A stretch of 64,000 nucleotides of DNA, taken from contig JAKLHK010000003.1 of assembly GCA_022710185.1 (NCBI GenBank), positions 1 through 64,000 of the forward strand. The letters are read 5' to 3'. Both the position numbers and the translations under genes were made by a program. The DNA is from Bacteroidota bacterium (GTDB taxonomy: Bacteria; Bacteroidota; Bacteroidia; Bacteroidales; JAGNHN01). Below the pieces are notes generated by a model. It saw only the letters and a list, made by a program, of their open reading frames with translations, made no database searches and was not told the DNA's origin. Each line of letters begins with the position of its first letter. The first letter of the stretch is position 1. Shown in pieces: positions 1 through 64,000 of this stretch.

Positions 1-44
1 ATCTTTTCTGATTTCTTGGGTTCTCCCATAGCAGGTCGGATTTC

Positions 45-74
45 TTTGCTTGCGGGGCTCGCCCCGCAAGCAAA
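45..74. other. GC-rich perfect inverted repeat
   Basis: Two 14-nt arms (45-58 and 61-74) are perfect reverse complements around a 2-nt centre, so in practice a hairpin with a 4-nt loop. There is no T-run on either strand, so it does not look like an intrinsic terminator. It lies in the gene-free 1-389 stretch, where I see no other structure except the repeats at 239-329. Confidence 0.5.
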
Positions 75-238
75 AGTGTGACTTAAATTTAGTTAACTTG
101 TGTCCGACTTCTGCTGACGACTTACACCTTGAGTGACTTGTAATGAGTAGATACCAGGAGATATGCTTGAGACATCTATATAAACAAGCGTAGTACCTTT
201 ATAAATGCTTTGGGAGAACAATACTACAAGCTGTTTCA

Positions 239-329
239 GGTGGTCAGTTTGAGCCGGCAGCGGGTGGTCAATTTGGGCCGGCGGCCCCTGATCAAGTCAG
301 GCGGCAGGGGGTGGTCAGGATGGGACGGC
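239..329. mobile_element. IS21-like terminal repeat remnant
   Basis: Three good copies of a 20-nt unit of the form GGTGGTCAnTTTGnGCCGGC start at 239, 263 and 310. A degenerate fourth copy sits in phase at 287, so the period is about 24 nt. IS21-family elements carry several tandem copies of such a unit at each end, and GGTGGTCA...CCGG units are familiar from Bacteroidota IS21 ends. No istA or istB coding sequence lies within the window, so this is a solo end or an excision scar. The assignment rests on recalled family features and was not searched. Confidence 0.45.
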
Positions 330-389
330 GCACAGTGAAAAATTCATTAGCTTTATCCAGCCAGTGGGCGGACAAGCTTAATTCGATAT

Positions 390-1085
390 TCAACCCCCCT
401 CCTCCATCAACCGCTCCACCAGCGCCGGCACTCCGCTGCCCGCAGTTTCCCGGATAATGCTCAGGTCCTCCACGCCATAGGCGGGGGAGGCTTTGGGGTC
501 GATGAGGAATTTGGGCACCCGGTCAGGAACTTCATAAAGCAGCCCTGCCGCAGGATATACCATCAGGGAGGTACCGATCACGATAAGTATGTCCGCCTGG
601 CGGGCAAGACGGCTGGCCACCGGCATCATCGGCACGGCCTCCCCGAACCATACGATGTGCGGGCGCAGCTGGGAGCCTTTCTCGCATACATCGCCAAAAT
701 GCAGCTCCCATCCGTTTATCGGGTAAACGAGGTTTTCGTCCACGGTGGATCTGGCCTTCCGGATCTCGCCGTGCAGGTGCAGAACGTTCGAGGAACCCGC
801 CCGTTCGTGTAAGTCGTCCACGTTCTGGGTGATGATCTTTACATCGTATTTCTGTTCCAGCTTCACCAGGGCAAGATGGCCGGCATTGGGTTCCGCTTCC
901 ATCACGTTCTTCCGACGGAGGTTATAGAAGTTCATCACCAGCTCAGGGTTGCGCTCCCAGGCGATCGGGCTGGCAACGTCTTCCACTCTGTGGTTCTCCC
1001 ACAGGCCATTGCTGTCGCGGAAGGTGGAGATCCCGCTCTCGGCACTCATTCCGGCGCCAGTCAAGACGATAATGGAAGAGGACAT
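390..1085 (-). CDS. cobB: SIR2-family NAD-dependent protein deacylase
   Basis: This is a cytosolic class III sirtuin that removes acyl groups from lysines using NAD+. From the ATG at 1085 it has 231 residues, the usual short bacterial length; an upstream in-frame ATG at 1181 would add a tail of repeat-derived sequence. Visible motifs are GAGMSAESGI and FRD (NAD binding), TQNVDDLHERAG, the catalytic His in LHLHGE, RPHIVWFGE, and GTSLMVYPAAG. The YNLRR segment carries the Tyr-x-x-Arg pair that marks desuccinylase/demalonylase-type sirtuins. Oddity: the four Cys that normally bind structural zinc are not present; only one Cys remains in that region. The upstream leader consists of short tandem repeats and no clear promoter was seen. 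Confidence 0.9.
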   Translation of the reverse strand: MSSSIIVLTGAGMSAESGISTFRDSNGLWENHRVEDVASPIAWERNPELVMNFYNLRRKNVMEAEPNAGHLALVKLEQKYDVKIITQNVDDLHERAGSSNVLHLHGEIRKARSTVDENLVYPINGWELHFGDVCEKGSQLRPHIVWFGEAVPMMPVASRLARQADILIVIGTSLMVYPAAGLLYEVPDRVPKFLIDPKASPAYGVEDLSIIRETAGSGVPALVERLMEEGG

Positions 1086-1088
1086 AGG

Positions 1089-1174
1089 TGATGGTTGATG
1101 GTTGAGGGTTGATGGGTCATTTTGATGTACGATGGGCACAGGTTCGCATATTCGCATGTTCGCATTTGCGATAA
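1089..1174 (-). repeat. Heptamer then octamer tandem repeats upstream of the sirtuin
   Basis: On the plus strand four units of the TGATGGT type run from 1089 to 1116 with a 7-nt period. Four 8-nt units (TTCGCATA, TTCGCATG, TTCGCATT, TGCGATAA) follow at 1143-1174. A closely similar composite, in the opposite orientation, occurs at 46429-46503. The array lies in the 5' leader region of the sirtuin gene. Confidence 0.75.
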
Positions 1175-1280
1175 TACGCATATCAGCTGGTGGATAACCA
1201 ACCAGGAATATAGCATCCTAAGCTATGAAATCCGCGGGGGATGAGCATTAAAATTTATACTCACCACAGATAGGAAAGTG

Positions 1281-1331
1281 CCTAAAGTGCCTAAAGTGAA
1301 CTAAAGTGACTAAAGTTAGAAGTTGGAAGTT
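1281..1331. repeat. Tandem 9/7-nt repeats (CCTAAAGTG type)
   Basis: Units CCTAAAGTG, CCTAAAGTG, AACTAAAGTG, ACTAAAGTT, AGAAGTT and GGAAGTT follow one another in the gap between the sirtuin and mdh. The period shifts from 9 to 7 nt. The same units recur at 18385-18507. Confidence 0.75.
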
Positions 1332-1383
1332 GAGTGTCGAAGTGAGATGAAGTGCCTAAAGATCATAGAGTTAGGGGTATTCT

Positions 1384-1523
1384 CGCTTTTCGCTGTCCGC
1401 TTCTCGCTGTTCGCTTCTCGCTGTTCGCTGTTCGCTTCTCGCTTCTCGCTTCTCGCTGTTCGCTGTTCGCTTTTCGCTGTTCGCTTTTCGCTGTTCGCTG
1501 TTCGCTGTTCGCTGTTCGCTGTC
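1384..1523. repeat. Heptanucleotide array, 20 units, abutting the mdh stop codon
   Basis: Exactly 20 consecutive 7-nt units of the form CGCTnnn fill 140 nt. The variants are CGCTGTT, CGCTTCT, CGCTTTT and CGCTGTC, with no indels. The last unit overlaps the first base of the mdh stop codon complement (1523-1525). On the mdh strand the units read AACAGCG, AGAAGCG and AAAAGCG. There are no spacers and no protein-like reading frame. Confidence 0.92.
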
Positions 1524-2464
1524 TAATCCAGGACCTTCATCTTGTTCAGTACGTCGATCACTTCACGCACCGACTGGGCGGATTCGTCGAGCATTTTCTT
1601 CTCCTTGGCGTCGAGCTTGATCTCGATGATCTCGTCGATGCCATTGCGTCCCAGTTTGGCGGGCACTCCGAGATAAATGTCCTTCTGTCCGTATTCCCCC
1701 TGCAGCCATGCACTGACGGGGAAGATACGCTTCTGGTCGTCCACGATGGCTTCCACCATCTGTGCGGCGGCTGCTCCGGGGGCATACCAGGCCGAGGTGC
1801 CCATCAGGCTCACCAGTTCACCACCTCCCTTGCGGGTGCGGTCCACGATCTTTTCGATCTCCTCCTTGCCCAGCAGCTCGGTTACCGGGATGCCGTTGAT
1901 GGAAGTATAGCGGGGTAGGGGCACCATAGTATCCCCGTGGCCGCCCAGCAGCATCGCGTGGATGTCCTTGGGGCTCACGTTCAGCGCCTCGGCGATGAAG
2001 GCCTTGTAACGCCCGGTATCCAGGATGCCGGCCATGCCGAACACCTTGTTCGAATGCTTGTTTGCGGTCCGGTAGGCTACATACGTCATAACGTCCAGGG
2101 GGTTGGACACTACAATGATTACTGCTTCGGGGGAATATTTGATCACCTTCTCCGTAACGTCCTTTACAATCTCGGCATTGGTCTTGATCAGGTCGTCGCG
2201 GCTCATCCCCGGCTTGCGCGGCATACCCGAGGTAATCACCACTACTCCCGAACCCTTGGTGCGCAGGTAATTGTTGGTGACGCCCACCACACGTGAATTG
2301 AAGTTGTTGATGGAGGAGGTTTGCCAGATGTCCAGGGCCTTGCCCTCGGCCATCCCTTCCTTGATGTCCACCAGGACTACCTCGCGGCTCAGGTCCTTGT
2401 GGGCGATGACGTTCGCGCAGGTTGCTCCGACATTACCTGCGCCGATTACTGTGATCTTTTCCAT
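1523..2464 (-). CDS. mdh: Malate dehydrogenase (NAD-dependent)
   Basis: It oxidises malate to oxaloacetate in the TCA cycle. The 313-residue product from the ATG at 2464 has the usual length of the LDH-like bacterial malate dehydrogenases. It shows the Rossmann motif GAGNVG near residue 8, the substrate-binding MPRKPGMSR loop, the VVSNPLDVMTY segment and the catalytic His of GGHGDTMVP. An alternative ATG at 2503 adds 13 charged residues before the Rossmann strand; the shorter start puts the motif at the normal position. A TAnnTTTG promoter lies at 2520-2527. The stop codon touches the 20-unit heptamer array. Confidence 0.97.
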   Translation of the reverse strand: MEKITVIGAGNVGATCANVIAHKDLSREVVLVDIKEGMAEGKALDIWQTSSINNFNSRVVGVTNNYLRTKGSGVVVITSGMPRKPGMSRDDLIKTNAEIVKDVTEKVIKYSPEAVIIVVSNPLDVMTYVAYRTANKHSNKVFGMAGILDTGRYKAFIAEALNVSPKDIHAMLLGGHGDTMVPLPRYTSINGIPVTELLGKEEIEKIVDRTRKGGGELVSLMGTSAWYAPGAAAAQMVEAIVDDQKRIFPVSAWLQGEYGQKDIYLGVPAKLGRNGIDEIIEIKLDAKEKKMLDESAQSVREVIDVLNKMKVLD

Positions 2465-2519
2465 AATGGTATCAATTGGTTGTTCTTCTTGCTCCTTTTT
2501 CATCGGGAAATAGAAAGAA

Positions 2520-2527
2520 CAAATATA
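2520..2527 (-). promoter_or_regulatory. mdh promoter, Bacteroidota -7 element
   Basis: TATATTTG on the minus strand matches TAnnTTTG exactly. It predicts transcription starting near 2513, about 50 nt before the preferred mdh ATG. No clear -33 TTG was seen. Confidence 0.6.
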
Positions 2528-2593
2528 TGTTTATTTCTATATAGTTGAGCATGCCTGCCAGGGTTTCAGAAGAATATCCTACAGCGTCCTCCA

Positions 2594-2621
2594 CCCAGGT
2601 GAAGCCGCTCGCGCACCTGGG
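2594..2621 (-). other. Hairpin in the 3' region of the Crp/Fnr gene
   Basis: CCCAGGTG (2594-2601) and CACCTGGG (2614-2621) form an 8-bp stem with a 12-nt loop, between the end of the regulator gene and mdh. There is no T-run, so terminator function is uncertain. Confidence 0.3.
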
Positions 2622-2662
2622 ACCCCGGGGGGGTAGTACGGCTCCCGTGCGGCATCCTCTGC

Positions 2663-3358
2663 TCAGCCTGCATCCGAAATTTGCCTGAGCAGCTCTGGCT
2701 TGAGGATCACAATCTCAGGACCATTGATGCGTATGATTCCGTCTTTGCGGAACTCTGATAGGATCCGGATGACATTCTCCGGCCGCATATCGATCAGTTC
2801 TGAAATCTCCTTGCGCGAAACGGGGAGGTCAAAGGCCAGGGTATTGTATATATTCTCTGCGAAATCGAGCAGGATATGGGCAATGCGGCCCCTGAGGTGT
2901 TTCATGCTGAGCGAGAACTTGGCCTGAAGCACATCATCCGTGGCCTGGCTCATCCGCCGGATGATGTCCAGTGCGAATTTTCCGTTGTTCAGGATTTCAT
3001 GGTGTATGCAATCCTTGTTGATAAAGCATACCGAAGAGTCTTCTATGGCAGTGATGGAGTATCGGTAGAGATCGTTCGAAAAGACGGAAAGCAGGCCGAC
3101 AAAATCGAACGGACGGGCTATGCTGATGATCTGGCTCCGACCGTCAGATGTCGTCTTGTGCAACTTGATCAGTCCTTTATGAAGGTAGATGATCGCTTGA
3201 ATAGCCGATCCTTCCCGCACAATCAGCTCACCCTTTCCGAAAAGGTGCTGGCTCTTACAGGTGTTCAACCGCCCCAGCTCATCCCGGCTCAATGAATCGA
3301 ACATCATCGACCTGAACTGGCACACGGTGCAATCCGGGGACTTAATCTGCATACTCAC
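2663..3358 (-). CDS. Crp/Fnr-family transcriptional regulator
   Basis: A 231-residue cytosolic DNA-binding regulator. The N-terminal segment carries a CxxC pair (Cys10, Cys13) followed by Arg, a pattern common in Bacteroidota Fnr-like proteins. A cyclic-nucleotide-type beta-roll follows (roughly residues 30-130, with FGKGELIVREGS and GLIKLHKT). The C-terminal winged helix contains DLPVSRKEISELIDMRPENVIRILSEF, a typical Fnr recognition helix. The Cys set of E. coli Fnr for a [4Fe-4S] cluster is not complete, so what it senses is unknown. It is transcribed divergently from the sulfide:quinone reductase-like gene, and the gap holds two TGATnnnnATCA boxes. Control of that operon and autoregulation are the natural inference. 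Confidence 0.92.
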   Translation of the reverse strand: MSMQIKSPDCTVCQFRSMMFDSLSRDELGRLNTCKSQHLFGKGELIVREGSAIQAIIYLHKGLIKLHKTTSDGRSQIISIARPFDFVGLLSVFSNDLYRYSITAIEDSSVCFINKDCIHHEILNNGKFALDIIRRMSQATDDVLQAKFSLSMKHLRGRIAHILLDFAENIYNTLAFDLPVSRKEISELIDMRPENVIRILSEFRKDGIIRINGPEIVILKPELLRQISDAG

Positions 3359-3402
3359 TTCGGCCTGATGCCCTGGGGGTCATATCAGCTCAGGGCTCAC
3401 TC

Positions 3403-3410
3403 CAAAAGTA
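3403..3410 (-). promoter_or_regulatory. Promoter of the Crp/Fnr gene
   Basis: TACTTTTG on the minus strand matches TAnnTTTG exactly, predicting a start near 3396. The FNR-type box centred at 3425.5 would then lie about 29 bp upstream of the start, over the -33 region, and the second box about 46 bp upstream. That arrangement suits autoregulation. Confidence 0.5.
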
Positions 3411-3417
3411 TGCAATA

Positions 3418-3433
3418 CATGATAATTATCATG
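3418..3433. promoter_or_regulatory. FNR/Crp-type operator 1
   Basis: A perfect 16-bp palindrome, CATGATAATTATCATG, containing TGAT-AATT-ATCA. This is the core of the Fnr consensus TTGAT-N4-ATCAA. It lies in the divergent gap between the Crp/Fnr gene and the sqr operon. Confidence 0.7.
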
Positions 3434-3436
3434 AAC

Positions 3437-3448
3437 TGATACTTATCA
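3437..3448. promoter_or_regulatory. FNR/Crp-type operator 2
   Basis: TGATACTTATCA has the same half-sites as operator 1 (TGAT-ACTT-ATCA). The centres are 17 bp apart. The half-sites match those expected for the adjacent Crp/Fnr regulator. Confidence 0.68.
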
Positions 3449-3539
3449 TGCCCTGCCCTGTTTGCGGATTCACAATGCCAGCTACATTTACCCCCGTTAG
3501 ATAGGCCATGGTTTTGAAACATTTGGAAATACTTTGACT

Positions 3540-4778
3540 ATGAAGAAGATCCTGATCCTGGGAGGCGGCACAGCCGGAACCATCATGGTGAACAAGCTCC
3601 GAAAGGCACTGGAGCGCGAAGAATGGGAAATCACCATTGTGGACCAGCACCGCACCCACTATTACCAGCCCGGGTTCCTGTTCATTCCGTTTGACATATA
3701 TACCCGTCACGATGTCGTTAAACCTAAAGGGGACTTCTTTCCGGCAGGGGTTAACGTGGTGTACGCTGCCATCGACCGCATTGAAGCGGACCGAAACCGC
3801 GTCCACCTTGAAGGCGGGACTTTTCTCCAGTACGATTTCCTGATCATCGCCACGGGCACACAGACCCGACCCGATCAGACGCCCGGATTGAAGGATGCGC
3901 TCTGGTATAAAGAGATCTTCGATTTTTACACTATCGAGGGTGCGGTAGCCCTGCGCGACTTCTTCCGAAAGTGGGAAGGTGGCCGTCTGGTGATGAACAT
4001 CGCCGATTTGCCATACAAATGTCCGGTAGCCCCGCTCGAATTCATCTTCCTTGCAGATGCCTACTTCACGAAGAAAGGCATGCGTGATAAGGTGGACATT
4101 ACCTATGTGACCCCGCTGCCCGGAGCTTTCACCAAACCAGTGGCCACCCGTATGCTCAGTGAGCTGCTGCAGGAGAAGAACATCCATATCGTGCCGGAGT
4201 TTTACCTTGAGCGCATTGATAACGAGAACAAAAAGCTGATCAGCTACGATGAGCAGGAGGTTCCATTCGATGTACTGGCCATCGTTCCACTCAATATGGG
4301 CTCGGATATGATCGCACGGAGCGGACTCGGGGATGACCTCAATTATGTGCTTACCGACAAGCATACCCTGAGGAGTGAAAAGTACGAGAACATTTTTGTA
4401 CTGGGTGACGCAGCTAATCTTCCGACTTCGAAGGCGGGCAGCGTGGCCCATTTTTCGGCTGAGATCCTGTTCGAAAACCTGATGTCGGCCATTGAAGGAC
4501 GGCCCCTGCTCGCCAAATTCGATGGCCACGCCAACTGCTACATCGAGACCGGGTTCGGAAAGGGCTCACTCATCGATTTCAATTATGAAACCGAACCGCT
4601 GCCCGGGACTTTCCCACTGCCCGGTGTCGGACCATTCGGCCTGCTGAAGAACACCAAAATGAACCACTACGGCAAGGTGCTCTTCCGCTGGATCTACTGG
4701 CACATCCTTCTTAAAGGCAAGGAATTGCCCGTGGAAGCGGAGATGACAATGGCCGGAAAGAAGCTCTGGAAATTCTAA
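3540..4778 (+). CDS. sqr: Sulfide:quinone oxidoreductase-like flavoprotein
   Basis: A FAD-dependent pyridine-nucleotide-disulfide-type oxidoreductase of 412 residues, expected to oxidise sulfide and pass electrons to the quinone pool at the membrane. The N-terminal GGGTAG is the FAD Rossmann motif (residues 8-13). ATGTQTRP is the second FAD segment, and VLGDAANLPTSKAG binds the flavin near residue 287. Only two Cys are present. Cys161 in YKCPVAP and Cys333 in NCYIETG are the two conserved SQR redox Cys; the third Cys of type I SQR is absent. The ATG at 3540 is preferred over a TTG at 3534. It heads a tight four-gene cluster with DUF1641, TusE-like and DsrE-like genes. Another electron acceptor or a persulfide substrate remains possible. 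Confidence 0.87.
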   Translation: MKKILILGGGTAGTIMVNKLRKALEREEWEITIVDQHRTHYYQPGFLFIPFDIYTRHDVVKPKGDFFPAGVNVVYAAIDRIEADRNRVHLEGGTFLQYDFLIIATGTQTRPDQTPGLKDALWYKEIFDFYTIEGAVALRDFFRKWEGGRLVMNIADLPYKCPVAPLEFIFLADAYFTKKGMRDKVDITYVTPLPGAFTKPVATRMLSELLQEKNIHIVPEFYLERIDNENKKLISYDEQEVPFDVLAIVPLNMGSDMIARSGLGDDLNYVLTDKHTLRSEKYENIFVLGDAANLPTSKAGSVAHFSAEILFENLMSAIEGRPLLAKFDGHANCYIETGFGKGSLIDFNYETEPLPGTFPLPGVGPFGLLKNTKMNHYGKVLFRWIYWHILLKGKELPVEAEMTMAGKKLWKF

Positions 4779-4789
4779 AGGGACAGGCA

Positions 4790-5476
4790 ATGAACGAAGT
4801 GAATGTACAGACCAGGCTCGACGAGGTCAACCAGAAACTGGACCTGCTGTTGCATTATGTCGACCAGCAAAGGCTACGTTCTGAAATGATGGAGGACCTG
4901 GTGTCTGATATCTCCATTATCGGGAAGGATATCTATCATTCCGCCGTGGTGGAGCTGGAGAACCATCAGATCGAGATTGACCCGGAGCAAGTCCGGTTAC
5001 TCATCCTGAAGTTATTGGGCAACATCAACAATTTCAGCAAACTGCTTGGAATGTTCGAGAGTGTTTCCGACCTGATGAAAGACCTGCAACCCATAGTCAA
5101 TGAGGTGCTTATCGACACCACGCATAAATTTCATGAACTCGAGCAGAAGGGATATTTTGAATTCCTGCGCGAGATGGGGAACATTGCAGATAACATCGTT
5201 ACCCATTTCACGGTGGACGATGTCCGCCTCCTGGCCGACAACATCGTGAATATCCTGGAGACAGTAAAAAACCTTACGCAGCCGGAGATGCTGAGGACAA
5301 TGAACAATGCCGTAACTGTGTTCCAGGGGATAGATTTCGAAGATATCCCTGAATACAGTATGTTCCAGGTGATGCGCGAACTGCGCAAGCCACAGATGAA
5401 AAAGGGAATGGGCTTTATGATCACATTCCTCAAGAACATGGCTGCCGCCGGAGCCAACAATCAAACCAAGAACTAA
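4790..5476 (+). CDS. DUF1641 family protein
   Basis: A 228-residue, largely helical and acidic cytosolic protein with no signal peptide and no Cys. The N-terminal QTRLDEVNQKLDLLLHYV segment looks like a coiled coil (residues 6-25). The pattern DIEDIPEYSM..MRELRKPQMKKGMGFMITFLKN near the C-terminus (residues ~178-215) is characteristic of DUF1641. The family is known to occur beside SQR-like flavoproteins and formate-dehydrogenase genes; its biochemical role is not established. The gene starts 11 nt after sqr and is followed 19 nt later by the TusE-like gene, so it is very likely cotranscribed. It may act as an adaptor for the flavoprotein, but that is inference. Confidence 0.8.
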   Translation: MNEVNVQTRLDEVNQKLDLLLHYVDQQRLRSEMMEDLVSDISIIGKDIYHSAVVELENHQIEIDPEQVRLLILKLLGNINNFSKLLGMFESVSDLMKDLQPIVNEVLIDTTHKFHELEQKGYFEFLREMGNIADNIVTHFTVDDVRLLADNIVNILETVKNLTQPEMLRTMNNAVTVFQGIDFEDIPEYSMFQVMRELRKPQMKKGMGFMITFLKNMAAAGANNQTKN

Positions 5477-5495
5477 CTTCAAATTCACAAGAAAA

Positions 5496-5807
5496 ATGGC
5501 AACAAAGACATTTGCTGGAAAGATCATCGAGATCAATGAAGAAGGATACCTTGTAAACGCCTCGGAATGGACACCTGATGTGGCGAAAGAAATTGCTGCA
5601 GAGGAAGGTATTGAGCTTACAGATCTGCATTTCAGGGTTCTGGACTTCATCCGTGACAAAGCTGGCTCGGGCGTAGCGCTTACCATCCGGTCCATCGGGA
5701 ACTCGGGGATCATCGACATTAAACAGTTCTATCAGTTGTTCCCGGGCGGACCGCTTAAGAAAGCATCCCGAATAGCCGGCATCAAGAAACCGTCAAGTTG
5801 CGTGTAA
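5496..5807 (+). CDS. tusE: TusE/DsrC-like sulfur carrier
   Basis: A 103-residue small cytosolic carrier of the DsrC/TusE/DsvC family, which moves sulfane sulfur as a persulfide on a C-terminal Cys. The sequence has the family order: beta-hairpin start, EWTPDVAKEIAAEEGIELTDLHF, the Arg-rich middle, and FPGGPLKKASRIAG before a flexible arm. The penultimate Cys102 (CysA) is present. At the position 11 residues earlier, where true DsrC has CysB, this protein has Ser91. It therefore cannot form the intramolecular CysA-CysB disulfide or the trisulfide used by Dsr systems, so a TusE-like transfer role is more likely. Its neighbours SQR and DsrE suggest it relays sulfur made by sulfide oxidation. Confidence 0.88.
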   Translation: MATKTFAGKIIEINEEGYLVNASEWTPDVAKEIAAEEGIELTDLHFRVLDFIRDKAGSGVALTIRSIGNSGIIDIKQFYQLFPGGPLKKASRIAGIKKPSSCV

Positions 5808-5824
5808 GTTACAGATAATCATTA

Positions 5825-6349
5825 ATGTCAAAGATCAATGCTATGACAACGAACGGAAATGACAAACCGCTGAAGAAAGTCTGCATCATCTGCGCCAAGG
5901 CTAACCTTGAGGATGTCTATGCATCCCTGGTACTTGCGAACGGGGCAGTTATGGAGGGTATAGAGGCCAAACTATTCTTTACCTTCTTCGGGCTCGATGC
6001 CATCACAAAAAAGCAAATGCACAAGCTGCATACGGCCACGGTCGGGAACCCGGGGATGCGCATGCCTGGTGGGCTGCCCTTTCCGACCTTGCTCGGCATG
6101 ATCCCCGGAGTTGAAGCGGGTGTGTCTGCCATGATGCGCAGCCAGATGGACAAGCTCGACATTCCAGGGGTAGAAGAGTTCCTGCAGATGATCACCGCAG
6201 GCGGAGGCGAGATATACGCCTGCAAGCTTGCGATGGATATGTTCAAGCTCACCAGGGAAGACCTGCACGAAGAGGTTTCGGGCGTTCTAACCGTGGGCGA
6301 TTTTTATGCGATGTGTGGGGGAGAAAACACCCAGATCATCTTTACCTGA
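5825..6349 (+). CDS. DsrE/DsrF-like family sulfur-transfer protein
   Basis: A 174-residue protein with the DsrE fold. KKVCIICAKANLEDVYASLVLANGAV matches the first strand and helix of DsrE2/DsrE3-type proteins, and FFTFFGLDAI the second strand. Cys133 in GEIYACKLAMDMF occupies the usual acceptor-Cys position; Cys20, Cys23 and Cys164 are additional. A hydrophobic Gly/Met-rich insertion (residues ~83-104) is typical of the DsrE2-type branch and may touch the membrane. It is the last gene of the sqr cluster, 17 nt after the TusE-like gene. The likely role is accepting persulfide from, or passing it to, the TusE-like partner. It does not look like a TusBCD subunit set, because only one DsrE gene is present. 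Confidence 0.85.
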   Translation: MSKINAMTTNGNDKPLKKVCIICAKANLEDVYASLVLANGAVMEGIEAKLFFTFFGLDAITKKQMHKLHTATVGNPGMRMPGGLPFPTLLGMIPGVEAGVSAMMRSQMDKLDIPGVEEFLQMITAGGGEIYACKLAMDMFKLTREDLHEEVSGVLTVGDFYAMCGGENTQIIFT

Positions 6350-6360
6350 TCAGAAGGCAT

Positions 6361-6409
6361 AAAAAAAGAGGGCGATTGGCCGGAATAGATCCATCCCGTC
6401 AATCGCCCT
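6361..6409 (-). terminator. Intrinsic terminator of maeB
   Basis: AGGGCGATTG (6369-6378) pairs with CAATCGCCCT (6400-6409). On the minus strand the hairpin is followed by seven T (the A-run at 6361-6367). Both arms are built from the GATTGAC/GAGGGC repeat that also forms the maeB stop codon. It separates the converging maeB and DsrE-like genes. Confidence 0.75.
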
Positions 6410-6415
6410 TGCCAA

Positions 6416-6437
6416 TCGTCAATCGCCCTCGTCAATC
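6416..6437 (-). repeat. GATTGAC-GAGGGC-GATTGAC element at the maeB stop
   Basis: On the minus strand the element reads GATTGAC, GAGGGC, GATTGAC, GA. The maeB stop TGA (6432-6434) is inside its first GATTGAC. Other copies are at 18535-18556 (the uvrC stop), 21942-21971 and 46270-46291. Confidence 0.85.
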
Positions 6438-8714
6438 GCAGAGCTGGTTCTGCACACACTGAGCGTCGATTACGGCGATCATCACCATATTCACGATCTC
6501 ACTCACAGAGGATCCGATCTGCAGGATGTGCACCGATTTGGCCATACCGTTGATGATGGGTCCGATCACCTCCATCTTGCCCATCTCCTGCATCAGCTTA
6601 TAGGCGATGTTGCCGGCGGTGAGGTAGGGGAAAATGAGGATGTTCGGTGCATTGTCCACCAGCTTGCAGAAGGGGAAGTTCTCCTTCATCAGTTCCTGGT
6701 TAAGGGCCACATTGGCCTGCATCTCGCCGTCCACGATGAGGTCGGGGTGGTCGCGGTGCAATATGGACACGGCATCGCGGACCAGCAGGGGGATGCGCCC
6801 TTCGTTGGAGCCGAAGTTTGAGTAGCTGAGCAGGGCCACCTTTGGCTTGATCAGCAGCTTTTCTACGGCCTGAGCGGTCTGCAGGGTGATCTCAACCAGC
6901 TGTTCGGTGGTCGGGTTCTTGTTGACCGTAGTATCTGCGAAGAAGATGGGGCCCGATTTGGTATTGATGGCATACATCCCGGTCACCAGCGACCATTTGC
7001 GTTTGCGGCCGATGATCTGCAGCGCCGGCCGGATGGTGTTGGGGTAGTTGTCGGTGAGCCCGGAGACCATGGCATCGGCGAAGCCGTCCTCGACCAGCAT
7101 GGCGGCGAAGTAGTTCCGCTGAAGCATATGCTCCCGGGCTGTGCGCAGGGTGATGCCACGGCGGGCCCGCTTCTGGAAGTAATGTGCAGCGTATTCTTCC
7201 ACTCTTTCCCTTTCCTTTTCGGAGCGGGGGTCGATGATGATGGCGCCATCGATCTCCAGTTCGTGCTCCGCGATCAGTCCGCGGATCACGGCTTCGTTGC
7301 CAAGCAGGACAGGTACAGCGATCTTTTCATTGATCACGATCTCTGCCGCCTTGAGCATTTTGTAGTTCTCGGCTTCGGCAAACACCACCCGCTTTGGATC
7401 TCGCTTGGCCCGGGCCTTCAGTTGCCTCATCAGCGGATTGCTATGGCCGATGCGTTTCCTCAGATCTTCCCTGTATGCTTCCCAGTCGGTGATCGGTTTG
7501 CCGGCCACCCCGGATTCCATCGCTGCCTTTGCTACGGCCGGGGCGACATGTTCGATGAGGCGCGGATCGGTAGGCTTGGGTATGATGTAGTCGCGGCCGA
7601 ACTTCAGGTTGATCTCCTTGTATGCCACGTTCACTTCTTCGGGCACGGGCTCCTTGGCCAGTTCGGCCAGGGCGAAGGATGCGGCCAGCTTCATCTCCTC
7701 GTTGATCTCGGTGGCCCGCACGTCGAGGGCGCCGCGGAAGATAAAGGGAAAGCCCAGGACATTGTTGATCTGGTTGGGATAATCGGAGCGGCCTGTGGCC
7801 ATAATGACATCAGGGCGGGTGGCCAGGGCCACATCGTAGGCGATCTCGGGTACCGGGTTTGCCAGGGCGAACACGATGGGATGGTCGGCCATCTTCAGCA
7901 GGTACTCCCTGGGCAGGGCCCCGGCCACGGACAGACCGAGGAACATATCGGCCCCTTCGATGGCCTCCTCCAGGGTGTGTACGTTACGTGTGGTGGCGAA
8001 CTGTGCCTTGGAAGGGTTGAGGTCCTTGCGGTCGGCATGCAGCACCCCCTTGCTGTCGAGCATCACGATGTTTTCCTTCTTGACCCCGAGCTTGACATAC
8101 AGCTTGGTGCAGGAGATGGCGGAGGCACCGGCTCCGTTTACCACCACCCGGATTTCATCGATCTTTTTGCCGTTGATCAGCAAGGCGTTCAGGAGGCCTG
8201 CCGAGGTGATGATGGCCGTGCCGTGCTGGTCGTCGTGCATTACCGGGATGTTCAGTGCGGCTTTCACCCGCTCTTCGATCTCGAAACATTCCGGGGCCTT
8301 GATATCCTCCAGGTTGATCCCTCCGAAGGTGGGGGCAATGGCGATGATGGTCTCCACCAGTTTGTCCACGTTCTTTTCATTGATCTCGATATCGAACACA
8401 TCGATATCGGCGAAGATCTTGAAAAGGAATCCTTTACCCTCCATCACGGGCTTTCCCGCCTCCGGCCCTATGTCGCCCAGGCCCAGCACCGCAGTCCCAT
8501 TGGAGATCACGGCCACCAGGTTGCCCTTGGCGGTGTACTTGTACACATCCGGGGGGTTCGCCTCTATGGCCTTGCAGGGGTCGGCAACCCCCGGGGAATA
8601 GGCCAGGGAAAGGTCGCGCTGGGTGGAATAGGGCTTGGTGGGGACCACTTCGATCTTCCCCGGGCGCCCCATGGCGTGGTAATTGAAAGCATCCTTTCTG
8701 AACAGGTTATCCAT
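6432..8714 (-). CDS. maeB: NADP-dependent malic enzyme with phosphotransacetylase-like domain
   Basis: It decarboxylates malate to pyruvate with NAD(P)H formation. The 760-residue length is that of MaeB-type two-domain enzymes. The malic domain spans about residues 1-425, with SLAYSPGVADPC, GLGDIGP, FGGINLEDIKAPECF (catalytic Lys and metal-binding Asp/Glu region), PVMHDDQHGT and the nucleotide motif VVNGAGASA. The C-terminal ~330 residues resemble phosphate acetyltransferase; in this family that half is regulatory and not catalytic. The ATG at 8714 is chosen over one at 8768 because MDNLFRKDAFNYH is the conserved start and the promoter at 8756-8763 lies inside the longer version. The last codons and stop are formed by a dispersed repeat. 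Confidence 0.96.
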   Translation of the reverse strand: MDNLFRKDAFNYHAMGRPGKIEVVPTKPYSTQRDLSLAYSPGVADPCKAIEANPPDVYKYTAKGNLVAVISNGTAVLGLGDIGPEAGKPVMEGKGFLFKIFADIDVFDIEINEKNVDKLVETIIAIAPTFGGINLEDIKAPECFEIEERVKAALNIPVMHDDQHGTAIITSAGLLNALLINGKKIDEIRVVVNGAGASAISCTKLYVKLGVKKENIVMLDSKGVLHADRKDLNPSKAQFATTRNVHTLEEAIEGADMFLGLSVAGALPREYLLKMADHPIVFALANPVPEIAYDVALATRPDVIMATGRSDYPNQINNVLGFPFIFRGALDVRATEINEEMKLAASFALAELAKEPVPEEVNVAYKEINLKFGRDYIIPKPTDPRLIEHVAPAVAKAAMESGVAGKPITDWEAYREDLRKRIGHSNPLMRQLKARAKRDPKRVVFAEAENYKMLKAAEIVINEKIAVPVLLGNEAVIRGLIAEHELEIDGAIIIDPRSEKERERVEEYAAHYFQKRARRGITLRTAREHMLQRNYFAAMLVEDGFADAMVSGLTDNYPNTIRPALQIIGRKRKWSLVTGMYAINTKSGPIFFADTTVNKNPTTEQLVEITLQTAQAVEKLLIKPKVALLSYSNFGSNEGRIPLLVRDAVSILHRDHPDLIVDGEMQANVALNQELMKENFPFCKLVDNAPNILIFPYLTAGNIAYKLMQEMGKMEVIGPIINGMAKSVHILQIGSSVSEIVNMVMIAVIDAQCVQNQLCD

Positions 8715-8755
8715 CGCTATGTTGGTTAAGGTTGGCCAGGGTGTTTGCGAACTAA

Positions 8756-8763
8756 CAAAGCTA
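8756..8763 (-). promoter_or_regulatory. maeB promoter, -7 element
   Basis: TAGCTTTG on the minus strand fits TAnnTTTG. The predicted start near 8749 gives a leader of about 35 nt. Confidence 0.55.
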
Positions 8764-8854
8764 CGCATTAATAGGGCTGTGCGGGTTGAGGAACAGGTCG
8801 GATGCCGCTCTTTATACTCAATCTATATTAGCGGGAAGGTGTCGGGATTTTTGA

Positions 8855-8862
8855 TATTTTTG
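8855..8862 (+). promoter_or_regulatory. ruvA-sprA promoter, -7 element
   Basis: TATTTTTG fits TAnnTTTG. The predicted start near 8869 lies about 30 nt before the ruvA ATG. Confidence 0.55.
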
Positions 8863-8899
8863 CAGCCTTATCCGCGGAAGCAAACAGCCCAAAGGAACG

Positions 8900-9499
8900 A
8901 TGTTCGCGTATTTCAAAGGAGTTCTTTCCGAGAAAACCCCGACCTATGCCGTGGTGGAATGTCATGGGGTAGGTTACCTTCTCCACATCTCGCTGCATAC
9001 GTATTCCCAGCTTCCGGATCCTCAGCCGGAGGCACCGGTGCAGGTGCTGCTGTACGCCCTTCACATCGTCCGTGAAGACAGTCAGCTACTGTTCGGTTTT
9101 TCGCATCCCGGGGAGCGGGAGTTGTTTTCCCAACTCATCACCGTGAGCGGGGTGGGCGCCAATACGGCCCGTATGATCCTGAGCGCCATGGACCCTCAGC
9201 GGGCCGTGGAGGCCATCGTTACGGGCAACGCCACGGCGCTCAGCCGCATCAAGGGCATTGGTGCCAAAACGGCCAGCCGCATCATTCTGGACCTGAAAGA
9301 CAAAGTCGGGCGCGTAGGCTCCACCAGCCCAATTTCAGCCGGGGCACACAATACAGCACGGGAGGAAGCGTTATCCGCCCTGCTGATGCTTGGCTTTGTC
9401 CGTGCCGCAGCGGAAAAGGCCCTCGACAGGGTCATCAGGGAAGAGGGCGCCGGCCTTGAACTGGAAAAGCTCATCAAAGCCGCGCTCAAATTGCTTTAA
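8900..9499 (+). CDS. ruvA: Holliday junction DNA helicase subunit RuvA
   Basis: RuvA binds four-way DNA junctions and loads the RuvB motor for branch migration during recombinational repair. The 199-residue protein has the N-terminal OB fold (residues 1-62, starting MFAYFKGVL with the internal ECHGVGYLL). Two helix-hairpin-helix motifs follow (LITVSGVGANTARMILS near 78-95 and LSRIKGIGAKTASRIILDL near 113-131). The C-terminal domain III (from about 150) contacts RuvB. It is followed after 42 nt by sprA, a gene order common in Bacteroidota, so the two are probably cotranscribed. Confidence 0.97.
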   Translation: MFAYFKGVLSEKTPTYAVVECHGVGYLLHISLHTYSQLPDPQPEAPVQVLLYALHIVREDSQLLFGFSHPGERELFSQLITVSGVGANTARMILSAMDPQRAVEAIVTGNATALSRIKGIGAKTASRIILDLKDKVGRVGSTSPISAGAHNTAREEALSALLMLGFVRAAAEKALDRVIREEGAGLELEKLIKAALKLL

Positions 9500-9541
9500 T
9501 GTGAACTGATCAACGAAAGAAGGAGTTAACAGGGAGGTTTT

Positions 9542-12500
9542 TTGGAAAGGCTCATCAAATACTTTCTGAAGTCAGTTCTGCTCGTCCTCTTCGCCTCCAT
9601 GGTGTGGGGAGCGTCGCCCCGGCCCCTCGCCATCACGGCTCCGGCTGTGCCCCTTTTCCCACCCGACAGCGCCGGGGACTCCCTCGCCCTGCCTTTCCCC
9701 ATCCCACAGCAGCAGTACCCCTTCAGCGGATTCCCGGCAACCACCCCGGTGCACCTGGAGAACCCGTCCAATGTACAGCAGAACGTCACCTACAACCCGG
9801 ACAACAATACCTACGAGTTTCAGCAGAAAATCGGCGAACAGCCCATCGGGCCGGTGAATACCATGAGTTTCGACGAGTACCTGCGCTACGACAGCCAGCG
9901 CAGCCTCCGGAACTACTGGCGTTCCCGCTCCATGGCCTCCAACATCGACCAACGCCATGCCCTCATCCCCCAGATCAGGGTAGGCGGTGAGGTCTTCGAC
10001 CGCATCTTCGGCGGGGGCACCATCGACATCCGGCCTTCAGGGTCGGCCGAACTGCGCTTCGGCATCATCGCCAACCGCCGCGAGGACCCCACCCTCGACG
10101 TGCGCCAGCGCCGTACCGTCAACTTCGACTTCCAGGAAGACATCCAGATGAACGTCGTGGCCAAGATCGGCGACAAGATAGAGTTCAATACCAATTACAA
10201 TACCGAGGCCACCTTCGACTTCGAGAACAAGCTCAAGCTGCAGTATGAAGGCAAGGAGGACGAGATCATCAAGCTCATCGAGGCCGGGGATGTAACCCTT
10301 CCCCTGAACTCCACCCTCATCACCGGCAGCCAGAGCCTCTTCGGCATCAAGACCCGGCTGCAGTTCGGCAAGCTGATGGTCACCAGCGTCTTTTCCCAGC
10401 AGAAAAGCGAGTCCTCCAGCATCACCGTGGCCGGGGGCGCCCAAACCAATACCTTCGAGTTTTCCGCCGACGACTACGAAGAGAACAAGCACTTCTTCCT
10501 GGGGCAGTACTTCCGCGACAACTACCAACAGGGCCTCTCCCGTCTGCCCATCGTCAGCTCATCGGTCAACATCACCAAGATCGAAGTCTGGGTCACCAAT
10601 ATCGGCGCCGCCGTGACCGAAAACCGCAACATCGTCGCTTTCCAGGACCTGGGTGAGAACGACCCCTACAGCGACCGGCTTACCGGACTGCCCGGCAATA
10701 TCCTGCCCTCCAACACCAGCAACGACCTGATGCTGCGCATCGATACGGGCCAGGTACGCAAGATAGACATCGTCAACAACTACCTCAAGGCCCAGTTCGA
10801 TTTCACTTCAGGCCTCGATTTCCAAAAGGTAGAGAGCGCACGCAAGCTCAGCCCTTCGGAATACACCTACAACAGCAAGCTGGGCTTTATCTCCCTCAAT
10901 ACTTCCCTTAACCCGGACCAGGTGCTGGCCGTGGCCTTCCAGTACACCGTGATCGGACAGGATACGGTGTTCCAGGTCGGGGAATTTTCCGATCAGGGGA
11001 TCAGCAGCCCCAATTGTCTGGTGGTTAAGATGCTTAAGAGCACCACCCTCAGCACCCGGGTGCCGATGTGGGACCTGATGATGAAGAACGTTTACAGCAT
11101 CGGTGCGTTCCAGGTGAACAAGGAAGACTTCGTACTGAACATCCTGTACTCCGGCAACGAGAACGGCGTGCCCACCGGTTACCTTACCGAAGGCCCTGAA
11201 GGCGTGGAGGGCGTGCCCCTGATCCGGCTCATGGGCCTCGACCGCCTGGACCAGAACATGAACCCTCCCCACGATGGGATTTTCGACTTCATTGAAGGGG
11301 CCGCCACCAGCGGAGGGACGATCAACAGCAACAACGGCAGGATCTATTTTCCTGTGCTGGAGCCTTTCGGGAGCTGGCTGAGGGAAAAGCTGGCCAACGA
11401 CCAGCTGGCCGACAAGTATGCCTTCGACTCCCTCTACACCATGACCAAGACCGGGGCAAGGCAATTCCCATCCAAGAACAAGTTCCTGCTCGAAGGCTTC
11501 TACAAATCCAGCAGCGGATCGGAGATCTCCCTCAACGCCCTCAACGTACCCCAGGGATCGGTGAAGGTGACGGCCGGGGGCATCCCCCTGGTGGAAAACC
11601 AGGACTATACCGTTGACTACACCCTGGGAAGGGTCAGGATCATCAACGAGGGCATTCTCAATTCAGGGACCCCCATCAACATCTCCCTGGAAAGCAATTC
11701 CCTGTTCAATATCCAGACCAAGACCCTGCTCGGGACGCATTTCGATTACCAGTTCAACAACGACCTGCGCCTGGGGGCCACCATCCTCAACCTCACCGAG
11801 CGCCCGCTCACCCAAAAGATCAACTTCGGGGATGAGCCCATCTCCAACACCATCTGGGGGATGGACCTGAGTTACCAGACCCAGTCGCGACTCATCACCA
11901 AGATCATCGACAAGTTGCCTTTCTACAGCTCCAAGACCCCCTCGCGGGTGAGCGTGGAAGGGGAGTTCGCCCACTTCATCCCCGGGCATTCGCGGGCCAT
12001 CGGAAAATCCGGTACCTCCTATATCGATGACTTTGAGGGGGCCAAGTCGACCTACGACCTGAAGAACATCGGTTACTGGTTCCTGGCCAGCACGCCCCAG
12101 GGCCAGGAGAACACCCTCTTCCCTGAGGCCTCGTCCTTCTCCGGCCTCAAATACGGTTACAACCGGGCCAAGCTCTCCTGGTTTATCATAGACCCCCTCT
12201 TTTACGACAAGCGCGGGAACCTGAAGCCGGCCAATATTTCGGACGACGAGATCTCGGACCATGACGTCCGAAACGTATATGAAAACGAGGTATTCCCCAA
12301 TAAGGAGAGCCAGAACGGGCAGCCGATGAACCTGGCCGTGTTCAACATGGCCTTCTTCCCGGAAGAAAGGGGCCCATACAACTATGATGTTTTGCCCAGC
12401 CCGGGTTTTTCCCGGGGGATCAATGAAGACGGATTGCTGAACGACCCGGAGACCCGCTGGGGCGGGATCATGCGGCGCATGGAGACCACCGACTTCGAGG

Positions 12501-15500
12501 CCACCAACGTGGAATACATCGAGTTCTGGATGATGGACCCCTTCCATTCGGATACCAATCATCCCGGCGGACAGCTTTTCTTCAATCTCGGAGACATCTC
12601 CGAGGATATCCTCCGCGACAGCCGGAAGTCCTTCGAGAACGGACTTCCCACCTCCGATGTGGTGGAAAACGTGGATACCACCATCTGGGGCCGGGTGCCG
12701 ACCCTGACCTCCATAGTCAACGCCTTCGACAACAATCCCGAAGCCCGCGAATATCAGGATGTGGGCTACGACGGCCTGCGTGATGAAGATGAGGTGACCT
12801 TCTTCGATACCACCTTCCTGGAACGCATCGAAGCCGCCTTCGGGGCCGGGTCTTCCGCCTTCCAGCAGGCCTCCTCTGACCCCTCTGCCGACAACTACCA
12901 CTATTTCAGGGGATCGGATTACGACAACGACAACCGGTACAGCAGCATTCTGGAGCGCTATAAGATGTTCAACGGGCCGGACGGAAATACCCCCACCGAC
13001 CAGCAGAACCCCGAAGCCTATCCCACCTCGGCCACCACCCTGCCCAATGTGGAGGACATCAACAAAGACAACACCCTGAGCGAGGACGAGAAGTATTTCC
13101 AGTACATCGTAGATCTGCGCCCCGACCGCATGGAAGTGGGGCAGAACTACATCACGGACGTGTTCTTCGCCAAGGACATCCCCCTGGCCAACGGCAAGAC
13201 CGGCTCTGTGAAGTGGTACCAGTTCAAGATCCCGGTCCGCAGTCCCGACAAGGTCGTGGGCAACATCCAGGATTTCAAGTCTATCCGCTTCATGCGCATG
13301 TTCTTCCGCAACTTCACCGAGCCCATCGTTTGTCGTTTTGCCACCTTCGAGCTGGTGCGAGGGGAATGGAGGAAGTACGAATACGACCTGCTGTCGCCCG
13401 GAGAGTACATCCCCAACGACAACCAGTCGCAGACCAGTTTCGACATTTCTACCGTGAGCATAGAGGAGAACGGGGAACGCGTACCGGTGCCCTATGTGCT
13501 GCCTCCGGAAATTGAGCGCGAGATCAACCTGGGGACCACCAACCTGCAGCGGTTGAACGAGCAGTCGATGGTGGTCAAGGTATGCAACCTCCAGGATGGG
13601 GACGCCCGCGCAGCCTACAAGACGGCAGACTTCGACTTCAGGCAGTACAAGAAGCTGCAAATGTTCATTCATGCCGAGAAGGCCCCGGGCGGGCTGAACG
13701 ATGACGGCAGCACCCTGTACCGCGACGGTGAACTCTCCCTCTTTGTGCGCATCGGTAGCGACTTCGACCAGAACTTCTACGAATACGAGATCCCGCTGGA
13801 GTTCACCGACTGGTACGACAAGGACCAGAACGATATCTGGCCGGAGAACAACAATATGGAGATTGTGCTGGACAAGCTGGTGAATGCCAAGCAGGAGCGC
13901 AATCAGGCCCTTCGGGATCCCAATTCCGTGCTGACGCTGTCTACGCCTTTCACCATTAACGACGGCAACCGGACCATCACCGTGGTGGGTTCCCCTTCGC
14001 TCAGCGATGTACGGGCTATTATGATCGGGATACGCAACCCCAAGCGCACGTTCTTCACCTCCGCCGACGATGACGGCGAGGCCAAATGCGCTGAGGTATG
14101 GGTGAATGAGCTGCGCCTGACTGACTTCGACGAGAGCTCAGGCTGGGCCGCCACGGCCAGGGTTAACACCATGCTCGCCGACCTGGGTAATCTGGTCATC
14201 AGCGGTATGCACAGCACCCCGGGCTGGGGATCCATCGAAAAGAAGGTGAACGAGCGCGCCAAGGAGACCACCACCCAGTTTGACCTGGCCACCAACCTGG
14301 AACTGGGCAAGTTCTTCCCTGCCGAGGCCGGGCTGCGCATCCCCATGCACTTCGATTACAGCCAGACCCGGATCTCCCCCGAATACAACCCCCTGGATCC
14401 GGACATCCGGTTGAAGGAGGACCTGAAGGAAAGTTACGACACCCCAGCCGAGCGCGATTCTATCCGGTCCATGACCCAGGACCTTACCCGGAGGAAGAAC
14501 CTGAACTTTGTGAACGTCCGCAAGGAAAAGGTGGGCGGGAGCACCAAAAACCGCGTCTATGACGTGGAAAACTTCGATTTCACCTATGCTTATTCGGAGC
14601 TATACCACCGCAATGTGGACATAGAATATGACCGCAAGGAAACCCATCGCGGGGGCATTGGCTACAATTTCACCAACAACCCCAAGAACATACGGCCCTT
14701 CTCCCGGTCCAAGCTCCTGGGCAAAGGGCAGGCCCTGCGCATCATCCGCGATTTCAACTTCTTCTATGCGCCCAAGCTGCTCTCCTTCCGTACCGATGTG
14801 AACCGGGAGTACTCTGAACGCCTGCTGCGGAACAAGAGCCAGGCCAAAGTCATCCTGGAGCCCACCTACCTCAAGAAGTTCGAGTGGAGAAGGGTGTATG
14901 ACGTGAAATACGACCTCACCCAGGCCCTTAGGGTTGACTTCCAGGCCAATGCCAACGCATACATCGACGAGCCCCCGGGCCGTATCGACAAGGACGACCC
15001 CGATTACGAGCTGAAACGCGACACCATCTGGCAGGAGGTGATGAAGGGCGGATCCATGCAGAACTACAACCAGAACCTGCAGGTGAACTACAACCTGCCC
15101 ATCAACAAGCTTCCCCTGCTCAGCTTCATCAATGCTTCGGTGAGGTACGATGCCGATTACCGCTGGACCGCCTCGGCCCGTTCCGTGCAGCCTATCCTGG
15201 GCAACAGCATAGAGAATGCCGTGAACACCCAGGCCAACCTCAACCTCAACCTTCAGACGCTCTACAGCAAGGTGCCATTCCTTAAGAAGATGACCACCAC
15301 CACGCCCTCCAGGCGCCCCGGAGCCGAGCCCAGGGCGGCCAGTAAGGGGGATGCCAAGGGAGTGAAGGCCCCCGAGCCTGCGGTGGATACCACCGAGAAG
15401 CCCAAGGTCAACTACTTCGCCGAGATCGGAAAGACCCTGGTGGGTGCGGTATTCAGCCTCAAGAATGCCTCCATTTCCTTTATGGAAGGCTCGGGGACCG

Positions 15501-16792
15501 TATTGCCCGGATTCATGCCCGAGCCCAACGCCCTGGGCAACAACTGGTCGATGAATGCTCCGGGTCTGCCCTTTATCTTCGGCAGCCAGGCCGATATACG
15601 CCCCAGTGCCGTGGAGAATGGCTGGCTCTCGCGCGATACCCTGCTGAACGCGGCCTACCTCACCAAGCTCAACCGTACCATCAACGCCCGGGCCACGGTG
15701 GAGCCCCTGCCCGATCTCCGCATTGAGCTTACGGCCAACCGGACGTATGCCGAGAGCCACCAGGAGTACTTCACTGCCAATTCCAGCGGGGAGTTCCGCT
15801 CTTCTGCACCCCAGACCACCGGCAACTTCACCCTCAGCATCCTCACCTGGAACACCGCCTGGGAGAAGCAGGGAGAAGACCACAGCTCGCCCAACTTCGA
15901 AAAATTGAAGGAGTACCGCCGGGATATCGCCCTGCGCCTGGCCATGGCCAACCCCAACTGGGATGGTACCATGGTGGACTCCACCGGCTTCCCTCAGGGG
16001 TACGGGCCCACCTCACAGGCCGTGCTCATCCCGGCCTTCATCGCGGCCTATACCGGCAAGGGCCCGGAGCAGGTGAGCACCGAACTCTTCCCGGCCATCC
16101 CCCTACCCAACTGGCGGATGACCTACAGCGGCCTCACCCGCATCCCCTTCATCTCCCGCTTCCTCAAATCGCTCAATGTCACGCATTCCTACCGGTCCAG
16201 CTACAATATCGGGACCTTCCAGACCAATATCCTTTTCGAAGAGGCCAATGGCGCCCCAGCCGCCTTTAACGCCATCAACAATTATATCCCGGAATATGAG
16301 ATCGGACAGGTTTCGATCACCGAGCAGTTCGCCCCACTCATCAACTTCGATATGCAGTGGCACAACAGCCTGCTGTCAAGGATAGAGATCAAGAAGTCCC
16401 GCAACCTCTCCCTCAGCTTTGTCAATAACCAGCTCACGGAAGTCATCAGCAACGAATTCGTGCTCAGCATGGGTTACCGCTTCAAGGACGTGCAGTTCGT
16501 GATCAAGTCGGGAGGGCGTCGCTCCAATCTCAAGAGCGACCTCAACCTGAAGCTGGACCTGACCGTAAGGGACAACAAGACGGTCCTCAGGCGTATCGAT
16601 GAGGACCTGCAGCAGGTATCGGCCGGTCAGCGCAACATTGCCATCAAGTCATCCGCCGACTACCGTATCAACGAGCGCGTGGAGCTGCGGCTCTTCTACG
16701 AGCAGAACATCCTTAATCCCTTCATCTCTTCCCAGTTCCCCAACAGTACCACCAATGCAGGCCTCAGCCTGAGGTTTGCCCTGGCCCAATAG
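9542..16792 (+). CDS. sprA: Cell surface protein SprA, T9SS outer-membrane translocon
   Basis: SprA forms the giant outer-membrane beta-barrel channel of the type IX secretion system and is needed for gliding in flavobacteria. The 2416 residues match the family length of about 2400. It begins with a TTG codon: no ATG exists upstream in frame, a strong ribosome-binding sequence AGGGAGG lies just before it, and the next ATG would cut into the signal peptide (residues 1-24, hydrophobic KSVLLVLFASMVWGA). Family landmarks include repeated SprA N-terminal modules rich in Phe/Tyr/Asn, SGTSYIDDFEGAKSTYDL near residue 825, and beta-strand-rich sequence to the C-terminus. A Pro/Ala/Lys-rich low-complexity insert lies near residues 1920-1955. 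No porV or sov partner gene is in the window; two candidate cargo genes are at 46.6-50.2 kb. Confidence 0.97.
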   Translation: MERLIKYFLKSVLLVLFASMVWGASPRPLAITAPAVPLFPPDSAGDSLALPFPIPQQQYPFSGFPATTPVHLENPSNVQQNVTYNPDNNTYEFQQKIGEQPIGPVNTMSFDEYLRYDSQRSLRNYWRSRSMASNIDQRHALIPQIRVGGEVFDRIFGGGTIDIRPSGSAELRFGIIANRREDPTLDVRQRRTVNFDFQEDIQMNVVAKIGDKIEFNTNYNTEATFDFENKLKLQYEGKEDEIIKLIEAGDVTLPLNSTLITGSQSLFGIKTRLQFGKLMVTSVFSQQKSESSSITVAGGAQTNTFEFSADDYEENKHFFLGQYFRDNYQQGLSRLPIVSSSVNITKIEVWVTNIGAAVTENRNIVAFQDLGENDPYSDRLTGLPGNILPSNTSNDLMLRIDTGQVRKIDIVNNYLKAQFDFTSGLDFQKVESARKLSPSEYTYNSKLGFISLNTSLNPDQVLAVAFQYTVIGQDTVFQVGEFSDQGISSPNCLVVKMLKSTTLSTRVPMWDLMMKNVYSIGAFQVNKEDFVLNILYSGNENGVPTGYLTEGPEGVEGVPLIRLMGLDRLDQNMNPPHDGIFDFIEGAATSGGTINSNNGRIYFPVLEPFGSWLREKLANDQLADKYAFDSLYTMTKTGARQFPSKNKFLLEGFYKSSSGSEISLNALNVPQGSVKVTAGGIPLVENQDYTVDYTLGRVRIINEGILNSGTPINISLESNSLFNIQTKTLLGTHFDYQFNNDLRLGATILNLTERPLTQKINFGDEPISNTIWGMDLSYQTQSRLITKIIDKLPFYSSKTPSRVSVEGEFAHFIPGHSRAIGKSGTSYIDDFEGAKSTYDLKNIGYWFLASTPQGQENTLFPEASSFSGLKYGYNRAKLSWFIIDPLFYDKRGNLKPANISDDEISDHDVRNVYENEVFPNKESQNGQPMNLAVFNMAFFPEERGPYNYDVLPSPGFSRGINEDGLLNDPETRWGGIMRRMETTDFEATNVEYIEFWMMDPFHSDTNHPGGQLFFNLGDISEDILRDSRKSFENGLPTSDVVENVDTTIWGRVPTLTSIVNAFDNNPEAREYQDVGYDGLRDEDEVTFFDTTFLERIEAAFGAGSSAFQQASSDPSADNYHYFRGSDYDNDNRYSSILERYKMFNGPDGNTPTDQQNPEAYPTSATTLPNVEDINKDNTLSEDEKYFQYIVDLRPDRMEVGQNYITDVFFAKDIPLANGKTGSVKWYQFKIPVRSPDKVVGNIQDFKSIRFMRMFFRNFTEPIVCRFATFELVRGEWRKYEYDLLSPGEYIPNDNQSQTSFDISTVSIEENGERVPVPYVLPPEIEREINLGTTNLQRLNEQSMVVKVCNLQDGDARAAYKTADFDFRQYKKLQMFIHAEKAPGGLNDDGSTLYRDGELSLFVRIGSDFDQNFYEYEIPLEFTDWYDKDQNDIWPENNNMEIVLDKLVNAKQERNQALRDPNSVLTLSTPFTINDGNRTITVVGSPSLSDVRAIMIGIRNPKRTFFTSADDDGEAKCAEVWVNELRLTDFDESSGWAATARVNTMLADLGNLVISGMHSTPGWGSIEKKVNERAKETTTQFDLATNLELGKFFPAEAGLRIPMHFDYSQTRISPEYNPLDPDIRLKEDLKESYDTPAERDSIRSMTQDLTRRKNLNFVNVRKEKVGGSTKNRVYDVENFDFTYAYSELYHRNVDIEYDRKETHRGGIGYNFTNNPKNIRPFSRSKLLGKGQALRIIRDFNFFYAPKLLSFRTDVNREYSERLLRNKSQAKVILEPTYLKKFEWRRVYDVKYDLTQALRVDFQANANAYIDEPPGRIDKDDPDYELKRDTIWQEVMKGGSMQNYNQNLQVNYNLPINKLPLLSFINASVRYDADYRWTASARSVQPILGNSIENAVNTQANLNLNLQTLYSKVPFLKKMTTTTPSRRPGAEPRAASKGDAKGVKAPEPAVDTTEKPKVNYFAEIGKTLVGAVFSLKNASISFMEGSGTVLPGFMPEPNALGNNWSMNAPGLPFIFGSQADIRPSAVENGWLSRDTLLNAAYLTKLNRTINARATVEPLPDLRIELTANRTYAESHQEYFTANSSGEFRSSAPQTTGNFTLSILTWNTAWEKQGEDHSSPNFEKLKEYRRDIALRLAMANPNWDGTMVDSTGFPQGYGPTSQAVLIPAFIAAYTGKGPEQVSTELFPAIPLPNWRMTYSGLTRIPFISRFLKSLNVTHSYRSSYNIGTFQTNILFEEANGAPAAFNAINNYIPEYEIGQVSITEQFAPLINFDMQWHNSLLSRIEIKKSRNLSLSFVNNQLTEVISNEFVLSMGYRFKDVQFVIKSGGRRSNLKSDLNLKLDLTVRDNKTVLRRIDEDLQQVSAGQRNIAIKSSADYRINERVELRLFYEQNILNPFISSQFPNSTTNAGLSLRFALAQ

Positions 16793-16845
16793 ACGGCTGT
16801 CCCGTTATTTAGACGGCTTACAGATTATCGGATGTGAAGGAGTCT

Positions 16846-16853
16846 TATATTTG
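16846..16853 (+). promoter_or_regulatory. gcvH promoter, -7 element
   Basis: TATATTTG fits TAnnTTTG, with a predicted start near 16860 and a leader of about 65 nt. Confidence 0.58.
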
Positions 16854-16924
16854 TACGCCTGCATTCTGTCTGATCCTCTGACTTAATTGACAGATAATCA
16901 ATTAATAAACTTAAATACCGCATT

Positions 16925-17305
16925 ATGAACATTCCTGAAAACCTTCGTTACACCAAGGACCATGAATGGCTGAAGCTGGATGGCGACCTGGCCACGGTAG
17001 GGATTACCGATTTTGCACAGGGCGAACTGGGAGACATTGTTTTTATTGAGGTGGAAACAGTTGGAGAGAACCTGGACAAGGAGGAGACCTTTGGTACCAT
17101 CGAGGCCGTGAAGACGGTATCCGACATGTTCATGCCGGTTGGCGGGGAGATCCTGGAGTTCAACGAAGCGCTGGAGACCAATCCGGAGCTGGTGAACAAG
17201 GATCCCTATGGCGAGGGCTGGATCATCAAGGTCAGGGTGAGTGATCCCTCTGAGGCCGGGGCCCTGCTGGATGCCGTTGCCTACGCCGGACTGCTCGGGC
17301 ATTGA
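16925..17305 (+). CDS. gcvH: Glycine cleavage system H protein
   Basis: GcvH is the lipoyl-carrying shuttle of the glycine cleavage complex, moving the aminomethyl arm between the P, T and L proteins. The 126-residue length is typical. The lipoylated Lys lies in [18 protein letters not shown] (about residue 63), and the hybrid-motif ends [10 protein letters not shown] and NPYGEGWI-like segments (here [11 protein letters not shown]) are intact. It stands alone between sprA and tonB, as in many Bacteroidota; the VanZ-like gene often found in this block is absent here. Confidence 0.97.
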
Positions 17306-17327
17306 GTCAAGGTATCCCGTGCCGGTT

Positions 17328-17346
17328 ATGGCCCTGATGCGGCCAT
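17328..17346 (+). other. Hairpin between gcvH and tonB
   Basis: ATGGCC and GGCCAT close a 7-nt loop, and the stem can be extended outward (CCGGTT against AACTGG) with a bulge. It lies 22 nt after the gcvH stop. No T-run follows, so it may be an mRNA 3' structure and not a terminator. Confidence 0.35.
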
Positions 17347-17440
17347 TAACTGGTTAAGGCTTGGTTAAGCGCTGCACGATATTTGTATCTTAGCCAGGTG
17401 AATGGGAACGTACAGAGTTTAACTTAGTCACCCTGGAACA

Positions 17441-18121
17441 ATGGACAAGCGCAAAACACCCAAGGCGGACCTCGAGAGCAAGAGATCCATGTACATGCAG
17501 ACCGGCCTGGTGCTGGCTCTGGCAGTAGCCCTGCTCGCCTTCGAATGGAAGACCTATGACCGGAGCGAGTTCGATCTCGGTCAGCGTCAGGCTGTAGATG
17601 TCATGGAAGAGGTCATCGTAAATACCAAGCAGGAGGTGAAGCCCCCTCCCCCCAAGCCCCCTCCCCAGACGACCATCCTGAACATTGTGGAGGACGATGT
17701 GGAAGTGGACATGGACATTGAGATCGATGCCGAAGCTGATGATGCCACGGAGATTGAAGAGTATGTGCCTGTTGTGATGGAAGAGGAAGAGTCGGGCGAG
17801 ACCGAGATCTTCACCGTGGTAGAAGAAGCGCCGGCCTTTCCGGGCGGCGATGTGGCCCGTATCAAGTTCCTGCAGGAAAACATCCGTTACCCGCAGATGG
17901 CCCGTGAAAGCGGGATCCAGGGAACGGTATACGTAACCTTCGTGGTAGAAAAGAACGGGGCTGTGACCGATGTGCGTGTGCTGCGCGGCATCGGCGGGGG
18001 CTGCGACGAGGAAGCCATCCGTGTGATCCAGGCCATGCCCAAATGGAATGCCGGGAAACAACGTGGCAAGCCCGTACGCGTGCAGTTCAACATGCCCATC
18101 AAGTTCACGCTCCAGGGATAA
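17441..18121 (+). CDS. tonB: TonB-type energy transducer
   Basis: An inner-membrane-anchored periplasmic protein that couples the proton motive force from ExbBD to outer-membrane receptors. Its 226 residues show a short cytoplasmic tail, one membrane segment (about 17-35, MYMQTGLVLALAVALLAFEW), a Pro-rich stretch (PPPPKPPPQ, 67-75) and an unusually acidic linker (about 80-125). The TonB C-terminal domain (about 130-226) contains FPGGDVARIKFLQENIRYPQMARESGIQGTV and MPKWNAGKQRGKPVRV. No exbB or exbD is adjacent. The gene ends in a strong terminator. A degenerate promoter (TTG at 17361 with GATATTTG at 17378-17385) lies upstream. Confidence 0.95.
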   Translation: MDKRKTPKADLESKRSMYMQTGLVLALAVALLAFEWKTYDRSEFDLGQRQAVDVMEEVIVNTKQEVKPPPPKPPPQTTILNIVEDDVEVDMDIEIDAEADDATEIEEYVPVVMEEEESGETEIFTVVEEAPAFPGGDVARIKFLQENIRYPQMARESGIQGTVYVTFVVEKNGAVTDVRVLRGIGGGCDEEAIRVIQAMPKWNAGKQRGKPVRVQFNMPIKFTLQG

Positions 18122-18129
18122 GCAAACGC

Positions 18130-18156
18130 ATCCCGGCCCCGGCCGGGATTTTTTTT
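18130..18156 (+). terminator. Intrinsic terminator of tonB
   Basis: ATCCCGGCC and GGCCGGGAT form a 9-bp GC-rich stem with a 2-nt centre, followed by eight T. It lies 9 nt after the tonB stop. Confidence 0.95.
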
Positions 18157-18311
18157 GCCATAGCCTGACGGATCAGCGCCGCTGACTGTTACACCCGACC
18201 TCCGGCTATTTTGAATGTGATAGTTTTACACCGAGGTCGTTAACACGGCCTCAGGTTTTGGTGAATGGTAAGTTTTGGTAAGGGTGGCGTTCAGCCCCGG
18301 ATTGAACGGAG

Positions 18312-18340
18312 AAGGGTCTGCAATTTAGCGGGCCCTTTTT
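18312..18340 (+). terminator. Orphan terminator-like hairpin
   Basis: AAGGGTC pairs with GGCCCTT (one T-G wobble) and is followed by a T-run. It lies about 170 nt after the tonB terminator with no gene between. The 18157-18311 stretch might encode a small RNA, but no known family was recognised and no promoter stands out. Confidence 0.35.
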
Positions 18341-18384
18341 GATTACCTGATTATTCGATCAGAGATTACACAGATTTCCACAGA

Positions 18385-18507
18385 TATAAAGTGCCTAAAG
18401 TGAAATAGAGTGAGCTAAAGTTAGGAGTTAGGAGTACTTGGAGTTAGGAGTACTTAGAGTACTTAAAGTGCCTAAAGTACTTAAAGTTAAGAGTTATCAG
18501 TGCCTGG
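18385..18507. repeat. Mixed 7/9-nt tandem repeats (AGTTAGG/AGTACTTGG type)
   Basis: Units beginning with AGT alternate between 7 nt (AGTTAGG, AGTTAAG, AGTTATC, AGTGCCT) and 9 nt (AGTACTTGG, AGTACTTAG, AGTGCCTAA). They are preceded by CCTAAAGTG units. The same unit types occur at 1281-1331 and 21530-21586. The array fills much of the tonB-uvrC gap. Confidence 0.8.
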
Positions 18508-18534
18508 CCATTGAATGCCGCTTCTCGCTTCCAT

Positions 18535-18621
18535 TCGTCAATCGCCCTCGTCAATCCCTTGTCCCTTGTCTGGTATTCCCTTCCTTCATTATTCCTTGTT
18601 GGGTGTTCGGTGTTCCATCTC
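18535..18621 (-). repeat. Degenerate heptamer track running through the uvrC stop codon
   Basis: On the minus strand ten phased 7-nt units (GGAACAC, CGAACAC, CCAACAA, GGAATAA, TGAAGGA, AGGGAAT, ACCAGAC, AAGGGAC, AAGGGAT, TGACGAG) encode the last UvrC residues. They merge with a GATTGAC-GAGGGC-GATTGAC element (18535-18556) that supplies the stop TGA at 18551-18553. Confidence 0.7.
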
Positions 18622-20434
18622 CGCCGTGGAAATGCTCCCAAACCTTCGCGGCCTTCGCCGGGCCCAGGAGCTCAGATAAGGCTTCTGGACTGGCTTCTTT
18701 CACTTTTTTTACTGATTTGAAGTGGCGCAGCAGTTCGGCCGAGGTCGCCGGGCCAATGCCGGGAATGCCGGTGAGTTCGGTCTTCAGGGTGCCTTTGTCG
18801 CGGCGCTTGCGGTGGTGGGTGATGCCGAAGCGGTGGGCCTCGTCGCGCATGCGCTGGATCAGGCGCAGGGTTTCGGAATTCTTGTCGAGGTATAGGGGAA
18901 GGGGGTCCCCCGGCCGGTACAATTCCTCCAGTTTCTTGGCGATGCCGATGATCTTCACCGAGCGCTCCAGGCCCAGCAGGCGGAGGCTCTTCACCGCGGC
19001 CCCCAATTGTCCCTTGCCGCCGTCTACCACGATGAGCTGGGGAAGCGTAGCGCCTTCATCCAGCAGGCGGCGGTAACGGCGATGGATGATCTCTTCCATG
19101 CTGGCGAAATCGTCGGGCCCCTCCACGGTGCGGATGTTATAGTGCCGGTATTCCTTTTTGGATGGACGGCCGTCGCGGAACACCACCATGGCGGCCACGG
19201 GGTAGTCCCCGTGAAAATTGGAGTTATCGAAGCACTCAATATGCTGGGGCAGCTCCTCGAGCTGGAGGTCCTTTTTAATCTGTTCCATCAGACGGCGGCT
19301 CCTGCGGTCGGGGTCCACCAGCTGGCGCTGCTTTTCCCGCTCCATACGATATGCCGCCGCATTGCGCTCCGACAGCTCCAGCAGCTTTTTCTTGTCGCCC
19401 CGCTGGGGGATATGGAAGACCACTCCGGGAAGCCCGATATCCGGGGGGTTGGATAAGATGACCTCGGGCGAGACGCTTGCATACCGTTGCCGTAGCTCGG
19501 CCAGGGCCAGACCAAGCAGCTCTTCTGCCGGTTCGTCCAGCTTCTTGCGGATCTCCAGGGTGTGCGACTGGACCACGGCCCCGTTCATCACCCGCAGGAA
19601 GTTCACGTAGGCATAGGTGTCGTCGGTGAGTATGCTGCAGACATCCACGTTGGTTATGGAGGCACTGACCACGGTGGATCTTGCCTGGTAGCGCTCCAGG
19701 ATTTCCAGCTTTTCTTTGAGCTGTTGGGCCTTTTCGAATTCCATCCTTTCGGCCAGGGCCATCATCTTCTCCCTGAGGCCCTGGATTACTTCCCGGGTGT
19801 TACCGCGGATGATGTGGCGGATTTGCGCGAGGCGCTCAAGGTAGGTATCCTCCTGTTCCAGTCCTTCGCAAGGGGCCAGGCAGTTGCCAATGTGGTATTC
19901 CAGGCAGCGCCTGAATTTTCCTGAGCTGATGTTTGCCGGACTGAGGCTCAGGTTGCAGGTGCGCAGGGGAAAGAGCTGACGGATCAGCTCCAGCAGGGTG
20001 CGCATCATCCGTACCGAGGCGTAGGGGCCAAAGTATTCCGAGCCGTCCTTTACCGGGTTACGCGTAGAATATATCCGGGGGAAGGGCTCGTTGCGGATGC
20101 AGATCCAGGGGAAGGTCTTGTCGTCCTTGAGCTGGATATTGTAACGGGGCTGATGTTCCTTGATGAGGTTGTTCTCCAGCAGCAGGGCGTCGAATTCGGT
20201 GTTAACGACGATATGACGGATGTCGGCGATGCGGCTCACCAGCACCCTGAGCTTGCCGTTGCCGCTGCTGTCCTTGGTGAAGTAGGAGGATACCCTTTTT
20301 TTAAGGCTCTTGGCTTTGCCCACATAGATGATCTTACCGTCCTCATCGAAATACTGGTAAACCCCGGGTTTGTCGGGGAGGCTGGCGAGGAGGGGTTTCA
20401 GCCGGGGGTGGTATTTCGACCGGTCTTCGCTCAC
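18551..20434 (-). CDS. uvrC: Excinuclease ABC subunit C
   Basis: UvrC makes the dual incisions of nucleotide excision repair in the UvrB-DNA complex. The 627-residue protein has the GIY-YIG nuclease (about 22-100, GVYQYFDEDGKIIYVGKAKSLKKRV) and the UVR motif that binds UvrB (about 205-245). The RNase H-like endonuclease half follows (IECFDNSNFHGDYPVAAMVVF and LIVVDGGKGQL), then the C-terminal HhH pair (LTGIPGIGPATSAELLRHF). Oddity: after the normal end near WEHFH there are about 23 extra residues rich in Gly, Thr, Gln and Asn, encoded by degenerate heptamer repeats, and the stop lies inside a dispersed element. It starts 7 nt after thiL ends, so the two are an operon. Confidence 0.97.
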   Translation of the reverse strand: MSEDRSKYHPRLKPLLASLPDKPGVYQYFDEDGKIIYVGKAKSLKKRVSSYFTKDSSGNGKLRVLVSRIADIRHIVVNTEFDALLLENNLIKEHQPRYNIQLKDDKTFPWICIRNEPFPRIYSTRNPVKDGSEYFGPYASVRMMRTLLELIRQLFPLRTCNLSLSPANISSGKFRRCLEYHIGNCLAPCEGLEQEDTYLERLAQIRHIIRGNTREVIQGLREKMMALAERMEFEKAQQLKEKLEILERYQARSTVVSASITNVDVCSILTDDTYAYVNFLRVMNGAVVQSHTLEIRKKLDEPAEELLGLALAELRQRYASVSPEVILSNPPDIGLPGVVFHIPQRGDKKKLLELSERNAAAYRMEREKQRQLVDPDRRSRRLMEQIKKDLQLEELPQHIECFDNSNFHGDYPVAAMVVFRDGRPSKKEYRHYNIRTVEGPDDFASMEEIIHRRYRRLLDEGATLPQLIVVDGGKGQLGAAVKSLRLLGLERSVKIIGIAKKLEELYRPGDPLPLYLDKNSETLRLIQRMRDEAHRFGITHHRKRRDKGTLKTELTGIPGIGPATSAELLRHFKSVKKVKEASPEALSELLGPAKAAKVWEHFHGGDGTPNTQQGIMKEGNTRQGTRD

Positions 20435-20441
20435 GATAGGT

Positions 20442-21494
20442 TCAGGGGGTGGTGTGGGGATAGGCGTCCCAGCCCTGGGCGGTGAGGGGGATGCGGGTGC
20501 CCTGGGGCGATTGCAGGAAGCGACCTTCGGAGGCAGGGCTCATATGGCCGATGAGGTGGATGCCCTGGATGTCGCGGATGCGGTCATAGTCCTTCAGGGG
20601 GACGGTGAACAGCAGCTCATAGTCCTCCCCTCCGTTGAGGGCCGCGGTGAGGGGGTCGATGCCGAAATCTTCCAGCGCGCTAACTGTGGCGGGGTCAAGG
20701 GGGATGCGGTCGGTGTAGAGGGTGCATCCCAGTCCGGAGGCTTCGCAGAGGTGTAGGATTTCGGAAGAAAGGCCGTCGGAGACGTCGATCATTGCGGAAG
20801 GCCTGACCCCGATCTGTCGCAGTATGTCGGGGACCTCGGTCCGGGCTTCCGGTTTCAGCTGGCGCTCCAGGATATAGTCGAAGCCTTCCAGGTCGGGTTG
20901 TATGCCCGGGGCGCTGCGGAAGGCGTGCTTTTCCCGTTCCAGCACCAGGAGCCCGGCATAGGCCGAGCCCAGGTCGCCGCTGACGCAGATCAGATCGCCT
21001 GCGGAGGCCGTGTGGCGGTAGGTCACGTCCTCGGCCCTGGCCTGGCCAATGACCGTGATGGAGATCATGAGCCCCGAGGTGCTGGAAGTGGTATCCCCCC
21101 CAACGAGGTCCAGCTCATAACGTTCGCAGGCGAGACGTATGCCGGCGAAGACTTCTTCGATGGCTTCCACGCTGAACTTGCTTGATACCGCCAGACCCAC
21201 GAGCAGGTGGGTTGCCCTGCCGTTCATGGCCACGATGTCGGAGATGTTCACCACGGCAGCCTTATAGCCCAGGTGCCGGAGCGGGTAGTAGCTGAGGTCG
21301 AAGTGGACATTCTCCACCAGCAGGTCCTTGCTGACCAGGACCGTATGCTCGCCGAACCGCAGGACGGCGGCATCGTCGCCCACGCCTTTGACCGTGGAGG
21401 GCTGGCCCGGGCTGAGGTTGAGGGTGAGACGGTGGATGAGGCCGAACTCGCCGAGCTCGCTGAGGGGGGTGACCTGGTTCTTTTGTTCCGACAT
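20442..21494 (-). CDS. thiL: Thiamine-monophosphate kinase
   Basis: ThiL phosphorylates thiamine monophosphate to the cofactor thiamine diphosphate. The 350-residue protein belongs to the PurM-like fold. Visible motifs are GVGDDAAVL (residues 37-45), the metal-binding SKDLLVENVHFDL, NISDIVAMNG, LVGGDTTSS, IDVSDGLSSEI and NGGEDYELLFTV. It is the first gene of a two-gene unit with uvrC, driven by a TAnnTTTG promoter at 21513-21520 with a leader of about 12 nt. Confidence 0.96.
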   Translation of the reverse strand: MSEQKNQVTPLSELGEFGLIHRLTLNLSPGQPSTVKGVGDDAAVLRFGEHTVLVSKDLLVENVHFDLSYYPLRHLGYKAAVVNISDIVAMNGRATHLLVGLAVSSKFSVEAIEEVFAGIRLACERYELDLVGGDTTSSTSGLMISITVIGQARAEDVTYRHTASAGDLICVSGDLGSAYAGLLVLEREKHAFRSAPGIQPDLEGFDYILERQLKPEARTEVPDILRQIGVRPSAMIDVSDGLSSEILHLCEASGLGCTLYTDRIPLDPATVSALEDFGIDPLTAALNGGEDYELLFTVPLKDYDRIRDIQGIHLIGHMSPASEGRFLQSPQGTRIPLTAQGWDAYPHTTP

Positions 21495-21512
21495 AGTAGA
21501 GAGTGTTCAGGG

Positions 21513-21520
21513 CAAAATTA
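21513..21520 (-). promoter_or_regulatory. thiL-uvrC promoter, -7 element
   Basis: TAATTTTG on the minus strand fits TAnnTTTG, with a predicted start near 21506. Confidence 0.55.
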
Positions 21521-21529
21521 CCATTAAAG

Positions 21530-21586
21530 AGTACTTAGAGTACTTGGAGTTGGGAGTACTTGGAGTTGGGAGTACTTGGAGTTTTC
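21530..21586. repeat. Mixed 9/7-nt tandem repeats upstream of thiL
   Basis: The order is AGTACTTAG, AGTACTTGG, AGTTGGG, AGTACTTGG, AGTTGGG, AGTACTTGG, AGTTTTC with no gaps. The alternation of 9- and 7-nt units is regular. It is the same family as 18385-18507. Confidence 0.85.
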
Positions 21587-21753
21587 TGATGTGATTGACA
21601 TTCGACAGGTGCAATCGTGTGATATTGCAATATTGTAATAATGTAATATTACGATTAGCTTTGTTCGATTCCCAGTTCTGAGCTCAGTAGGAAAAGTATT
21701 TGATTCACTTTGGAGTACCAATCTATGTCATTCTCATAAGGATGATTGTCTTT

Positions 21754-21929
21754 GAGCACTGCGAAATGCGAAATGATAAATGATGTTTGCCCTCAGGCCG
21801 GGCGGGCCTCGTTGCCAGGATGCGACTGCGCCTGCTGCTTCCCTCCCTTTGGTCGGGATCCCGCTCCGTGGGACCGCACCAGCCAAGGTCGCTCCCCCGG
21901 CAACTGTATTTAAGCAGTAGCTGTCAACT
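21754..21929 (-). repeat. ~175-bp dispersed structured repeat, copy A
   Basis: On the minus strand this stretch matches 43948-44125 closely over its whole length, and its last third matches 38209-38266. A long-range stem joins GTTGCC... and ...GGCAAC arms: plus-strand 21811-21819 pairs with 21896-21904, and 21822-21826 with 21888-21892. One arm base differs from copy B but keeps a G-U pair. It lies in the 634-nt thiL-sufB gap; the remainder of that gap (21587-21753, 21972-22080) shows nothing recognisable. Confidence 0.8.
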
Positions 21930-21941
21930 GACCAGGATATT

Positions 21942-21971
21942 TCGTCAATCGTCAATCCTCCTCGTCAATCC
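21942..21971 (-). repeat. GATTGAC element, copy in the thiL-sufB gap
   Basis: On the minus strand it reads GATTGAC, GAGGAG, GATTGAC, GATTGAC. It is related to the elements at the maeB and uvrC stops, but no gene ends here. Confidence 0.7.
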
Positions 21972-22080
21972 TTCGCTCCTTGACTTCGGGCACGGCACCA
22001 AAATCGAGCAATCGAGTATTCGAATAGTCGAATGGTCGCCCCGTTACCTTCACATCCAATTCCCACTCAACAAGATTTCG

Positions 22081-22088
22081 TACCTTTG
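22081..22088 (+). promoter_or_regulatory. suf operon promoter, -7 element
   Basis: TACCTTTG fits TAnnTTTG, with a predicted start near 22095 and a leader of about 34 nt. Confidence 0.6.
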
Positions 22089-22105
22089 TAAATTCACAAT
22101 GTGTA

Positions 22106-22124
22106 ATTTAGAATAAATCTAAAT
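22106..22124 (+). promoter_or_regulatory. Candidate operator in the sufB leader
   Basis: ATTTAGA-ATAAA-TCTAAAT is a perfect inverted repeat with 7-bp arms. It lies between the predicted transcription start and the sufB ATG, ending 4 nt before it. Binding here could block transcription, or an RNA hairpin could mask translation. Its shape recalls iron/manganese-responsive DtxR/MntR-type or Rrf2-type sites, but the regulator is unknown. Confidence 0.5.
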
Positions 22125-22128
22125 AAAA

Positions 22129-23580
22129 ATGCCCAGCAACGAACAGGACAGAATCCTGGAGAACGTCACCAGCGGGGAATACAAATACGGGTTCGTGACC
22201 GACATCGAAACAGAAGTCGCGCCCAAAGGCTTGAACGAGGACATCATCCGCTTCATCTCGGCCCGCAAGGAAGAACCCGAATGGATGCTGGAGTTCCGGC
22301 TCAACGCATTCCGTCAGTGGCAACAAATGAAGGAACCTCAATGGGCGCACCTGAGGTATCCTGAAATCGACTTCCAGGATATCATATACTACGCAGCACC
22401 CAAGACGAAAAATACCCTATCGAGCCTCGATGAGGTGGATCCCGATTTACTTGAAACATTCAATAAGCTCGGCATATCCCTGGATGAACAGAAACGCCTG
22501 ACCGGTGTGGCCGTAGATGCCGTGATGGATAGCGTGAGTGTGAAAACGACCTTCCAGGATACCCTGGCCAAACAAGGCATCATTTTCTGCTCATTCAGCG
22601 AAGCCGTAAGGAATCACCCGGACCTCGTCAGGCAATACCTTGCCTCGGTGGTCCCTGTCCACGACAACTATTATGCAGCCCTCAATTCGGCGGTATTCAG
22701 CGACGGTTCCTTCTGCTATATCCCGAGGGGAGTAAGGTGTCCGCTGGAACTGTCCACCTACTTCCGCATTAATACCGCCGGGACCGGGCAGTTCGAACGC
22801 ACCCTCATCGTCGCTGACGAAGGCAGTTACGTGAGCTATATGGAGGGCTGTACGGCTCCCCAGCGCGACGAGAACCAATTGCATGCCGCCGTGGTGGAGA
22901 TCGTGGCATTGAAGGATGCAGAGGTGAAGTACAGCACCGTGCAGAACTGGTACCCCGGCAATAAGGACGGGGAAGGAGGGATATACAATTTCGTGACCAA
23001 GCGAGGGATTTGCAAAGGGTCGAACGCCAAGATCTCCTGGACCCAGGTGGAGACCGGCTCGGCCGTGACCTGGAAGTATCCCAGCTGCATCCTGCTGGGT
23101 GACAACAGTGTGGGGGAGTTTTATTCCGTGGCCGTCACCAACAACCATCAGCAGGCCGACACCGGCACCAAGATGGTCCACCTGGGCCGGAACACCCGCA
23201 GCACCATCATCTCCAAAGGGATATCTGCAGGTAAGAGCAACAACAGTTACCGCGGATTGGTGCGCATCGGGCGTAAGGCTGAAAATTCACGGAATTTCTC
23301 CCAGTGTGACAGCCTGCTGCTGGGCAATCAGTGCGGGGCCCACACCTATCCGTACATCACCACGGAGAACCGCAGCAGCGTGGTGGAACACGAGGCCACC
23401 ACTTCAAGGATCAGCGAAGACCAGCTCTTCTACTGCAACCAGCGAGGCATAGACACCGAGAAGGCCATCGGCCTCATCGTGAACGGCTACGCCAAGGAAG
23501 TGCTGAACAAACTCCCCATGGAGTTCGCTGTGGAAGCCCAGAAGTTGCTGTCGATCAGCCTGGAGGGGAGTGTGGGGTGA
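22129..23580 (+). CDS. sufB: Fe-S cluster assembly scaffold protein SufB
   Basis: SufB is the scaffold subunit of the SufBCD complex on which iron-sulfur clusters are built. The 483-residue length is standard. Typical segments include the conserved region around [56 protein letters not shown] and the C-terminal [20 protein letters not shown]. It is the first gene of a complete sufBCDSE-DUF59 unit. Its stop is followed by a TGATATC-type heptamer array before sufC. Confidence 0.98.
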
Positions 23581-23586
23581 TACATA

Positions 23587-23635
23587 TCTGATATCTGATA
23601 TCTGATATCTGATATCTGATGTTTGAGGTTTGATG
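23587..23635 (+). repeat. TCTGATA heptamer array after sufB
   Basis: Seven phased units run from TCTGATA (four copies) through TCTGATG and TTTGAGG to TTTGATG, a visible sequence drift along the array. In gene sense this is the TGATATC family, starting 6 nt after the sufB stop, within a polycistronic unit. Confidence 0.88.
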
Positions 23636-23666
23636 TTTTAATTTGTTGAATTATAAATATTTATAT

Positions 23667-24419
23667 ATGCTGTTCATAAAAGATCTTGAGGTTTCGATCG
23701 AAGGGAAAAAGATATTGAAGGGGTTGACACTGGAGGTGAAGCCGGGGGAGGTGCATGCCATCATGGGTCCCAACGGGACGGGCAAGAGCACCCTGGCCAA
23801 TGTGATTGCCGGGCGTGACCTTTACGAGATAGGAGGGGGGAAGGTGAGTTATAAGGGCAAGGACCTCCTCGAGTTGTCGGTGGAGGAGAGGGCGAACGAA
23901 GGCATCTTTCTGGGCTTTCAGTACCCTGTAGAGATCCCTGGGGTGAGCATGACCAATTTCCTGCGCACCGCCGTGAACGAACGCCGGGCCTATCATGGGC
24001 TGGATCCCATGCCTGCCGGGGAGTTCCTGCGGATGATGGAGGAAAAGAAACAATTGGTGGAGATCCATTCCCAGCTGGCCAGCCGTTCGGTGAACGAGGG
24101 CTTTTCCGGAGGGGAAAAGAAGCGGAACGAGATATTCCAGATGGCGATGCTTGAACCTGAACTCGCCATACTGGATGAAACCGATTCAGGGCTCGACATT
24201 GACGCCCTCAAGGTGGTGGCCAATGGCGTGAACAAGCTCCGCAGGCCCGATAACGCCTTTATCGTGATTACCCATTACCAGCGGCTTCTTGATTATATCA
24301 TTCCCGATTTTGTGCATGTGCTGTTCAATGGGCGCATCGTACGTTCCGGGGGCAAGGAACTGGCGCTTGAGCTGGAGGAGAAGGGATATGAATGGCTGAA
24401 AGCCCAGGCTCCGGCCTGA
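23667..24419 (+). CDS. sufC: Fe-S cluster assembly ATPase SufC
   Basis: SufC is the ABC-type ATPase that powers conformational change of SufB and SufD during cluster assembly. It has Walker A GPNGTGKST (about residue 34), signature FSGGEKKR and Walker B LAILDETDSGLDID, the last with the typical Asp-Glu-Thr-Asp of SufC. The ATG at 23667 gives 250 residues, the normal length; an in-frame TTG at 23643 would add eight residues from repeat DNA. Confidence 0.98.
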   Translation: MLFIKDLEVSIEGKKILKGLTLEVKPGEVHAIMGPNGTGKSTLANVIAGRDLYEIGGGKVSYKGKDLLELSVEERANEGIFLGFQYPVEIPGVSMTNFLRTAVNERRAYHGLDPMPAGEFLRMMEEKKQLVEIHSQLASRSVNEGFSGGEKKRNEIFQMAMLEPELAILDETDSGLDIDALKVVANGVNKLRRPDNAFIVITHYQRLLDYIIPDFVHVLFNGRIVRSGGKELALELEEKGYEWLKAQAPA

Positions 24420-24434
24420 AACCCGTGACGGATC

Positions 24435-25844
24435 ATGGATACCATCATAACCGATAATAGCCTCAAAGGCAAGATGATCACCCTGTTCGGGGAAAACCTC
24501 CGTTCGAACTTCAGCAGTGATTCGGAACATATACGTTCCATCCGGCTGCAGGCCATCGAAAGGTTCAGGGAGCTTGGCTTTCCTTCTCCAACAGAGGAAA
24601 AGTGGCGCTCCACCAACCTGGGCAAGACCCTGATGCTGGAGTATGTGCAGCATTTCGCACCCCTGGAAAAGGACATCGATGTGCGCAAAGTGTTCCAATG
24701 CGAGGTGTTCGACCTGGATACTATCCTGGTAGCGCAATACAACGGCTGGCTGGTGAACAAGGGCGAAACCCTGACAAGCCTTCCCAACGGCACCGTCATC
24801 GGCAGTCTCGCCGACGCGATGCGTCAGTATCCTGAGATCTTCGAAAAGCATTATGGCAAATACGCCGATATGCAGCACGATGGACTGAATGCCCTCAATA
24901 CGGCCTTCGCTCAGGATGGGCTGTTCATCTATGTGCCCGAAGGGGTCACCGTGGAGAAACCGGTGCAGATCATCAACCTGATCGACCTGAAGGAAAACTT
25001 CTTTGTCCAGCCGCGTAACCTCATCGTACTGGAAAAGGGGGCCAGCCTCAGGCTGGTGCATTGTGACCACTCCCTACGGCATAAGGAAAGTCTGATCAAT
25101 AACGTCTCAGAATTCTACGTTGGAGAGGGCGCCTATCTGGATCATTACAAGATCCAGAACAAGGACAACAGCTCCACCCTTATCACGACCACTTTCTTCC
25201 ATCAGGAGAGGGAGAGCAGGGTGTCCACCAACACCATCGTGCTGCATGGAGGGGTGGTTCGCAACAACATCAGCGTTAAACTGGCAGGGGAATATGCCGA
25301 AGCGGATATTCTGGGACTTTACCTTGTAGACCGGGAACAGCACGTGGATACCCATGTACACGTTGACCACGCGGTACCCCACTGCACCAGCAACGAGATG
25401 TTCAAGGGCATACTGGATGACCAGGCCAGCGGGGTGTTCAACGGACATATTTTAGTACGCAGGGAGGCCCAGAAGACCCTGGCTTATCAGAACAACCGCA
25501 ACCTTTTACTCACCGACAAGGCCCGCATCCATACCAAGCCCCACCTGGAGATCTATGCCGATGACGTGAAGTGCAGTCACGGGGCCACCGTGGGGCAGCT
25601 TGACCCGGAAGCTATGTTCTATCTTCGTACCCGGGGTATTGGAGAGCACGCGGCGCGTATGCTGCTCATGTATGCTTTCGCTGCCGAGGTGATCGGTAAG
25701 ATCTCGATCCAGGCCCTGCGCGAAAGGATAGACGAACTGGTTGCCAAGCGATTAAGGGGTGAGCTGACCATTTGCGATCAATGTGTGATCGACTGCCGGG
25801 AAAAGCGTCCCGTTTCTTTCGACATAGACCTCAGCAAGATCTGA
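24435..25844 (+). CDS. sufD: Fe-S cluster assembly protein SufD
   Basis: SufD is the SufB paralogue that forms the SufB-SufC2-SufD complex and supports iron entry. It has 469 residues and the family regions LNTAFAQDGLFIYVPEGVTVEKPVQI, LIVLEKGASLRLVHCDHSL, GVFNGHILVRREAQKTLAYQNNRNLLL and HGATVGQLDPEAMFYLRTRG. The C-terminus has an extra tail with three Cys (CDQCVIDC), a pattern I associate with Bacteroidota SufD. It starts 15 nt after sufC. Confidence 0.97.
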   Translation: MDTIITDNSLKGKMITLFGENLRSNFSSDSEHIRSIRLQAIERFRELGFPSPTEEKWRSTNLGKTLMLEYVQHFAPLEKDIDVRKVFQCEVFDLDTILVAQYNGWLVNKGETLTSLPNGTVIGSLADAMRQYPEIFEKHYGKYADMQHDGLNALNTAFAQDGLFIYVPEGVTVEKPVQIINLIDLKENFFVQPRNLIVLEKGASLRLVHCDHSLRHKESLINNVSEFYVGEGAYLDHYKIQNKDNSSTLITTTFFHQERESRVSTNTIVLHGGVVRNNISVKLAGEYAEADILGLYLVDREQHVDTHVHVDHAVPHCTSNEMFKGILDDQASGVFNGHILVRREAQKTLAYQNNRNLLLTDKARIHTKPHLEIYADDVKCSHGATVGQLDPEAMFYLRTRGIGEHAARMLLMYAFAAEVIGKISIQALRERIDELVAKRLRGELTICDQCVIDCREKRPVSFDIDLSKI

Positions 25845-25847
25845 AGC

Positions 25848-27068
25848 ATGCCCATCGACCCCCATAGTATCCGGCAGCGTTTTCCCCTGCTCACCCGGCA
25901 GGTCCATGGAAAACCCCTGGTATACCTGGACAATGCCGCTACCACCCAGAAGCCGGAAGGGGTGCTTGAGGCCATGGACCACTACTACCGTGCGCTCAAT
26001 AGCAACATTCACCGGGGAGTGTATACCCTGGCGCAGGAAGCCACGGACCGCTACGAGGAGGTCCGGCAGGCTGTGGCCCGTTTTCTGCATGCCCCTGCAG
26101 CCCATGAAATCATTTTCACCCGGGGCACCACAGAGTCGATCAATCTGGTAGCCCAGAGCTTCGGTCAGCGGTACCTTCGCGAGGGCGATGAGGTGGTGGT
26201 GAGCGTTATGGAGCACCATTCCAATATTGTGCCCTGGCAGTTGGCATGCCAGCGTTCGGGTGCCCGGTTGAAGGTTTTGGGAATCGACGGGCAGGGCCGG
26301 CTCGACATGGACGCCCTGGATGCCATCCTGGGCGAGCGCACCCGTTTGCTGGCCCTCACCCAGGTTTCCAATGTCACCGGACGTATCCATCCGGTACGGG
26401 AGATCATCCGGAAGGCCCATGCCCTGGACATCCCGGTCCTGATCGACGGGGCACAATCGGCCCCCCATCTTGCCGTGGATGTGCAGGAGCTCGACTGTGA
26501 TTTTTTCGCCTTCTCGGGCCACAAGGCCTATGGCCCTATGGGCATCGGCGTGCTGTACGGCAAGGAGCGCTGGCTGGAGGAGATGCCCCCCTGGCAGGGG
26601 GGGGGAGAGATGATCGACCGGGTGACCTTTGAGGAGACGACATACAACGAGCTGCCGTATAAGTTCGAAGCCGGTACCCCGGCCGTGGCAGAGGCGCTCG
26701 GATTGAAGGCCGCCCTGGACTTCATGGAAGCAGTCGGCATGCCCGGGCTGCATGCCCTGGAAACGGAACTGATGGCCCATGCCTGGAAAAAGCTGGAAGG
26801 ATTCCCCGGGATGCGGCTATACAGTGCAGTGGAAGACAATGCAGGGGTAATATCTTTCTTGCTGGACGGCATCCATCCCTATGACCTGGGCACGCTCCTG
26901 GACCGCTTCGGCATTGCCGTGCGCACCGGACACCATTGCGCCCAGCCCCTGATGGATCACTGGGGTGTGCCCGGCACGGTGAGGCTCTCGGTGGCCGCCT
27001 ACAATACCACCGAAGAGATTGATATCTTTGCGGAGGCCTTGGAGAAGTGCGCCGCCATCCTGGCCTGA
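25848..27068 (+). CDS. sufS: Cysteine desulfurase SufS
   Basis: A PLP-dependent enzyme that takes sulfur from L-cysteine as a persulfide for cluster assembly. The 406-residue protein has the group II landmarks: PLP Lys in AFSGHKAYGPMG, MEHHSNIVPWQ, and the active-site Cys in GHHCAQPLMDHWG with the short loop typical of SufS. The gene begins 3 nt after the sufD stop. The partner sufE follows. Confidence 0.98.
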   Translation: MPIDPHSIRQRFPLLTRQVHGKPLVYLDNAATTQKPEGVLEAMDHYYRALNSNIHRGVYTLAQEATDRYEEVRQAVARFLHAPAAHEIIFTRGTTESINLVAQSFGQRYLREGDEVVVSVMEHHSNIVPWQLACQRSGARLKVLGIDGQGRLDMDALDAILGERTRLLALTQVSNVTGRIHPVREIIRKAHALDIPVLIDGAQSAPHLAVDVQELDCDFFAFSGHKAYGPMGIGVLYGKERWLEEMPPWQGGGEMIDRVTFEETTYNELPYKFEAGTPAVAEALGLKAALDFMEAVGMPGLHALETELMAHAWKKLEGFPGMRLYSAVEDNAGVISFLLDGIHPYDLGTLLDRFGIAVRTGHHCAQPLMDHWGVPGTVRLSVAAYNTTEEIDIFAEALEKCAAILA

Positions 27069-27109
27069 ACGCCTTCCGCCGAGGATAGGGATAGTATAAC
27101 ATCAAGGAA

Positions 27110-27550
27110 ATGATGAGCATAGATGACAGGGCTGCCGCGCTCGAACAGGAGTTTGCCCAGTTCGGGGAGTGGCTGGACAAATACAACTACCTGATCGAAC
27201 TGGGAAAATCTGTTCCATCGATTGATCCGCAGTTCCGGACCGACAGCTACCTCATCCGTGGTTGCCAGTCGCGGGTCTGGCTGCATGCCCGCCTGGAGGA
27301 TGCAGTGATCCGTTACAGCGCCGACAGCGATGCCGTGATCACCCGCGGAATCGCCAGCATGCTGATCCGGGTGTTGGACGGACAGCCTCCGGATGCCGTT
27401 ATGGGAGCCGATCTGAGCTTCATCGACAGGATAGGGCTGAAGGAGCACCTCAGTCCTACGCGCTCGAACGGGCTGCTGGCCATGTTGAAGCAGATGAAGC
27501 TGTACGCCTATGCCTTCCAGGCCCGCGAGAAGGCCGGGGGGAAAAGCTGA
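27110..27550 (+). CDS. sufE: Cysteine desulfuration protein SufE
   Basis: SufE accepts the persulfide from SufS and hands it to SufBCD. The 146-residue protein has the acceptor Cys in LIRGCQSRVWL (about residue 50), and the conserved SADSDAVITRGIASMLIRVLDGQ and LSPTRSNGLLAML segments. Two adjacent ATGs (27110 and 27113) are equally possible starts. Confidence 0.97.
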   Translation: MMSIDDRAAALEQEFAQFGEWLDKYNYLIELGKSVPSIDPQFRTDSYLIRGCQSRVWLHARLEDAVIRYSADSDAVITRGIASMLIRVLDGQPPDAVMGADLSFIDRIGLKEHLSPTRSNGLLAMLKQMKLYAYAFQAREKAGGKS

Positions 27551-27555
27551 GCGCC

Positions 27556-27879
27556 ATGGACCTCAAGGAACAGAAAGTGATCCTGGAGAACGAGATCATC
27601 CGCAGCCTGCGGGAGATCTACGATCCGGAGGTGCCCGTGAACATCTACGATCTGGGGTTGGTATACGGCATCGTACTTGACGATGAGATGAAGGCCACGG
27701 TGACCATGACCCTTACCACCCCCAACTGTCCTGTGGCCGAGTCCCTTCCCACAGAGGTGAAGGAAAAGGTCGCCGCCATTGCCGGCATCCGCGAGGCTGA
27801 GGTGGTGATCACCTTCGATCCCCCCTGGACCATGGACCAGCTCAGCGACGAAGCCCGGCTGGAGTTGGGGCTCCTTTGA
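27556..27879 (+). CDS. sufT: SufT-like DUF59/MIP18 family protein
   Basis: A 107-residue DUF59 (MIP18-like) protein, a family involved in Fe-S protein maturation and regularly placed at the end of suf operons. Landmarks are IYDPEVPVNIYDLGLVYGI, the Cys in TTPNCPVAESLP, and VVITFDPPWTMDQLSDEARLELGLL. The ATG at 27556 begins 5 nt after the sufE stop; the same frame is open further upstream through sufE but lacks family similarity there. The stop codon TGA lies inside the first unit of a heptamer array. Confidence 0.95.
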   Translation: MDLKEQKVILENEIIRSLREIYDPEVPVNIYDLGLVYGIVLDDEMKATVTMTLTTPNCPVAESLPTEVKEKVAAIAGIREAEVVITFDPPWTMDQLSDEARLELGLL

Positions 27880-27930
27880 TATCTGATATCTGATATCTGA
27901 TATCTGATATCTGATATCTGATGGGGGATG
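27875..27930 (+). repeat. TCTGATA heptamer array at the sufT stop
   Basis: TTTGATA, five TCTGATA, TCTGATG and GGGGATG are in phase. The stop TGA (27877-27879) is within the first unit. Because 7 is not a multiple of 3, TGA recurs in all three frames. It has the same orientation relative to the gene as the arrays after sufB, the dCMP deaminase and the ABC-F gene. Confidence 0.9.
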
Positions 27931-27971
27931 TGTGCTGTTGATTGATAGTTTATTTGACCGATAATCCCTTT

Positions 27972-28048
27972 CCACTTTTCACTTTCCACTTTCCACTACC
28001 ACTAGCCACTAGCCATTAGCCACTAGCCACTGTCTGCCGTAGGCAGAC
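27972..28048 (+). repeat. CACTAGC heptamer array with terminal hairpin
   Basis: Nine phased units drift from CCACTTT through CCACTAC to CACTAGC and CACTGTC (27972-28034). A GTCTGCC-GTA-GGCAGAC hairpin follows (28032-28048). The same array-plus-hairpin composite occurs at 33992-34044 before dxs. Here it lies about 105 nt before the FISUMP gene. Confidence 0.85.
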
Positions 28049-28153
28049 CCGCTTTTAACAATTAGTTAACATGTTAAGTATGTACATAAAAGCATACAAC
28101 TATTAATTTTACAGCCTGGCGTTCCCTTTTTGCTAATATCTAAACTTTCTTTA

Positions 28154-29182
28154 ATGAGATTGATGATCCTGTCATTGCTCCTGTTGGGAGTCATTACGGG
28201 TATTGCCCAAAACAATGCCCCCGGTGTTTCCAATGTATTGGTATCGCCGCGGTCTGATTGTTCATCTGTCCTGGATATCTACTATGATGTATTGGATCAG
28301 GACGGGGATACGATGACGGTAACGCTTGAAGCCAGTTCTGACGGGGGTGCAAATTGGGTGCTTGGTGTGGGTGCCGCGAACCTGAGCGGGGATTTTGGCC
28401 CGGGCGTAATATCAGGAATTGTCAAGCACATCGTCTGGGACCTTGGAGCCGACCATCCAGATGAGATTATTCCGGAATTGAAGGTAAAGGTGGTAGCCGA
28501 GGATGGTTATGCTCCCACACCCACTCCACAAGAACCCTGCTTGGGTGCATTGACGGTCAATCACGAAGGTCAATTGTACAATACCGTAGCTATCGGCAGC
28601 CAGTGCTGGTTCAGGGAAAACCTTAATGTAGGAACTATGGTAAATGGTAGTACGAACCACACAAACAATAATGTGGTAGAGAAATATTGTTACAATAATG
28701 ATGCTTCCAATTGCGCAATCTTCGGAGGACTTTACCTCTGGGGTGAGGCAATGAATTACAGTCCATCGACGAGCACCGGAGCCCAGGGCCTCTGTCCTCC
28801 GGGCTGGCATATCCCTTCAAATGCAGACTGGTGTGAACTGGTAACTTTATTAGATCCTTCTGTACCAAATTGCTTCTTCACCACCTTGATAGTGTCCTAT
28901 TCTGCCGGATGGAAGCTTAAGGAAACAGGGACAGCATATTGGTACACAAATACTAATGCGACCAATAGCTCAGGTTTTTCGGCCCGAGGTGGAGGGCAGC
29001 GAAGGAATTTTGGTGGCAGCTATGGATATGGGTTCGAGTATCGATATCAAAATGCATATTTCTGGGCATCCTCAAGTAATCTCTCATATTACCTGAATTC
29101 AGAAGGAAGAGTCACCCGGGGAGCAAATACAAACGTCGGTACCGCATACTCAATTCGTTGTATTCGAGATTCGTCCTGGTAG
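28154..29182 (+). CDS. Secreted FISUMP-domain protein
   Basis: A 342-residue secreted protein of unknown function. The signal peptide is MRLMILSLLLLGVITGIA, with cleavage before Gln (Q-rule). The first 120 residues resemble an extracellular beta-sandwich (SNVLVSPRSDCSSVLDIYYDVLDQDGD). The C-terminal ~200 residues match the 'Fibrobacter succinogenes major paralogous domain' (GSQCWFRENLNVGT, GLYLWGEAMNYSPSTSTGAQGLCPPGWHIPSNADWCEL, and a final YSIRCIRD). No sorting domain is present. The ATG at 28154 is preferred over a TTG at 28130. GC content is visibly lower than in the flanking suf and dxs genes, which suggests a separate origin. It pairs with the large gene that follows. Confidence 0.8.
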   Translation: MRLMILSLLLLGVITGIAQNNAPGVSNVLVSPRSDCSSVLDIYYDVLDQDGDTMTVTLEASSDGGANWVLGVGAANLSGDFGPGVISGIVKHIVWDLGADHPDEIIPELKVKVVAEDGYAPTPTPQEPCLGALTVNHEGQLYNTVAIGSQCWFRENLNVGTMVNGSTNHTNNNVVEKYCYNNDASNCAIFGGLYLWGEAMNYSPSTSTGAQGLCPPGWHIPSNADWCELVTLLDPSVPNCFFTTLIVSYSAGWKLKETGTAYWYTNTNATNSSGFSARGGGQRRNFGGSYGYGFEYRYQNAYFWASSSNLSYYLNSEGRVTRGANTNVGTAYSIRCIRDSSW

Positions 29183-29227
29183 GTCAAAATTGATATCTCC
29201 ATAGAGTTTCATAGTATTTTCTTCCTT

Positions 29228-32200
29228 ATGAATAGAATCAATCTCCTTAAGATCTGTCAGGGTTTGTTGTTTGTAATAACTACTGTTCTGACGCATAGTG
29301 TTTTCGCCGATTCCGGGGAAGGCACATCAGCCAGCATCCGGGTATCCACTAAATATGGAATTTCCGGCATTGTGGTTGATGCGCAGAGCGGTAATGCTAT
29401 TTCCGGCGCAAGTGTCGTCCTAACAGCACCCGGCAATCAAACCTTTACTTATACTACGGCAACAGATGGCTCATTTTCTTCGAATAGTATGCCGTTATCG
29501 CCATTTACCGTGGAAATTTCCGCTAACGGATACCAGTCAGAAATCAAGACATTCAACACAACAGAGACCTGTCTTTTTAGCGTAATTGGTCTGGATGTCC
29601 CTGATTCTAATTGCATAAAAATCAATCCTTCCCTAAGGATTTGCGCAGACGAAATCGTTGAGGTCCAGCCTTATTACTATCGCCTGACCGGAAACCCCGT
29701 CATTAATGGTATCCTTAGCATAGATGGGCAGGTTATGGTTGATAAAAGGCCGCACCTGTATTATCCCGAGATATCAGCCAATGGAAATCTGTATGCCCTT
29801 GATATTCAAGGAACCGATGTGCTTGTAAGCTCCGGCACTGGGCTCAACGTATATGTAGATGGGAATACGCTGAATCCCAAGGACTGGAAGTCGATCATCG
29901 GAAGTCCTATCCTGATGGGGGGCTTTAATATGGATGTCTGCCAGATTATAGTTGATGGGGATGGTAACAGTGTTGAGCTCAAGAGTTTTATGAAAATGCC
30001 GTTTCCTGTAGACTTGATCTTTGCGAAGTTGTGGGAAGAAGCCAAACATCCGATCAATTTAGTGAGCAAGCTGGGATTCAGCGATCTTTATTCCAAAGAC
30101 AATGGCAGAAGCAGCACCGGGAACATCAGCGGCCTGGGGATTAATTTTGGAGCATTTTCCATAAAGGACCTCAGCCTTTATTTTAATACTTCTACCCAGG
30201 TTTTTGGTGGAGGTTTCTCTCTGAGCATCCCCGGCGATCCTCCTGATGTGCTGAAATCCGGATCCCTGACAGACTCCTCATCCATTGATTCCCTTCTGGC
30301 TTTACCGCTTGTCTTAGTTAATTCAACCGGTATGCCCGCAGATACACTTCTGTTGGATAGTCTGATCGGAAAGAGAACCTTTTTGGGGGCTGATCTTATC
30401 AGGTTAAGCGTTCAGATGGAGTTTGTATCAGGATCAATCCATGAGTTCCGGGTTTCAGTAGGTGCAAAGGTTCCCCTGTTTGCCACCGGATTATACATAA
30501 CAGAAGCGACCGGGGGCATTTCGAATTTCACCAAACTGGACAATTGGCGAGTACTCGCCAATTTTGACATAGAAACAGGACTGAACCTTCCCGTGCTCGG
30601 TTCGCCGATCAAGATTAATGACGTTGGTGGTGAGGTCCACCCCTGGGATCATTTTAAGTTATCCGGGGTCGTTGAAATCTTCGGCCAGCAGGTTTCGGGC
30701 GCTATCCTTGAATATTCTCCCCCTAAGAAAGCATTGGTAGGTGAGGCACAACTTGACCTTGCAGGTATCATTCTTGGTAAAGCCAACCTCAGCCTGAAAT
30801 CCGGAGACTTTTCGGGAGGGGGCGAATTTACGGTCAAGACACCCCCTGTACTCCCCTGGAAATTTAAATGGGCGCAGAATCGGGTAATAGGATCATCAGC
30901 AGCATCATTCCACAATAATAATATTTGGCTGCAAAGAAGAATCTTCGATTTCGGCATTGCTATGAGGCTGGAATATGGGAATCCCAATTTTCCCTACTTC
31001 CATTATTACCTCGGGAGCAATTATGAAGAGATGTCACAGATATGGAAGGGTGCGGCCAAAGGCAAGTCTGCCGTGCAATTCCAGGTACCCGAGAACTGTC
31101 CTGGAATGATGGTTATAGTAGGAGACACGGTCAATCAGCACCATGTTTCAATTTCGTTGCAGGATCCGTCTGGCGGAATCTGGGATAGTACCAATACGTC
31201 TTATACCTGGGTGCCTGAAAGTTCCCAGACTATAATAGTCGTGGAGAATCCTGTCAAGGGCAACTGGAGCCTGGTGGCAAATAGCTTTACCAATGTACGG
31301 ACTGAATTTCTGTTCCAGGACCAGGCGCCTGGCCTGCTTGTAGGCGAGCCGGTCAATGCGGAGTACGGGATCGTAAACTGCAGGATGGATATCACCGACT
31401 TCAATGATACCCTCGCAGTCAGGGTATTCTACGACACGGATTCCCTTGATTTCGATGGTGTGGTTATCGAAAGCTTTGAGGTGGTGAACAATGCCGTAGT
31501 AGATTATGTCTGGCAAACCGGCGTATTGCCTGATGGAGAGTATTTTATGTATGCCGAGGTGAGTGATGGGAAGAACGTACCTGTTAGGCAGTATTCAAAC
31601 GGGGCTGTATTGCTGAACACTTCAGGAATAACTGAGCACCCGGAAGGAATTGTACATATTCAAAAGGGGGATTCCCTTGAGATCCAATGGGCTGGTCCTG
31701 TGAACCCTATATTAACAACAGCCTTGTTCTATCTTCATGATCCTGCAAACAGCCGGACAGAACAGATCGCAGTGGTTGATGATACTGTTGCAATGTTTTT
31801 CAATCTTAGGGCCGGTGTGACGTATGAGCTCTGGGGAAGGTTCATTAGCCCCCAGGGAGTAGGGGGATCTGTAAGCGACACGATTCTGATTTATGTTAAT
31901 GCCTTTGATACTGCAAATCATCCTCCCGTTATCACCTTGGCTGGACCTACCATCTGGAGGCTGACCGAAGGAGAGCAGGATAGTTTGTTGCTGACAGCGG
32001 TGGATGCAGATCAGGACTCCCTTGCGTTTAATCTTCTAACCAACATTCAAGGACTGGTAATCAACGGGAACGTTCTTTCCTGGACGCCCAGCGCCAGTGA
32101 ACTAGGGGCGCATCGCATCCTATTTTCGGTTGGTGACGGAAATGCGATTGACACTGCTGCCTTGGAGGCCGTGGTATACTCCCAGGATGATGTAAAGGTG

Positions 32201-33862
32201 AGGACCGGATACAGCTCCCGCACTTTATATGAAAAGGATGTAAAGTTTGCGAGGATAGTTGATTATCAAAGGCAGGTTCCAAATATCCAGGTACTGTTGA
32301 TGAATGTCCGTTCGGGTGATTCCGTTGCCATCGAGTGCAGGAAAGTGAATGAATTTGAATTCATTGGGACCTTTGAAGTTTCAGCATATTCGTCATCGAT
32401 GCTGGGAGTAATGCACGGGGATACTATTCGCCTGAAATATTTTACAGATGGTACTGCGTACTTTGCCGATGCGATCTATGACAGCCTGCCTCAGCCCAAC
32501 GATCAGTCTCCGCCAGCGGGCATACAGGATATCTCGGCCAACCTGCTTCGGAATAATGGAGTTTTACTAACCTGGACCAGTCCGGGTGACGATGGGATGC
32601 TGGGGAGAGCATTTGCCTACGATATCCGGTATTCGTCATCGCCCATCTTGAATGAGAATGATTTTTTTATGGCAAACCGTATCAGCCAGGTGCCCTATCC
32701 ATCTCCCTCCGGAAGACGGGACTCGTTGGTCATAGCCCTGGATTCACTGGAAGGATTGAGAGGAAGTGACAGCCTTTGGTTAGTAATCAAGACAGAGGAT
32801 GAGCAGCAGAATTGGAGCCCCCTGGGAAATCTTGTCTCTGTTCCCTTGCAATTGGCTCCTTTAGCCTTGAATGCAAGTATCAGTGACCGATATGTTGTAA
32901 GCCTTGACTGGGATACTCTTGCTGTGGCAGGGTTGGATCATTTCAGAATATTGAGAGGGATTGACGATGGTAGCCTTAGCCTGCTCGCCGACAGTATTCT
33001 GTCGACTGCATATTCAGACGATTTGTATGCAGCTCTGGATGGTAGTTTCACCTATGGAGTGCAGGCTATCTATTCGAATGGAAGCAGTGATACTATCTTT
33101 TCTTCGCCCATTGACCTTGATCGATTTACGGATGGGATTATCCTGTTTCACCTGGAGGATGCAAGCATTTTCGATAGCGTACATTACAGCATCGCAAGTA
33201 TAGACTCAATATATTCAATGAATTATGCAGGAATGACCAATTCCACAGGGCTGGTGCATTTGCCTGGCCTTTTCAAAGGGGATTATCGGGTTTCGGCCGT
33301 TCGTGCAGGATATCAGAATCTTGTGGATACTGTTAGTGTGGGCAAGGAAAACAGCTCATTCGTTATTATGTTATACGATGAGCAGAAGGAAAGAATGATT
33401 ACGGGATTTGTAGTGTATGATGACCAAACCCGTAGTTCGATACATAATGTTATGGTTAAGGTCAAGGATTTGTCAGGAAATGTTCTGGATACAGCATTTA
33501 CGGACTCTTTGGGATACTTTAGCGCTTATTTGAACCCAGGAGAATATGTCATCGAAACTATGATCCCGATACCCTGGGGTGGTTGTGATTCAATCGATGT
33601 CCATACGGTAATGGAGCATTTTGTTGACTTCGACAGCTTGAGCGGGTTGAGATTTCTGGCGGGTGATGTAAATGTGACTGGCAATATCAACGCAATCGAT
33701 GCATTACTGATGTCACGCAGGATCAATGGTCTAAGTGGATCTTTCTTGTCGGGTAACTGGGTTCCGGTAACTCATCAGGTATCTGTTCGCCCTGGTCTGC
33801 CACAACAAGTAATACTGAAGGTACTGGCGACCGGTGACGTGGATGCATCATATCGGCCATAG
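29228..33862 (+). CDS. Large secreted multidomain surface protein
   Basis: A 1544-residue secreted protein. After a signal peptide (residues 1-27, ending VFA) comes a carboxypeptidase-regulatory-like beta-sandwich (about 40-110, GISGIVVDAQSGNAISGASVVLTAP). A long unassigned middle contains repeated LSLKSGDFSGGGEF-like segments, and then cadherin/Ig-like modules (PPVITLAGPTIWRLTEGEQDSLLLTAVDADQDSL near 900). Fibronectin-type segments follow (QDISANLLRNNGVLLTWTSPGDDG, 1100-1280), then a second carboxypeptidase-regulatory-like module. The end is a dockerin-like Ca-binding pair: GDVNVTGNINAIDALLMSRRING and a final GDVDASY. No typical T9SS C-terminal domain follows, so it may be truncated or anchored differently. 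It begins 45 nt after the FISUMP gene and shares its lower GC. The function is unknown; adhesion or polymer binding is a guess. Confidence 0.78.
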   Translation: MNRINLLKICQGLLFVITTVLTHSVFADSGEGTSASIRVSTKYGISGIVVDAQSGNAISGASVVLTAPGNQTFTYTTATDGSFSSNSMPLSPFTVEISANGYQSEIKTFNTTETCLFSVIGLDVPDSNCIKINPSLRICADEIVEVQPYYYRLTGNPVINGILSIDGQVMVDKRPHLYYPEISANGNLYALDIQGTDVLVSSGTGLNVYVDGNTLNPKDWKSIIGSPILMGGFNMDVCQIIVDGDGNSVELKSFMKMPFPVDLIFAKLWEEAKHPINLVSKLGFSDLYSKDNGRSSTGNISGLGINFGAFSIKDLSLYFNTSTQVFGGGFSLSIPGDPPDVLKSGSLTDSSSIDSLLALPLVLVNSTGMPADTLLLDSLIGKRTFLGADLIRLSVQMEFVSGSIHEFRVSVGAKVPLFATGLYITEATGGISNFTKLDNWRVLANFDIETGLNLPVLGSPIKINDVGGEVHPWDHFKLSGVVEIFGQQVSGAILEYSPPKKALVGEAQLDLAGIILGKANLSLKSGDFSGGGEFTVKTPPVLPWKFKWAQNRVIGSSAASFHNNNIWLQRRIFDFGIAMRLEYGNPNFPYFHYYLGSNYEEMSQIWKGAAKGKSAVQFQVPENCPGMMVIVGDTVNQHHVSISLQDPSGGIWDSTNTSYTWVPESSQTIIVVENPVKGNWSLVANSFTNVRTEFLFQDQAPGLLVGEPVNAEYGIVNCRMDITDFNDTLAVRVFYDTDSLDFDGVVIESFEVVNNAVVDYVWQTGVLPDGEYFMYAEVSDGKNVPVRQYSNGAVLLNTSGITEHPEGIVHIQKGDSLEIQWAGPVNPILTTALFYLHDPANSRTEQIAVVDDTVAMFFNLRAGVTYELWGRFISPQGVGGSVSDTILIYVNAFDTANHPPVITLAGPTIWRLTEGEQDSLLLTAVDADQDSLAFNLLTNIQGLVINGNVLSWTPSASELGAHRILFSVGDGNAIDTAALEAVVYSQDDVKVRTGYSSRTLYEKDVKFARIVDYQRQVPNIQVLLMNVRSGDSVAIECRKVNEFEFIGTFEVSAYSSSMLGVMHGDTIRLKYFTDGTAYFADAIYDSLPQPNDQSPPAGIQDISANLLRNNGVLLTWTSPGDDGMLGRAFAYDIRYSSSPILNENDFFMANRISQVPYPSPSGRRDSLVIALDSLEGLRGSDSLWLVIKTEDEQQNWSPLGNLVSVPLQLAPLALNASISDRYVVSLDWDTLAVAGLDHFRILRGIDDGSLSLLADSILSTAYSDDLYAALDGSFTYGVQAIYSNGSSDTIFSSPIDLDRFTDGIILFHLEDASIFDSVHYSIASIDSIYSMNYAGMTNSTGLVHLPGLFKGDYRVSAVRAGYQNLVDTVSVGKENSSFVIMLYDEQKERMITGFVVYDDQTRSSIHNVMVKVKDLSGNVLDTAFTDSLGYFSAYLNPGEYVIETMIPIPWGGCDSIDVHTVMEHFVDFDSLSGLRFLAGDVNVTGNINAIDALLMSRRINGLSGSFLSGNWVPVTHQVSVRPGLPQQVILKVLATGDVDASYRP

Positions 33863-33991
33863 TTCCATAAGGAACATAGGTTGGGCAATGAATTGATCTA
33901 TTCCGTAAGCGTTATGCTCCTTCTCACTGGCATAAGGCAACCCCTGCTGGGCAATTACTTGACAGATTATTCCATTGTTTTTCGCTGACTT

Positions 33992-34058
33992 TAGCCACTA
34001 GCCACTAGCCATTAGCCACTAGCCACTGTCTGCCGAAGGCAGACCCCCCACTAGCCAC
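33992..34058 (+). repeat. TAGCCAC heptamer array and hairpin upstream of dxs
   Basis: Five phased units of the TAGCCAC type (33992-34026) precede a GTCTGCC-GAA-GGCAGAC hairpin (34028-34044) and one more TAGCCAC (34052-34058). The loop differs from the copy at 28032-28048 while the stem is identical. The array ends about 10 nt before the dxs -7 element. Confidence 0.87.
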
Positions 34059-34067
34059 TAATTCCCC

Positions 34068-34075
34068 TACCTTTG
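34068..34075 (+). promoter_or_regulatory. dxs promoter, -7 element
   Basis: TACCTTTG fits TAnnTTTG. The predicted start near 34082 gives a leader of about 17 nt. Confidence 0.62.
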
Positions 34076-34098
34076 TCGTTGTTGCATCTGCATCGCCA

Positions 34099-35997
34099 AT
34101 GGAACCTATGGGAAGTTTATTGCAGCGCATCGATTCGCCGGAGGACCTGCGACGGCTGAGCCGGGAGGAGCTTCCTGTCCTTTGCCGGGAGCTCCGGGAC
34201 CATATCATCGATGTGGTCTCGGCCAACGGCGGCCACCTGGGTGCCAGCCTGGGGGTGATCGAGCTGACGGTGGCCCTGCATTACGTTTTTCAAACCCCAG
34301 ACGACAAGCTGGTATGGGATGTGGGCCACCAGGCCTATGCCCACAAGATACTTACCGGCAGGAGGGAGGCCTTCCGAACCAACCGCCTGACGGGGGGGCT
34401 CTCGGGCTTCCCCAAGATGAAGGAGAGCCCCTACGACGCCTTCGGCACAGGGCATTCCAGTACCTCCATTTCCGCGGTACTTGGCATGGCCACTGCTTCC
34501 AGGCTGAGTGGCCATGACCGCCGCCAGCACATCGCCGTGATCGGCGACGGCTCCATGACCGCTGGACAGGCCATGGAAGCACTCAACAATGCCGGGGTTT
34601 CGGGCACCAATATCCTGGTGATCCTCAACGACAACGGCATTGCCATAGACGAAAGCGTAGGCGCCCTGAGCAAGTACCTTACCGACATCACCACCTCCAG
34701 AGCCTACAACCGGCTCAAGGACAATGTGTGGTATATGCTGGGCGGGGGGACCCGTTACGGTTCCTACCCCCGCAACGTAGTCAAGCAGCTCGGGGGGGCT
34801 GTGAAGAGCACCCTGCTCAGCCGTTCCAACCTCTTCGAGGCCTTCAATATGCGCTACTTCGGGCCGGTGGACGGGCACGACGTGGTCCGCCTGGTGCAGC
34901 TCCTTCAGGATCTCCATGACATCCCCGGTCCACGCCTGCTGCACCTGATGACGGTCAAGGGGAAAGGCTACGATGCCGCCGAGCGCGACCAGACGGCATA
35001 CCATTCCCCGGGAAGCTTCGACCGCCGTACGGGCATTGTACGCAAGGAAGACTGCAGCACCCAGGCGCCGAAGTACCAGCATGTCTTCGGCAAGACCCTG
35101 CTGGAACTGGCCAGGAAAGATGCGCGGATCGTTGGTATCACACCCGCTATGCCTTCGGGTTGTTCCATGAACATCATGATGGAGGCCCTGCCGGAACGGA
35201 CCTTCGACGTCGGCATTGCCGAGCAGCATGCCGTGACCTTTGCCGCAGGACTGGCTACCCAGGGCTGTATCCCCTTTTGCAATATCTATTCTTCCTTTCT
35301 CCAAAGGGCTTACGACCAGGTGATCCACGACGTGGCCCTGCAGGGGCTGCCTGTGGTGCTTTGCCTGGACCGGGGGGGGCTGGTGGGGGAGGATGGCCCT
35401 ACTCACCATGGGGTATATGACCTGGCCTACCTCCGGGCCATCCCGGGCCTGAGCATCGCCTCGCCCATGGATGAGTGCGAGCTCAGGCATATGATGTTCA
35501 CCGCCGCTCAGGGCGTTGCCGGCCCCATGGCCATACGCTCCCCCAGGGGCCGGGGCGTATGCCCTGACTGGAGGGTGGAGATGCTGCCCCTGAGCCTGGG
35601 CAAGGGGCGGCGGCTGCGGGAAGGTAAGGATGTAGCGATCCTCAGCCTGGGGCATCCCGGGAACTTCGCGGCCGAGGCGGCAGAGCGGCTGGCGGCCGAA
35701 GGCATTTCGGCAGCCCATTACGACCTGCGGTTCCTTAAGCCCCTGGACGGGGAGCTGCTGGATGAGGTCTTCAACAGGCACCAGCGGCTGATCACCGTGG
35801 AGGACGGGACCCTGAGCGGGGGCTTCGGCAGTGCCGTACTGGAGTATATGCAGGAGCGGGCTTACCACGCGAGGGTGGTGCGCCTGGGCGTGCCCGACCG
35901 CTTCATCGGGCAGGGCAGCCTGAAGGAGCTCTACCGTGAATGCGGTTTCGACGCCGAGGGCATCATCGCTGCCGCTCGCGTCCTCTGCAGGCCCTGA
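34099..35997 (+). CDS. dxs: 1-deoxy-D-xylulose-5-phosphate synthase
   Basis: DXS condenses pyruvate and glyceraldehyde 3-phosphate in the first step of the MEP isoprenoid pathway. The 632-residue thiamine-diphosphate enzyme has the full family length. Visible motifs are SANGGHLGASLGVIELTVALHY, the cofactor motif GDGSMTAGQAMEALNNAG, NDNGIAIDESVGALS, and the catalytic-Glu region VGIAEQHAVTFAAGLA. The C-terminal transketolase-like domain contains ITVEDGTLSGGFGSAVLEY. A second ATG at 34108 is possible. The transporter gene that follows has its own promoter. Confidence 0.97.
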   Translation: MEPMGSLLQRIDSPEDLRRLSREELPVLCRELRDHIIDVVSANGGHLGASLGVIELTVALHYVFQTPDDKLVWDVGHQAYAHKILTGRREAFRTNRLTGGLSGFPKMKESPYDAFGTGHSSTSISAVLGMATASRLSGHDRRQHIAVIGDGSMTAGQAMEALNNAGVSGTNILVILNDNGIAIDESVGALSKYLTDITTSRAYNRLKDNVWYMLGGGTRYGSYPRNVVKQLGGAVKSTLLSRSNLFEAFNMRYFGPVDGHDVVRLVQLLQDLHDIPGPRLLHLMTVKGKGYDAAERDQTAYHSPGSFDRRTGIVRKEDCSTQAPKYQHVFGKTLLELARKDARIVGITPAMPSGCSMNIMMEALPERTFDVGIAEQHAVTFAAGLATQGCIPFCNIYSSFLQRAYDQVIHDVALQGLPVVLCLDRGGLVGEDGPTHHGVYDLAYLRAIPGLSIASPMDECELRHMMFTAAQGVAGPMAIRSPRGRGVCPDWRVEMLPLSLGKGRRLREGKDVAILSLGHPGNFAAEAAERLAAEGISAAHYDLRFLKPLDGELLDEVFNRHQRLITVEDGTLSGGFGSAVLEYMQERAYHARVVRLGVPDRFIGQGSLKELYRECGFDAEGIIAAARVLCRP

Positions 35998-36027
35998 GCC
36001 CTAACCGGGCGGTGCCGGCTTTTCCTG

Positions 36028-36035
36028 TACCTTTG
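36028..36035 (+). promoter_or_regulatory. Promoter of the TSUP-iaaA pair, -7 element
   Basis: TACCTTTG fits TAnnTTTG. The predicted start near 36042 leaves a leader of only about 9 nt. Confidence 0.6.
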
Positions 36036-36050
36036 CCCAAATTCTTCCCG

Positions 36051-36833
36051 ATGACCGTCACCGAGATCATCCTGCTGAACATCGCCGGTTTCCTGGCCGG
36101 GTTTATCAACACCCTGGCGGGGGGCGGTTCCATGATCACCCTGGCCATGCTTATTATGGTGGGACTGCCAGCCCCGGTGGCCAACGGGACCAACCGGGTG
36201 GCCATCTTCCTCCAAACCCTGGCGGCTACCGGCAGCTTCCGTCAGCAGAAGGTGCTCGACACCCGCAAAGCCCTCGCCCTCGGCATCCCCTCGGTTCTGG
36301 GCTCCATCATAGGGGCCAAGATCGCCGTGGATATCAATGAAAGAGTCTTCGAACGCGCCATAGGGGTGATCCTCATTCTCATGCTGTTCATCATCCTGGC
36401 CAAGCCCAAGCGCTGGCTTAAGGGACATACCGAAATCACCGCCAGCAAAGTGACCGTCTGGCAGGTCATCCTGTTCTTTTTGATCGGGATTTACGGGGGC
36501 TTCATCCATGTCGGAGTGGGGTACTTCCTGCTGGCCGGCATCGTCCTGGGCGCCGGCTACGACCTGGTAAGGGCCAACGCGATCAAGGTGATGGTGGTGT
36601 TGTTGTACGTGCCCTTCACCTTGTTGGTATTCATGCTCAGCGATCAGGTCAATTACCTCTACGGGTTCATCATGGCCATAGGCAATGTGCTTGGCGCGGT
36701 GTTGGCCAGCCGCATGGCCGTAAAGCGGGGCAGCGTTTTCGTCCAGTGGGTCATGGTGGTGGTGATCCTCCTAACCTCCGCTGACCTGTTCGGTCTGCTG
36801 GATATCAAGTACCTCGTCTCATTAATCCTTTAG
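36051..36833 (+). CDS. TSUP-family (TauE/SafE) sulfite/anion permease
   Basis: A 260-residue inner-membrane protein of the TSUP/DUF81 family, which exports or imports sulfur-containing anions such as sulfite, sulfoacetate or thiosulfate. It has about eight hydrophobic segments and the family's internal duplication: NIAGFLAGFINTLAGGGSMITLAML in the first half and FFLIGIYGGFIHVGVGYFLLAGIVL in the second, each with the Gly-rich signature. The ATG at 36051 follows the promoter directly; an open upstream frame overlapping dxs is not supported. The substrate cannot be told from sequence. It is followed 2 nt later by an isoaspartyl peptidase gene. Confidence 0.9.
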   Translation: MTVTEIILLNIAGFLAGFINTLAGGGSMITLAMLIMVGLPAPVANGTNRVAIFLQTLAATGSFRQQKVLDTRKALALGIPSVLGSIIGAKIAVDINERVFERAIGVILILMLFIILAKPKRWLKGHTEITASKVTVWQVILFFLIGIYGGFIHVGVGYFLLAGIVLGAGYDLVRANAIKVMVVLLYVPFTLLVFMLSDQVNYLYGFIMAIGNVLGAVLASRMAVKRGSVFVQWVMVVVILLTSADLFGLLDIKYLVSLIL

Positions 36834-36835
36834 TC

Positions 36836-37846
36836 ATGATCCCTTCCGTGCGAAATATTTATAGAAAAGCCGGCAATGTTTTCCTCTTGCTCGGGACTTC
36901 CTTGCTGCTCACCTCCTGTTATTATATGATGGACAAGGGCGAGGATGGCCCGGTAGAGTACATGATCGCGGTGCATGGGGGGGCAGGCAGCATGGATGCT
37001 GAGATGCCCGAAGCCATGCAGCAGGCGTATCATGCTGCGCTGCGGCAGGCCCTGTTGGCTGGGGAAGAAGTGCTGAAGGCCGGGGGTACGGCGGTGGAGG
37101 CCGTGGAAGCCGCCATCCGGGTGATGGAGGACGACTCCCTCTTCAATGCCGGGAAGGGTGCCGTATATAATGCCGACGGGCAGCATGAGCTGGATGCGTC
37201 CATCATGGAAGGGAAGTTCCATACCGCCGGGGCCGTGGCCGGGGTACGCCAGGTGCGAAACCCCATCACCGCCGCACGCCTGGTGATGACCGAGACCCCC
37301 CATGTGATGCTGGTGGGCCCGGGAGCCGACGCCTTCGCCTTAGAAATGGGCATGGACCCCGTGGATTCATCGTATTTCTGGACCACGCGCCATAGGACAA
37401 GGTACCAGGAAGCCCTGGCGAAGCAAGGGAAAAAGCTGGGCACCGTGGGCGCCGTGGCTCGCGACCGGGATGGCAACCTCGCCGCTGGGACTTCCACGGG
37501 AGGGATGGCCATGAAGAAGTATGGCAGGGTGGGTGACAGTCCGGTCATTGGGGCCGGGACCTGGGCCGACAATGCCACGTGCGCGGTATCCTGCACCGGC
37601 CACGGGGAGTATTTTATACGGTATGGCGTGGCCCACGAGCTGAGCAGCCTGATGGAACACCGCAAATGGCCCCTGGAACGGGCCGCCAACCACCTGGTGA
37701 TGCAGGAACTGAAGACGATGGACGCCTCCGGTGGGTTGATCGCCGTGGACACTTACGGCAATATCGTGATGCCCTTCAACACCCAGGGCATGTTCCGCGG
37801 CTATGTCAAGGAAGGCCAGGAACCCCTGACCTATATCTTCAAATAG
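36836..37846 (+). CDS. iaaA: Isoaspartyl peptidase/L-asparaginase lipoprotein
   Basis: An N-terminal-nucleophile hydrolase that cleaves isoaspartyl dipeptides and asparagine, made as a precursor that self-cleaves before Thr203 (KLGTVGAVARD). The 336-residue protein shows IAVHGGAGS, VEAVEAAIRVMEDDSLFNAGKGAVYN, ELDASIMEG and STGGMAMKKYGRVGDSPVIGAGTWADN, all family landmarks. The N-terminus is a lipoprotein signal (FLLLGTSLLLTSC, acylated Cys28), so the enzyme is probably tethered in the periplasm. It starts 2 nt after the TSUP permease stop and is cotranscribed with it. Confidence 0.94.
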   Translation: MIPSVRNIYRKAGNVFLLLGTSLLLTSCYYMMDKGEDGPVEYMIAVHGGAGSMDAEMPEAMQQAYHAALRQALLAGEEVLKAGGTAVEAVEAAIRVMEDDSLFNAGKGAVYNADGQHELDASIMEGKFHTAGAVAGVRQVRNPITAARLVMTETPHVMLVGPGADAFALEMGMDPVDSSYFWTTRHRTRYQEALAKQGKKLGTVGAVARDRDGNLAAGTSTGGMAMKKYGRVGDSPVIGAGTWADNATCAVSCTGHGEYFIRYGVAHELSSLMEHRKWPLERAANHLVMQELKTMDASGGLIAVDTYGNIVMPFNTQGMFRGYVKEGQEPLTYIFK

Positions 37847-37864
37847 TCGTAACCAATTCTTTCC

Positions 37865-38090
37865 TTACTTTCTTTTGCTCACCCAAAAGAAAGTAACAAA
37901 GAAAAGGGTGACCTGGGTTTTCCGCGACCCACTTAGGGCTTGATCCCTGAAAAAGCCAAGCCGTTCGTCGCCCGATCAACGGTTGACTATATTATAGATT
38001 TAAGGGATTTGTGCTCCTCACTTCTCCGCCTTTTTCTGCGGGATCTTCGCCCAGTGGGTACCCCGCGTCAAACCCAAAGGCAGAAAAAGG
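37865..38090. repeat. Inverted-repeat-rich intergenic element
   Basis: A perfect 13-bp stem (37865-37877 with 37884-37896, arms TTACTTTCTTTTG and its complement) is followed by a second perfect 11-bp inverted repeat (38029-38039 with 38080-38090). The first hairpin resembles a dispersed repeat I recall from many bacterial genomes. It occupies the front half of the 533-nt gap after iaaA; 38091-38208 shows nothing recognisable. Confidence 0.6.
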
Positions 38091-38208
38091 ACGATACCCA
38101 GGAATTCCGGTGTCGGCTAAAATCCATTAAAATGGGCTTGAATGTTAAATCATTCACCTTAACACTGTGCACTGCTTAAATCCTCAGGCTTGTTTTACTA
38201 CGGAAATC

Positions 38209-38266
38209 CAACGAGGCCCGCCCGGCCTGAGGGCAAAAATCATTTCTCATTGCGCAGTGCTCGAAG
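38209..38266 (+). repeat. ~175-bp dispersed repeat, partial copy C
   Basis: This 58-nt stretch matches the 3' third of copies A and B (CAACGAGGCCCGCCCGGCCT, GAGGGCAA, and CATTGCGCAGTGCTC near the end). The 5' two thirds, with the long-range stem partner, are missing. Confidence 0.8.
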
Positions 38267-38298
38267 TCAATGACCTCTGCCTTCAGGAAATGAATTGC

Positions 38299-38327
38299 AA
38301 AAAAAGTCCGCAGACAGGGCCACGGAC
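38299..38327 (-). terminator. Intrinsic terminator after the dCMP deaminase gene
   Basis: On the minus strand GTCCG (from 38327) and CGGAC (ending at 38306) close a 12-nt loop and are followed by seven T. It lies about 50 nt beyond the heptamer array that follows the gene. Confidence 0.6.
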
Positions 38328-38351
38328 AATAATTAACATTCTATATTGCTG

Positions 38352-38379
38352 AATATCAGATATCAGATATCTGATATCC
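38352..38379 (-). repeat. TGATATC-family heptamers after the dCMP deaminase stop
   Basis: Four units (plus strand AATATCA, GATATCA, GATATCT, GATATCC in phase) run right up to the stop codon at 38380. In gene sense they read TGATATC-type, the same orientation as the arrays after sufB, sufT and the ABC-F gene. Confidence 0.8.
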
Positions 38380-38880
38380 CTACTGCTTATCATACTTCAG
38401 CACCTCGTCGTAGACATAATCGAGCTGCACCCCAGCCTGGCGGAAAAGGTCTTCGGACTCGGCGCCGGCGTGATATTTCCTTTCGCACACCACCCGGACG
38501 ATCCCGCAGTTGATGATGAGCATGGCGCAGGTGCGGCAGGGCGTCATGCGGCAGTATAGGGTGGCCCCTTCCAGGGCGACGCCCAGCCTGGCCGCCTGGC
38601 AAATGGCGTTTTGCTCGGCATGCACCGTCCGCACGCAGTGCTGGGTTACACGGCCGTCGTCGTGCACCACCTGCTTGAAGAGGTGCCCGACCTCATCACA
38701 GTGGGGAAGCCCGGTGGGGGAACCGACATATCCGGTCACGAGGATCTGACGGTTGCGCGCGATCACGCACCCGCTGCGGCCCCGGTCGCAGGTGGCACGC
38801 TTGGCTATGGCATTGGCCACTTCCATGAAGTACTCGTCCCAGCTTGGACGGATATAAGCGCTCGGGTCGTTTTGGTTCAT
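38380..38880 (-). CDS. dCMP deaminase family protein
   Basis: A zinc-dependent deaminase of 166 residues, most likely converting dCMP to dUMP for dTTP synthesis. It has the zinc motifs RTVHAEQNAI (His and catalytic Glu) and PCRTCAMLIINCGI, plus the ComEB/dCMP-type first half SWDEYFMEVANAIAKRATCDRGRSGCVIARN. Its start codon overlaps the stop of the upstream P-loop kinase gene (ATGA), so translation is coupled. It is followed by a heptamer array and a terminator. Confidence 0.92.
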   Translation of the reverse strand: MNQNDPSAYIRPSWDEYFMEVANAIAKRATCDRGRSGCVIARNRQILVTGYVGSPTGLPHCDEVGHLFKQVVHDDGRVTQHCVRTVHAEQNAICQAARLGVALEGATLYCRMTPCRTCAMLIINCGIVRVVCERKYHAGAESEDLFRQAGVQLDYVYDEVLKYDKQ

Positions 38881-39452
38881 GGGTTATTTTTCTCGGTAGC
38901 GTTCAGTGTATGAAGGACATCCTCCACTTCTTTCTCCAGGGCAGCGATGCTGCCGTCGTTGCGGAAGACATGATCGGCCAGGGCGATGCAGGCCCTGAGG
39001 TTTTGCGCGCTGGGATCGCTCGCGTCCATCTCCCGGGCTTCGTTGGCCAGGAAGGTATCGAATGAGATATGGTCCGTTTCGGAGGCCCTGTCGCGGATGC
39101 GCTCATAGCGCACCTCCGGGGCGGCGTCGACGGCAAAGAGGGTGAACTTCCCTTTGGCCCGCAGGGCCATCACCTCGCCCGGGGTGCGGATGCTTTCGAT
39201 CACGCAGTCGCCTTGCCCTTCCACTGCCCGGTCGTACAATATCTCGACGAGGATGGACGGCCCGTGTTCACGGCGGAGCCCATTGGCCACCACCACCATG
39301 CTGTCGCGGTTTACCGGCAGGCCCTGCGCGAGAATATGCTCGGTTACCAGTCCCCTTACCGAAAAATGCCGGTAACCGTAATTGCGCACCAGGAATTCCA
39401 CTATCGTGCCCTTCCCTGCGCCCAGGGTTCCCGTGATTCCGATGATGTTCAT
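38877..39452 (-). CDS. P-loop nucleotide kinase-like protein
   Basis: A 191-residue cytosolic P-loop protein of the AAA/adenylate-kinase-like superfamily. Walker A is GTLGAGKGT (residues 7-15). An LID-like Arg region follows (RYERIRDRASETDHISFDTFLANEAREM), with DVIESIRTPGEVMALR in the middle. It resembles dephospho-CoA kinase and nucleoside-monophosphate kinases but matches neither exactly. The ATGA overlap with the dCMP deaminase gene suggests a deoxynucleotide role, perhaps a dNMP kinase; this is inference. The ATG at 39452 is chosen over upstream codons that would translate heptamer repeat DNA. It lies 4 nt from the -7 element, so the mRNA may be leaderless. Confidence 0.75.
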   Translation of the reverse strand: MNIIGITGTLGAGKGTIVEFLVRNYGYRHFSVRGLVTEHILAQGLPVNRDSMVVVANGLRREHGPSILVEILYDRAVEGQGDCVIESIRTPGEVMALRAKGKFTLFAVDAAPEVRYERIRDRASETDHISFDTFLANEAREMDASDPSAQNLRACIALADHVFRNDGSIAALEKEVEDVLHTLNATEKNNP

Positions 39453-39456
39453 GGGC

Positions 39457-39464
39457 CAAAAGTA
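39457..39464 (-). promoter_or_regulatory. Promoter of the kinase-deaminase pair
   Basis: TACTTTTG on the minus strand fits TAnnTTTG. The start codon follows after only four bases, predicting a leaderless transcript. Confidence 0.58.
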
Positions 39465-39482
39465 CGGAATGAAGCGGTGATG

Positions 39483-39531
39483 TTCCATATTCCATGTTCT
39501 ATGTTGTAGGTTGTATGTTGTCCGCTGCCCG
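39483..39531 (-). repeat. CATAGAA-family heptamer array upstream of the kinase gene
   Basis: Plus-strand units TTCCATA, TTCCATG, TTCTATG, TTGTAGG, TTGTATG, TTGTCCG, CTGCCCG are in phase. On the gene strand they read CATAGAA, CATGGAA and related forms, the same units as the large array at 53024-53163. Confidence 0.78.
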
Positions 39532-39587
39532 CTCCTTTGGTCCTTGTCAATGTGCACTGAGCACTGAGCCTTAAGCATTGATATCCT

Positions 39588-39595
39588 TATCTTTG
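39588..39595 (+). promoter_or_regulatory. manA promoter, -7 element
   Basis: TATCTTTG fits TAnnTTTG, with a predicted start near 39602 and a leader of about 12 nt. Confidence 0.6.
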
Positions 39596-39613
39596 CTGCA
39601 AACTGAATTTGAA

Positions 39614-40585
39614 ATGCTTTATCCGCTGAAATTCAAAGATATATATAAGGAAAAGGTATGGGGGGGACGACGTCTGTCCTCCTTGCTCGGTAAGGACACC
39701 TCGCCCATAGCGGATTGCGGAGAGGCCTGGGTACTGTCAGGGCTTCCCGGGGACGCCTCAGAAGTATCGAACGGATACCTCGCCGGCAACAGCCTGAACG
39801 AACTGGTGGAGATATACATGGACGATCTGGTGGGTGAGACTGCCTACGAGCGTTACGGGGAGGAGTTCCCCCTGCTCTTCAAGTTCATCGATGCCCACGA
39901 CTGGCTTTCGGTGCAGGTGCATCCCGATGACATCCTGGCCCGGGAGCGGGGAATGGCCCGCGGCAAGACGGAGTTGTGGTACGTCATTCACGCCGAACCC
40001 GGGGCCCAGCTCATCAGCGGGTTCAATCAGGCCCTTACGGAGAAGGTGTACCTCGACCATCTGGCGATGGGGAAACTGAAGGACATCCTGAATTTTACTG
40101 AAGTGAAGAAAGGCGACGTATTCTTCATGCCCCCGGGAAGGGTGCATGCCCTGGGTCCGGGAATTGTCATTGCCGAGGTGCAGCAGGCGGCCGATATCAC
40201 CTACCGCATTTATGACTGGGACCGGCCTGACAAGGACGGACAGATGCGTGAGCTCCATACCGAACTGGCCATGAAGGCATTGGACCTTAGTGGGCTGGGT
40301 GAGGAAAGGCTGCATTACCATACTGTCCTCAACCAAACCATGCCCTTGTCCTCCAACGATCATTTCCGCTGCGGGCTGCTTCACCTGACCCAAAGCCTGC
40401 ACAAGGACCTGCGCTATGCCGATGTCTGTGTGGTATACCTCTGCCTGGGCGGGCAGGCCACCCTCGCCTGGGAAGAGGGTTCGGAGGAGATCAGGGCCGG
40501 AGAAGCTGTCCTTGTGCCGGCCATGATGGACAGCATCAGCCTAAGACCGCATGGATCAGCCAGTTTCCTGGAGGTCAGCCCCTGA
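39614..40585 (+). CDS. manA: Class I mannose-6-phosphate isomerase
   Basis: It interconverts mannose 6-phosphate and fructose 6-phosphate in a zinc-dependent cupin fold. The 323-residue protein is of the short Bacteroidota/Firmicutes type. Landmarks are KVWGGRRLSSLLGK, FPLLFKFIDAHDWLSVQVHPDD (metal ligands Gln and His), MARGKTELWYVIHAEPGA (Glu ligand) and VFFMPPGRVHALGPGIVIAEVQQAADITYRIYDWDRPD, which contains the last His ligand and the active-site region. The ATG at 39614 is preferred over an in-frame TTG at 39578 that lies before the promoter. Confidence 0.95.
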   Translation: MLYPLKFKDIYKEKVWGGRRLSSLLGKDTSPIADCGEAWVLSGLPGDASEVSNGYLAGNSLNELVEIYMDDLVGETAYERYGEEFPLLFKFIDAHDWLSVQVHPDDILARERGMARGKTELWYVIHAEPGAQLISGFNQALTEKVYLDHLAMGKLKDILNFTEVKKGDVFFMPPGRVHALGPGIVIAEVQQAADITYRIYDWDRPDKDGQMRELHTELAMKALDLSGLGEERLHYHTVLNQTMPLSSNDHFRCGLLHLTQSLHKDLRYADVCVVYLCLGGQATLAWEEGSEEIRAGEAVLVPAMMDSISLRPHGSASFLEVSP

Positions 40586-40684
40586 ATTTTCCAGGTTCCC
40601 CGCAGCTCCCCTCATTCAGCAATGGGAAAGTTCATTAATTTGGCCCCTCATTTGCATCATGAAGGAAAACCTCAATCCCAAATC

Positions 40685-41206
40685 ATGAAAAAGATACTGA
40701 TCCCCATGCTTCTCCTCCTTCCCTGCTTTCTTTTCGCCCAGCAAGAGGCCGCAGGCAAGAAGCTTCCTTCGGTCGACGTCAAGGACCTGGACGGTAAGAC
40801 GGTAAACACCGCCACCTTGAACAACGAAGGCAGCCCTATGATCATCAGCTTCTGGGCCCTATGGTGCAAGCCCTGCATACAGGAGCTCACCACCATTGCA
40901 GATGTATACGCCGACTGGCAGGCAGAGACCGGGGTAAAGCTTGTGGCTGTTTCCATCGACGATTCGCGCAGCTCGTCCAGGGTGGGCCCAACGGTGAACG
41001 GAAAAGGATGGGAATACGAAGTCCTGCTGGACCAGAACGGGGACTTCAAGCGTGCCATGAACGTCAACATGATACCGCATACCTTTCTGGTGAATGCCAA
41101 AGGGGAGATCGTGTGGCAGCACACTTCGTTCTCCGAGGGCAGCGAGCTGCAGCTCATCGAACTGGTGCGCAAACTCAAGCGGGGTGAAGACATCTCCGGT
41201 CATTAG
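40685..41206 (+). CDS. TlpA-like periplasmic thioredoxin
   Basis: A 173-residue secreted thioredoxin-fold protein. The signal peptide is MKKILIPMLLLLPCFLFA, cut before Gln. The AhpC-TSA/TlpA domain carries the redox motif WCKPC in FWALWCKPCIQELT (about residues 60-64). The cis-Pro region is NMIPHTFLVNAKGEIVW. TlpA-like proteins keep periplasmic protein thiols reduced. It opens a three-gene unit with a DUF6029 barrel protein and an Omp28-type lipoprotein, spaced 30 and 12 nt. The ATG at 40685 is chosen because the upstream in-frame ATG at 40622 would bury the signal peptide. A weak promoter (TTAATTTG, 40635-40642) is possible. Confidence 0.92.
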   Translation: MKKILIPMLLLLPCFLFAQQEAAGKKLPSVDVKDLDGKTVNTATLNNEGSPMIISFWALWCKPCIQELTTIADVYADWQAETGVKLVAVSIDDSRSSSRVGPTVNGKGWEYEVLLDQNGDFKRAMNVNMIPHTFLVNAKGEIVWQHTSFSEGSELQLIELVRKLKRGEDISGH

Positions 41207-41236
41207 ACCGATTATCCACCAAGCCATTTCATACGC

Positions 41237-42934
41237 ATGAGAACCTTCAACATCATGGCCGGCCTCTGCATCCTGGCGGGCCTGAGCCCGGCGCTCACAC
41301 AGGCTCAGGGCTTTTCAGGAACGCCGGTGGTGAACGGCAGCTTCCAGATGGATGTGCAGGCCTACCGCAGCGATTCGGTGATCGGGATTACCGAGGAAGA
41401 TATCCGGGGGGAGAAGCTGGGCATGAACGCCTTTGCACGCATCAATTACAGCCTCGGAGGGTTCTCCGCCGGGATCCGTTATGAGGCCTTCCTTAAGCCG
41501 CTCTCCGGATATGAAGATCAGTGGGAAGGGCAAGGCATCGCCAACCGTTATGTTTCATACAGCAAGGACCAGTTTGACATCACCCTCGGGCATTTCTATG
41601 ACCAGTTTGGCAACGGACTGGTGTTCCGCAGCTATGAGGAATGGAGCCTGGGCTACGACAATGCCGTGGATGGGGTGCGCGTCAAGTTCACCCCCTTGCC
41701 CGGCATCCAGGTCAAAGGAATTTACGGAACCCAGCGCTATTACTGGACCACCTACCGTGAAGAAGCGAAGAAGCGCGGCATCGTGCGTGGCGTGGATGCG
41801 GAGTTCGGACTGAACGAACTCATCCCCGCGCTGAAGGAGAGCAGGACCCAGCTCATCCTGGGTGGCAGCGCCATCAGCAAATACGAAAAGGACGATCCTA
41901 CCCTGGGCCCCTACCAGCTGCCGGAGAACGTGGCCGCCTTCGCCGGACGTTTCCAGGCCACCCGCGGCAAGGTGAACCTCAGCGGGGAGTATGCCTGGAA
42001 GGTGAACGATCCGAATGAACTCAACAATTACATCTACCGCAACGGGCAGGCCGCTTTCCTGACCGCTTCATACAGCCGCAAAGGGCTCGGACTGATGGTC
42101 TCGGCCAAGCGTATCGACAACTTCTATTTCAAATCCCGCCGGACGGAGACGGCCAATGCCCTCGACATCAACTTCCTGCCGCCCATCACCAAACAGCATG
42201 GATATTCGCTTCCGGCGATGTATCCCTATGCTACCCAACCCAATGGGGAAATGGGCGTATCGGGTCAGGCCGTGTTCACCCTGCCGAAAAAGACCCGGCT
42301 GGGGGGAGCCTATGGCACCACCATCAGCCTGGGGTACGGACTGGTGAAGGGCTTGAAGAAATCCCAGGTGAACGATACCCTGCCCCTGAACACCCTCGGG
42401 ACCCTGGGATATACCAGCGACTTTTTGGCCTTTGGCAAGGTGAAGTATTTCGAGGACCTCACCCTGGAAATCAGCCGCAAGTTCAGCCCCACCTTCAAGG
42501 GGATACTGCAGTATACCCGCCTGGATTACAATTTCGATGTCGTGGAAGAAGGCATAGAGGACGGGCACCTGTTCTATACCGCGGACATCCTGGTGCTCGA
42601 CCTGACCCGCAAGCTCACGGCCACGCGTTCGCTCCGCCTTGAGCTGCAGTACCTGAGCACCGACCAGGACAGCGGCGACTGGGTGGCCGCCAGCCTGGAG
42701 TATACCATGGCCCCGCACTGGTTCTTCTCGGTAATGGACCAGTACAATTTCAATAATCCGGTCTCGGACAACACCTACCATTATTACAACTTCGCCTTCG
42801 GGTACATCCGCAATACCAGCCGTATCGCCTTGTCGTACGGCAGGCAGCGCGAGGGCATCCTGTGCGTGGGCGGGGTATGCCGCAACGTTCCGGCCGCCAG
42901 CGGGCTCACCCTCACCCTCACCAGCAGTTTTTAA
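41237..42934 (+). CDS. DUF6029 family outer-membrane beta-barrel protein
   Basis: A 565-residue protein with a signal peptide (residues 1-23, TQA, then Gln) and alternating aromatic beta strands to the C-terminal Phe, as expected of an outer-membrane barrel. It matches the Bacteroidota DUF6029 family by its opening VNGSFQMDVQAYRSDSVIG and its C-terminal signature GREGI-like QREGILCVGGVCRNVPAASG, which holds a conserved Cys pair. The function is unknown. Its position between a TlpA-like thioredoxin and a CxxC-containing Omp28 lipoprotein suggests involvement in envelope thiol chemistry or in export of a thiol-modified ligand; this is inference from context. Confidence 0.85.
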   Translation: MRTFNIMAGLCILAGLSPALTQAQGFSGTPVVNGSFQMDVQAYRSDSVIGITEEDIRGEKLGMNAFARINYSLGGFSAGIRYEAFLKPLSGYEDQWEGQGIANRYVSYSKDQFDITLGHFYDQFGNGLVFRSYEEWSLGYDNAVDGVRVKFTPLPGIQVKGIYGTQRYYWTTYREEAKKRGIVRGVDAEFGLNELIPALKESRTQLILGGSAISKYEKDDPTLGPYQLPENVAAFAGRFQATRGKVNLSGEYAWKVNDPNELNNYIYRNGQAAFLTASYSRKGLGLMVSAKRIDNFYFKSRRTETANALDINFLPPITKQHGYSLPAMYPYATQPNGEMGVSGQAVFTLPKKTRLGGAYGTTISLGYGLVKGLKKSQVNDTLPLNTLGTLGYTSDFLAFGKVKYFEDLTLEISRKFSPTFKGILQYTRLDYNFDVVEEGIEDGHLFYTADILVLDLTRKLTATRSLRLELQYLSTDQDSGDWVAASLEYTMAPHWFFSVMDQYNFNNPVSDNTYHYYNFAFGYIRNTSRIALSYGRQREGILCVGGVCRNVPAASGLTLTLTSSF

Positions 42935-42946
42935 AGGGAATACAAG

Positions 42947-43846
42947 ATGAAAGCTATGATACGCCTCCCCCTCTTCCTGCTAACGGCCCTTGTGCTGGCC
43001 ACTGCCTGCGACAAGATTGAGGAGCCCTATCTGCGGGATGGCTCCAAACCGGTGGATACGTCAGCCTGCCCCGTACCGGCATTCCCGGCCCTGCCTGCCC
43101 CAGTGCAGAAGGTCCTGCTGGAAGACTATACCGGACATACCTGCGTCAATTGCCCCGGGGCGGCTGTACTTGCCCACGAACTGCAGGGAGAGTATCCCGG
43201 ACGGCTGATCGTGATGGCCATACACGCCGGGTGGTTCGCCCAGCCCGGCAGCGCACCCTACGCGACGGACTACCGCACCGTGACCGGGTCGGCCTGGGAT
43301 GATTTCTTCGGCGTAGGCGCCCTGGGCAACCCCAACGGCATGATCAACCGTGCGGGTTATCCGACCAACCATGTGCTGGGGCCCGCCAACTGGGCCGCCA
43401 AGGTTGCCCTGGAAATGACGCGCACCCCCATACTTACCCTGCAGCTCATCACCGAATATGACGAAGCAGAGCGCAAGCTGTGCTCCCATGCGCGTACCAC
43501 CTTTCTTCAGGACCTCAACCTTGACCTGAGTATAGGGTTCTATCTGGTGGAGGATAGCATCGTATCCGCCCAGAAGAACAACGACCCGGGTGTGGGGCCC
43601 ACTCCTGACATCCTGGACTATACCCATAAGCACATGCTGCGTGATGCCATCAACGGCACCTGGGGCTCGTCCCTGGCCTCGGCCGACACCACTACCACGG
43701 CGGGGCACCAGATCGTGACCTCCTATCCCTATACCCTCCCGGCGCAGTTCAATGCGGAACACTGCAAGGTGATCGTCTTCATCTACCGCACCGATACCTG
43801 GGAGATCGTGCAGGTGGAGGAGGTGGAGGCTGTCAGCAAAGACTGA
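42947..43846 (+). CDS. Omp28-related outer-membrane lipoprotein
   Basis: A 299-residue lipoprotein: signal MKAMIRLPLFLLTALVLATAC with acylated Cys21. The Omp28 domain contains LLEDYTGHTCVNCPGAAVLAHELQ, a thioredoxin-like fold with a CVNC motif near residue 66, so it may be redox active. A C-terminal beta-rich segment follows. It is the last gene of the TlpA-DUF6029-Omp28 unit. The three genes recur together in Bacteroidota as far as I recall; the function is not established. Confidence 0.9.
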   Translation: MKAMIRLPLFLLTALVLATACDKIEEPYLRDGSKPVDTSACPVPAFPALPAPVQKVLLEDYTGHTCVNCPGAAVLAHELQGEYPGRLIVMAIHAGWFAQPGSAPYATDYRTVTGSAWDDFFGVGALGNPNGMINRAGYPTNHVLGPANWAAKVALEMTRTPILTLQLITEYDEAERKLCSHARTTFLQDLNLDLSIGFYLVEDSIVSAQKNNDPGVGPTPDILDYTHKHMLRDAINGTWGSSLASADTTTTAGHQIVTSYPYTLPAQFNAEHCKVIVFIYRTDTWEIVQVEEVEAVSKD

Positions 43847-43859
43847 TCAAGGGAAGAGG

Positions 43860-43901
43860 GAATATTGAATATCGAATATCGAATAAAGAATGATGAAGGA
43901 A
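43860..43901 (+). repeat. GAATATC heptamer array after the Omp28 gene
   Basis: Six phased units, GAATATT, GAATATC, GAATATC, GAATAAA, GAATGAT, GAAGGAA, begin 13 nt after the stop codon. They drift progressively in sequence. Confidence 0.75.
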
Positions 43902-43947
43902 ATATCAGATCTGAGCCCACTTCTTTTTGTGAAGGATAGGTTGGTCT

Positions 43948-44125
43948 GTTGACAGCTATTCCTTGAATACAGTTGCCGGGAGAGCGACCTTGGCTGGTGC
44001 GGTCCCGCGAAGCGGGATCCCGACCGCAGGGAGGGAAGCAGCAGGCGCAGTCGCGACCCGGCAACGAGGCCCGCCCGGCCTGAGGGCAATAATCATTTCG
44101 CATTTCTCATTGCGCAGTGCTCATA
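43948..44125 (+). repeat. ~175-bp dispersed structured repeat, copy B
   Basis: This is a near-identical inverted copy of 21754-21929. GTTGCCGGG (43972-43980) pairs with CCCGGCAAC (44057-44065), and GCGAC (43984-43988) with GTCGC (44050-44054). An inner hairpin TCCCGC-GAA-GCGGGA lies between. Small ORFs in copies A and B start with the same residues but have no supporting signals. It lies in the 390-nt gap between the Omp28 and ABC-F genes. Confidence 0.85.
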
Positions 44126-44195
44126 GCCATTTAACATTGTGACAATGGCCAGACTTGGAAACTTGTCTTGCCTCAAGTGCTTTGCGGAATAGGCT

Positions 44196-44236
44196 CAGAT
44201 ATCAGATATCAGATATCAGATATCAGATATCAGATA

Positions 44237-44244
<8 letters not shown>
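44196..44244 (-). repeat. TGATATC heptamer array at the ABC-F stop
   Basis: Six CAGATAT units and one CAGTTAT on the plus strand are in phase. On the gene strand they read TGATATC repeated, and the stop TGA (44237-44239) is inside the first unit. Orientation to the gene is the same as for the sufT array. Confidence 0.9.
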
Positions 44245-46192
<1,948 letters not shown>

Positions 46193-46200
46193 AGAACCGG

Positions 46201-46208
46201 CAAAGATA
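46201..46208 (-). promoter_or_regulatory. ABC-F gene promoter, -7 element
   Basis: TATCTTTG on the minus strand fits TAnnTTTG and lies 8 nt before the ATG, so the leader is nearly absent. Confidence 0.6.
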
Positions 46209-46216
46209 CGCAAGAC

Positions 46217-46258
46217 AGTGGCTAGTGGCTAGTGGCAAGTGTGATTGGTGATTTTCGA
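46217..46258 (-). repeat. AGCCACT heptamer array upstream of the ABC-F gene
   Basis: Plus-strand units AGTGGCT, AGTGGCT, AGTGGCA, AGTGTGA, TTGGTGA, TTTTCGA are in phase. On the gene strand they read AGCCACT, the same family as the arrays before dxs and the FISUMP gene. The array ends 8 nt before the -7 element. Confidence 0.75.
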
Positions 46259-46269
46259 TTTGGATTGAT

Positions 46270-46291
46270 GATTGACGAGGTCGATTGACGA
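46270..46291 (+). repeat. GATTGAC element, plus-strand copy
   Basis: It reads GATTGAC, GAGGTC, GATTGAC, GA. It is the fourth copy of the element seen at the maeB and uvrC stops; no plus-strand gene ends here. Confidence 0.8.
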
Positions 46292-46428
46292 TATGTCAAG
46301 GGAGAAGGGAATCATAAATTTCACAATATCATTGATCAATTAATCAGAGTTTTATAGAACTATGTCAGGATAATTTCTAATCTCTTCATTGAGGTTTAAT
46401 AGCCGACACCCTCAAGGCTCACCCACAA

Positions 46429-46503
46429 ATCGCATATGCGCGAATGCGTCCATGCGAACATCGCCCATCAAAATGAACCATCAACCATCAAAAAACAACC
46501 ATC
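46429..46503 (+). repeat. AACCATC composite repeat
   Basis: A GCGAATGCG-type stretch is followed by phased AACCATC, AACCATC, AAAAAAC, AACCATC (46476-46503). It is similar to the complement of 1089-1174 upstream of the sirtuin. The rest of the 46193-46601 gap is AT-rich sequence without recognisable signals. Confidence 0.6.
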
Positions 46504-46546
46504 CTCCCCCTCTTCCTCCCCTCTCCCTCTTCCTCTTCCTTCAAAC

Positions 46547-46580
46547 AAAAAAAGGCCGCCCCGGGATGGGACAGCCTTTT
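46547..46580 (-). terminator. Terminator after the broken T9SS cargo gene
   Basis: On the minus strand an 11-bp stem including G-U pairs (arms AAGGCTGTCCC and GGGGCGGCCTT) is followed by seven T. It lies about 22 nt after the stop codon. Confidence 0.75.
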
Positions 46581-46601
46581 CTTTAATCTGACAATTCAGG
46601 C

Positions 46602-48353
46602 TTACTCTACGGTTACTTTGCGGGTAACGGCGGAATTCTCGCCCTGGATACGCATGAAGTACACCCCCTTGCTGTAGTTGCGTACATCAATCGTGGCTTC
46701 GGTGTTGTTCACTGCGGTGGTTTTAAGTAGTTTGCCTGCCATATCAAAAATCTCCAGTGAAATCATTTTGCGATCAGAAATTATTGTGACATAGTCTTCT
46801 GTTGGATTTGGGTTCAAGATTGCTGAAATGGACTTCTGCGCCTTCTCCAGATTATCGCGCTTCCCACTGAAGCATATCGAGTCGGCTATTGGATTTTGTG
46901 ATTGATACGCTATTAATATTGATGAGGATCCTGGATTGAATTGATAGCCTTCCATCGCTTCGTAATTGACGTCTATTGCACCGCTTAGTGGATAAACAGG
47001 ATGCTCAAGGCAGTCATTAATGGGCTGATTATGAACCTTAATCAGCCATGGAGATGTGGTTCCTGGATTCCAATAATCTGTGTATCCTGTCATTAGCATT
47101 GTTGAACTATTATATGGGATTATTCCAAGAATAGTGTCATATCTGGCGATATCACCATATACTCGTGCCGTAACGATACTACCATTAATTGGATTAAGTA
47201 CTATCTTGAAACCTTCAATCCAGTGGTTAGCAAAAATTAAATCTATATTGGCATAGCCTACAATGTGGTAATAACCTTCATTAAAAATTATCCTTCTGGC
47301 ATTCTGTATGCCTTCTTGACATCCATTAAAATTACACAAGCTTAATGTATCAAACCAATTTGCCGTGAAATCTGGATAATTTAAGTTTGCCACAGCAATT
47401 TGAGTTCCGTTGGCTTCGTTTCTCCAGTTAGCAATAATACCAAATTCATCACCGTGAGAAACTATACTGGCCCCATAAATGTTGTAATATGTGTTTGAAA
47501 TAGGGAATTCAACTCTTGTACTTTCAGTTATTGTCCCCCCAATATCAATGGTAGTCAGGAGTATGTCTGAGTATTCATCTATTGGGTCTTGAGTATTTCC
47601 ATCCAGGCCGCAATATCCTATTAGGGCGTACTCTTCAACATCTTCATTGTCAACTCTAATAATTTGCTCATATGAGGTAAAATGGGAGTGAAGATTTGTG
47701 CCTCGAAGCTTATGACCCCAAATTAGATCGCCTGAATCGAACTGTACAAGCATTATTATGCCATGCTTGTATTGGTCAAATGAGTCTTGTTGTGGATCGC
47801 CATAGTGTACTGTATCCATTGTTCCAGTTCCACACACGATCAGCCCTTCTGATCCTTGAATTAAAGAATTAAAGGACTCAACACTATCATATTCAACAAT
47901 CCAATCGGCGTCGATTGGGTTGTCTTCTTCAAAGCGAGCAATAAATCCCCTAATGTGATAATGTTGATTACTTGAATTGCTAGAGTCTTGAAGAAAGGTG
48001 TAGCCACATACGTAAATCTTTTCAGAGAATACAATTGCATCTCTAATTGCAAAACCTTGGTATGTAGGTAATTCTTCTGGCGATTGTGTTGGCGAGAAGA
48101 AATAACTATTCCAAACAACCCCAAGTGATGACGCCGATATTTTTGTGACTCCGAAGGATACTCCTTTTGTTCCTGAGACTGCTGAAATGCTTGGAAAGAT
48201 CAAGAAATTCCCATCCGTGGATCGAATGATTGGGATATTTGTTGCACTCTTATTCTGGAATTCATAAGTGTGCATATTATTGTTTTACCCAATAAGCCCG
48301 GAGTAAACAAGTATTGATAATACAAGTTGTAAAAATATCATTACAATCTTCAT
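46602..48353 (-). pseudogene. T9SS cargo protein interrupted by an in-frame stop after the signal peptide
   Basis: The frame opens at an ATG at 48353 with a clear signal peptide (MKIVMIFLQLVLSILVYSGLIG). It then meets TAA at codon 23 and continues in the same frame for a 557-residue body starting near 48275, which has no export signal of its own. The body looks like a beta-propeller-type extracellular protein of unknown function. It ends in a type A T9SS sorting domain (ILNPNPTEDYVTIISDRKMI... KGVYFMRIQGENSAVTRKVTVE). Replacing TAA by CAA would give Gly-Gln, the usual Bacteroidota cleavage site, so a single C-to-T change (or sequencing error) is the simplest explanation. The body is strongly AT-rich compared with the sorting domain. 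Confidence 0.75.
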
Positions 48354-48515
48354 ATCGGTATATTGTAGATTTTTAAAATTAGCCAATTCTGCAGAATAAT
48401 GGCTAAGCATCTTTGAGCTGTGTCATTATGAAACAGTGCTTTAGTGCAGAAGACATAGCCAAGGATTGTTCAAATCTTTAAATCTTATAGATAGCCTATG
48501 AAAGCAGATGCAAAT

Positions 48516-48548
48516 AAAAATGGGCTGAATCTCACCGATTCAGCCCAT
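48516..48548 (-). terminator. Terminator after the T9SS cargo gene
   Basis: ATGGGCTGAATC and GATTCAGCCCAT form a perfect 12-bp stem with a 5-nt loop. On the minus strand a T-rich run follows. It lies 25 nt after the stop of the gene at 48574-50223. The upstream part of this gap (48354-48515) shows nothing else. Confidence 0.85.
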
Positions 48549-48573
48549 TCAAAATATTAAAGATTGGTAAGTT

Positions 48574-50223
48574 CTATCGAACGGTAACCTTCTTTGTTAC
48601 AGCGAAGTCCTCTCCAAAAACCTTAATAAAGTATGTGCCCTTAGAAAGCTGGCTAACATCGATTGATGTTTCAGTATTGTTCACACTTGACACATGAACA
48701 GTTTGTCCGATAGTGTTCATCACTTCAATGGTCAGAATAGGCTCCTCACTCTGAATGCTTAACTCCTCAGTGGCCGGATTCGGGAAAACGCTGATCTCCA
48801 CTGCAGGAGTGCTGATTTCCTTTTGTCCAACTACCATATCAAGGTAATAGCAGAACACATCCTGCTCGCCTTGCGCAAGACCACCCAGGGTGAATTCACC
48901 GGGCACTACATTAGGAGCAGCCCAAAGCCCACCAGCGATACAGGAGGCTCCAAGGTCACCACTGACACTATGGGTAACACCGGTAGTGACACCGCTACTG
49001 ATCTTAAGCTGTTCCACCTGACATCCGCCGCCTGAAGCGGTACCGGTAAAGAGCCAGAGGTAGGGGCCGTTGGCTGAGTTCCCATCATAGGCCATGCCGT
49101 AATGGCTTAATGTATTGGTGATTGCATTCAAGATCGTACCCGTTCTGCTGATAAGCGTCAGAGACGAAACCGGAGGACCCCAGTTTGATACCCAGAATCC
49201 ATCATTGACCGGGTCGTAGGCGATGGCGCGAACAGGGATAGGTGAAGTGATCGTACTTACCAATGTTCCGGTGGAGGTGAACTGATAAATCGAAGCAGTC
49301 ATGTCGGAGCCGTAGAAATACGTCCCATCGTAAGCCAAATCGCGAAGTCCTGATGCTCCGGTGAATGTGGGGGTGAATGAGTTGAGTACTGCTCCGGCGG
49401 GGCTTAACATAAAGATATCTTTATTGCCTGCTGAACCCCATTCTGCCACCATGAAATTCGTTCCATCGAATTCTGAACCTGCAAGGCCGACGCCTGCTGT
49501 GAGGCTATCAGCATCAAGCACAAGCTGGAGGTCCCACATCTGGGAGCCCGTGCCCCCGCCTGAACCGGCATGTACCAGGTCGAGGAAGAAGGCAGCGCCA
49601 TCGTTGTAGTTGTCGTCCACATGCTCACGGAATGCGATGTAGATGCTTTGGCCGGCAAAGGCGGCCAGGGGGTAGCTCTTGTAGAACCAGCCGGTATCGC
49701 CAGGGGCGAAATAGAGGTCGGCCAGCACATTGGTGAAGTTGGCCGTCGCATTGCCGGTGGTGGAGACCAGCACCTGGAGGGAATCCAGGTAGAGGTCAGA
49801 GAACTTGTACACCCAGAAGGTGAGCACATCGGTAGTGGTCACTCCGGTGAGCTGGGGAGTGATGAGCCACTGGTCGTTGTAGGTGGCTCCCCCGGTGGTC
49901 CAGGTGGCGAAGGCTACCGCGCTGCCGCCGCCGGTGGGGCTGACCACGGTACCTCCGTTCCATCCGGGGATAGGGGTGGTGCCTACGGTCTGACGGGCCC
50001 AGCCGGTACCGCCGTCCGGGCTCTGGATGGTCCAGCCGGAGGGGGGGAAGGTGGTGCCTTCAAAGCTCTCGTTGATCACGGTGACGGCCGTATTCTCGGC
50101 GCCGGAAACCACGGCGGGAGCATTGGGGTCCACGTCAGCCACGCTTGCGGTCTGAGCCATGGCGAAGGTGCCGGAAAGCGCCAGCGCAAGAGCCCAGGAC
50201 ATCATTTTGGTAAAGTTTCTCAT
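48574..50223 (-). CDS. Secreted protein with T9SS type A sorting domain
   Basis: A 549-residue secreted protein. The signal peptide MRNFTKMMSWALALALSGTFAMA is followed by Gln. Residues about 50-190 resemble a choice-of-anchor/MAM-like beta-sandwich (INESFEGTTFPPSGWTIQSPDGGTGWARQ and AFREHVDDNYNDGAAFFLDLV). About 200-430 look like a beta-propeller. The C-terminal ~75 residues are a T9SS sorting domain (ISVFPNPATEELSIQSEEPI... KGTYFIKVFGEDFAVTKKVTV). It would be exported through the SprA translocon and anchored at or released from the surface. GC differs sharply within the gene: the 5' part is very GC-rich, the 3' part AT-rich. The substrate is unknown. Confidence 0.9.
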   Translation of the reverse strand: MRNFTKMMSWALALALSGTFAMAQTASVADVDPNAPAVVSGAENTAVTVINESFEGTTFPPSGWTIQSPDGGTGWARQTVGTTPIPGWNGGTVVSPTGGGSAVAFATWTTGGATYNDQWLITPQLTGVTTTDVLTFWVYKFSDLYLDSLQVLVSTTGNATANFTNVLADLYFAPGDTGWFYKSYPLAAFAGQSIYIAFREHVDDNYNDGAAFFLDLVHAGSGGGTGSQMWDLQLVLDADSLTAGVGLAGSEFDGTNFMVAEWGSAGNKDIFMLSPAGAVLNSFTPTFTGASGLRDLAYDGTYFYGSDMTASIYQFTSTGTLVSTITSPIPVRAIAYDPVNDGFWVSNWGPPVSSLTLISRTGTILNAITNTLSHYGMAYDGNSANGPYLWLFTGTASGGGCQVEQLKISSGVTTGVTHSVSGDLGASCIAGGLWAAPNVVPGEFTLGGLAQGEQDVFCYYLDMVVGQKEISTPAVEISVFPNPATEELSIQSEEPILTIEVMNTIGQTVHVSSVNNTETSIDVSQLSKGTYFIKVFGEDFAVTKKVTVR

Positions 50224-50256
50224 TGCTGAAAGGTTTGGTTCGTAATAGTGTTTGTG

Positions 50257-50264
50257 CAAATATA
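50257..50264 (-). promoter_or_regulatory. Promoter of the T9SS cargo gene, -7 element
   Basis: TATATTTG on the minus strand fits TAnnTTTG, with a predicted start near 50250 and a leader of about 27 nt. Confidence 0.6.
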
Positions 50265-50306
50265 GCAATTATGAAACATGCGTCGCGGATGCACATTTCT
50301 TGTGTT

Positions 50307-51728
50307 TCATACCGGTTTCACCAGGACGCGTTTTTCCATCATCTCTATCATGGCATCGCGCACCCCTTCCCGCCCCTGCCCGGAGTCCTTCACCCCACCG
50401 TAGGGCATATGGTCCACCCGGAAGGTAGGGACGTCGTTGATGATCACCCCGCCCACTTCCAGTTGGCGGAAGGCCAGGTTCATTTCGGTGGCGGAATCGG
50501 TGAACAGCCCGGCCTGCAGTCCGTAGCGCCCGCTGTTGATGCGGGCGACAGCTTCTGTCATCTCATCGAAGGGCTCCACGGTGACCACCGGCCCGAAGAC
50601 TTCGAGGGCACATACTTTCATGCGGTCGTCGGTCTGGGTGAGCACGGTGGGCTCCACCTGACTGCCCTGCCGTCCCCCGCCGCAAAGCAGCCTCGCCCCT
50701 TCCTGCAATGCCTCCTGCACCCAGGCTTCCACGCGCAGGGCATTGGCTTCATCGATCAGTCCGGCAAACTCTGTGGCGGGATCCAGGGGATCCCCCGTCT
50801 TCAGGGCAGATGCCGCGGCGCAGAAGCGGGAGGTGAATTCGGGGAACAGGCTGCGGTGGACGAAGATCCGCTGGGTGTGGATGCATACCTGCCCGGAATA
50901 GGCAAAGGCGCCGCTGAGGCATCTGGGCAGGGCCAGGCTGAGGTCAGCGCTCTTTGCGAGGATCACGCCGGCATTGCCTCCCAGCTCCAGTACTACCTTC
51001 TTTTTCCCGGCCCTGGCCTTCATGGCCCAGCCCACTTCAGGGGAGCCCGTGAAGCTGAGCAGGGCGAAACGGGGGTCGGTGACCATCAGGTCGCCGTCCT
51101 CACGGCGGAGCGGGAGGATGCTCACTGCGCCTGCGGGAAGGCCGGCATCGTGGATGATGGACGCGAGCAGGAGGGCCGAAAGCGGGGTGGAGGAGGAGGG
51201 CTTGAGCAGGATGGGGCAGCCGGCGGCCAGGGCGGGGGCGATCTTATGGGAGACCAGGTTGACCGGGAAATTGAAGGGGGATATCCCTGCGATGAGACCC
51301 GCAGGAAACCAGCGCACCCAGGCCTCCCGGCCCTCGCCGGCAGGGGTCCAGTCCAGGGGAAGGTACTCCCCTGGCTGTCGCAGCGCCTCTTCCGCGGCTA
51401 CCCTGAAGGTCTGGGCGGAACGATCGGCCTCCCCCAGGGCATAGCGCAGGGGCTTGCCGCTCTCCAGGGCAATGGTGGAGGCGATCTCCTCCCGCCGGGC
51501 CTTCAGCCCTTCCGCGATGCGCGCCAGCCAGAGGGAACGGGTGTGCAAGGGGGCGGAAGCCAGGAGGTCACGCACCTGCAGGGCTGCCTGGATGCAGTGT
51601 TCGAGCACCTCCGGGCTGGCCTGCCAGGTCTGGCCCACCATGCGGCCGTCGTGCGGACTGTGAACCGGCAGGGGCCGGCCTTCTTCCATGAAGAGGCCGG
51701 CAGCGTAGTAGGGGAGGATCATGGTCAT
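50307..51728 (-). CDS. NAD(P)-dependent aldehyde dehydrogenase
   Basis: A 473-residue ALDH-superfamily enzyme that oxidises an aldehyde to its acid. Landmarks are SPFNFPVNLVSHKIAPALAAGCPILLKPSSSTP (cofactor binding), SFTGSPEVGW, the general-base Glu in VVLELGGNAGVI and the catalytic Cys in AYSGQVCIHTQRIFVH. The last form resembles the lactaldehyde/GapN-like branch. The C-terminal VGGVIINDVPTFRVDHMPYGGVKDSGQGREG is conserved. The substrate cannot be decided. Two ATGs (51728 and 51722) are available after the promoter at 51768-51775. It is divergent from the EamA transporter. Confidence 0.93.
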   Translation of the reverse strand: MTMILPYYAAGLFMEEGRPLPVHSPHDGRMVGQTWQASPEVLEHCIQAALQVRDLLASAPLHTRSLWLARIAEGLKARREEIASTIALESGKPLRYALGEADRSAQTFRVAAEEALRQPGEYLPLDWTPAGEGREAWVRWFPAGLIAGISPFNFPVNLVSHKIAPALAAGCPILLKPSSSTPLSALLLASIIHDAGLPAGAVSILPLRREDGDLMVTDPRFALLSFTGSPEVGWAMKARAGKKKVVLELGGNAGVILAKSADLSLALPRCLSGAFAYSGQVCIHTQRIFVHRSLFPEFTSRFCAAASALKTGDPLDPATEFAGLIDEANALRVEAWVQEALQEGARLLCGGGRQGSQVEPTVLTQTDDRMKVCALEVFGPVVTVEPFDEMTEAVARINSGRYGLQAGLFTDSATEMNLAFRQLEVGGVIINDVPTFRVDHMPYGGVKDSGQGREGVRDAMIEMMEKRVLVKPV

Positions 51729-51767
51729 GCGTGGGGTTGCTGAGGAGGTAACGCTTACGCAAGAGAT

Positions 51768-51775
51768 CAAAGGTA
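51768..51775 (-). promoter_or_regulatory. Aldehyde dehydrogenase promoter, -7 element
   Basis: TACCTTTG on the minus strand fits TAnnTTTG, with a predicted start near 51761 and a leader of about 33 nt. Confidence 0.58.
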
Positions 51776-51957
51776 AGGAAAAGCGGCATCGGCCCACTTT
51801 GCGGCTCAATGGAGAATTTTTTACGGGGCGGCCAGGATGGATTCAATGGGGTCTGCAGCTCCCCACCGGATTTCATCGGTGATAAGATAGAGGTCGCGGG
51901 AAATCTCCACTACCCTCTGTTATAGTTTATTGATTTACAGGCTGTTGAATTCAATAA

Positions 51958-51987
51958 CCGTTATAACCGTTTCAACGGATATAACGG
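51958..51987. promoter_or_regulatory. 30-bp near-perfect palindrome in a divergent promoter region
   Basis: The arms CCGTTATAaCCGTT and AACGGaTATAACGG pair at 13 of 14 positions around a 2-nt centre. Each arm contains two CCGTT-like half-sites. It sits between the divergent aldehyde dehydrogenase and EamA genes with no T-run, so an operator is more likely than a terminator. Nothing else is visible in the 321-nt gap except the two promoters. Confidence 0.5.
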
Positions 51988-52037
51988 CTATGGTATCTAA
52001 TGGGCTGTATGTGTGGTCTTTATGGTGAAGTAATCCC

Positions 52038-52045
52038 TACCTTTG
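52038..52045 (+). promoter_or_regulatory. eamA promoter, -7 element
   Basis: TACCTTTG fits TAnnTTTG. The ATG follows after four bases, predicting a leaderless transcript. Confidence 0.6.
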
Positions 52046-52049
52046 CCGC

Positions 52050-52973
52050 ATGTCACGTAAAGACGGCCTTTTTGCCTGGGGGACCCTGGGGGCGCTGATG
52101 CTCATCTGGGGGAGCAGTTTCATCCTGATTAAGCGGGGACTGGAGCATTTCGACGCTGTGCAGGTTGGATTGCTCAGGATTATCTTTGCCTGGATGTTCC
52201 TCCTTCCCTGGGCGCTGAGGCGGATGAGGGGACTTACCCGGCGCCAGTGGATGTTTCTCTTTCTGGTTGGATTTGTGGGCAGTGGGCTCCCTTCCTGGCT
52301 TTTTCCGAAGGCGCAGACCGGCATCGACAGTTCCCTGGCCGGGATCCTCAATTCGCTAACGCCCCTCTTCACCACCCTGATCGGGGTAGCCGTGTTCAAG
52401 GCCCGCCCCAGGGTCCATCAGGTGCTGGGTGTCCTCATCGGTCTGGGAGGGGCAGTGGGCCTCATGAGCGTGAGTGGGGGCCACACCCTGGAGTTCAATT
52501 TCCGTTATGCCGTATATATATTGGTGGCCACCTTCTGCTATGCCATCAACGCCAACCTGGTGAAATATGCCCTGCCTGATGTGAGGCCGGTGACCATCAC
52601 GGCCATCGCCTTCTTTCTGATCGGCTTCCCGGCCCTGGGGGTGCTCGCCGGCGCCACGGACTTTCCGCTGGTGCTGAAGGAGGAAGGGATCCCCTGGGAG
52701 GGACTGGGCTATGTGGCCATTCTCGGCGTGGTGGGCACCGGGCTGGCCCTGATGTTCTACAACCGTCTGATCCATCTTACCACGCCCGTCTTCGCGTCCT
52801 CAGTCACCTACCTCATCCCCCTGGTCGCGGTGGGCTGGGGCATCGTCGACGGGGAAGTGTTCCGGGCTTCTTACATAGGCTGGATGCTGCTGATCCTGAC
52901 CGGGGTGGCGCTGGTGAACCGGAAGAGGCCGCTGTGGAGGCCAGGGACAACGGACAAGGGCCATAGGACATAG
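52050..52973 (+). CDS. EamA/DMT-family transporter
   Basis: A 307-residue inner-membrane protein of the drug/metabolite transporter superfamily with about ten hydrophobic helices in two EamA repeats: GALMLIWGSSFILIKRGLEHFDAVQVGLLRI at the start, and FCYAINANLVKYALPDVRPVTITAIAFFLIG beginning the second half. The PV-like end FASSVTYLIPLVAVGWGIVDGEVF is typical. Family members export amino acids or other small metabolites; the substrate is unknown. Confidence 0.92.
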   Translation: MSRKDGLFAWGTLGALMLIWGSSFILIKRGLEHFDAVQVGLLRIIFAWMFLLPWALRRMRGLTRRQWMFLFLVGFVGSGLPSWLFPKAQTGIDSSLAGILNSLTPLFTTLIGVAVFKARPRVHQVLGVLIGLGGAVGLMSVSGGHTLEFNFRYAVYILVATFCYAINANLVKYALPDVRPVTITAIAFFLIGFPALGVLAGATDFPLVLKEEGIPWEGLGYVAILGVVGTGLALMFYNRLIHLTTPVFASSVTYLIPLVAVGWGIVDGEVFRASYIGWMLLILTGVALVNRKRPLWRPGTTDKGHRT

Positions 52974-53023
52974 AACACCCTACGACACGGATGGCTGCGC
53001 CATCCTGCTCAGGGACCGGGGAA

Positions 53024-53163
53024 CCTAGAACCTGGAACCTGGAACCTGGAACCTGGAACCTGGAACATAGTACATAGAACATAGAACATAGAACATAGAA
53101 CATAGAACATAGAACATAGAACATAGAACATAGAACATAGAACATAGAACATGGGTCATGGAA
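53024..53163 (+). repeat. CCTGGAA/CATAGAA heptamer array, 20 units
   Basis: One CCTAGAA, five CCTGGAA, one CATAGTA, eleven CATAGAA, one CATGGGT and one CATGGAA are strictly in phase over 140 nt. The internal switch from CCTGGAA to CATAGAA suggests block amplification of units. It starts 51 nt after the eamA stop and ends about 29 nt before the rplU promoter. Confidence 0.93.
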
Positions 53164-53191
53164 CATCCCTTCCGAAAAAATACCTAATCCC

Positions 53192-53221
53192 TTGGGTATT
53201 TGAAATTAGTTCATATCTTTG
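53192..53221 (+). promoter_or_regulatory. rplU-rpmA promoter
   Basis: TTG (53192-53194), a 19-nt spacer and TATCTTTG (53214-53221) match the Bacteroidota sigma-factor consensus at both elements. The predicted start near 53228 gives a leader of about 26 nt. Confidence 0.72.
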
Positions 53222-53253
53222 CATCCCATTTTCAGAAGAGGAGACCAGAGAAA

Positions 53254-53625
53254 ATGATTGCGATTGTAGACATTGCCGGCCAGCAGGTCAGGGTTGAGAA
53301 GGACCAGGAAGTGTTTGTGAACCGTCTGGACCAGGAAGAAGGTAAGAGTGTTGACTTCAGTGAGGTCCTGTTGCTGGACAACAACGGCAAGGTGACCGTG
53401 GGGGCCCCCTTTGTGGAAGGTGCTTCGGTTACTGCCAAGGTGCTGGAGCACCTGAAGGCCGACACCATTACGGTATTCAAGAAGAAACGCCGCAAGGGCT
53501 ATCAGAAGTCCAACGGCCACCGCCAGCCCCTGACGCTGATCCAGATCGAGAAGATCTCAGCCAAGGCTAGCGCCCCCAAGGCCAGGAAAGTAGAAGAGGC
53601 TCCGGCTGAGACAAGCGAAGCCTGA
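53254..53625 (+). CDS. rplU: 50S ribosomal protein bL21
   Basis: A 23S rRNA-binding ribosomal protein. The first ~102 residues match bL21 ([42 protein letters not shown], and the rRNA-binding [27 protein letters not shown]). A C-terminal extension of about 20 residues rich in Ala, Glu and Pro follows, common in Bacteroidota. The ATG at 53254 is the family start; an upstream frame from 53200 would begin before the promoter. It is followed 26 nt later by rpmA. Confidence 0.98.
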
Positions 53626-53651
53626 TCGTAAACCTTAAAGACCTTATCACC

Positions 53652-53918
53652 ATGGCTCATAAAAAAGGTGCAGGAAGTTCGAACAACGGTCGTGAAAGCG
53701 AAAGCAAACGACTGGGTGTAAAGATATTTGGCGGCCAGTTCGCCACCGCAGGCAACATCATCGTGCGTCAGCGCGGGACCAAGCACAACCCCGGCCTCAA
53801 CGTCGGCATGGGCAAGGACCACACCCTCTTCGCCATGAACGATGGCGTAGTGGAGTTCCGCCGCCGCAAGGACAACAAGTCCTACGTCTCGGTGATCCCC
53901 CCGGAAGAAGCCAAGTGA
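53652..53918 (+). CDS. rpmA: 50S ribosomal protein bL27
   Basis: The ribosomal protein whose N-terminus reaches toward the peptidyl-transferase centre. The 88-residue sequence starts [24 protein letters not shown] without the cleaved leader found in Firmicutes, and continues with [36 protein letters not shown]. It is cotranscribed with rplU and ends in a strong terminator. Confidence 0.98.
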
Positions 53919-53955
53919 CGCACCGCGTCCGCGGAAGATGTCCAGCTAATTGAGT

Positions 53956-53988
53956 GGTCTCCCGTGCCCTGGTGCGGGAGACCTTTTT
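53956..53988 (+). terminator. Intrinsic terminator of rplU-rpmA
   Basis: GGTCTCCCG and CGGGAGACC form a 9-bp stem around a 10-nt loop, followed by five T. It lies 38 nt after the rpmA stop. Confidence 0.95.
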
Positions 53989-54004
53989 ATTACGCGCTCG
54001 TGCG

Positions 54005-54012
54005 TATTTTTG
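54005..54012 (+). promoter_or_regulatory. serS promoter, -7 element
   Basis: TATTTTTG fits TAnnTTTG, with a predicted start near 54019 and a leader of about 13 nt. Confidence 0.58.
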
Positions 54013-54031
54013 CCCCACAAAACCGCCATCC

Positions 54032-55306
54032 ATGCTTGAGATTGCATTTCTCCGGGAACAGCCCGAGGTAGTAAAGGAAGGACTGAACAAGAAACATTTT
54101 GGTGATCCCGGCATCGTGGACCGCATCCTGGAGCTCGACCAGCAGCGCCGCGCGACCCAGAAGTCGCTCGACGATGCCCTGGCTCAGGGCAAGACCATGG
54201 CGCGGGACATCGGGGCCCTGATGCAGCAGGGCCGGACCGAAGAGGCCACAGCCGCCCGCGAACGCACCGGTGAGCTGAAGCAGCTGGCCCGGGAGCTCTC
54301 GGAAGCGCTGGAGAAGGCGGAAGCCGAACAGGACCGCCTGCTCACTGAGCTTCCCAACCTGCCCCATTCCAGCGTACCGGCCGGACGTCATGCCGAGGAC
54401 AACCTCGTGGTGCACCAGGAAGGGGAGCTCAAGTCCCAGGAAGGCCTGCTGCCGCATTGGGAGCTTGCAGCCAGAGGACGGATCATCGATTTCGAGCTGG
54501 GCAGCAAGATCAGCGGTGCCGGGTTCCCGGTGTACCGCGGAGCCGGCGCCCGCCTGCAGCGGGCCCTGATCAATTTCTTCCTGGAGGAAGGAATCAAGGC
54601 AGGGTATGAAGAATACCAGCCCCCCCTGGTGGTGAACGCGGCCAGCGGGTTCGGCACCGGACAGCTTCCCGACAAGGAAGGACAGATGTACTATGTGAAC
54701 GAGGACGACCTCTACCTCATCCCCACGGCCGAGGTCCCCGTAACCAATTTCTACCGCGACCTCATCGTCAAGGAATCCGAGCTGCCCATACGTAATGTGG
54801 CCTATTCCAGCTGCTTCCGGCGCGAGGCGGGCTCCTATGGCAAGGATGTGCGCGGGCTCAACCGCCTGCACCAGTTCGATAAGGTGGAGATCGTGCAGAT
54901 AGAACACCCTGCCCGTTCCTATGAAACCCTTGAGAGTATGCGCGCCCATGTGGAAGGCCTGCTCCGCAAACTGGAGCTCCCCTACCGTGTGCTGCTGCTG
55001 TGCGGGGGCGATATGAGCTTCACTTCCGCCAAGACCTACGATATGGAAGTATGGTCAGCCGGTCAGGGCCGCTGGCTGGAGGTGAGCTCCATCTCCAATT
55101 TTGAGACCTTCCAGTCAAACCGCATGAAGCTGCGCTTCCGCGACGGCGACGGCAAGCCCCGCCTGGCGCACACCCTCAACGGGAGCGCCCTGGCCCTGCC
55201 CCGCATCGTGGCGGCCCTGCTCGAGAACAACCAGGAGGGGGACCTCATCCACATCCCCGCGGCCCTGCAGCCCTATACCGGCTTTGCGCATATCCGCCTG
55301 ACATGA
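54032..55306 (+). CDS. serS: Seryl-tRNA synthetase
   Basis: A class II synthetase that charges tRNA-Ser. The 424-residue protein has the N-terminal antiparallel coiled-coil arm (about 28-105), which binds the tRNA long variable arm. The catalytic core includes the TAEVPVTNFYRDLIV region, motif 2 FRREAGSYGKDVRGLNRLHQF and motif 3 NGSALALPRIVAALLENNQ. The ATG at 54032 is the family start (MLEIAFLREQPEVVKEGL); an upstream frame from 53954 runs through the rpmA terminator. Confidence 0.98.
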   Translation: MLEIAFLREQPEVVKEGLNKKHFGDPGIVDRILELDQQRRATQKSLDDALAQGKTMARDIGALMQQGRTEEATAARERTGELKQLARELSEALEKAEAEQDRLLTELPNLPHSSVPAGRHAEDNLVVHQEGELKSQEGLLPHWELAARGRIIDFELGSKISGAGFPVYRGAGARLQRALINFFLEEGIKAGYEEYQPPLVVNAASGFGTGQLPDKEGQMYYVNEDDLYLIPTAEVPVTNFYRDLIVKESELPIRNVAYSSCFRREAGSYGKDVRGLNRLHQFDKVEIVQIEHPARSYETLESMRAHVEGLLRKLELPYRVLLLCGGDMSFTSAKTYDMEVWSAGQGRWLEVSSISNFETFQSNRMKLRFRDGDGKPRLAHTLNGSALALPRIVAALLENNQEGDLIHIPAALQPYTGFAHIRLT

Positions 55307-55312
55307 ACTAAA

Positions 55313-55341
55313 ACCGGGTGATCCACGTTATTCACCCTGGT
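55313..55341 (+). other. Hairpin between serS and the TPR gene
   Basis: ACCGGGTGA pairs with TCACCC-T-GGT (one bulge). It begins 6 nt after the serS stop, without a T-run. It could be an mRNA 3' structure of serS or a leader structure of the TPR gene. Confidence 0.35.
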
Positions 55342-55369
55342 GCATTCCACTCCGCTCAATACCCCTGTT

Positions 55370-57208
55370 ATGAGGACCCGCTCCGGTATGCCTTTCCTGC
55401 TGACGCTCCTGTTCCTGTGGGCGGTCCAGACCCCATGGTCGGCCGGGGCTCAGGACAAACAGGATGAAGAGCTGGCCATGATGTTCTTCCGCGACGGGAA
55501 CTATGCCAAGGCCGCGGCGCTCTACGAAAAGCTATATGACAAGAGCCCCAAGCAGCATTTCTATTCATACCTTCTGTTCTGCCAGATTGAAACCGGAGCC
55601 TACCGCGATGCGGAAAAGCTGGTCAGGAAGCACCTCAGGCAGAACAACAACGACCCGCGTTACCTCGTGGACCTGGGCTATGTGTTTTCCCGTCAGGGGG
55701 AACAGCAGGAAGCCGAGAAGATGTACCGCCAGGCGATGAAAGAGGTAGGGAATGGACGGGGGCCCATCCAGAACCTGGCAAATGCCTTTCTTTCGCGCCA
55801 GCTGAATGAATATGCCCTGGAGACCTACAAACGGGGCAGGGAGCTGAGCCGGGAGTACGGGTACCGGATGGAGGTGGCACAGATCTTTGAACGCATGGGC
55901 CGTTTCCCGGAGATGCTCGACGAGCTGCTGGCGATGGCCGAAGAGGACCCGGCGACCCTGGCCCAGGTGCAGGCCCGCCTGCAGAACGCCCTGGCCGACG
56001 ATCCGGACGGAGAGAAGAACGAGGCTTTCAGGGAGTCGCTGTTGGGCAAGGTGCAGCGCGACCCGGGCAAGACCTTCCTGACCGAGCTCTTGCTGTGGCA
56101 TGCCATCCAGCAGAAAGACTTCGACCTGGCCCTGTTGCAGGCCACGGCCCTCGACAAGCGCCTGGGTGAAGACGGGAAGCGGGTGTTTGACCTGGCCCAG
56201 CTGGCGGCCGCGAATGAATCCTACGACGCCGCACTCGCTGCCCTGGACTATGTGGTCAGCAAAGGAGAGATGGAACCTTACTTCATGCTGGCCACCATTA
56301 CCCACCTCAATGTGCGCTATTCCCGGGTGATGCAGCGCTACGAATTCGACCGCGCCTCCCTGCTGCAGCTCGAGTCGGAACACCGGCAGCTGCTGGCCGA
56401 GTTCGGCACCAACGAGGCCTCGCTCCCCTTGCTGCTCAACCTGGCGCGCCTTCAGGCCTTCTACCTCGAGCGCGCCCCGGATGCCATAGCCCTGCTTGAG
56501 CAGGCCCGGAGCCTGGGAGGGCTGAACCCCGCCAAACAGGCGGAGATCAAACTGGAGCTGGGCGATATCTACCTGTTTACTGGGGAGGTTTGGGAAGCTA
56601 CCCTCCTGTACAGCCAGGTGGACAAGGCCTTCAAGAATGACCCCGTCGGGCATATGGCAAAGCTGAAGAACGCCAGACTATCCTTCTACATAGGCGAATT
56701 CGACTGGGCCAAGGCCCAGCTCGACGTGCTCAAGGCCGCGACCTCCAAGCTCATCGCCAACGACGCCATGGAGCTTTCGCTGCTCATCGGCGATAACCAG
56801 GAGGACGACAGCACCCAGGTGGCCCTGCTCAGCTATGCCCGGGCCGACCTTTTCCTCTATCGCAACCGCGTGGACTCAGCCCTGCGCCTGCTCGAGGCCA
56901 TGGAAGGGGCCTACACCTGGCACCCCATCCTGGATGATGTGCTGATGAAGAAGGCCGAGATCTATTCCCGGCTGCAGGACTTCCGGATGGCGGACAGTAT
57001 GTATGCCCTGGTCCTGCAGAAGTACCCTTACGATATTTTCGGAGATGACGCCTTGTTCCTGAGGGGCAGGCTGGCGGAAGAACGCTTTCGCGATAAGGAT
57101 AAGGCCATGGCCTTCTATGAACAACTGATGTTCGACTATCCGGGGAGCCTGTTTGTGGTGGATGCCCGCAAGCGCTACCGTTCCCTGCGTGGCGATATCC
57201 TCAACTGA
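55370..57208 (+). CDS. Secreted TPR-repeat protein
   Basis: A 612-residue protein with a signal peptide (ending SAGA, then Gln) and tetratricopeptide-like helices over most of its length: AMMFFRDGNYAKAAALYEKLYDKSP, RYLVDLGYVFSRQGEQQEAEKMYRQAMKE, ALRLLEAMEGAYTWHPILDDVLMKKAEIYSRLQDFRMADSMYALVLQKYP. It probably acts as a periplasmic scaffold for protein-protein contacts; partners are unknown. The ATG at 55370 is preferred over a GTG at 55340. Its TGA overlaps the rsmA ATG (TGATG), so the two genes are translationally coupled. Confidence 0.85.
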   Translation: MRTRSGMPFLLTLLFLWAVQTPWSAGAQDKQDEELAMMFFRDGNYAKAAALYEKLYDKSPKQHFYSYLLFCQIETGAYRDAEKLVRKHLRQNNNDPRYLVDLGYVFSRQGEQQEAEKMYRQAMKEVGNGRGPIQNLANAFLSRQLNEYALETYKRGRELSREYGYRMEVAQIFERMGRFPEMLDELLAMAEEDPATLAQVQARLQNALADDPDGEKNEAFRESLLGKVQRDPGKTFLTELLLWHAIQQKDFDLALLQATALDKRLGEDGKRVFDLAQLAAANESYDAALAALDYVVSKGEMEPYFMLATITHLNVRYSRVMQRYEFDRASLLQLESEHRQLLAEFGTNEASLPLLLNLARLQAFYLERAPDAIALLEQARSLGGLNPAKQAEIKLELGDIYLFTGEVWEATLLYSQVDKAFKNDPVGHMAKLKNARLSFYIGEFDWAKAQLDVLKAATSKLIANDAMELSLLIGDNQEDDSTQVALLSYARADLFLYRNRVDSALRLLEAMEGAYTWHPILDDVLMKKAEIYSRLQDFRMADSMYALVLQKYPYDIFGDDALFLRGRLAEERFRDKDKAMAFYEQLMFDYPGSLFVVDARKRYRSLRGDILN

Positions 57209-58023
57209 TGGATGGTATGACGGCGGTTCGTCCCAAAAAGCACCTGGGCCAGCATTTCCTTACCGATGCCGGTGTCGCTCGCCGGACCGCTGAGGCCATT
57301 CCGGATACGGCCACTCGGCTGCTGGAGATCGGCCCGGGCACCGGGGCCCTGACCCGGCATCTGCTGGAGCTGCCCGGAAAAGAGCTGAAGCTGGCAGAGA
57401 TTGATGAGGAATCGGTGAGTTATTTGCTGCAGCACGGGATCGTAGCCCCGGACTCCCTGATCCGGGGCGATTTTCTGAAGATGGACCTGCAGGGGATCTA
57501 TGAACAGCCGTTCTGGGTGGTGGGGAATTTCCCCTATAATATTTCAAGTCAGATCCTTTTCCGGGCATACGAGAATGCGGGACTGGTGCAGGGCCTGGTG
57601 GGAATGTTCCAGAAGGAGGTTGCCCAGCGCATCGCCTCCGGGCCCGGCAGCAAGACCTACGGCATCCTCAGCGTATTGCTGCAATCCCTGTTCAGGGTGG
57701 AATACCTGTTCACGGTAAACGAAGGCGCCTTCTTCCCTGCGCCCAAGGTGAAGAGCGGGGTGATCCGGCTCAGCCCCGATCCGGACCTGGTGTATCCCAG
57801 CGACAAGTCGGTGTTCACCCAGGTGGTGAAGACGGCTTTCAACCAGCGCCGCAAGACCCTGCGCAACGCCTTGAAGCCCCTGCTAGACCCCGGGGTAATG
57901 CTCCCGGAGGAGCTCGCCTCAAAGAGGGCTGAGCAGCTTGGCGTTGAAGAGTTTCACTGGCTTGCTTCGGTCATTCGCTCCAGGGAGCCCCGATGCGCTC
58001 CAGACCTTCCTTCAGAGGCTTGA
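57208..58023 (+). CDS. rsmA: 16S rRNA dimethyladenosine transferase
   Basis: RsmA (KsgA) dimethylates two adjacent adenosines near the 3' end of 16S rRNA during small-subunit maturation. The 271-residue protein has KKHLGQHFLTD at the start, the S-adenosylmethionine motif LEIGPGTGALT, the catalytic NFPYNISS and the C-terminal NQRRKTLRNALK. The ATG at 57208 overlaps the preceding stop; an ATG at 57217 is equally possible. The last 53 nt overlap the convergent BNR-protein gene tail to tail. Confidence 0.97.
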   Translation: MDGMTAVRPKKHLGQHFLTDAGVARRTAEAIPDTATRLLEIGPGTGALTRHLLELPGKELKLAEIDEESVSYLLQHGIVAPDSLIRGDFLKMDLQGIYEQPFWVVGNFPYNISSQILFRAYENAGLVQGLVGMFQKEVAQRIASGPGSKTYGILSVLLQSLFRVEYLFTVNEGAFFPAPKVKSGVIRLSPDPDLVYPSDKSVFTQVVKTAFNQRRKTLRNALKPLLDPGVMLPEELASKRAEQLGVEEFHWLASVIRSREPRCAPDLPSEA

Positions 58024-61000
58024 CCAGGGACTGGCCCAGGCCTTCAAGCCGTTCATCCAAAGCCTTCAGTTCTTTTCTTGATAAGGTCAGGCCGTCGAGC
58101 ATGGTCTGGGTGGGCGCCGTCCGTGCATGGTAGGCACTGAAGTTGGCCACCTCGATGCGGTTCAGGATGGACTGGGGCTCCGGGGCGTCTCGTTTGGTCA
58201 TCGTCTGATCCCCTTCCAGGCGCCGCCTTAGCCCAAGCAGTTCTTTTTCCAGCATCACGGCCATGCGCTGCAGCTCCGGAGCCGCGGTGCGGCTGCGTTC
58301 CAGGGCATCCTGCGCCCTGCGGCTGTAGTCCAGCAGGTCTTCCACCTGGGCAGCCGTGGCCCGGGCGTCGCGGTTGAGTTCATACATGGCTTCCTGGAAG
58401 GCCTGCAGGGCAACCCCTTCAGTGGCCGGAAGGCTGATGTTGTTCAGCGAACTGACGACGACCCCGATGGGACCGGCCAGCGGGCGCGGAAGGCCATCTT
58501 CCACCGCCATCACACTGACCTGGTAGGATCCCGGAGGCACCAGGAGGCCGGAAGGGGTGTTGCGTCCCGGATCCGGAGCTTTGGTAGCCGGGGAGGAGGT
58601 ACTCGCCCTCAGGTCCCAGTCGACCCGCATGAGCCCGCTGACGGGCTTTTCCCTGAGATAACGCACCACCTTTCCCTGGCTGTTGCGGATTTCGAAGAGC
58701 AGATAGGGTGCCTTCTCATCATCTTCGGCACGCAGCGAATCCCAGGAAGGGTAGGGGACCGGCTGGCCGGCTTTGATGATGTCCTTCTCCCGTTCCTGAC
58801 GGAGCTGCTTCCGTGTCTTCAGTCCTTCTTTCAGGTATAGGGTAAACACCGCACCGAAAGGAGGGTTGGGTGCAGTAAAGAAAGTGGCACCCTGGCTACC
58901 GTTGTCGTTGCCGCCGTGAACGCGGACCGGGATATACTGAAGGACGTTTTTTCCCATTGGGAACAGATGGGCTTCCTTCTGCAGCAGGGCCTCGTCCATC
59001 CCGAGCAGGGGGGTATAGTCGTCCAGCACATAGAAACCCCTTCCGAAGGTCCCCAGCACCAGGTCGTTATGCTGGCGCTGAATGTCAATGTCGCGTACCG
59101 CGATGGGTGGGAGCCCGCCCTTGAGCTGGATCCAGGAGGCCCCGTCGTTCAGGGTGCAGAACACGCCAAACTCGGTGCCGATGAACAGAACGCCTGCCCG
59201 GTGGTGGTCTTCGATGATGCAATAGATCACCTGGCCCTGGGGAAGGTTGGAGGCGATGGACTTCCAGGTTTTTCCGCGGTCGCTGCTACGCAGGATGTAA
59301 GGACTGAAGTCGCCATTCTTATGATTGTCGAAAGAGGCATACACCACATCCGGCTGAAACATGGAGGCCAGCAGACAGCTCACATAGGTACGTTCGGGAA
59401 CGCCAGGGAAGCGGCTTTCCTTCCGCCAGCCCTGTCCGCCATCCTCGGTGACCTGGATGAGCCCGTCGTCGGTACCGGCGTAGATGAGGAGGTCAGGGCC
59501 GGGATCCGCGAGGTAGAGGCGCTCGGTCTGGTCCTCAGGTCCGGGAGGGGAGACGCTCAGGGCAACGATGTTACCGTAGAAAGAAGTGGAGGCGTTCTTG
59601 GCCACGGCATCCACCGACCAGACCTTATCCATTACCGGAAGAGTGTTGCGGTCGATCTGGGCGCTGAGGTCAGGGGAGATGGCGACCCACGAATTGCCCT
59701 GGTCTTCGCTGCGGAACAGTTTGTTCGCGGCGAAATAGAGCCGCTTGTTGTTCCTTGGGCTGATGAGCAGGGGAGAGTCCCAGTTCCACCGGTAAGGTTC
59801 TTCTCCTTCGCGTTCCATAGGCTTGATACCCAGGCTTTCCCCGCTGCGTTTGTCGTAGCGCACCAGCCATCCGTACTGCGATTGGGCGTACAGGATATCG
59901 GGGTTTACCGGGTCGATGACGGTCTCAAAGCCATCTCCGCCCTTGGTCACGAACCAGTCGGCATTGCTGATGCCCATGGCATTGAGGGTGCGGGAAGGTC
60001 CTCCGAGGGAGTTGTTGTCCTGGGTGCCCCCATAGATATTGTAAAAGGGACGGGTATTATCCACACTGACCCGGTAGAACTGGGTGACCGGGAGGTTGGG
60101 TTTGAACTCCCAGAAGTCGCCCCCGTCCCAGGATTCATAGAGTCCGCCGTCGCCTCCGATGAGGAGGTGTGCGGTGTTGACCGGGTCGATCCACAGGGCA
60201 TGGTCATCAACATGACGGTCGCGCAGCCCGAGGTTGCGGAAGGTCTTGCCTCCGTCCTCGGTCACCTTCGTATAAGTATCCAGGGAATATACCTTGTCCG
60301 GGTCCCTGGGGTCACAGAGGATCTCACTGTAGTACTGCGGGCTGGTGGGCACGTAGTCGTTGCGCTTTTCCCAGCTCTCCCCCCGGTCGGTGGACCGGAA
60401 GAAGCCTCCGTTCCCGTTGGCTGCCTCGATGATGGCATAGAGTATGTCAGGATGGGAAGGCGATTGGGCAAGCCCAATCCTGCCGACATCACCTTTTGGG
60501 AGGCCGGTCTCTATCTTCCGCCAGCTCTTCCCTCCGTCGGTGGTCTTATAGATGGCCGATTCCGGACCTCCGTTGATGAGGGTCCATACATGCCGTCTCC
60601 GCTGATAAGCCGCGGCATACAGCACCTCGGGGTCCCTGGGGTCCATCACCAGGTCGGTAACACCAGTGTTTTCCGAAATGAAAAGGACGTTCTCCCAGGT
60701 AGTCCCACCATCCAGGCTCCTGAATACCCCCCGGTCACCGCCGGGCGCCCAGAGCGGCCCTTGAGCTGCGACCCATACCGTCCTTGGGTCCCCTGGCTGG
60801 ACCAGCACTTTAGCAATATGCTCCGAGCGTTTAAGTCCCATATTCTTCCAGGACTTGCCCCCGTCGAGCGAACGATAGACCCCGTCACCCCAGGAAACAC
60901 TGCGCTGGCTGTTGTTCTCTCCGCTCCCTACCCATATCGTATAGGGGTTGTTGGGATCGATGGTGACGCAACCGATGGAGAAGACGGGCTGGTCGTCGAA

Positions 61001-61291
61001 CACCGGCTCGAAAGTGGTCCCGGCATTTTCCGTTTTCCAGACACTGCCGCAGGCCACCCCTACAAAATAGCGTGCAGGGTTCGATGGGTCTACGGCCAGA
61101 TCGGAGATGCGGCCCGATTTCAGACCGGGGCCCAGGGCCCTGAATTTGAGGCCGGAGGCTACCTTATCCAGGGTATTCTTCTTTCCTTCGCCCTTCTCGC
61201 TTGCCCGGCTGCCGGCAGCCAGCGGAGGCATAAGGATTATGAGGGCGAGGCCGATCCATACGGCCAGGGTCATCGCAGGGGTGTTTTTCAT
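57971..61291 (-). CDS. Sortilin/BNR-type beta-propeller protein
   Basis: A large secreted protein of 1106 residues related to the VPS10/sortilin-like 'glycosyl hydrolase' BNR family. After the signal peptide (about MKNTPAMTLAVWIGLALIILMPPLAAG) come many BNR/Asp-box units of the form SxDGGxxW: RSLDGGKSWKNM, RSLDGGTTWENV, KTTDGGKSWRKI, RSTDRGESWEKR, VTEDGGKTFRNL, RSEDQGNSWVAI, VTEDGGQGWRKE, RSSDRGKTWKSI. These form two propellers (about 30-700). A FlgD-like beta-sandwich and a C-terminal helical segment (about 930-1100) follow. No sialidase catalytic set is evident, so enzymatic activity is doubtful. ATGs at 61291 and 61303 are both possible. Its 3' end overlaps rsmA. Confidence 0.88.
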   Translation of the reverse strand: MKNTPAMTLAVWIGLALIILMPPLAAGSRASEKGEGKKNTLDKVASGLKFRALGPGLKSGRISDLAVDPSNPARYFVGVACGSVWKTENAGTTFEPVFDDQPVFSIGCVTIDPNNPYTIWVGSGENNSQRSVSWGDGVYRSLDGGKSWKNMGLKRSEHIAKVLVQPGDPRTVWVAAQGPLWAPGGDRGVFRSLDGGTTWENVLFISENTGVTDLVMDPRDPEVLYAAAYQRRRHVWTLINGGPESAIYKTTDGGKSWRKIETGLPKGDVGRIGLAQSPSHPDILYAIIEAANGNGGFFRSTDRGESWEKRNDYVPTSPQYYSEILCDPRDPDKVYSLDTYTKVTEDGGKTFRNLGLRDRHVDDHALWIDPVNTAHLLIGGDGGLYESWDGGDFWEFKPNLPVTQFYRVSVDNTRPFYNIYGGTQDNNSLGGPSRTLNAMGISNADWFVTKGGDGFETVIDPVNPDILYAQSQYGWLVRYDKRSGESLGIKPMEREGEEPYRWNWDSPLLISPRNNKRLYFAANKLFRSEDQGNSWVAISPDLSAQIDRNTLPVMDKVWSVDAVAKNASTSFYGNIVALSVSPPGPEDQTERLYLADPGPDLLIYAGTDDGLIQVTEDGGQGWRKESRFPGVPERTYVSCLLASMFQPDVVYASFDNHKNGDFSPYILRSSDRGKTWKSIASNLPQGQVIYCIIEDHHRAGVLFIGTEFGVFCTLNDGASWIQLKGGLPPIAVRDIDIQRQHNDLVLGTFGRGFYVLDDYTPLLGMDEALLQKEAHLFPMGKNVLQYIPVRVHGGNDNGSQGATFFTAPNPPFGAVFTLYLKEGLKTRKQLRQEREKDIIKAGQPVPYPSWDSLRAEDDEKAPYLLFEIRNSQGKVVRYLREKPVSGLMRVDWDLRASTSSPATKAPDPGRNTPSGLLVPPGSYQVSVMAVEDGLPRPLAGPIGVVVSSLNNISLPATEGVALQAFQEAMYELNRDARATAAQVEDLLDYSRRAQDALERSRTAAPELQRMAVMLEKELLGLRRRLEGDQTMTKRDAPEPQSILNRIEVANFSAYHARTAPTQTMLDGLTLSRKELKALDERLEGLGQSLVKPLKEGLERIGAPWSE

Positions 61292-61483
61292 GTGTGGATT
61301 CATTGGATGGATGCAGGGGTTACGCCCTGCACAGGGGCAAGTTGCCACGAAATGCGGAGATATGCAAGGCCTTCCAGGGACTTGCTTTCGCCTGGTCCAA
61401 CCCTTACCTTTATTAATTATTGATAGGGAAGGGATGCCAGTATTTCAGGTGGTGATGTTAATGCACCGTTAAATATTCATCCC

Positions 61484-62518
61484 ATGGCCAGGCTCTCCGG
61501 AATTGTCCTCAGCTTATGCGCGTTCCTGTTTCCGTTCCTTCCGGCTTATGCCCAGGGCCGCGACTATGCCCTGGAGGCTTTCAGTCTCAGGATGGAAGGC
61601 CAATGGACCCTTGCAGAGCAGTTGCTTGAGCATGCCATAGCCGTGGATTCTGCCGATGCCCGGGCATATTTTGAGCTGGGAAGGATACGTCAGCTGCGCC
61701 TCACGGACGGGTTGGACCGTTTCGGGCAGGTTTTTTCGGAGCTGACGCCGAGGATCAAAGCGGAGAGGGCCTTGCTGGAAGAGTGCATCCGCAGGGACCC
61801 AGCGTATGCCAGGGCCCATCTTTGGGCAGGGATCAATGAAAGCCAACTGCTGATGGCCTATCTGTATACCCCTTCGAAATGGGTCCGGGTGGCCAGGATA
61901 AGCAAGCGTTCCATAGCCTATTTTCAGAATGCCGTAGCCCTTGATCCCGGCATGATGGAGGCCAGGGCCCATCTTGTTTCCATGCAGCGTTTCGGATGGT
62001 TTTTCGGAGGCGATCGCAGGGCGGCCTGGGAAGGGCTGAGGTATCTGGCGGAAAAAAGCCCTGGCTTTGCCGTATACGTTGGGGCGGATATGATGGAGGA
62101 GGACCAGCTCAAGCCATTTCTTGACTCCCTTATCCATGCCCATCCCGATGACCTGGACCTGCTGGAGCAGGCGGCCTTGTATAGGCATGGATGGAGCAAG
62201 GCTGAACGTATGAAGGCCTGGCAGCGGGTGCTGGACCGTGATCCTACCCGTATCCGTGCGCTCAACTCCATGATCAACTCGGCCGACAGCCTGAGCGGGG
62301 ACAGTCTTTATGTCGCCTATATCCAGCGCCTTGCCGCTGCCCACCGTAGTGCACCTGCCTTACTCAGGTCCATGGAGCCCAAGATGTATGCCCGGCTGTA
62401 CCGGAGACTGGGAGATGCAGAAAAGGCAAGGGAGTACACCAAACAGGCCAGGGCCCTGGATGAGGCGATGATACAGTACAACCTTCAGCTGCCGTTTGAC
62501 TGGCTTACCCCTCCCTGA
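61484..62518 (+). CDS. Secreted TPR-like protein
   Basis: A 344-residue protein with a signal peptide (MARLSGIVLSLCAFLFPFLPAYA, then Gln) and TPR-like helical repeats (SLRMEGQWTLAEQLLEHAIAVDSADARAYFELGRI, ARISKRSIAYFQNAVALDPGMMEARAHLVSMQRFGWFFGG). The GWFFGGDRRAA stretch in the middle of the repeats is reminiscent of a TRAP-T-associated TPR family, but this is not certain. No partner gene is adjacent. A near-consensus promoter (TACCTTTA, 61405-61412) lies upstream. Confidence 0.78.
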   Translation: MARLSGIVLSLCAFLFPFLPAYAQGRDYALEAFSLRMEGQWTLAEQLLEHAIAVDSADARAYFELGRIRQLRLTDGLDRFGQVFSELTPRIKAERALLEECIRRDPAYARAHLWAGINESQLLMAYLYTPSKWVRVARISKRSIAYFQNAVALDPGMMEARAHLVSMQRFGWFFGGDRRAAWEGLRYLAEKSPGFAVYVGADMMEEDQLKPFLDSLIHAHPDDLDLLEQAALYRHGWSKAERMKAWQRVLDRDPTRIRALNSMINSADSLSGDSLYVAYIQRLAAAHRSAPALLRSMEPKMYARLYRRLGDAEKAREYTKQARALDEAMIQYNLQLPFDWLTPP

Positions 62519-62611
62519 ACAGGGCTATCCCAACTGAATCGTTTACGGAACATTCATCTGGTGTTTTCAGGGTTCAGCAAGCCCGACCTATCCGGAGTGA
62601 TCAGGGGTTGA

Positions 62612-63628
62612 TTACCATCTGGTCCGTATCCCTTCTTCGGTAATATACCCGGTGATGAGCTGGTGGGGGGTGACATCGAAGGCTGGGTTCAGGGCCGGGG
62701 ACCCGGGGGAAGTGACGCGGACGGTGCGCAGGACCCCTTCCTCATCCGGTCCGGTTTGGTAATGCACCTCTTCTTCGGAGCGTGCTTCGATAGGGATATC
62801 GTCCCCGCCAGGGCAATGGGGGTCGAAGGTGGAAAGGGGTGCCGCGATGTAAAAAGGAATGTGGTAGTGCTGTGCTGCGATGGCCTTTTGCAGGGTCCCA
62901 ATCTTATTCGCGGTGTCCCCGTTGGCTGCAATACGGTCGGCCCCGGTGATAACCAGACCGATGCGTCCCTGGTGCATCAGCCAGGCTGCGGCGTTGTCGG
63001 GGATGATGTAATGGGCGATGCCTTCCTGTTCCAGTTCCCAGGCCGTAAGCCGGGCGCCCTGGCTGCGGGGACGGGTTTCGTCGGCAAACACGGTGAACCG
63101 ACGGCCTTCGCGATGGGCGGCATAGAGGGGTGCCAGGGCGCTGCCGTGGTCCACCAGTCCGAGCCATCCTGCATTGCAATGGGTCAGCACCCCCATGCCT
63201 TCACGGATGAGGTGCTTTCCATGCTGTCCTATCCTGCGGCCCGCTTCCGCATTCTGATCGGCCAGTGCAAGGGCTTTCTCCAGGGCGGCCGCCGGGCTCA
63301 GCAAGGCCGCCTGGTATACGGCTTCCAGGCTGGCGAAAAGGTCGCGGGCAGTCGGTCGGGCGGATGCGATGAGGTCGCGGGCCTGGACCAGGCGCTCTTC
63401 ATAGTTCTCCTCCTTCCCGGCCAGCGCGGCCTGTGCCATAGCGAAACCCGCTGCTGCCCCAATGGCCCCGGCCCCACGGGTGACCATGGTTTGTATGGCC
63501 CGGCAAGTGGCGTGGTGATCTTCGCAGCGGACGATGTTAAAGGCAAAGGGCAGCAGGGTCTGATCTATCATGCAGACCGTTCCACCCTCCATCCAAACGG
63601 ACCGGTAAGATTTACCGCGGACCTCCAC
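62612..63628 (-). CDS. mtnA: Methylthioribose-1-phosphate isomerase
   Basis: It isomerises 5-methylthioribose 1-phosphate to the ribulose form in methionine salvage; related proteins act on 5-deoxyribose 1-phosphate, which cannot be excluded. The 338-residue protein belongs to the eIF2B-alpha-like fold. Landmarks are MIDQTLLPFAF, TMVTRGAGAIGAAAGFAMA, the catalytic-Cys region GVLTHCNAGWLGLVDHGSALAPLYAAH, FADETRPRSQGARLTAWEL and the catalytic-Asp region VITGADRIAANGDTANKIGT. The GTG at 63628 is preferred over an ATG at 63592 because SYRSVWMEGG is family-conserved. It begins 3 nt after the preceding outer-membrane gene ends. No other methionine-salvage gene is in the window. Confidence 0.93.
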   Translation of the reverse strand: MEVRGKSYRSVWMEGGTVCMIDQTLLPFAFNIVRCEDHHATCRAIQTMVTRGAGAIGAAAGFAMAQAALAGKEENYEERLVQARDLIASARPTARDLFASLEAVYQAALLSPAAALEKALALADQNAEAGRRIGQHGKHLIREGMGVLTHCNAGWLGLVDHGSALAPLYAAHREGRRFTVFADETRPRSQGARLTAWELEQEGIAHYIIPDNAAAWLMHQGRIGLVITGADRIAANGDTANKIGTLQKAIAAQHYHIPFYIAAPLSTFDPHCPGGDDIPIEARSEEEVHYQTGPDEEGVLRTVRVTSPGSPALNPAFDVTPHQLITGYITEEGIRTRW

Positions 63629-63631
63629 GGG

Positions 63632-64000
63632 CTACCAGACGTAACGTATGGAGAAGGCGCCGTCGCTGCCCCAGAAGCCGGAATGGCCCGTCAGGTTGAA
63701 GGCCGGCTTCCAGTCGAGGCCGACGGAGATGGGGACCTCATCGAAGACGTATTCCAGCCCAAGGATGCCATCGATGCCCAGCACGGTGTAGTCCTTGTTG
63801 TCGTCGAACCAGGGGTGACCGTCGTAACCCCCGAAAAATCCAGCATGGGCGCCGAAGCCGTAGAACCAGGAGAGGCCTTCGTGCCTGAGCCCTTCCTGAA
63901 ACTCAAGGAGGCCGGTGACCATGAAGCCCTGCCAGCGGGTGGTAAGGATGCCCTCAAGGGCCTGGTCGCTGCTGGTGAAGTGTTTCAGGGTGATGCCGTT
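63632..64000 (-). CDS. Outer-membrane beta-barrel-like protein, C-terminal part (partial)
   Basis: The reading frame is open to the window edge, giving 122 C-terminal residues. Alternating hydrophobic and aromatic residues (SWFYGFGAHAGFFGGYDG, YTVLGIDGILGLEYVFDEVPISVGLDWKPAFNL) and a terminal RYVW fit a small eight-stranded outer-membrane barrel. The 5' end lies outside the window. It is immediately upstream of mtnA. The function is unknown. Confidence 0.7.
   Translation of the reverse strand, partial: NGITLKHFTSSDQALEGILTTRWQGFMVTGLLEFQEGLRHEGLSWFYGFGAHAGFFGGYDGHPWFDDNKDYTVLGIDGILGLEYVFDEVPISVGLDWKPAFNLTGHSGFWGSDGAFSIRYVW

Follow-up and report, generated by a model that had tools for sequence, protein, structure and literature searches.

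What does an enzyme that oxidizes sulfide need from its neighbors? Sulfide:quinone oxidoreductase (SQR) is usually regarded as a self-sufficient single-protein enzyme. In the locus considered here, its gene is the first of a compact operon that also codes for a protein of the DUF1641 family and for members of two sulfur-carrier families, which raises the questions of what the DUF1641 protein does for SQR and where the sulfur goes. The window (the whole stretch of DNA that was analysed, 64,000 nucleotides of a Bacteroidota bacterium) represents contig C23 of a 3.28 Mb genome that is 92% complete. A sequence-only reading had proposed the four-gene operon, and the open reading frame (ORF) calls agree with it: every gene that it named is present at the position it gave, the four genes lie on the plus strand with gaps of only 11, 19, and 17 bases, and each finds its family in Pfam/NCBIfam. 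The features are as follows.

2663-3358, minus strand: CRP/FNR-family regulator, 231 aa, divergent from the operon (cNMP_binding and HTH_Crp_2 in Pfam/NCBIfam)
3420-3431, no strand: FNR-like box 1, TGATAATTATCA, a perfect palindrome of the TGAT-N4-ATCA type
3437-3448, no strand: FNR-like box 2, TGATACTTATCA, a palindrome 17 bp downstream of box 1 and upstream of the SQR gene
3540-4778, plus strand: type III SQR, 412 aa, the Cys form of NCBIfam NF049943
4020-4022, plus strand: codon of SQR Cys161 (PYKCPVAP), invariant in 110/110 rows
4536-4538, plus strand: codon of SQR Cys333 (HANC; the Sec position in selenoprotein members), invariant in 110/110 rows
4790-5476, plus strand: DUF1641 protein, 228 aa (PF07849; profile match to ForE1)
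5496-5807, plus strand: DsrC/TusE-family protein, 103 aa, C-terminus SRIAGIKKPSSCV (DsrC, 90 bits)
5799-5801, plus strand: codon of DsrC-like Cys102 (CysA), Cys in 96/98 aligned rows
5825-6349, plus strand: DsrE2-like protein, 174 aa, PF13686 (DrsE_2)
6221-6223, plus strand: codon of DsrE2-like Cys133 (IYACKLAMDMF), Cys in 92/92 ungapped rows

For the SQR gene, the ATG at 3540 is preferred as the start over the TTG at 3534, and an ATG stands at the aligned position in 100 of 109 relatives. The flavoprotein had been read as SQR-like, and judged by its sequence, it is an SQR. It matches NF049943, the model for “type III SQR, selenoprotein subtype,” over its full length with 652.1 bits (cut-off 525), and the next-best family model reaches 63 bits. 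The best solved relative, by sequence and by fold, is human SQOR, with an alignment that is nearly full-length; in that enzyme, two redox cysteines hold a catalytic trisulfide (PMC12510033). Going by the conserved residues and this homology, the window enzyme would oxidize sulfide at Cys161 and Cys333, beside the FAD, and produce sulfane sulfur in the form of a persulfide. One could also consider an NADH-, CoA-disulfide-, or polysulfide-reducing enzyme, since NDH-2 and the CoA-disulfide reductases belong to the same superfamily and give weak matches. However, SQR is the best family by a wide margin, the SQR cysteine pair is present, and the SQOR alignment spans nearly the whole length, all of which makes an identity other than SQR very unlikely. 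NDH-2 and CoA-disulfide reductase as such were rejected on the family scores and the cysteines.

A recent review describes the NF049943 family as a selenoprotein with the motif HxxU (PMC13188914). In the relatives aligned here, the Sec position of that motif is Cys in 110 of 110 rows, and the window protein is therefore a Cys member of the family and not a selenoprotein. It shares with the type III SQRs of NF049943 the two redox cysteines, the C-terminal amphipathic region, and the full-length match, but it has Cys instead of Sec and a dedicated DUF1641 gene.

The sequence-only reading had offered co-occurrence of the four genes in other genomes as a check, and the genes do travel together. 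A genome scan with the window flavoprotein and a sample of the phylum gave 110 loci, and the order SQR-DUF1641-DsrC-DsrE2 recurs in about 90 related ones, usually with the divergent regulator upstream; the sampled genomes are phylogenetically related, so that such counts overstate independence. Of the 111 loci retrieved, which include two overlapping copies of the window, 91 have DUF1641. The departures from the gene order are loci lacking DUF1641, truncated contigs, and the SQR-alone loci of one family, f19, which is taken from its gene content to be green sulfur bacteria. In the six f19 loci, none of the three partners lies within the stretch examined. Another 14 related loci, from at least two lineages, carry SQR, DsrC, and DsrE2 without DUF1641, and SQR can therefore do without DUF1641 there. 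DUF1641 is missing in some lineages and is not universally required. Loss or gain of the gene happened repeatedly, because the tree needs about four changes in its presence, at least two of which are forced by well-supported branches.

How close is the tie between DUF1641 and SQR? The window protein matches PF07849 with 28.3 bits (gathering score 21). A DUF1641 model was used to sample 395 genomes of the Bacteroidota phylum and found at least 20 genes; the number is a minimum, because a model of 39 positions is weak. All 20 adjoin a gene of the SQR family, as judged by comparing the hit coordinates of both and by inspecting eleven further regions, and adjacency in 20 of 20 cases rules out chance clustering. 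Two SQR subfamilies are involved. The second scores about 215-250 bits to NF049943, has a CGGAPQ-type active site in the one copy inspected, and usually has DUF1641 upstream, the opposite order to the window, where it is downstream. In genome G231, a Pfam DUF1641 match (C10:66557-66670) that the custom profile missed lies directly before an SQR-like ORF. The pairing is also seen in haloarchaea, in which DUF1641 is immediately downstream of an SQR homolog in seven of the seven cases checked, all of them plasmid-borne, with TusA upstream in five. One Chloroflexota homolog and one cyanobacterial homolog were checked, and neither has an adjacent DUF1641. In the proteome of Ignicoccus hospitalis, the DUF1641 protein Iho_0672 goes up 10-fold together with the flavoprotein Iho_0673, which goes up 5-fold (PMC3149612); the two gene numbers are consecutive.

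Genomics thus gives the partnership strong support, and DUF1641 very likely acts as a partner of SQR. The earlier suggestion that it is a dedicated one stands for the partnership, in the Bacteroidota phylum and in haloarchaea, but not for the family as a whole, which is probably not exclusive to SQR: relatives occur with formate dehydrogenase, with a Huc-type hydrogenase, and apparently with NDH-2. In the literature searched (subscription papers lay outside its scope), no description of the SQR-DUF1641 pairing or of the four-gene operon was found, nor was any mention of CT0876, which we take to be the Chlorobaculum homolog.

The other partners of the family offer a clue to its function. A profile of the Bacteroidota DUF1641 proteins found one convincing solved structure, ForE1 of Bacillus subtilis (8rqz, E 4.9e-6). 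The formate dehydrogenase ForC1 depends on ForE1 both to bind menaquinone and to reduce menadione (PMC8808070). DUF1641 also occurs within a Huc-type hydrogenase operon (PMC12976888). The PDB also contains an integrative model, based on crosslinking, that pairs YjlC with YjlD, a type II NADH dehydrogenase (NDH-2; entry 9a63). YjlC is presumably a DUF1641 protein; the main text of the papers on crosslinking-based models does not mention it. Quinone reduction is the common thread of these partners, and by analogy, DUF1641 probably helps SQR to pass electrons to menaquinone. It would be an accessory subunit of SQR that aids menaquinone use, as ForE does for formate dehydrogenase.

The analogies each have their differences. 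In the ForCE formate dehydrogenase of B. subtilis, a homologous DUF1641 protein is encoded beside a menaquinone-reducing dehydrogenase, but there a Mo enzyme takes the catalytic role that the SQR flavoprotein has here, and ForE1 is shorter. In the YjlC-YjlD pair of B. subtilis, YjlD is a flavoprotein that belongs to the SQR superfamily and reduces quinone, but it oxidizes NADH and not sulfide. The haloarchaeal TusA-SQR-DUF1641 cluster (e.g., on pHH400 of Haloarcula hispanica) has DUF1641 directly after SQR, with sulfur carriers and YeeE near; there, however, TusA is used, no DsrC is nearby, DsrE is either divergent or missing, and the SQR is about 30% identical. As for structure, AlphaFold gave a pTM of 0.69 for an SQR-DUF1641 fusion from the relative L051, made by running through the stop codon as a computational device (no read-through is claimed), with a pLDDT of 45-83 in the DUF1641 half. 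Modelled alone, DUF1641 folds poorly (pTM 0.25), and a fold search with that model gave no match.

DUF1641 could instead serve SQR by recruiting it to the membrane or by helping its assembly, rather than as a quinone adaptor. Such a role would suit a protein that is predicted to be all-helical and that, in the window, has zero cysteines, and ForE1 also altered the activity of ForC1 with an artificial acceptor (PMC8808070). On the other hand, ForE changes menaquinone binding specifically. The amphipathic C-terminus of SQR is kept with or without DUF1641, and therefore anchoring alone needs no DUF1641. Recruitment or assembly as the whole function is thus unlikely, and quinone coupling is preferred. 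In its most far-reaching form, this reading makes DUF1641 an undescribed second subunit of SQR, found across domains, that forms or gates the menaquinone site and belongs to a module shared by SQR, NDH-2, and some formate dehydrogenases and hydrogenases, while the SQR of Bacteroidota feeds a DsrE2/single-cysteine DsrC relay that is free of TusA and DsrAB. We hold this larger claim tentatively, with slightly more doubt than belief.

The sulfur carriers themselves belong to known families without fitting their best-known members. The window DsrC-like protein has the penultimate cysteine (CysA) only; the CysB of dissimilatory DsrC, about 10 residues before CysA, is Ser in the window and Cys in 3 of 98 rows. 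The protein scores 76.3 bits to the subfamily model TIGR03342, above the cut-off of 53.5, but 60.9 bits to the TusE equivalog NF008562, far below the cut-off of 191. On sequence grounds, it is a member of the DsrC/TusE subfamily that is neither a two-cysteine DsrC nor a TusE equivalog. Similarly, the DsrE2-like protein passes the Pfam DrsE_2 cut-off (90.6 bits against 25) but not that of the DsrE2 equivalog NF047629 (93.2 bits against 210). Family searches found a single DsrC and a single DsrE2-type protein in the genome. The name TusE given earlier is therefore right for the family and wrong for the equivalog. The Tus relay usually starts with TusA (PF01206), and TusA had no match in the 92% complete assembly, in a search that matched 11 of 14 control genomes.

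Could the DsrE2/DsrC pair feed biosynthesis, for example tRNA 2-thiolation as with TusBCD/TusE of E. coli, with the SQR persulfide as the source? Having CysA only, as in TusE-type members, and being the sole DsrC of the genome would be in keeping with this, but the TusE cut-off is missed and no TusA was found. The distribution of the gene matters as well: DsrC is present in 38 of 38 genomes with the window-type SQR and in 3 of 291 without it, f19 being excluded from both, although kinship among the genomes inflates the significance of this linkage. Outside f19, then, DsrC is almost confined to genomes with the window-type SQR, and this exclusivity is clear. Since most of the sampled genomes lack DsrC, a housekeeping role in tRNA modification is a poor fit. 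The biosynthetic relay is quite unlikely, and its E. coli-type form was rejected because the genome has no TusA match. Beyond SQR, the sulfur route is one that we infer: sulfane sulfur would pass from SQR to Cys133 of DsrE2 and then to the one cysteine that the DsrC/TusE-like protein has.

The operon also appears to have its own switch. Regulation by Fnr had been proposed, and the operator half of this proposal holds, with two TGAT-N4-ATCA boxes resembling the TTGAT-N4-ATCAA operator of FNR. Among the 55 loci with a divergent regulator, such a box lies within 350 bp in 41 by a strict definition and in 48 by a relaxed one, compared with 1.1 and 2.0 expected by first-order resampling; within the SQR gene itself, the count is 0 of 54. 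The identity as true Fnr does not hold: the regulator scores 57.7 bits to the Fnr model (cut-off 228). E. coli FNR has four cysteine ligands in a defined spacing. That arrangement is absent here; Cys10, Cys13, and Cys111 are conserved in 55 of 55 divergent copies, and a fourth Cys occurs in some copies only (Cys at 8 and 32 in 29 of 55, Cys34 in two, the window and L032). The regulator is FNR-like, and Fe-S sensing is plausible. It would act on the operon through the tandem boxes, the conservation of which is observed.

For the locus as a whole, we lean somewhat toward a menaquinone-linked sulfide oxidation unit, with DUF1641 as an accessory subunit, a DsrE2/DsrC relay, and FNR-type control. 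In its workings, such a unit resembles an SQR to which a quinone partner of the ForE type and a sulfur relay of DsrE and DsrC have been added. If many SQRs have a subunit of their own for quinone coupling, the way SQR is assayed changes, and so does what DUF1641 means. DsrC would gain a role in many Bacteroidota without the Dsr pathway, and sulfide oxidation in sediment-type Bacteroidales would have a concrete set of markers.

What lies at either end of this unit? The earlier remark that dsrAB is lacking extends to the whole genome, in which searches for dsrA and aprA gave no match; SoxY had no match either, in this genome or in any control genome. Cytochrome bd is present and is a possible quinol sink. 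On contig C6 of the same genome, a PhsA-like Mo enzyme, the leader of which is twin-arginine-like, is clustered with an FeS protein, NrfD, two sulfur transporters of the YeeE type, and two rhodaneses. The cluster faces genes for a Rieske protein and for a cytochrome b/multihaem protein, and two CRP/FNR-type regulators adjoin.

The SQR operon could thus be half of a sulfur cycle, in which a thiosulfate/polysulfide oxidoreductase of the PhsABC type works in the periplasm and either produces or uses up sulfide on the outside, the YeeE importers bring in sulfur with the two rhodaneses at hand, and SQR, DsrE2, and DsrC handle it inside. The complete PhsA-like/FeS/NrfD/YeeE/YeeE/rhodanese cluster in this genome argues for such a cycle. 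However, the Mo enzyme reaches 453 bits to the PhsA model, below the cut-off of 694, so that its substrate is only putative, the two clusters are on separate contigs in the window genome, and most relatives with long flanks have no adjacent Mo enzyme cluster. We regard the cycle as possible, though rather less than probable. The YTD/DsrEFH type II gene set, known from cable bacteria and disproportionators, likewise combines YeeE and a DsrE-type transferase with DsrC in a single route for sulfur. That set uses TusA and DsrAB, however, whereas in this genome the searches for TusA and dsrA gave no match and the DsrC-like protein has one cysteine. The PhsABC/YeeE/rhodanese cluster is the best lead to the working partner of the SQR operon, and in 18 other loci, parts of it lie beside that operon, on either side and in both orientations.

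The PhsABC/YeeE cluster, which in the window's own genome lies on another contig (C6, locus L124), contains two rhodaneses, and its PhsA-like molybdenum enzyme genes are faced by genes for a Rieske protein and a cytochrome fusion.

L124:1329-2630, paired rhodaneses of the PhsABC/YeeE cluster
L124:7812-11048, Rieske protein and 910-aa cytochrome b/multihaem cytochrome c fusion

Every paired rhodanese of this cluster (12 proteins, 6 genomes) has a basic segment near its C-terminus and then GGC as its last residues, with the C-terminal cysteine conserved in L124, L074, L076, L106, L107 and L109. This tail looks like a sulfur-carrying or anchoring element. In the 910-aa protein, cytochrome b is joined to a multihaem cytochrome c region, and together with the Rieske protein it could possibly form a quinol-linked complex.

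The SQR ends in AGKCxxC in L099, L100, L101 and L103, a C-terminal CxxC seen in no other relative, and a two-cysteine DsrC occurs only in three of these four loci.

In Flavobacteriaceae loci such as L091 and L102, no divergent cysteine-bearing regulator is adjacent, and the palindrome upstream, TGAC-N4-GTCA, suggests a different CRP/FNR-type regulator.

DUF1641 also accompanies the second Bacteroidota SQR subfamily (L128-L138), mostly upstream rather than downstream; the single copy read has a CGGAPQ-type active site. A Halobellus limi plasmid carries two consecutive flavoprotein-DUF1641 pairs in tandem (L119:2441-6062). In the window, the SQR operon is neighboured by malate dehydrogenase and malic enzyme/phosphotransacetylase genes, and the window also holds a large secretion gene.

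Window 9542-16792, SprA-type secretion protein gene, 2416 aa (PF14349)

Follow-up and report, generated by a model that had tools for sequence, protein, structure and literature searches.

A stop codon at the usual glutamine position of a T9SS cargo gene, probably a recent nonsense mutation

Introduction

What does a stop codon mean when it stands exactly between the signal peptide and the body of a T9SS cargo gene, at the position where most cargoes of the same genome carry Gln? This question is raised by one minus-strand gene (the target) in the first 64,000 nucleotides of contig JAKLHK010000003.1 of a Bacteroidota bacterium, a stretch called here the window. Gln directly following the signal peptide (+1) averages 71% per species by prediction, according to one report (PMC5837995). 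In P. gingivalis, substitution of Gln with Asn in selected substrates reduced their abundance and left viability unaffected (PMC10653852). A literature search turned up nothing on readthrough, phase variation or interrupted pseudogenes in such a setting.

The target gene and its surroundings

The minus strand from 48410 to 46602 is read in one frame, as ...MKIVMIFLQLVLSILVYSGLIG, stop, NNN, MHTYEF... through to the end. The features of the locus are as follows.

48288..48353, minus strand: signal peptide coding stretch, MKIVMIFLQLVLSILVYSGLIG, 22 residues (by eye and hydropathy rule)
48285..48287, minus strand: in-frame TAA at the usual Gln position of the genome's T9SS cargoes (by frame reading and N-terminus comparison)
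46602..48275, minus strand: 557-codon ORF, cargo body and sorting tail, its first-codon ATG being a possible restart
46608..46811, minus strand: type A T9SS C-terminal sorting domain (TIGR04183, PF18962)
48518..48550, minus strand: terminator-like hairpin with perfect 13-nt arms, between the upstream cargo gene and the target
48574..50223, minus strand: intact neighbouring T9SS cargo with choice-of-anchor J domain, signal peptide and Gln in one frame

The signal peptide was judged by eye with a hydropathy rule and no trained predictor; a further in-frame ATG lies upstream of it at 48410. Three Asn codons separate the TAA (48287-48285) from ATG 48275. The tail reaches 48.6 bits against TIGR04183 (cut-off 23) and 55.7 bits against PF18962 (cut-off 27), and the target thus ends in the C-terminal sorting domain of a type A cargo. 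The signal peptide expected in the same open frame is in frame and severed by TAA, and the codon directly after it, Gln under the Q-rule, is TAA. The arrangement given in the earlier note, a signal peptide ending in GLIG, then TAA, then a 557-residue cargo with sorting domain in the same frame, is therefore borne out by frame reading and profiles. It is also that of a nonsense pseudogene, an in-frame stop within an otherwise intact coding frame. The body has no Pfam or NCBIfam match at E 0.01, solved structures match the tail only, and a single-sequence structure model has a mean pLDDT of 37.9.

The hairpin suggests that the target is transcribed separately from the upstream cargo gene. The strict pattern, which follows the Bacteroidota-type promoter motif, has 3 matches in the window (up to one mismatch) vs 2.58 expected, none of them upstream of the target gene. 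With relaxed spacing, three 8-of-10 matches occur in the 227 bases upstream vs about 0.4 expected, a figure that is the window's average rate, uncorrected for the AT-richness of these bases. Judged by such motifs, a promoter upstream of the target is possible but unproven. Antisense to the target ORF and within it (47359-47389, plus strand) is an exact match to a promoter-like pattern, TTTG-N19-TANNTTTG; it may be due to chance, because the window's 3 matches hardly differ from expectation. A tRNA-Gly (GCC) was called by ARAGORN opposite the intact cargo gene 48574-50223 (49889-49977, plus strand), probably falsely, because it is absent from the genome's Rfam tRNA search. Two Rfam matches, both under their gathering scores, were disregarded.

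Glutamine at the first position in the window and the genome

Twelve window frames were picked by a crude filter and then read by eye. Gln stands at the likely cleavage site in 5 of the 12 filtered frames, or in six with the intact cargo 48574-50223. Frame 29183-33862 has Asp there, frame 57971-61444 (minus strand) probably has a residue other than Gln, two are lipoprotein-like and three resemble a membrane protein or shadow frames. The statement that nearly all exported proteins of the window have Gln at that site is thus roughly right.

The genome, a 3.28-Mb draft of 53 contigs that is 92% complete, allows a larger comparison. It contains 118 sorting-domain matches, of which 98 are over the cut-off, and the N-termini of 97 were read, C2:98327, whose 86-codon frame reaches the end of a contig, being left out. 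Of the 97, six are cut by a contig edge, one (C8:58646) has a start resembling a membrane anchor, three have an open frame that lacks a signal peptide (the target, C52:77327 and C36:25201), and 87 have a signal peptide. A script, imprecise at a few positions and doubtful at C19:26264, called Gln at +1 in 73 of these 87; its four “noSP” cases, read by eye, comprise two with Gln and two without it, bringing the total to 75 of 87 (86%). With Gln as the probable +1 residue in 75 of the 87 readable cargoes, the placing of the stop at the Q-rule position holds.

The codon used for +1 Gln in the 74 scored cargoes is CAG in 60 vs CAA in 14, and this slightly lowers the prior odds of TAA having arisen in one step; the Gln codons of the target's own body, by contrast, are mostly CAA (15 CAA vs 6 CAG). 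No relative covering the stop site was found, so a former CAA is not demonstrable. Glutaminyl cyclase (PF05096) has no match, and the 4 matches of PF04389 (M28) are not resolved to a cyclase.

Is the join more than chance?

In all six frames of the window, a loose signal-peptide-like stretch ends exactly at 6 of 3859 stops, the target included; the same test on 95 stretches of the genome gave 9 of 6002. Such a join is rare, about 1-2 in 1000 per stop, and coincidence is therefore unlikely. The precise codon struck is less remarkable than the join: a single transition would also turn any of 33 other codons of the target ORF into a stop (16 CAA, 6 CAG, 3 CGA and 8 TGG), so a transition-type change would strike the +1 codon in about 1/34 cases.

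Recurrence of the arrangement and a tRNA able to read the stop would be expected of recoding. Among the 97 own N-termini, the target alone has a signal peptide ending at a stop. The sister genome (G001), the single member of the same genus among the 60 relatives searched, has 121 sorting-domain matches (106 over the cut-off), and in none of 40 cargoes read there does a signal peptide end at a stop; these were taken from the upper part of the list with most long frames omitted, and one runs off a contig. The arrangement is therefore absent from the 96 other own and 40 sister cargoes. The 42 tRNA matches represent 40 anticodon kinds, and none of them is UUA, CUA or UCA, which would read UAA, UAG or UGA; no tRNA able to read the stop was thus found, a negative tempered by the genome's 92% completeness.

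Origin of the body and other broken cargo genes

When the target was searched against the genome's own contigs, five loci were found, all tail-only matches, and among the matches listed for the 60 relatives every one reaches the tail. Across the order (393 genomes), the body matches itself and two weak partial relatives, in G305 and G187 (about 30% over 85 residues); in 395 class and 395 phylum genomes, draws that overlap with that of the order, it matches only itself. No relative of the body was found in plasmids, and the pattern around the stop had 0 matches in viral contigs. The GC content of the target ORF is 0.397 vs 0.555-0.661 in three neighbours, and its GC3 is 0.357 vs 0.628-0.811. 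By composition and these searches, the target body is an AT-rich orphan, and in these searches no close relative shows the original codon. In the sister genome, the locus between the aldehyde dehydrogenase and ABC-F genes is occupied by two cargo genes akin to the other cargo in the window; no target copy is present at this syntenic place, and no body match was found in that genome. Signal peptide and Gln share one frame in four similarly arranged cargoes, two own and two from the weak order relatives. Their first residues align poorly, so they support the layout only.

Two other own cargoes are likewise without a signal peptide. One is a sorting-tail ORF on the minus strand (C52:77296-78082; L205; G000:C52:74800-80500), just downstream of ORFs that we take to be IS66-type. 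The other (C36:25191-26328; L204; G000:C36:24800-26514) starts among repeated GC-rich units near a contig end; it appears rich in AT and of similar make-up. One cargo esterase of the sister genome (L245; G001:C11:31865-32615) is interrupted in frame by a TAG at C11:32314, minus strand; this stop sits mid-domain just before a GQSMG stretch. The pieces before and after this stop match consecutive parts of the esterase family profile, the former above and the latter below the cut-off. In-frame stops in such genes are therefore not limited to the +1 codon.

Explanations of the stop

The locus is probably a lineage-specific T9SS cargo gene, off through a recent nonsense codon directly behind its signal peptide. 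We infer that the organism itself carries the stop, at a codon formerly for Gln, and that a recent loss has left the gene off. Started at ATG 48353, translation would then produce a bare signal peptide and stop, and a restart at ATG 48275 would give at most a cytoplasmic protein without an export signal. A nonsense mutation is favoured by the single frame that joins signal peptide, TAA, body and sorting domain, by the uniqueness of the case among 97 own and 40 sister N-termini, by the lack of a stop-reading anticodon among the 40 kinds, by the two own cargoes without signal peptide and the split sister esterase, and by the AT-rich ORF having no counterpart at the sister's syntenic place. The intact frame after the stop limits divergence since its appearance to at most about 1.3-4.9%, a bound that presumes neutral drift and whose range is set by the assumed indel rate; against this, an intact 557-codon frame is equally expected of a gene that is read through. 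No special mechanism is needed for a stop at the junction. The earlier note had offered three readings, of which fresh inactivation fits best, and a reversible off-state and readthrough do not fare well.

The main rival was missing from that list of explanations. The stop may be a single wrong consensus base in the draft assembly, the gene being intact in the organism, which is unlikely but deserves serious weight. The assembly is a draft (53 contigs, 92% complete), and many internal-stop pseudogenes of public assemblies are assembly errors, as stated in one study (PMC11017572). The 87 intact cargoes comprise 80,810 codons; if the consensus were wrong at a rate of 1e-4, then 0.84 false nonsense codons would be expected among them, and at 1e-5 the expectation falls to 0.08. 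However, 0 of the 118 sorting-domain matches have an internal stop and the frames of the 87 cargoes run without a break, which speaks against a generally poor assembly.

It is very improbable that the stop is segregating in the population or reversible, with the gene active in only some of the cells. A single base change could divide the two states, but no direct repeats were found at 48150-48560, and the four inverted pairs in this region are the terminator hairpin or imperfect arms; a repeat tract or convincing invertible element, as in a phase-variable gene, is absent from it.

That the TAA is read through to give a low or conditional amount of exported full-length cargo is barely plausible. 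The frame is open and joined on both sides of the TAA, and in E. coli some TAA readthrough was detected, with Gln among the inserted residues; the same study, however, describes TAA as the most faithful stop, with a mean readthrough of 0.01-0.05% in reporters (PMC11126739). Two negatives also disfavour it: no stop-reading tRNA was found, and the 97 own and 40 sister cargoes include no second case. Equally faint is the chance that TAA is decoded as an amino acid at the junction, with stop leakiness serving as a dimmer for surface-protein export. Body peptides, if found, would imply recoding right at the export junction and make the locus much more important.

A restart at ATG 48275, three codons past the stop, to give a cytoplasmic protein with the signal peptide serving as a leader is hardly credible, and we know of no cytoplasmic use of a T9SS sorting tail, which counts against it.

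Comparison with known systems

If the nonsense mutation is accepted as the probable explanation, then the finding is a record, in a draft genome, of one rapidly changing T9SS cargo that has probably been lost. The target resembles a pseudogene or allele with one internal stop in its single in-frame stop and intact remaining frame, but differs in that the stop occupies the +1 codon, next to the signal peptide. It resembles a Q-rule T9SS cargo (type A, Bacteroidota) in having signal peptide, body and sorting tail in one frame, but differs from it in that a stop replaces the usual Gln and none of the genomes searched contains a close relative of the body.
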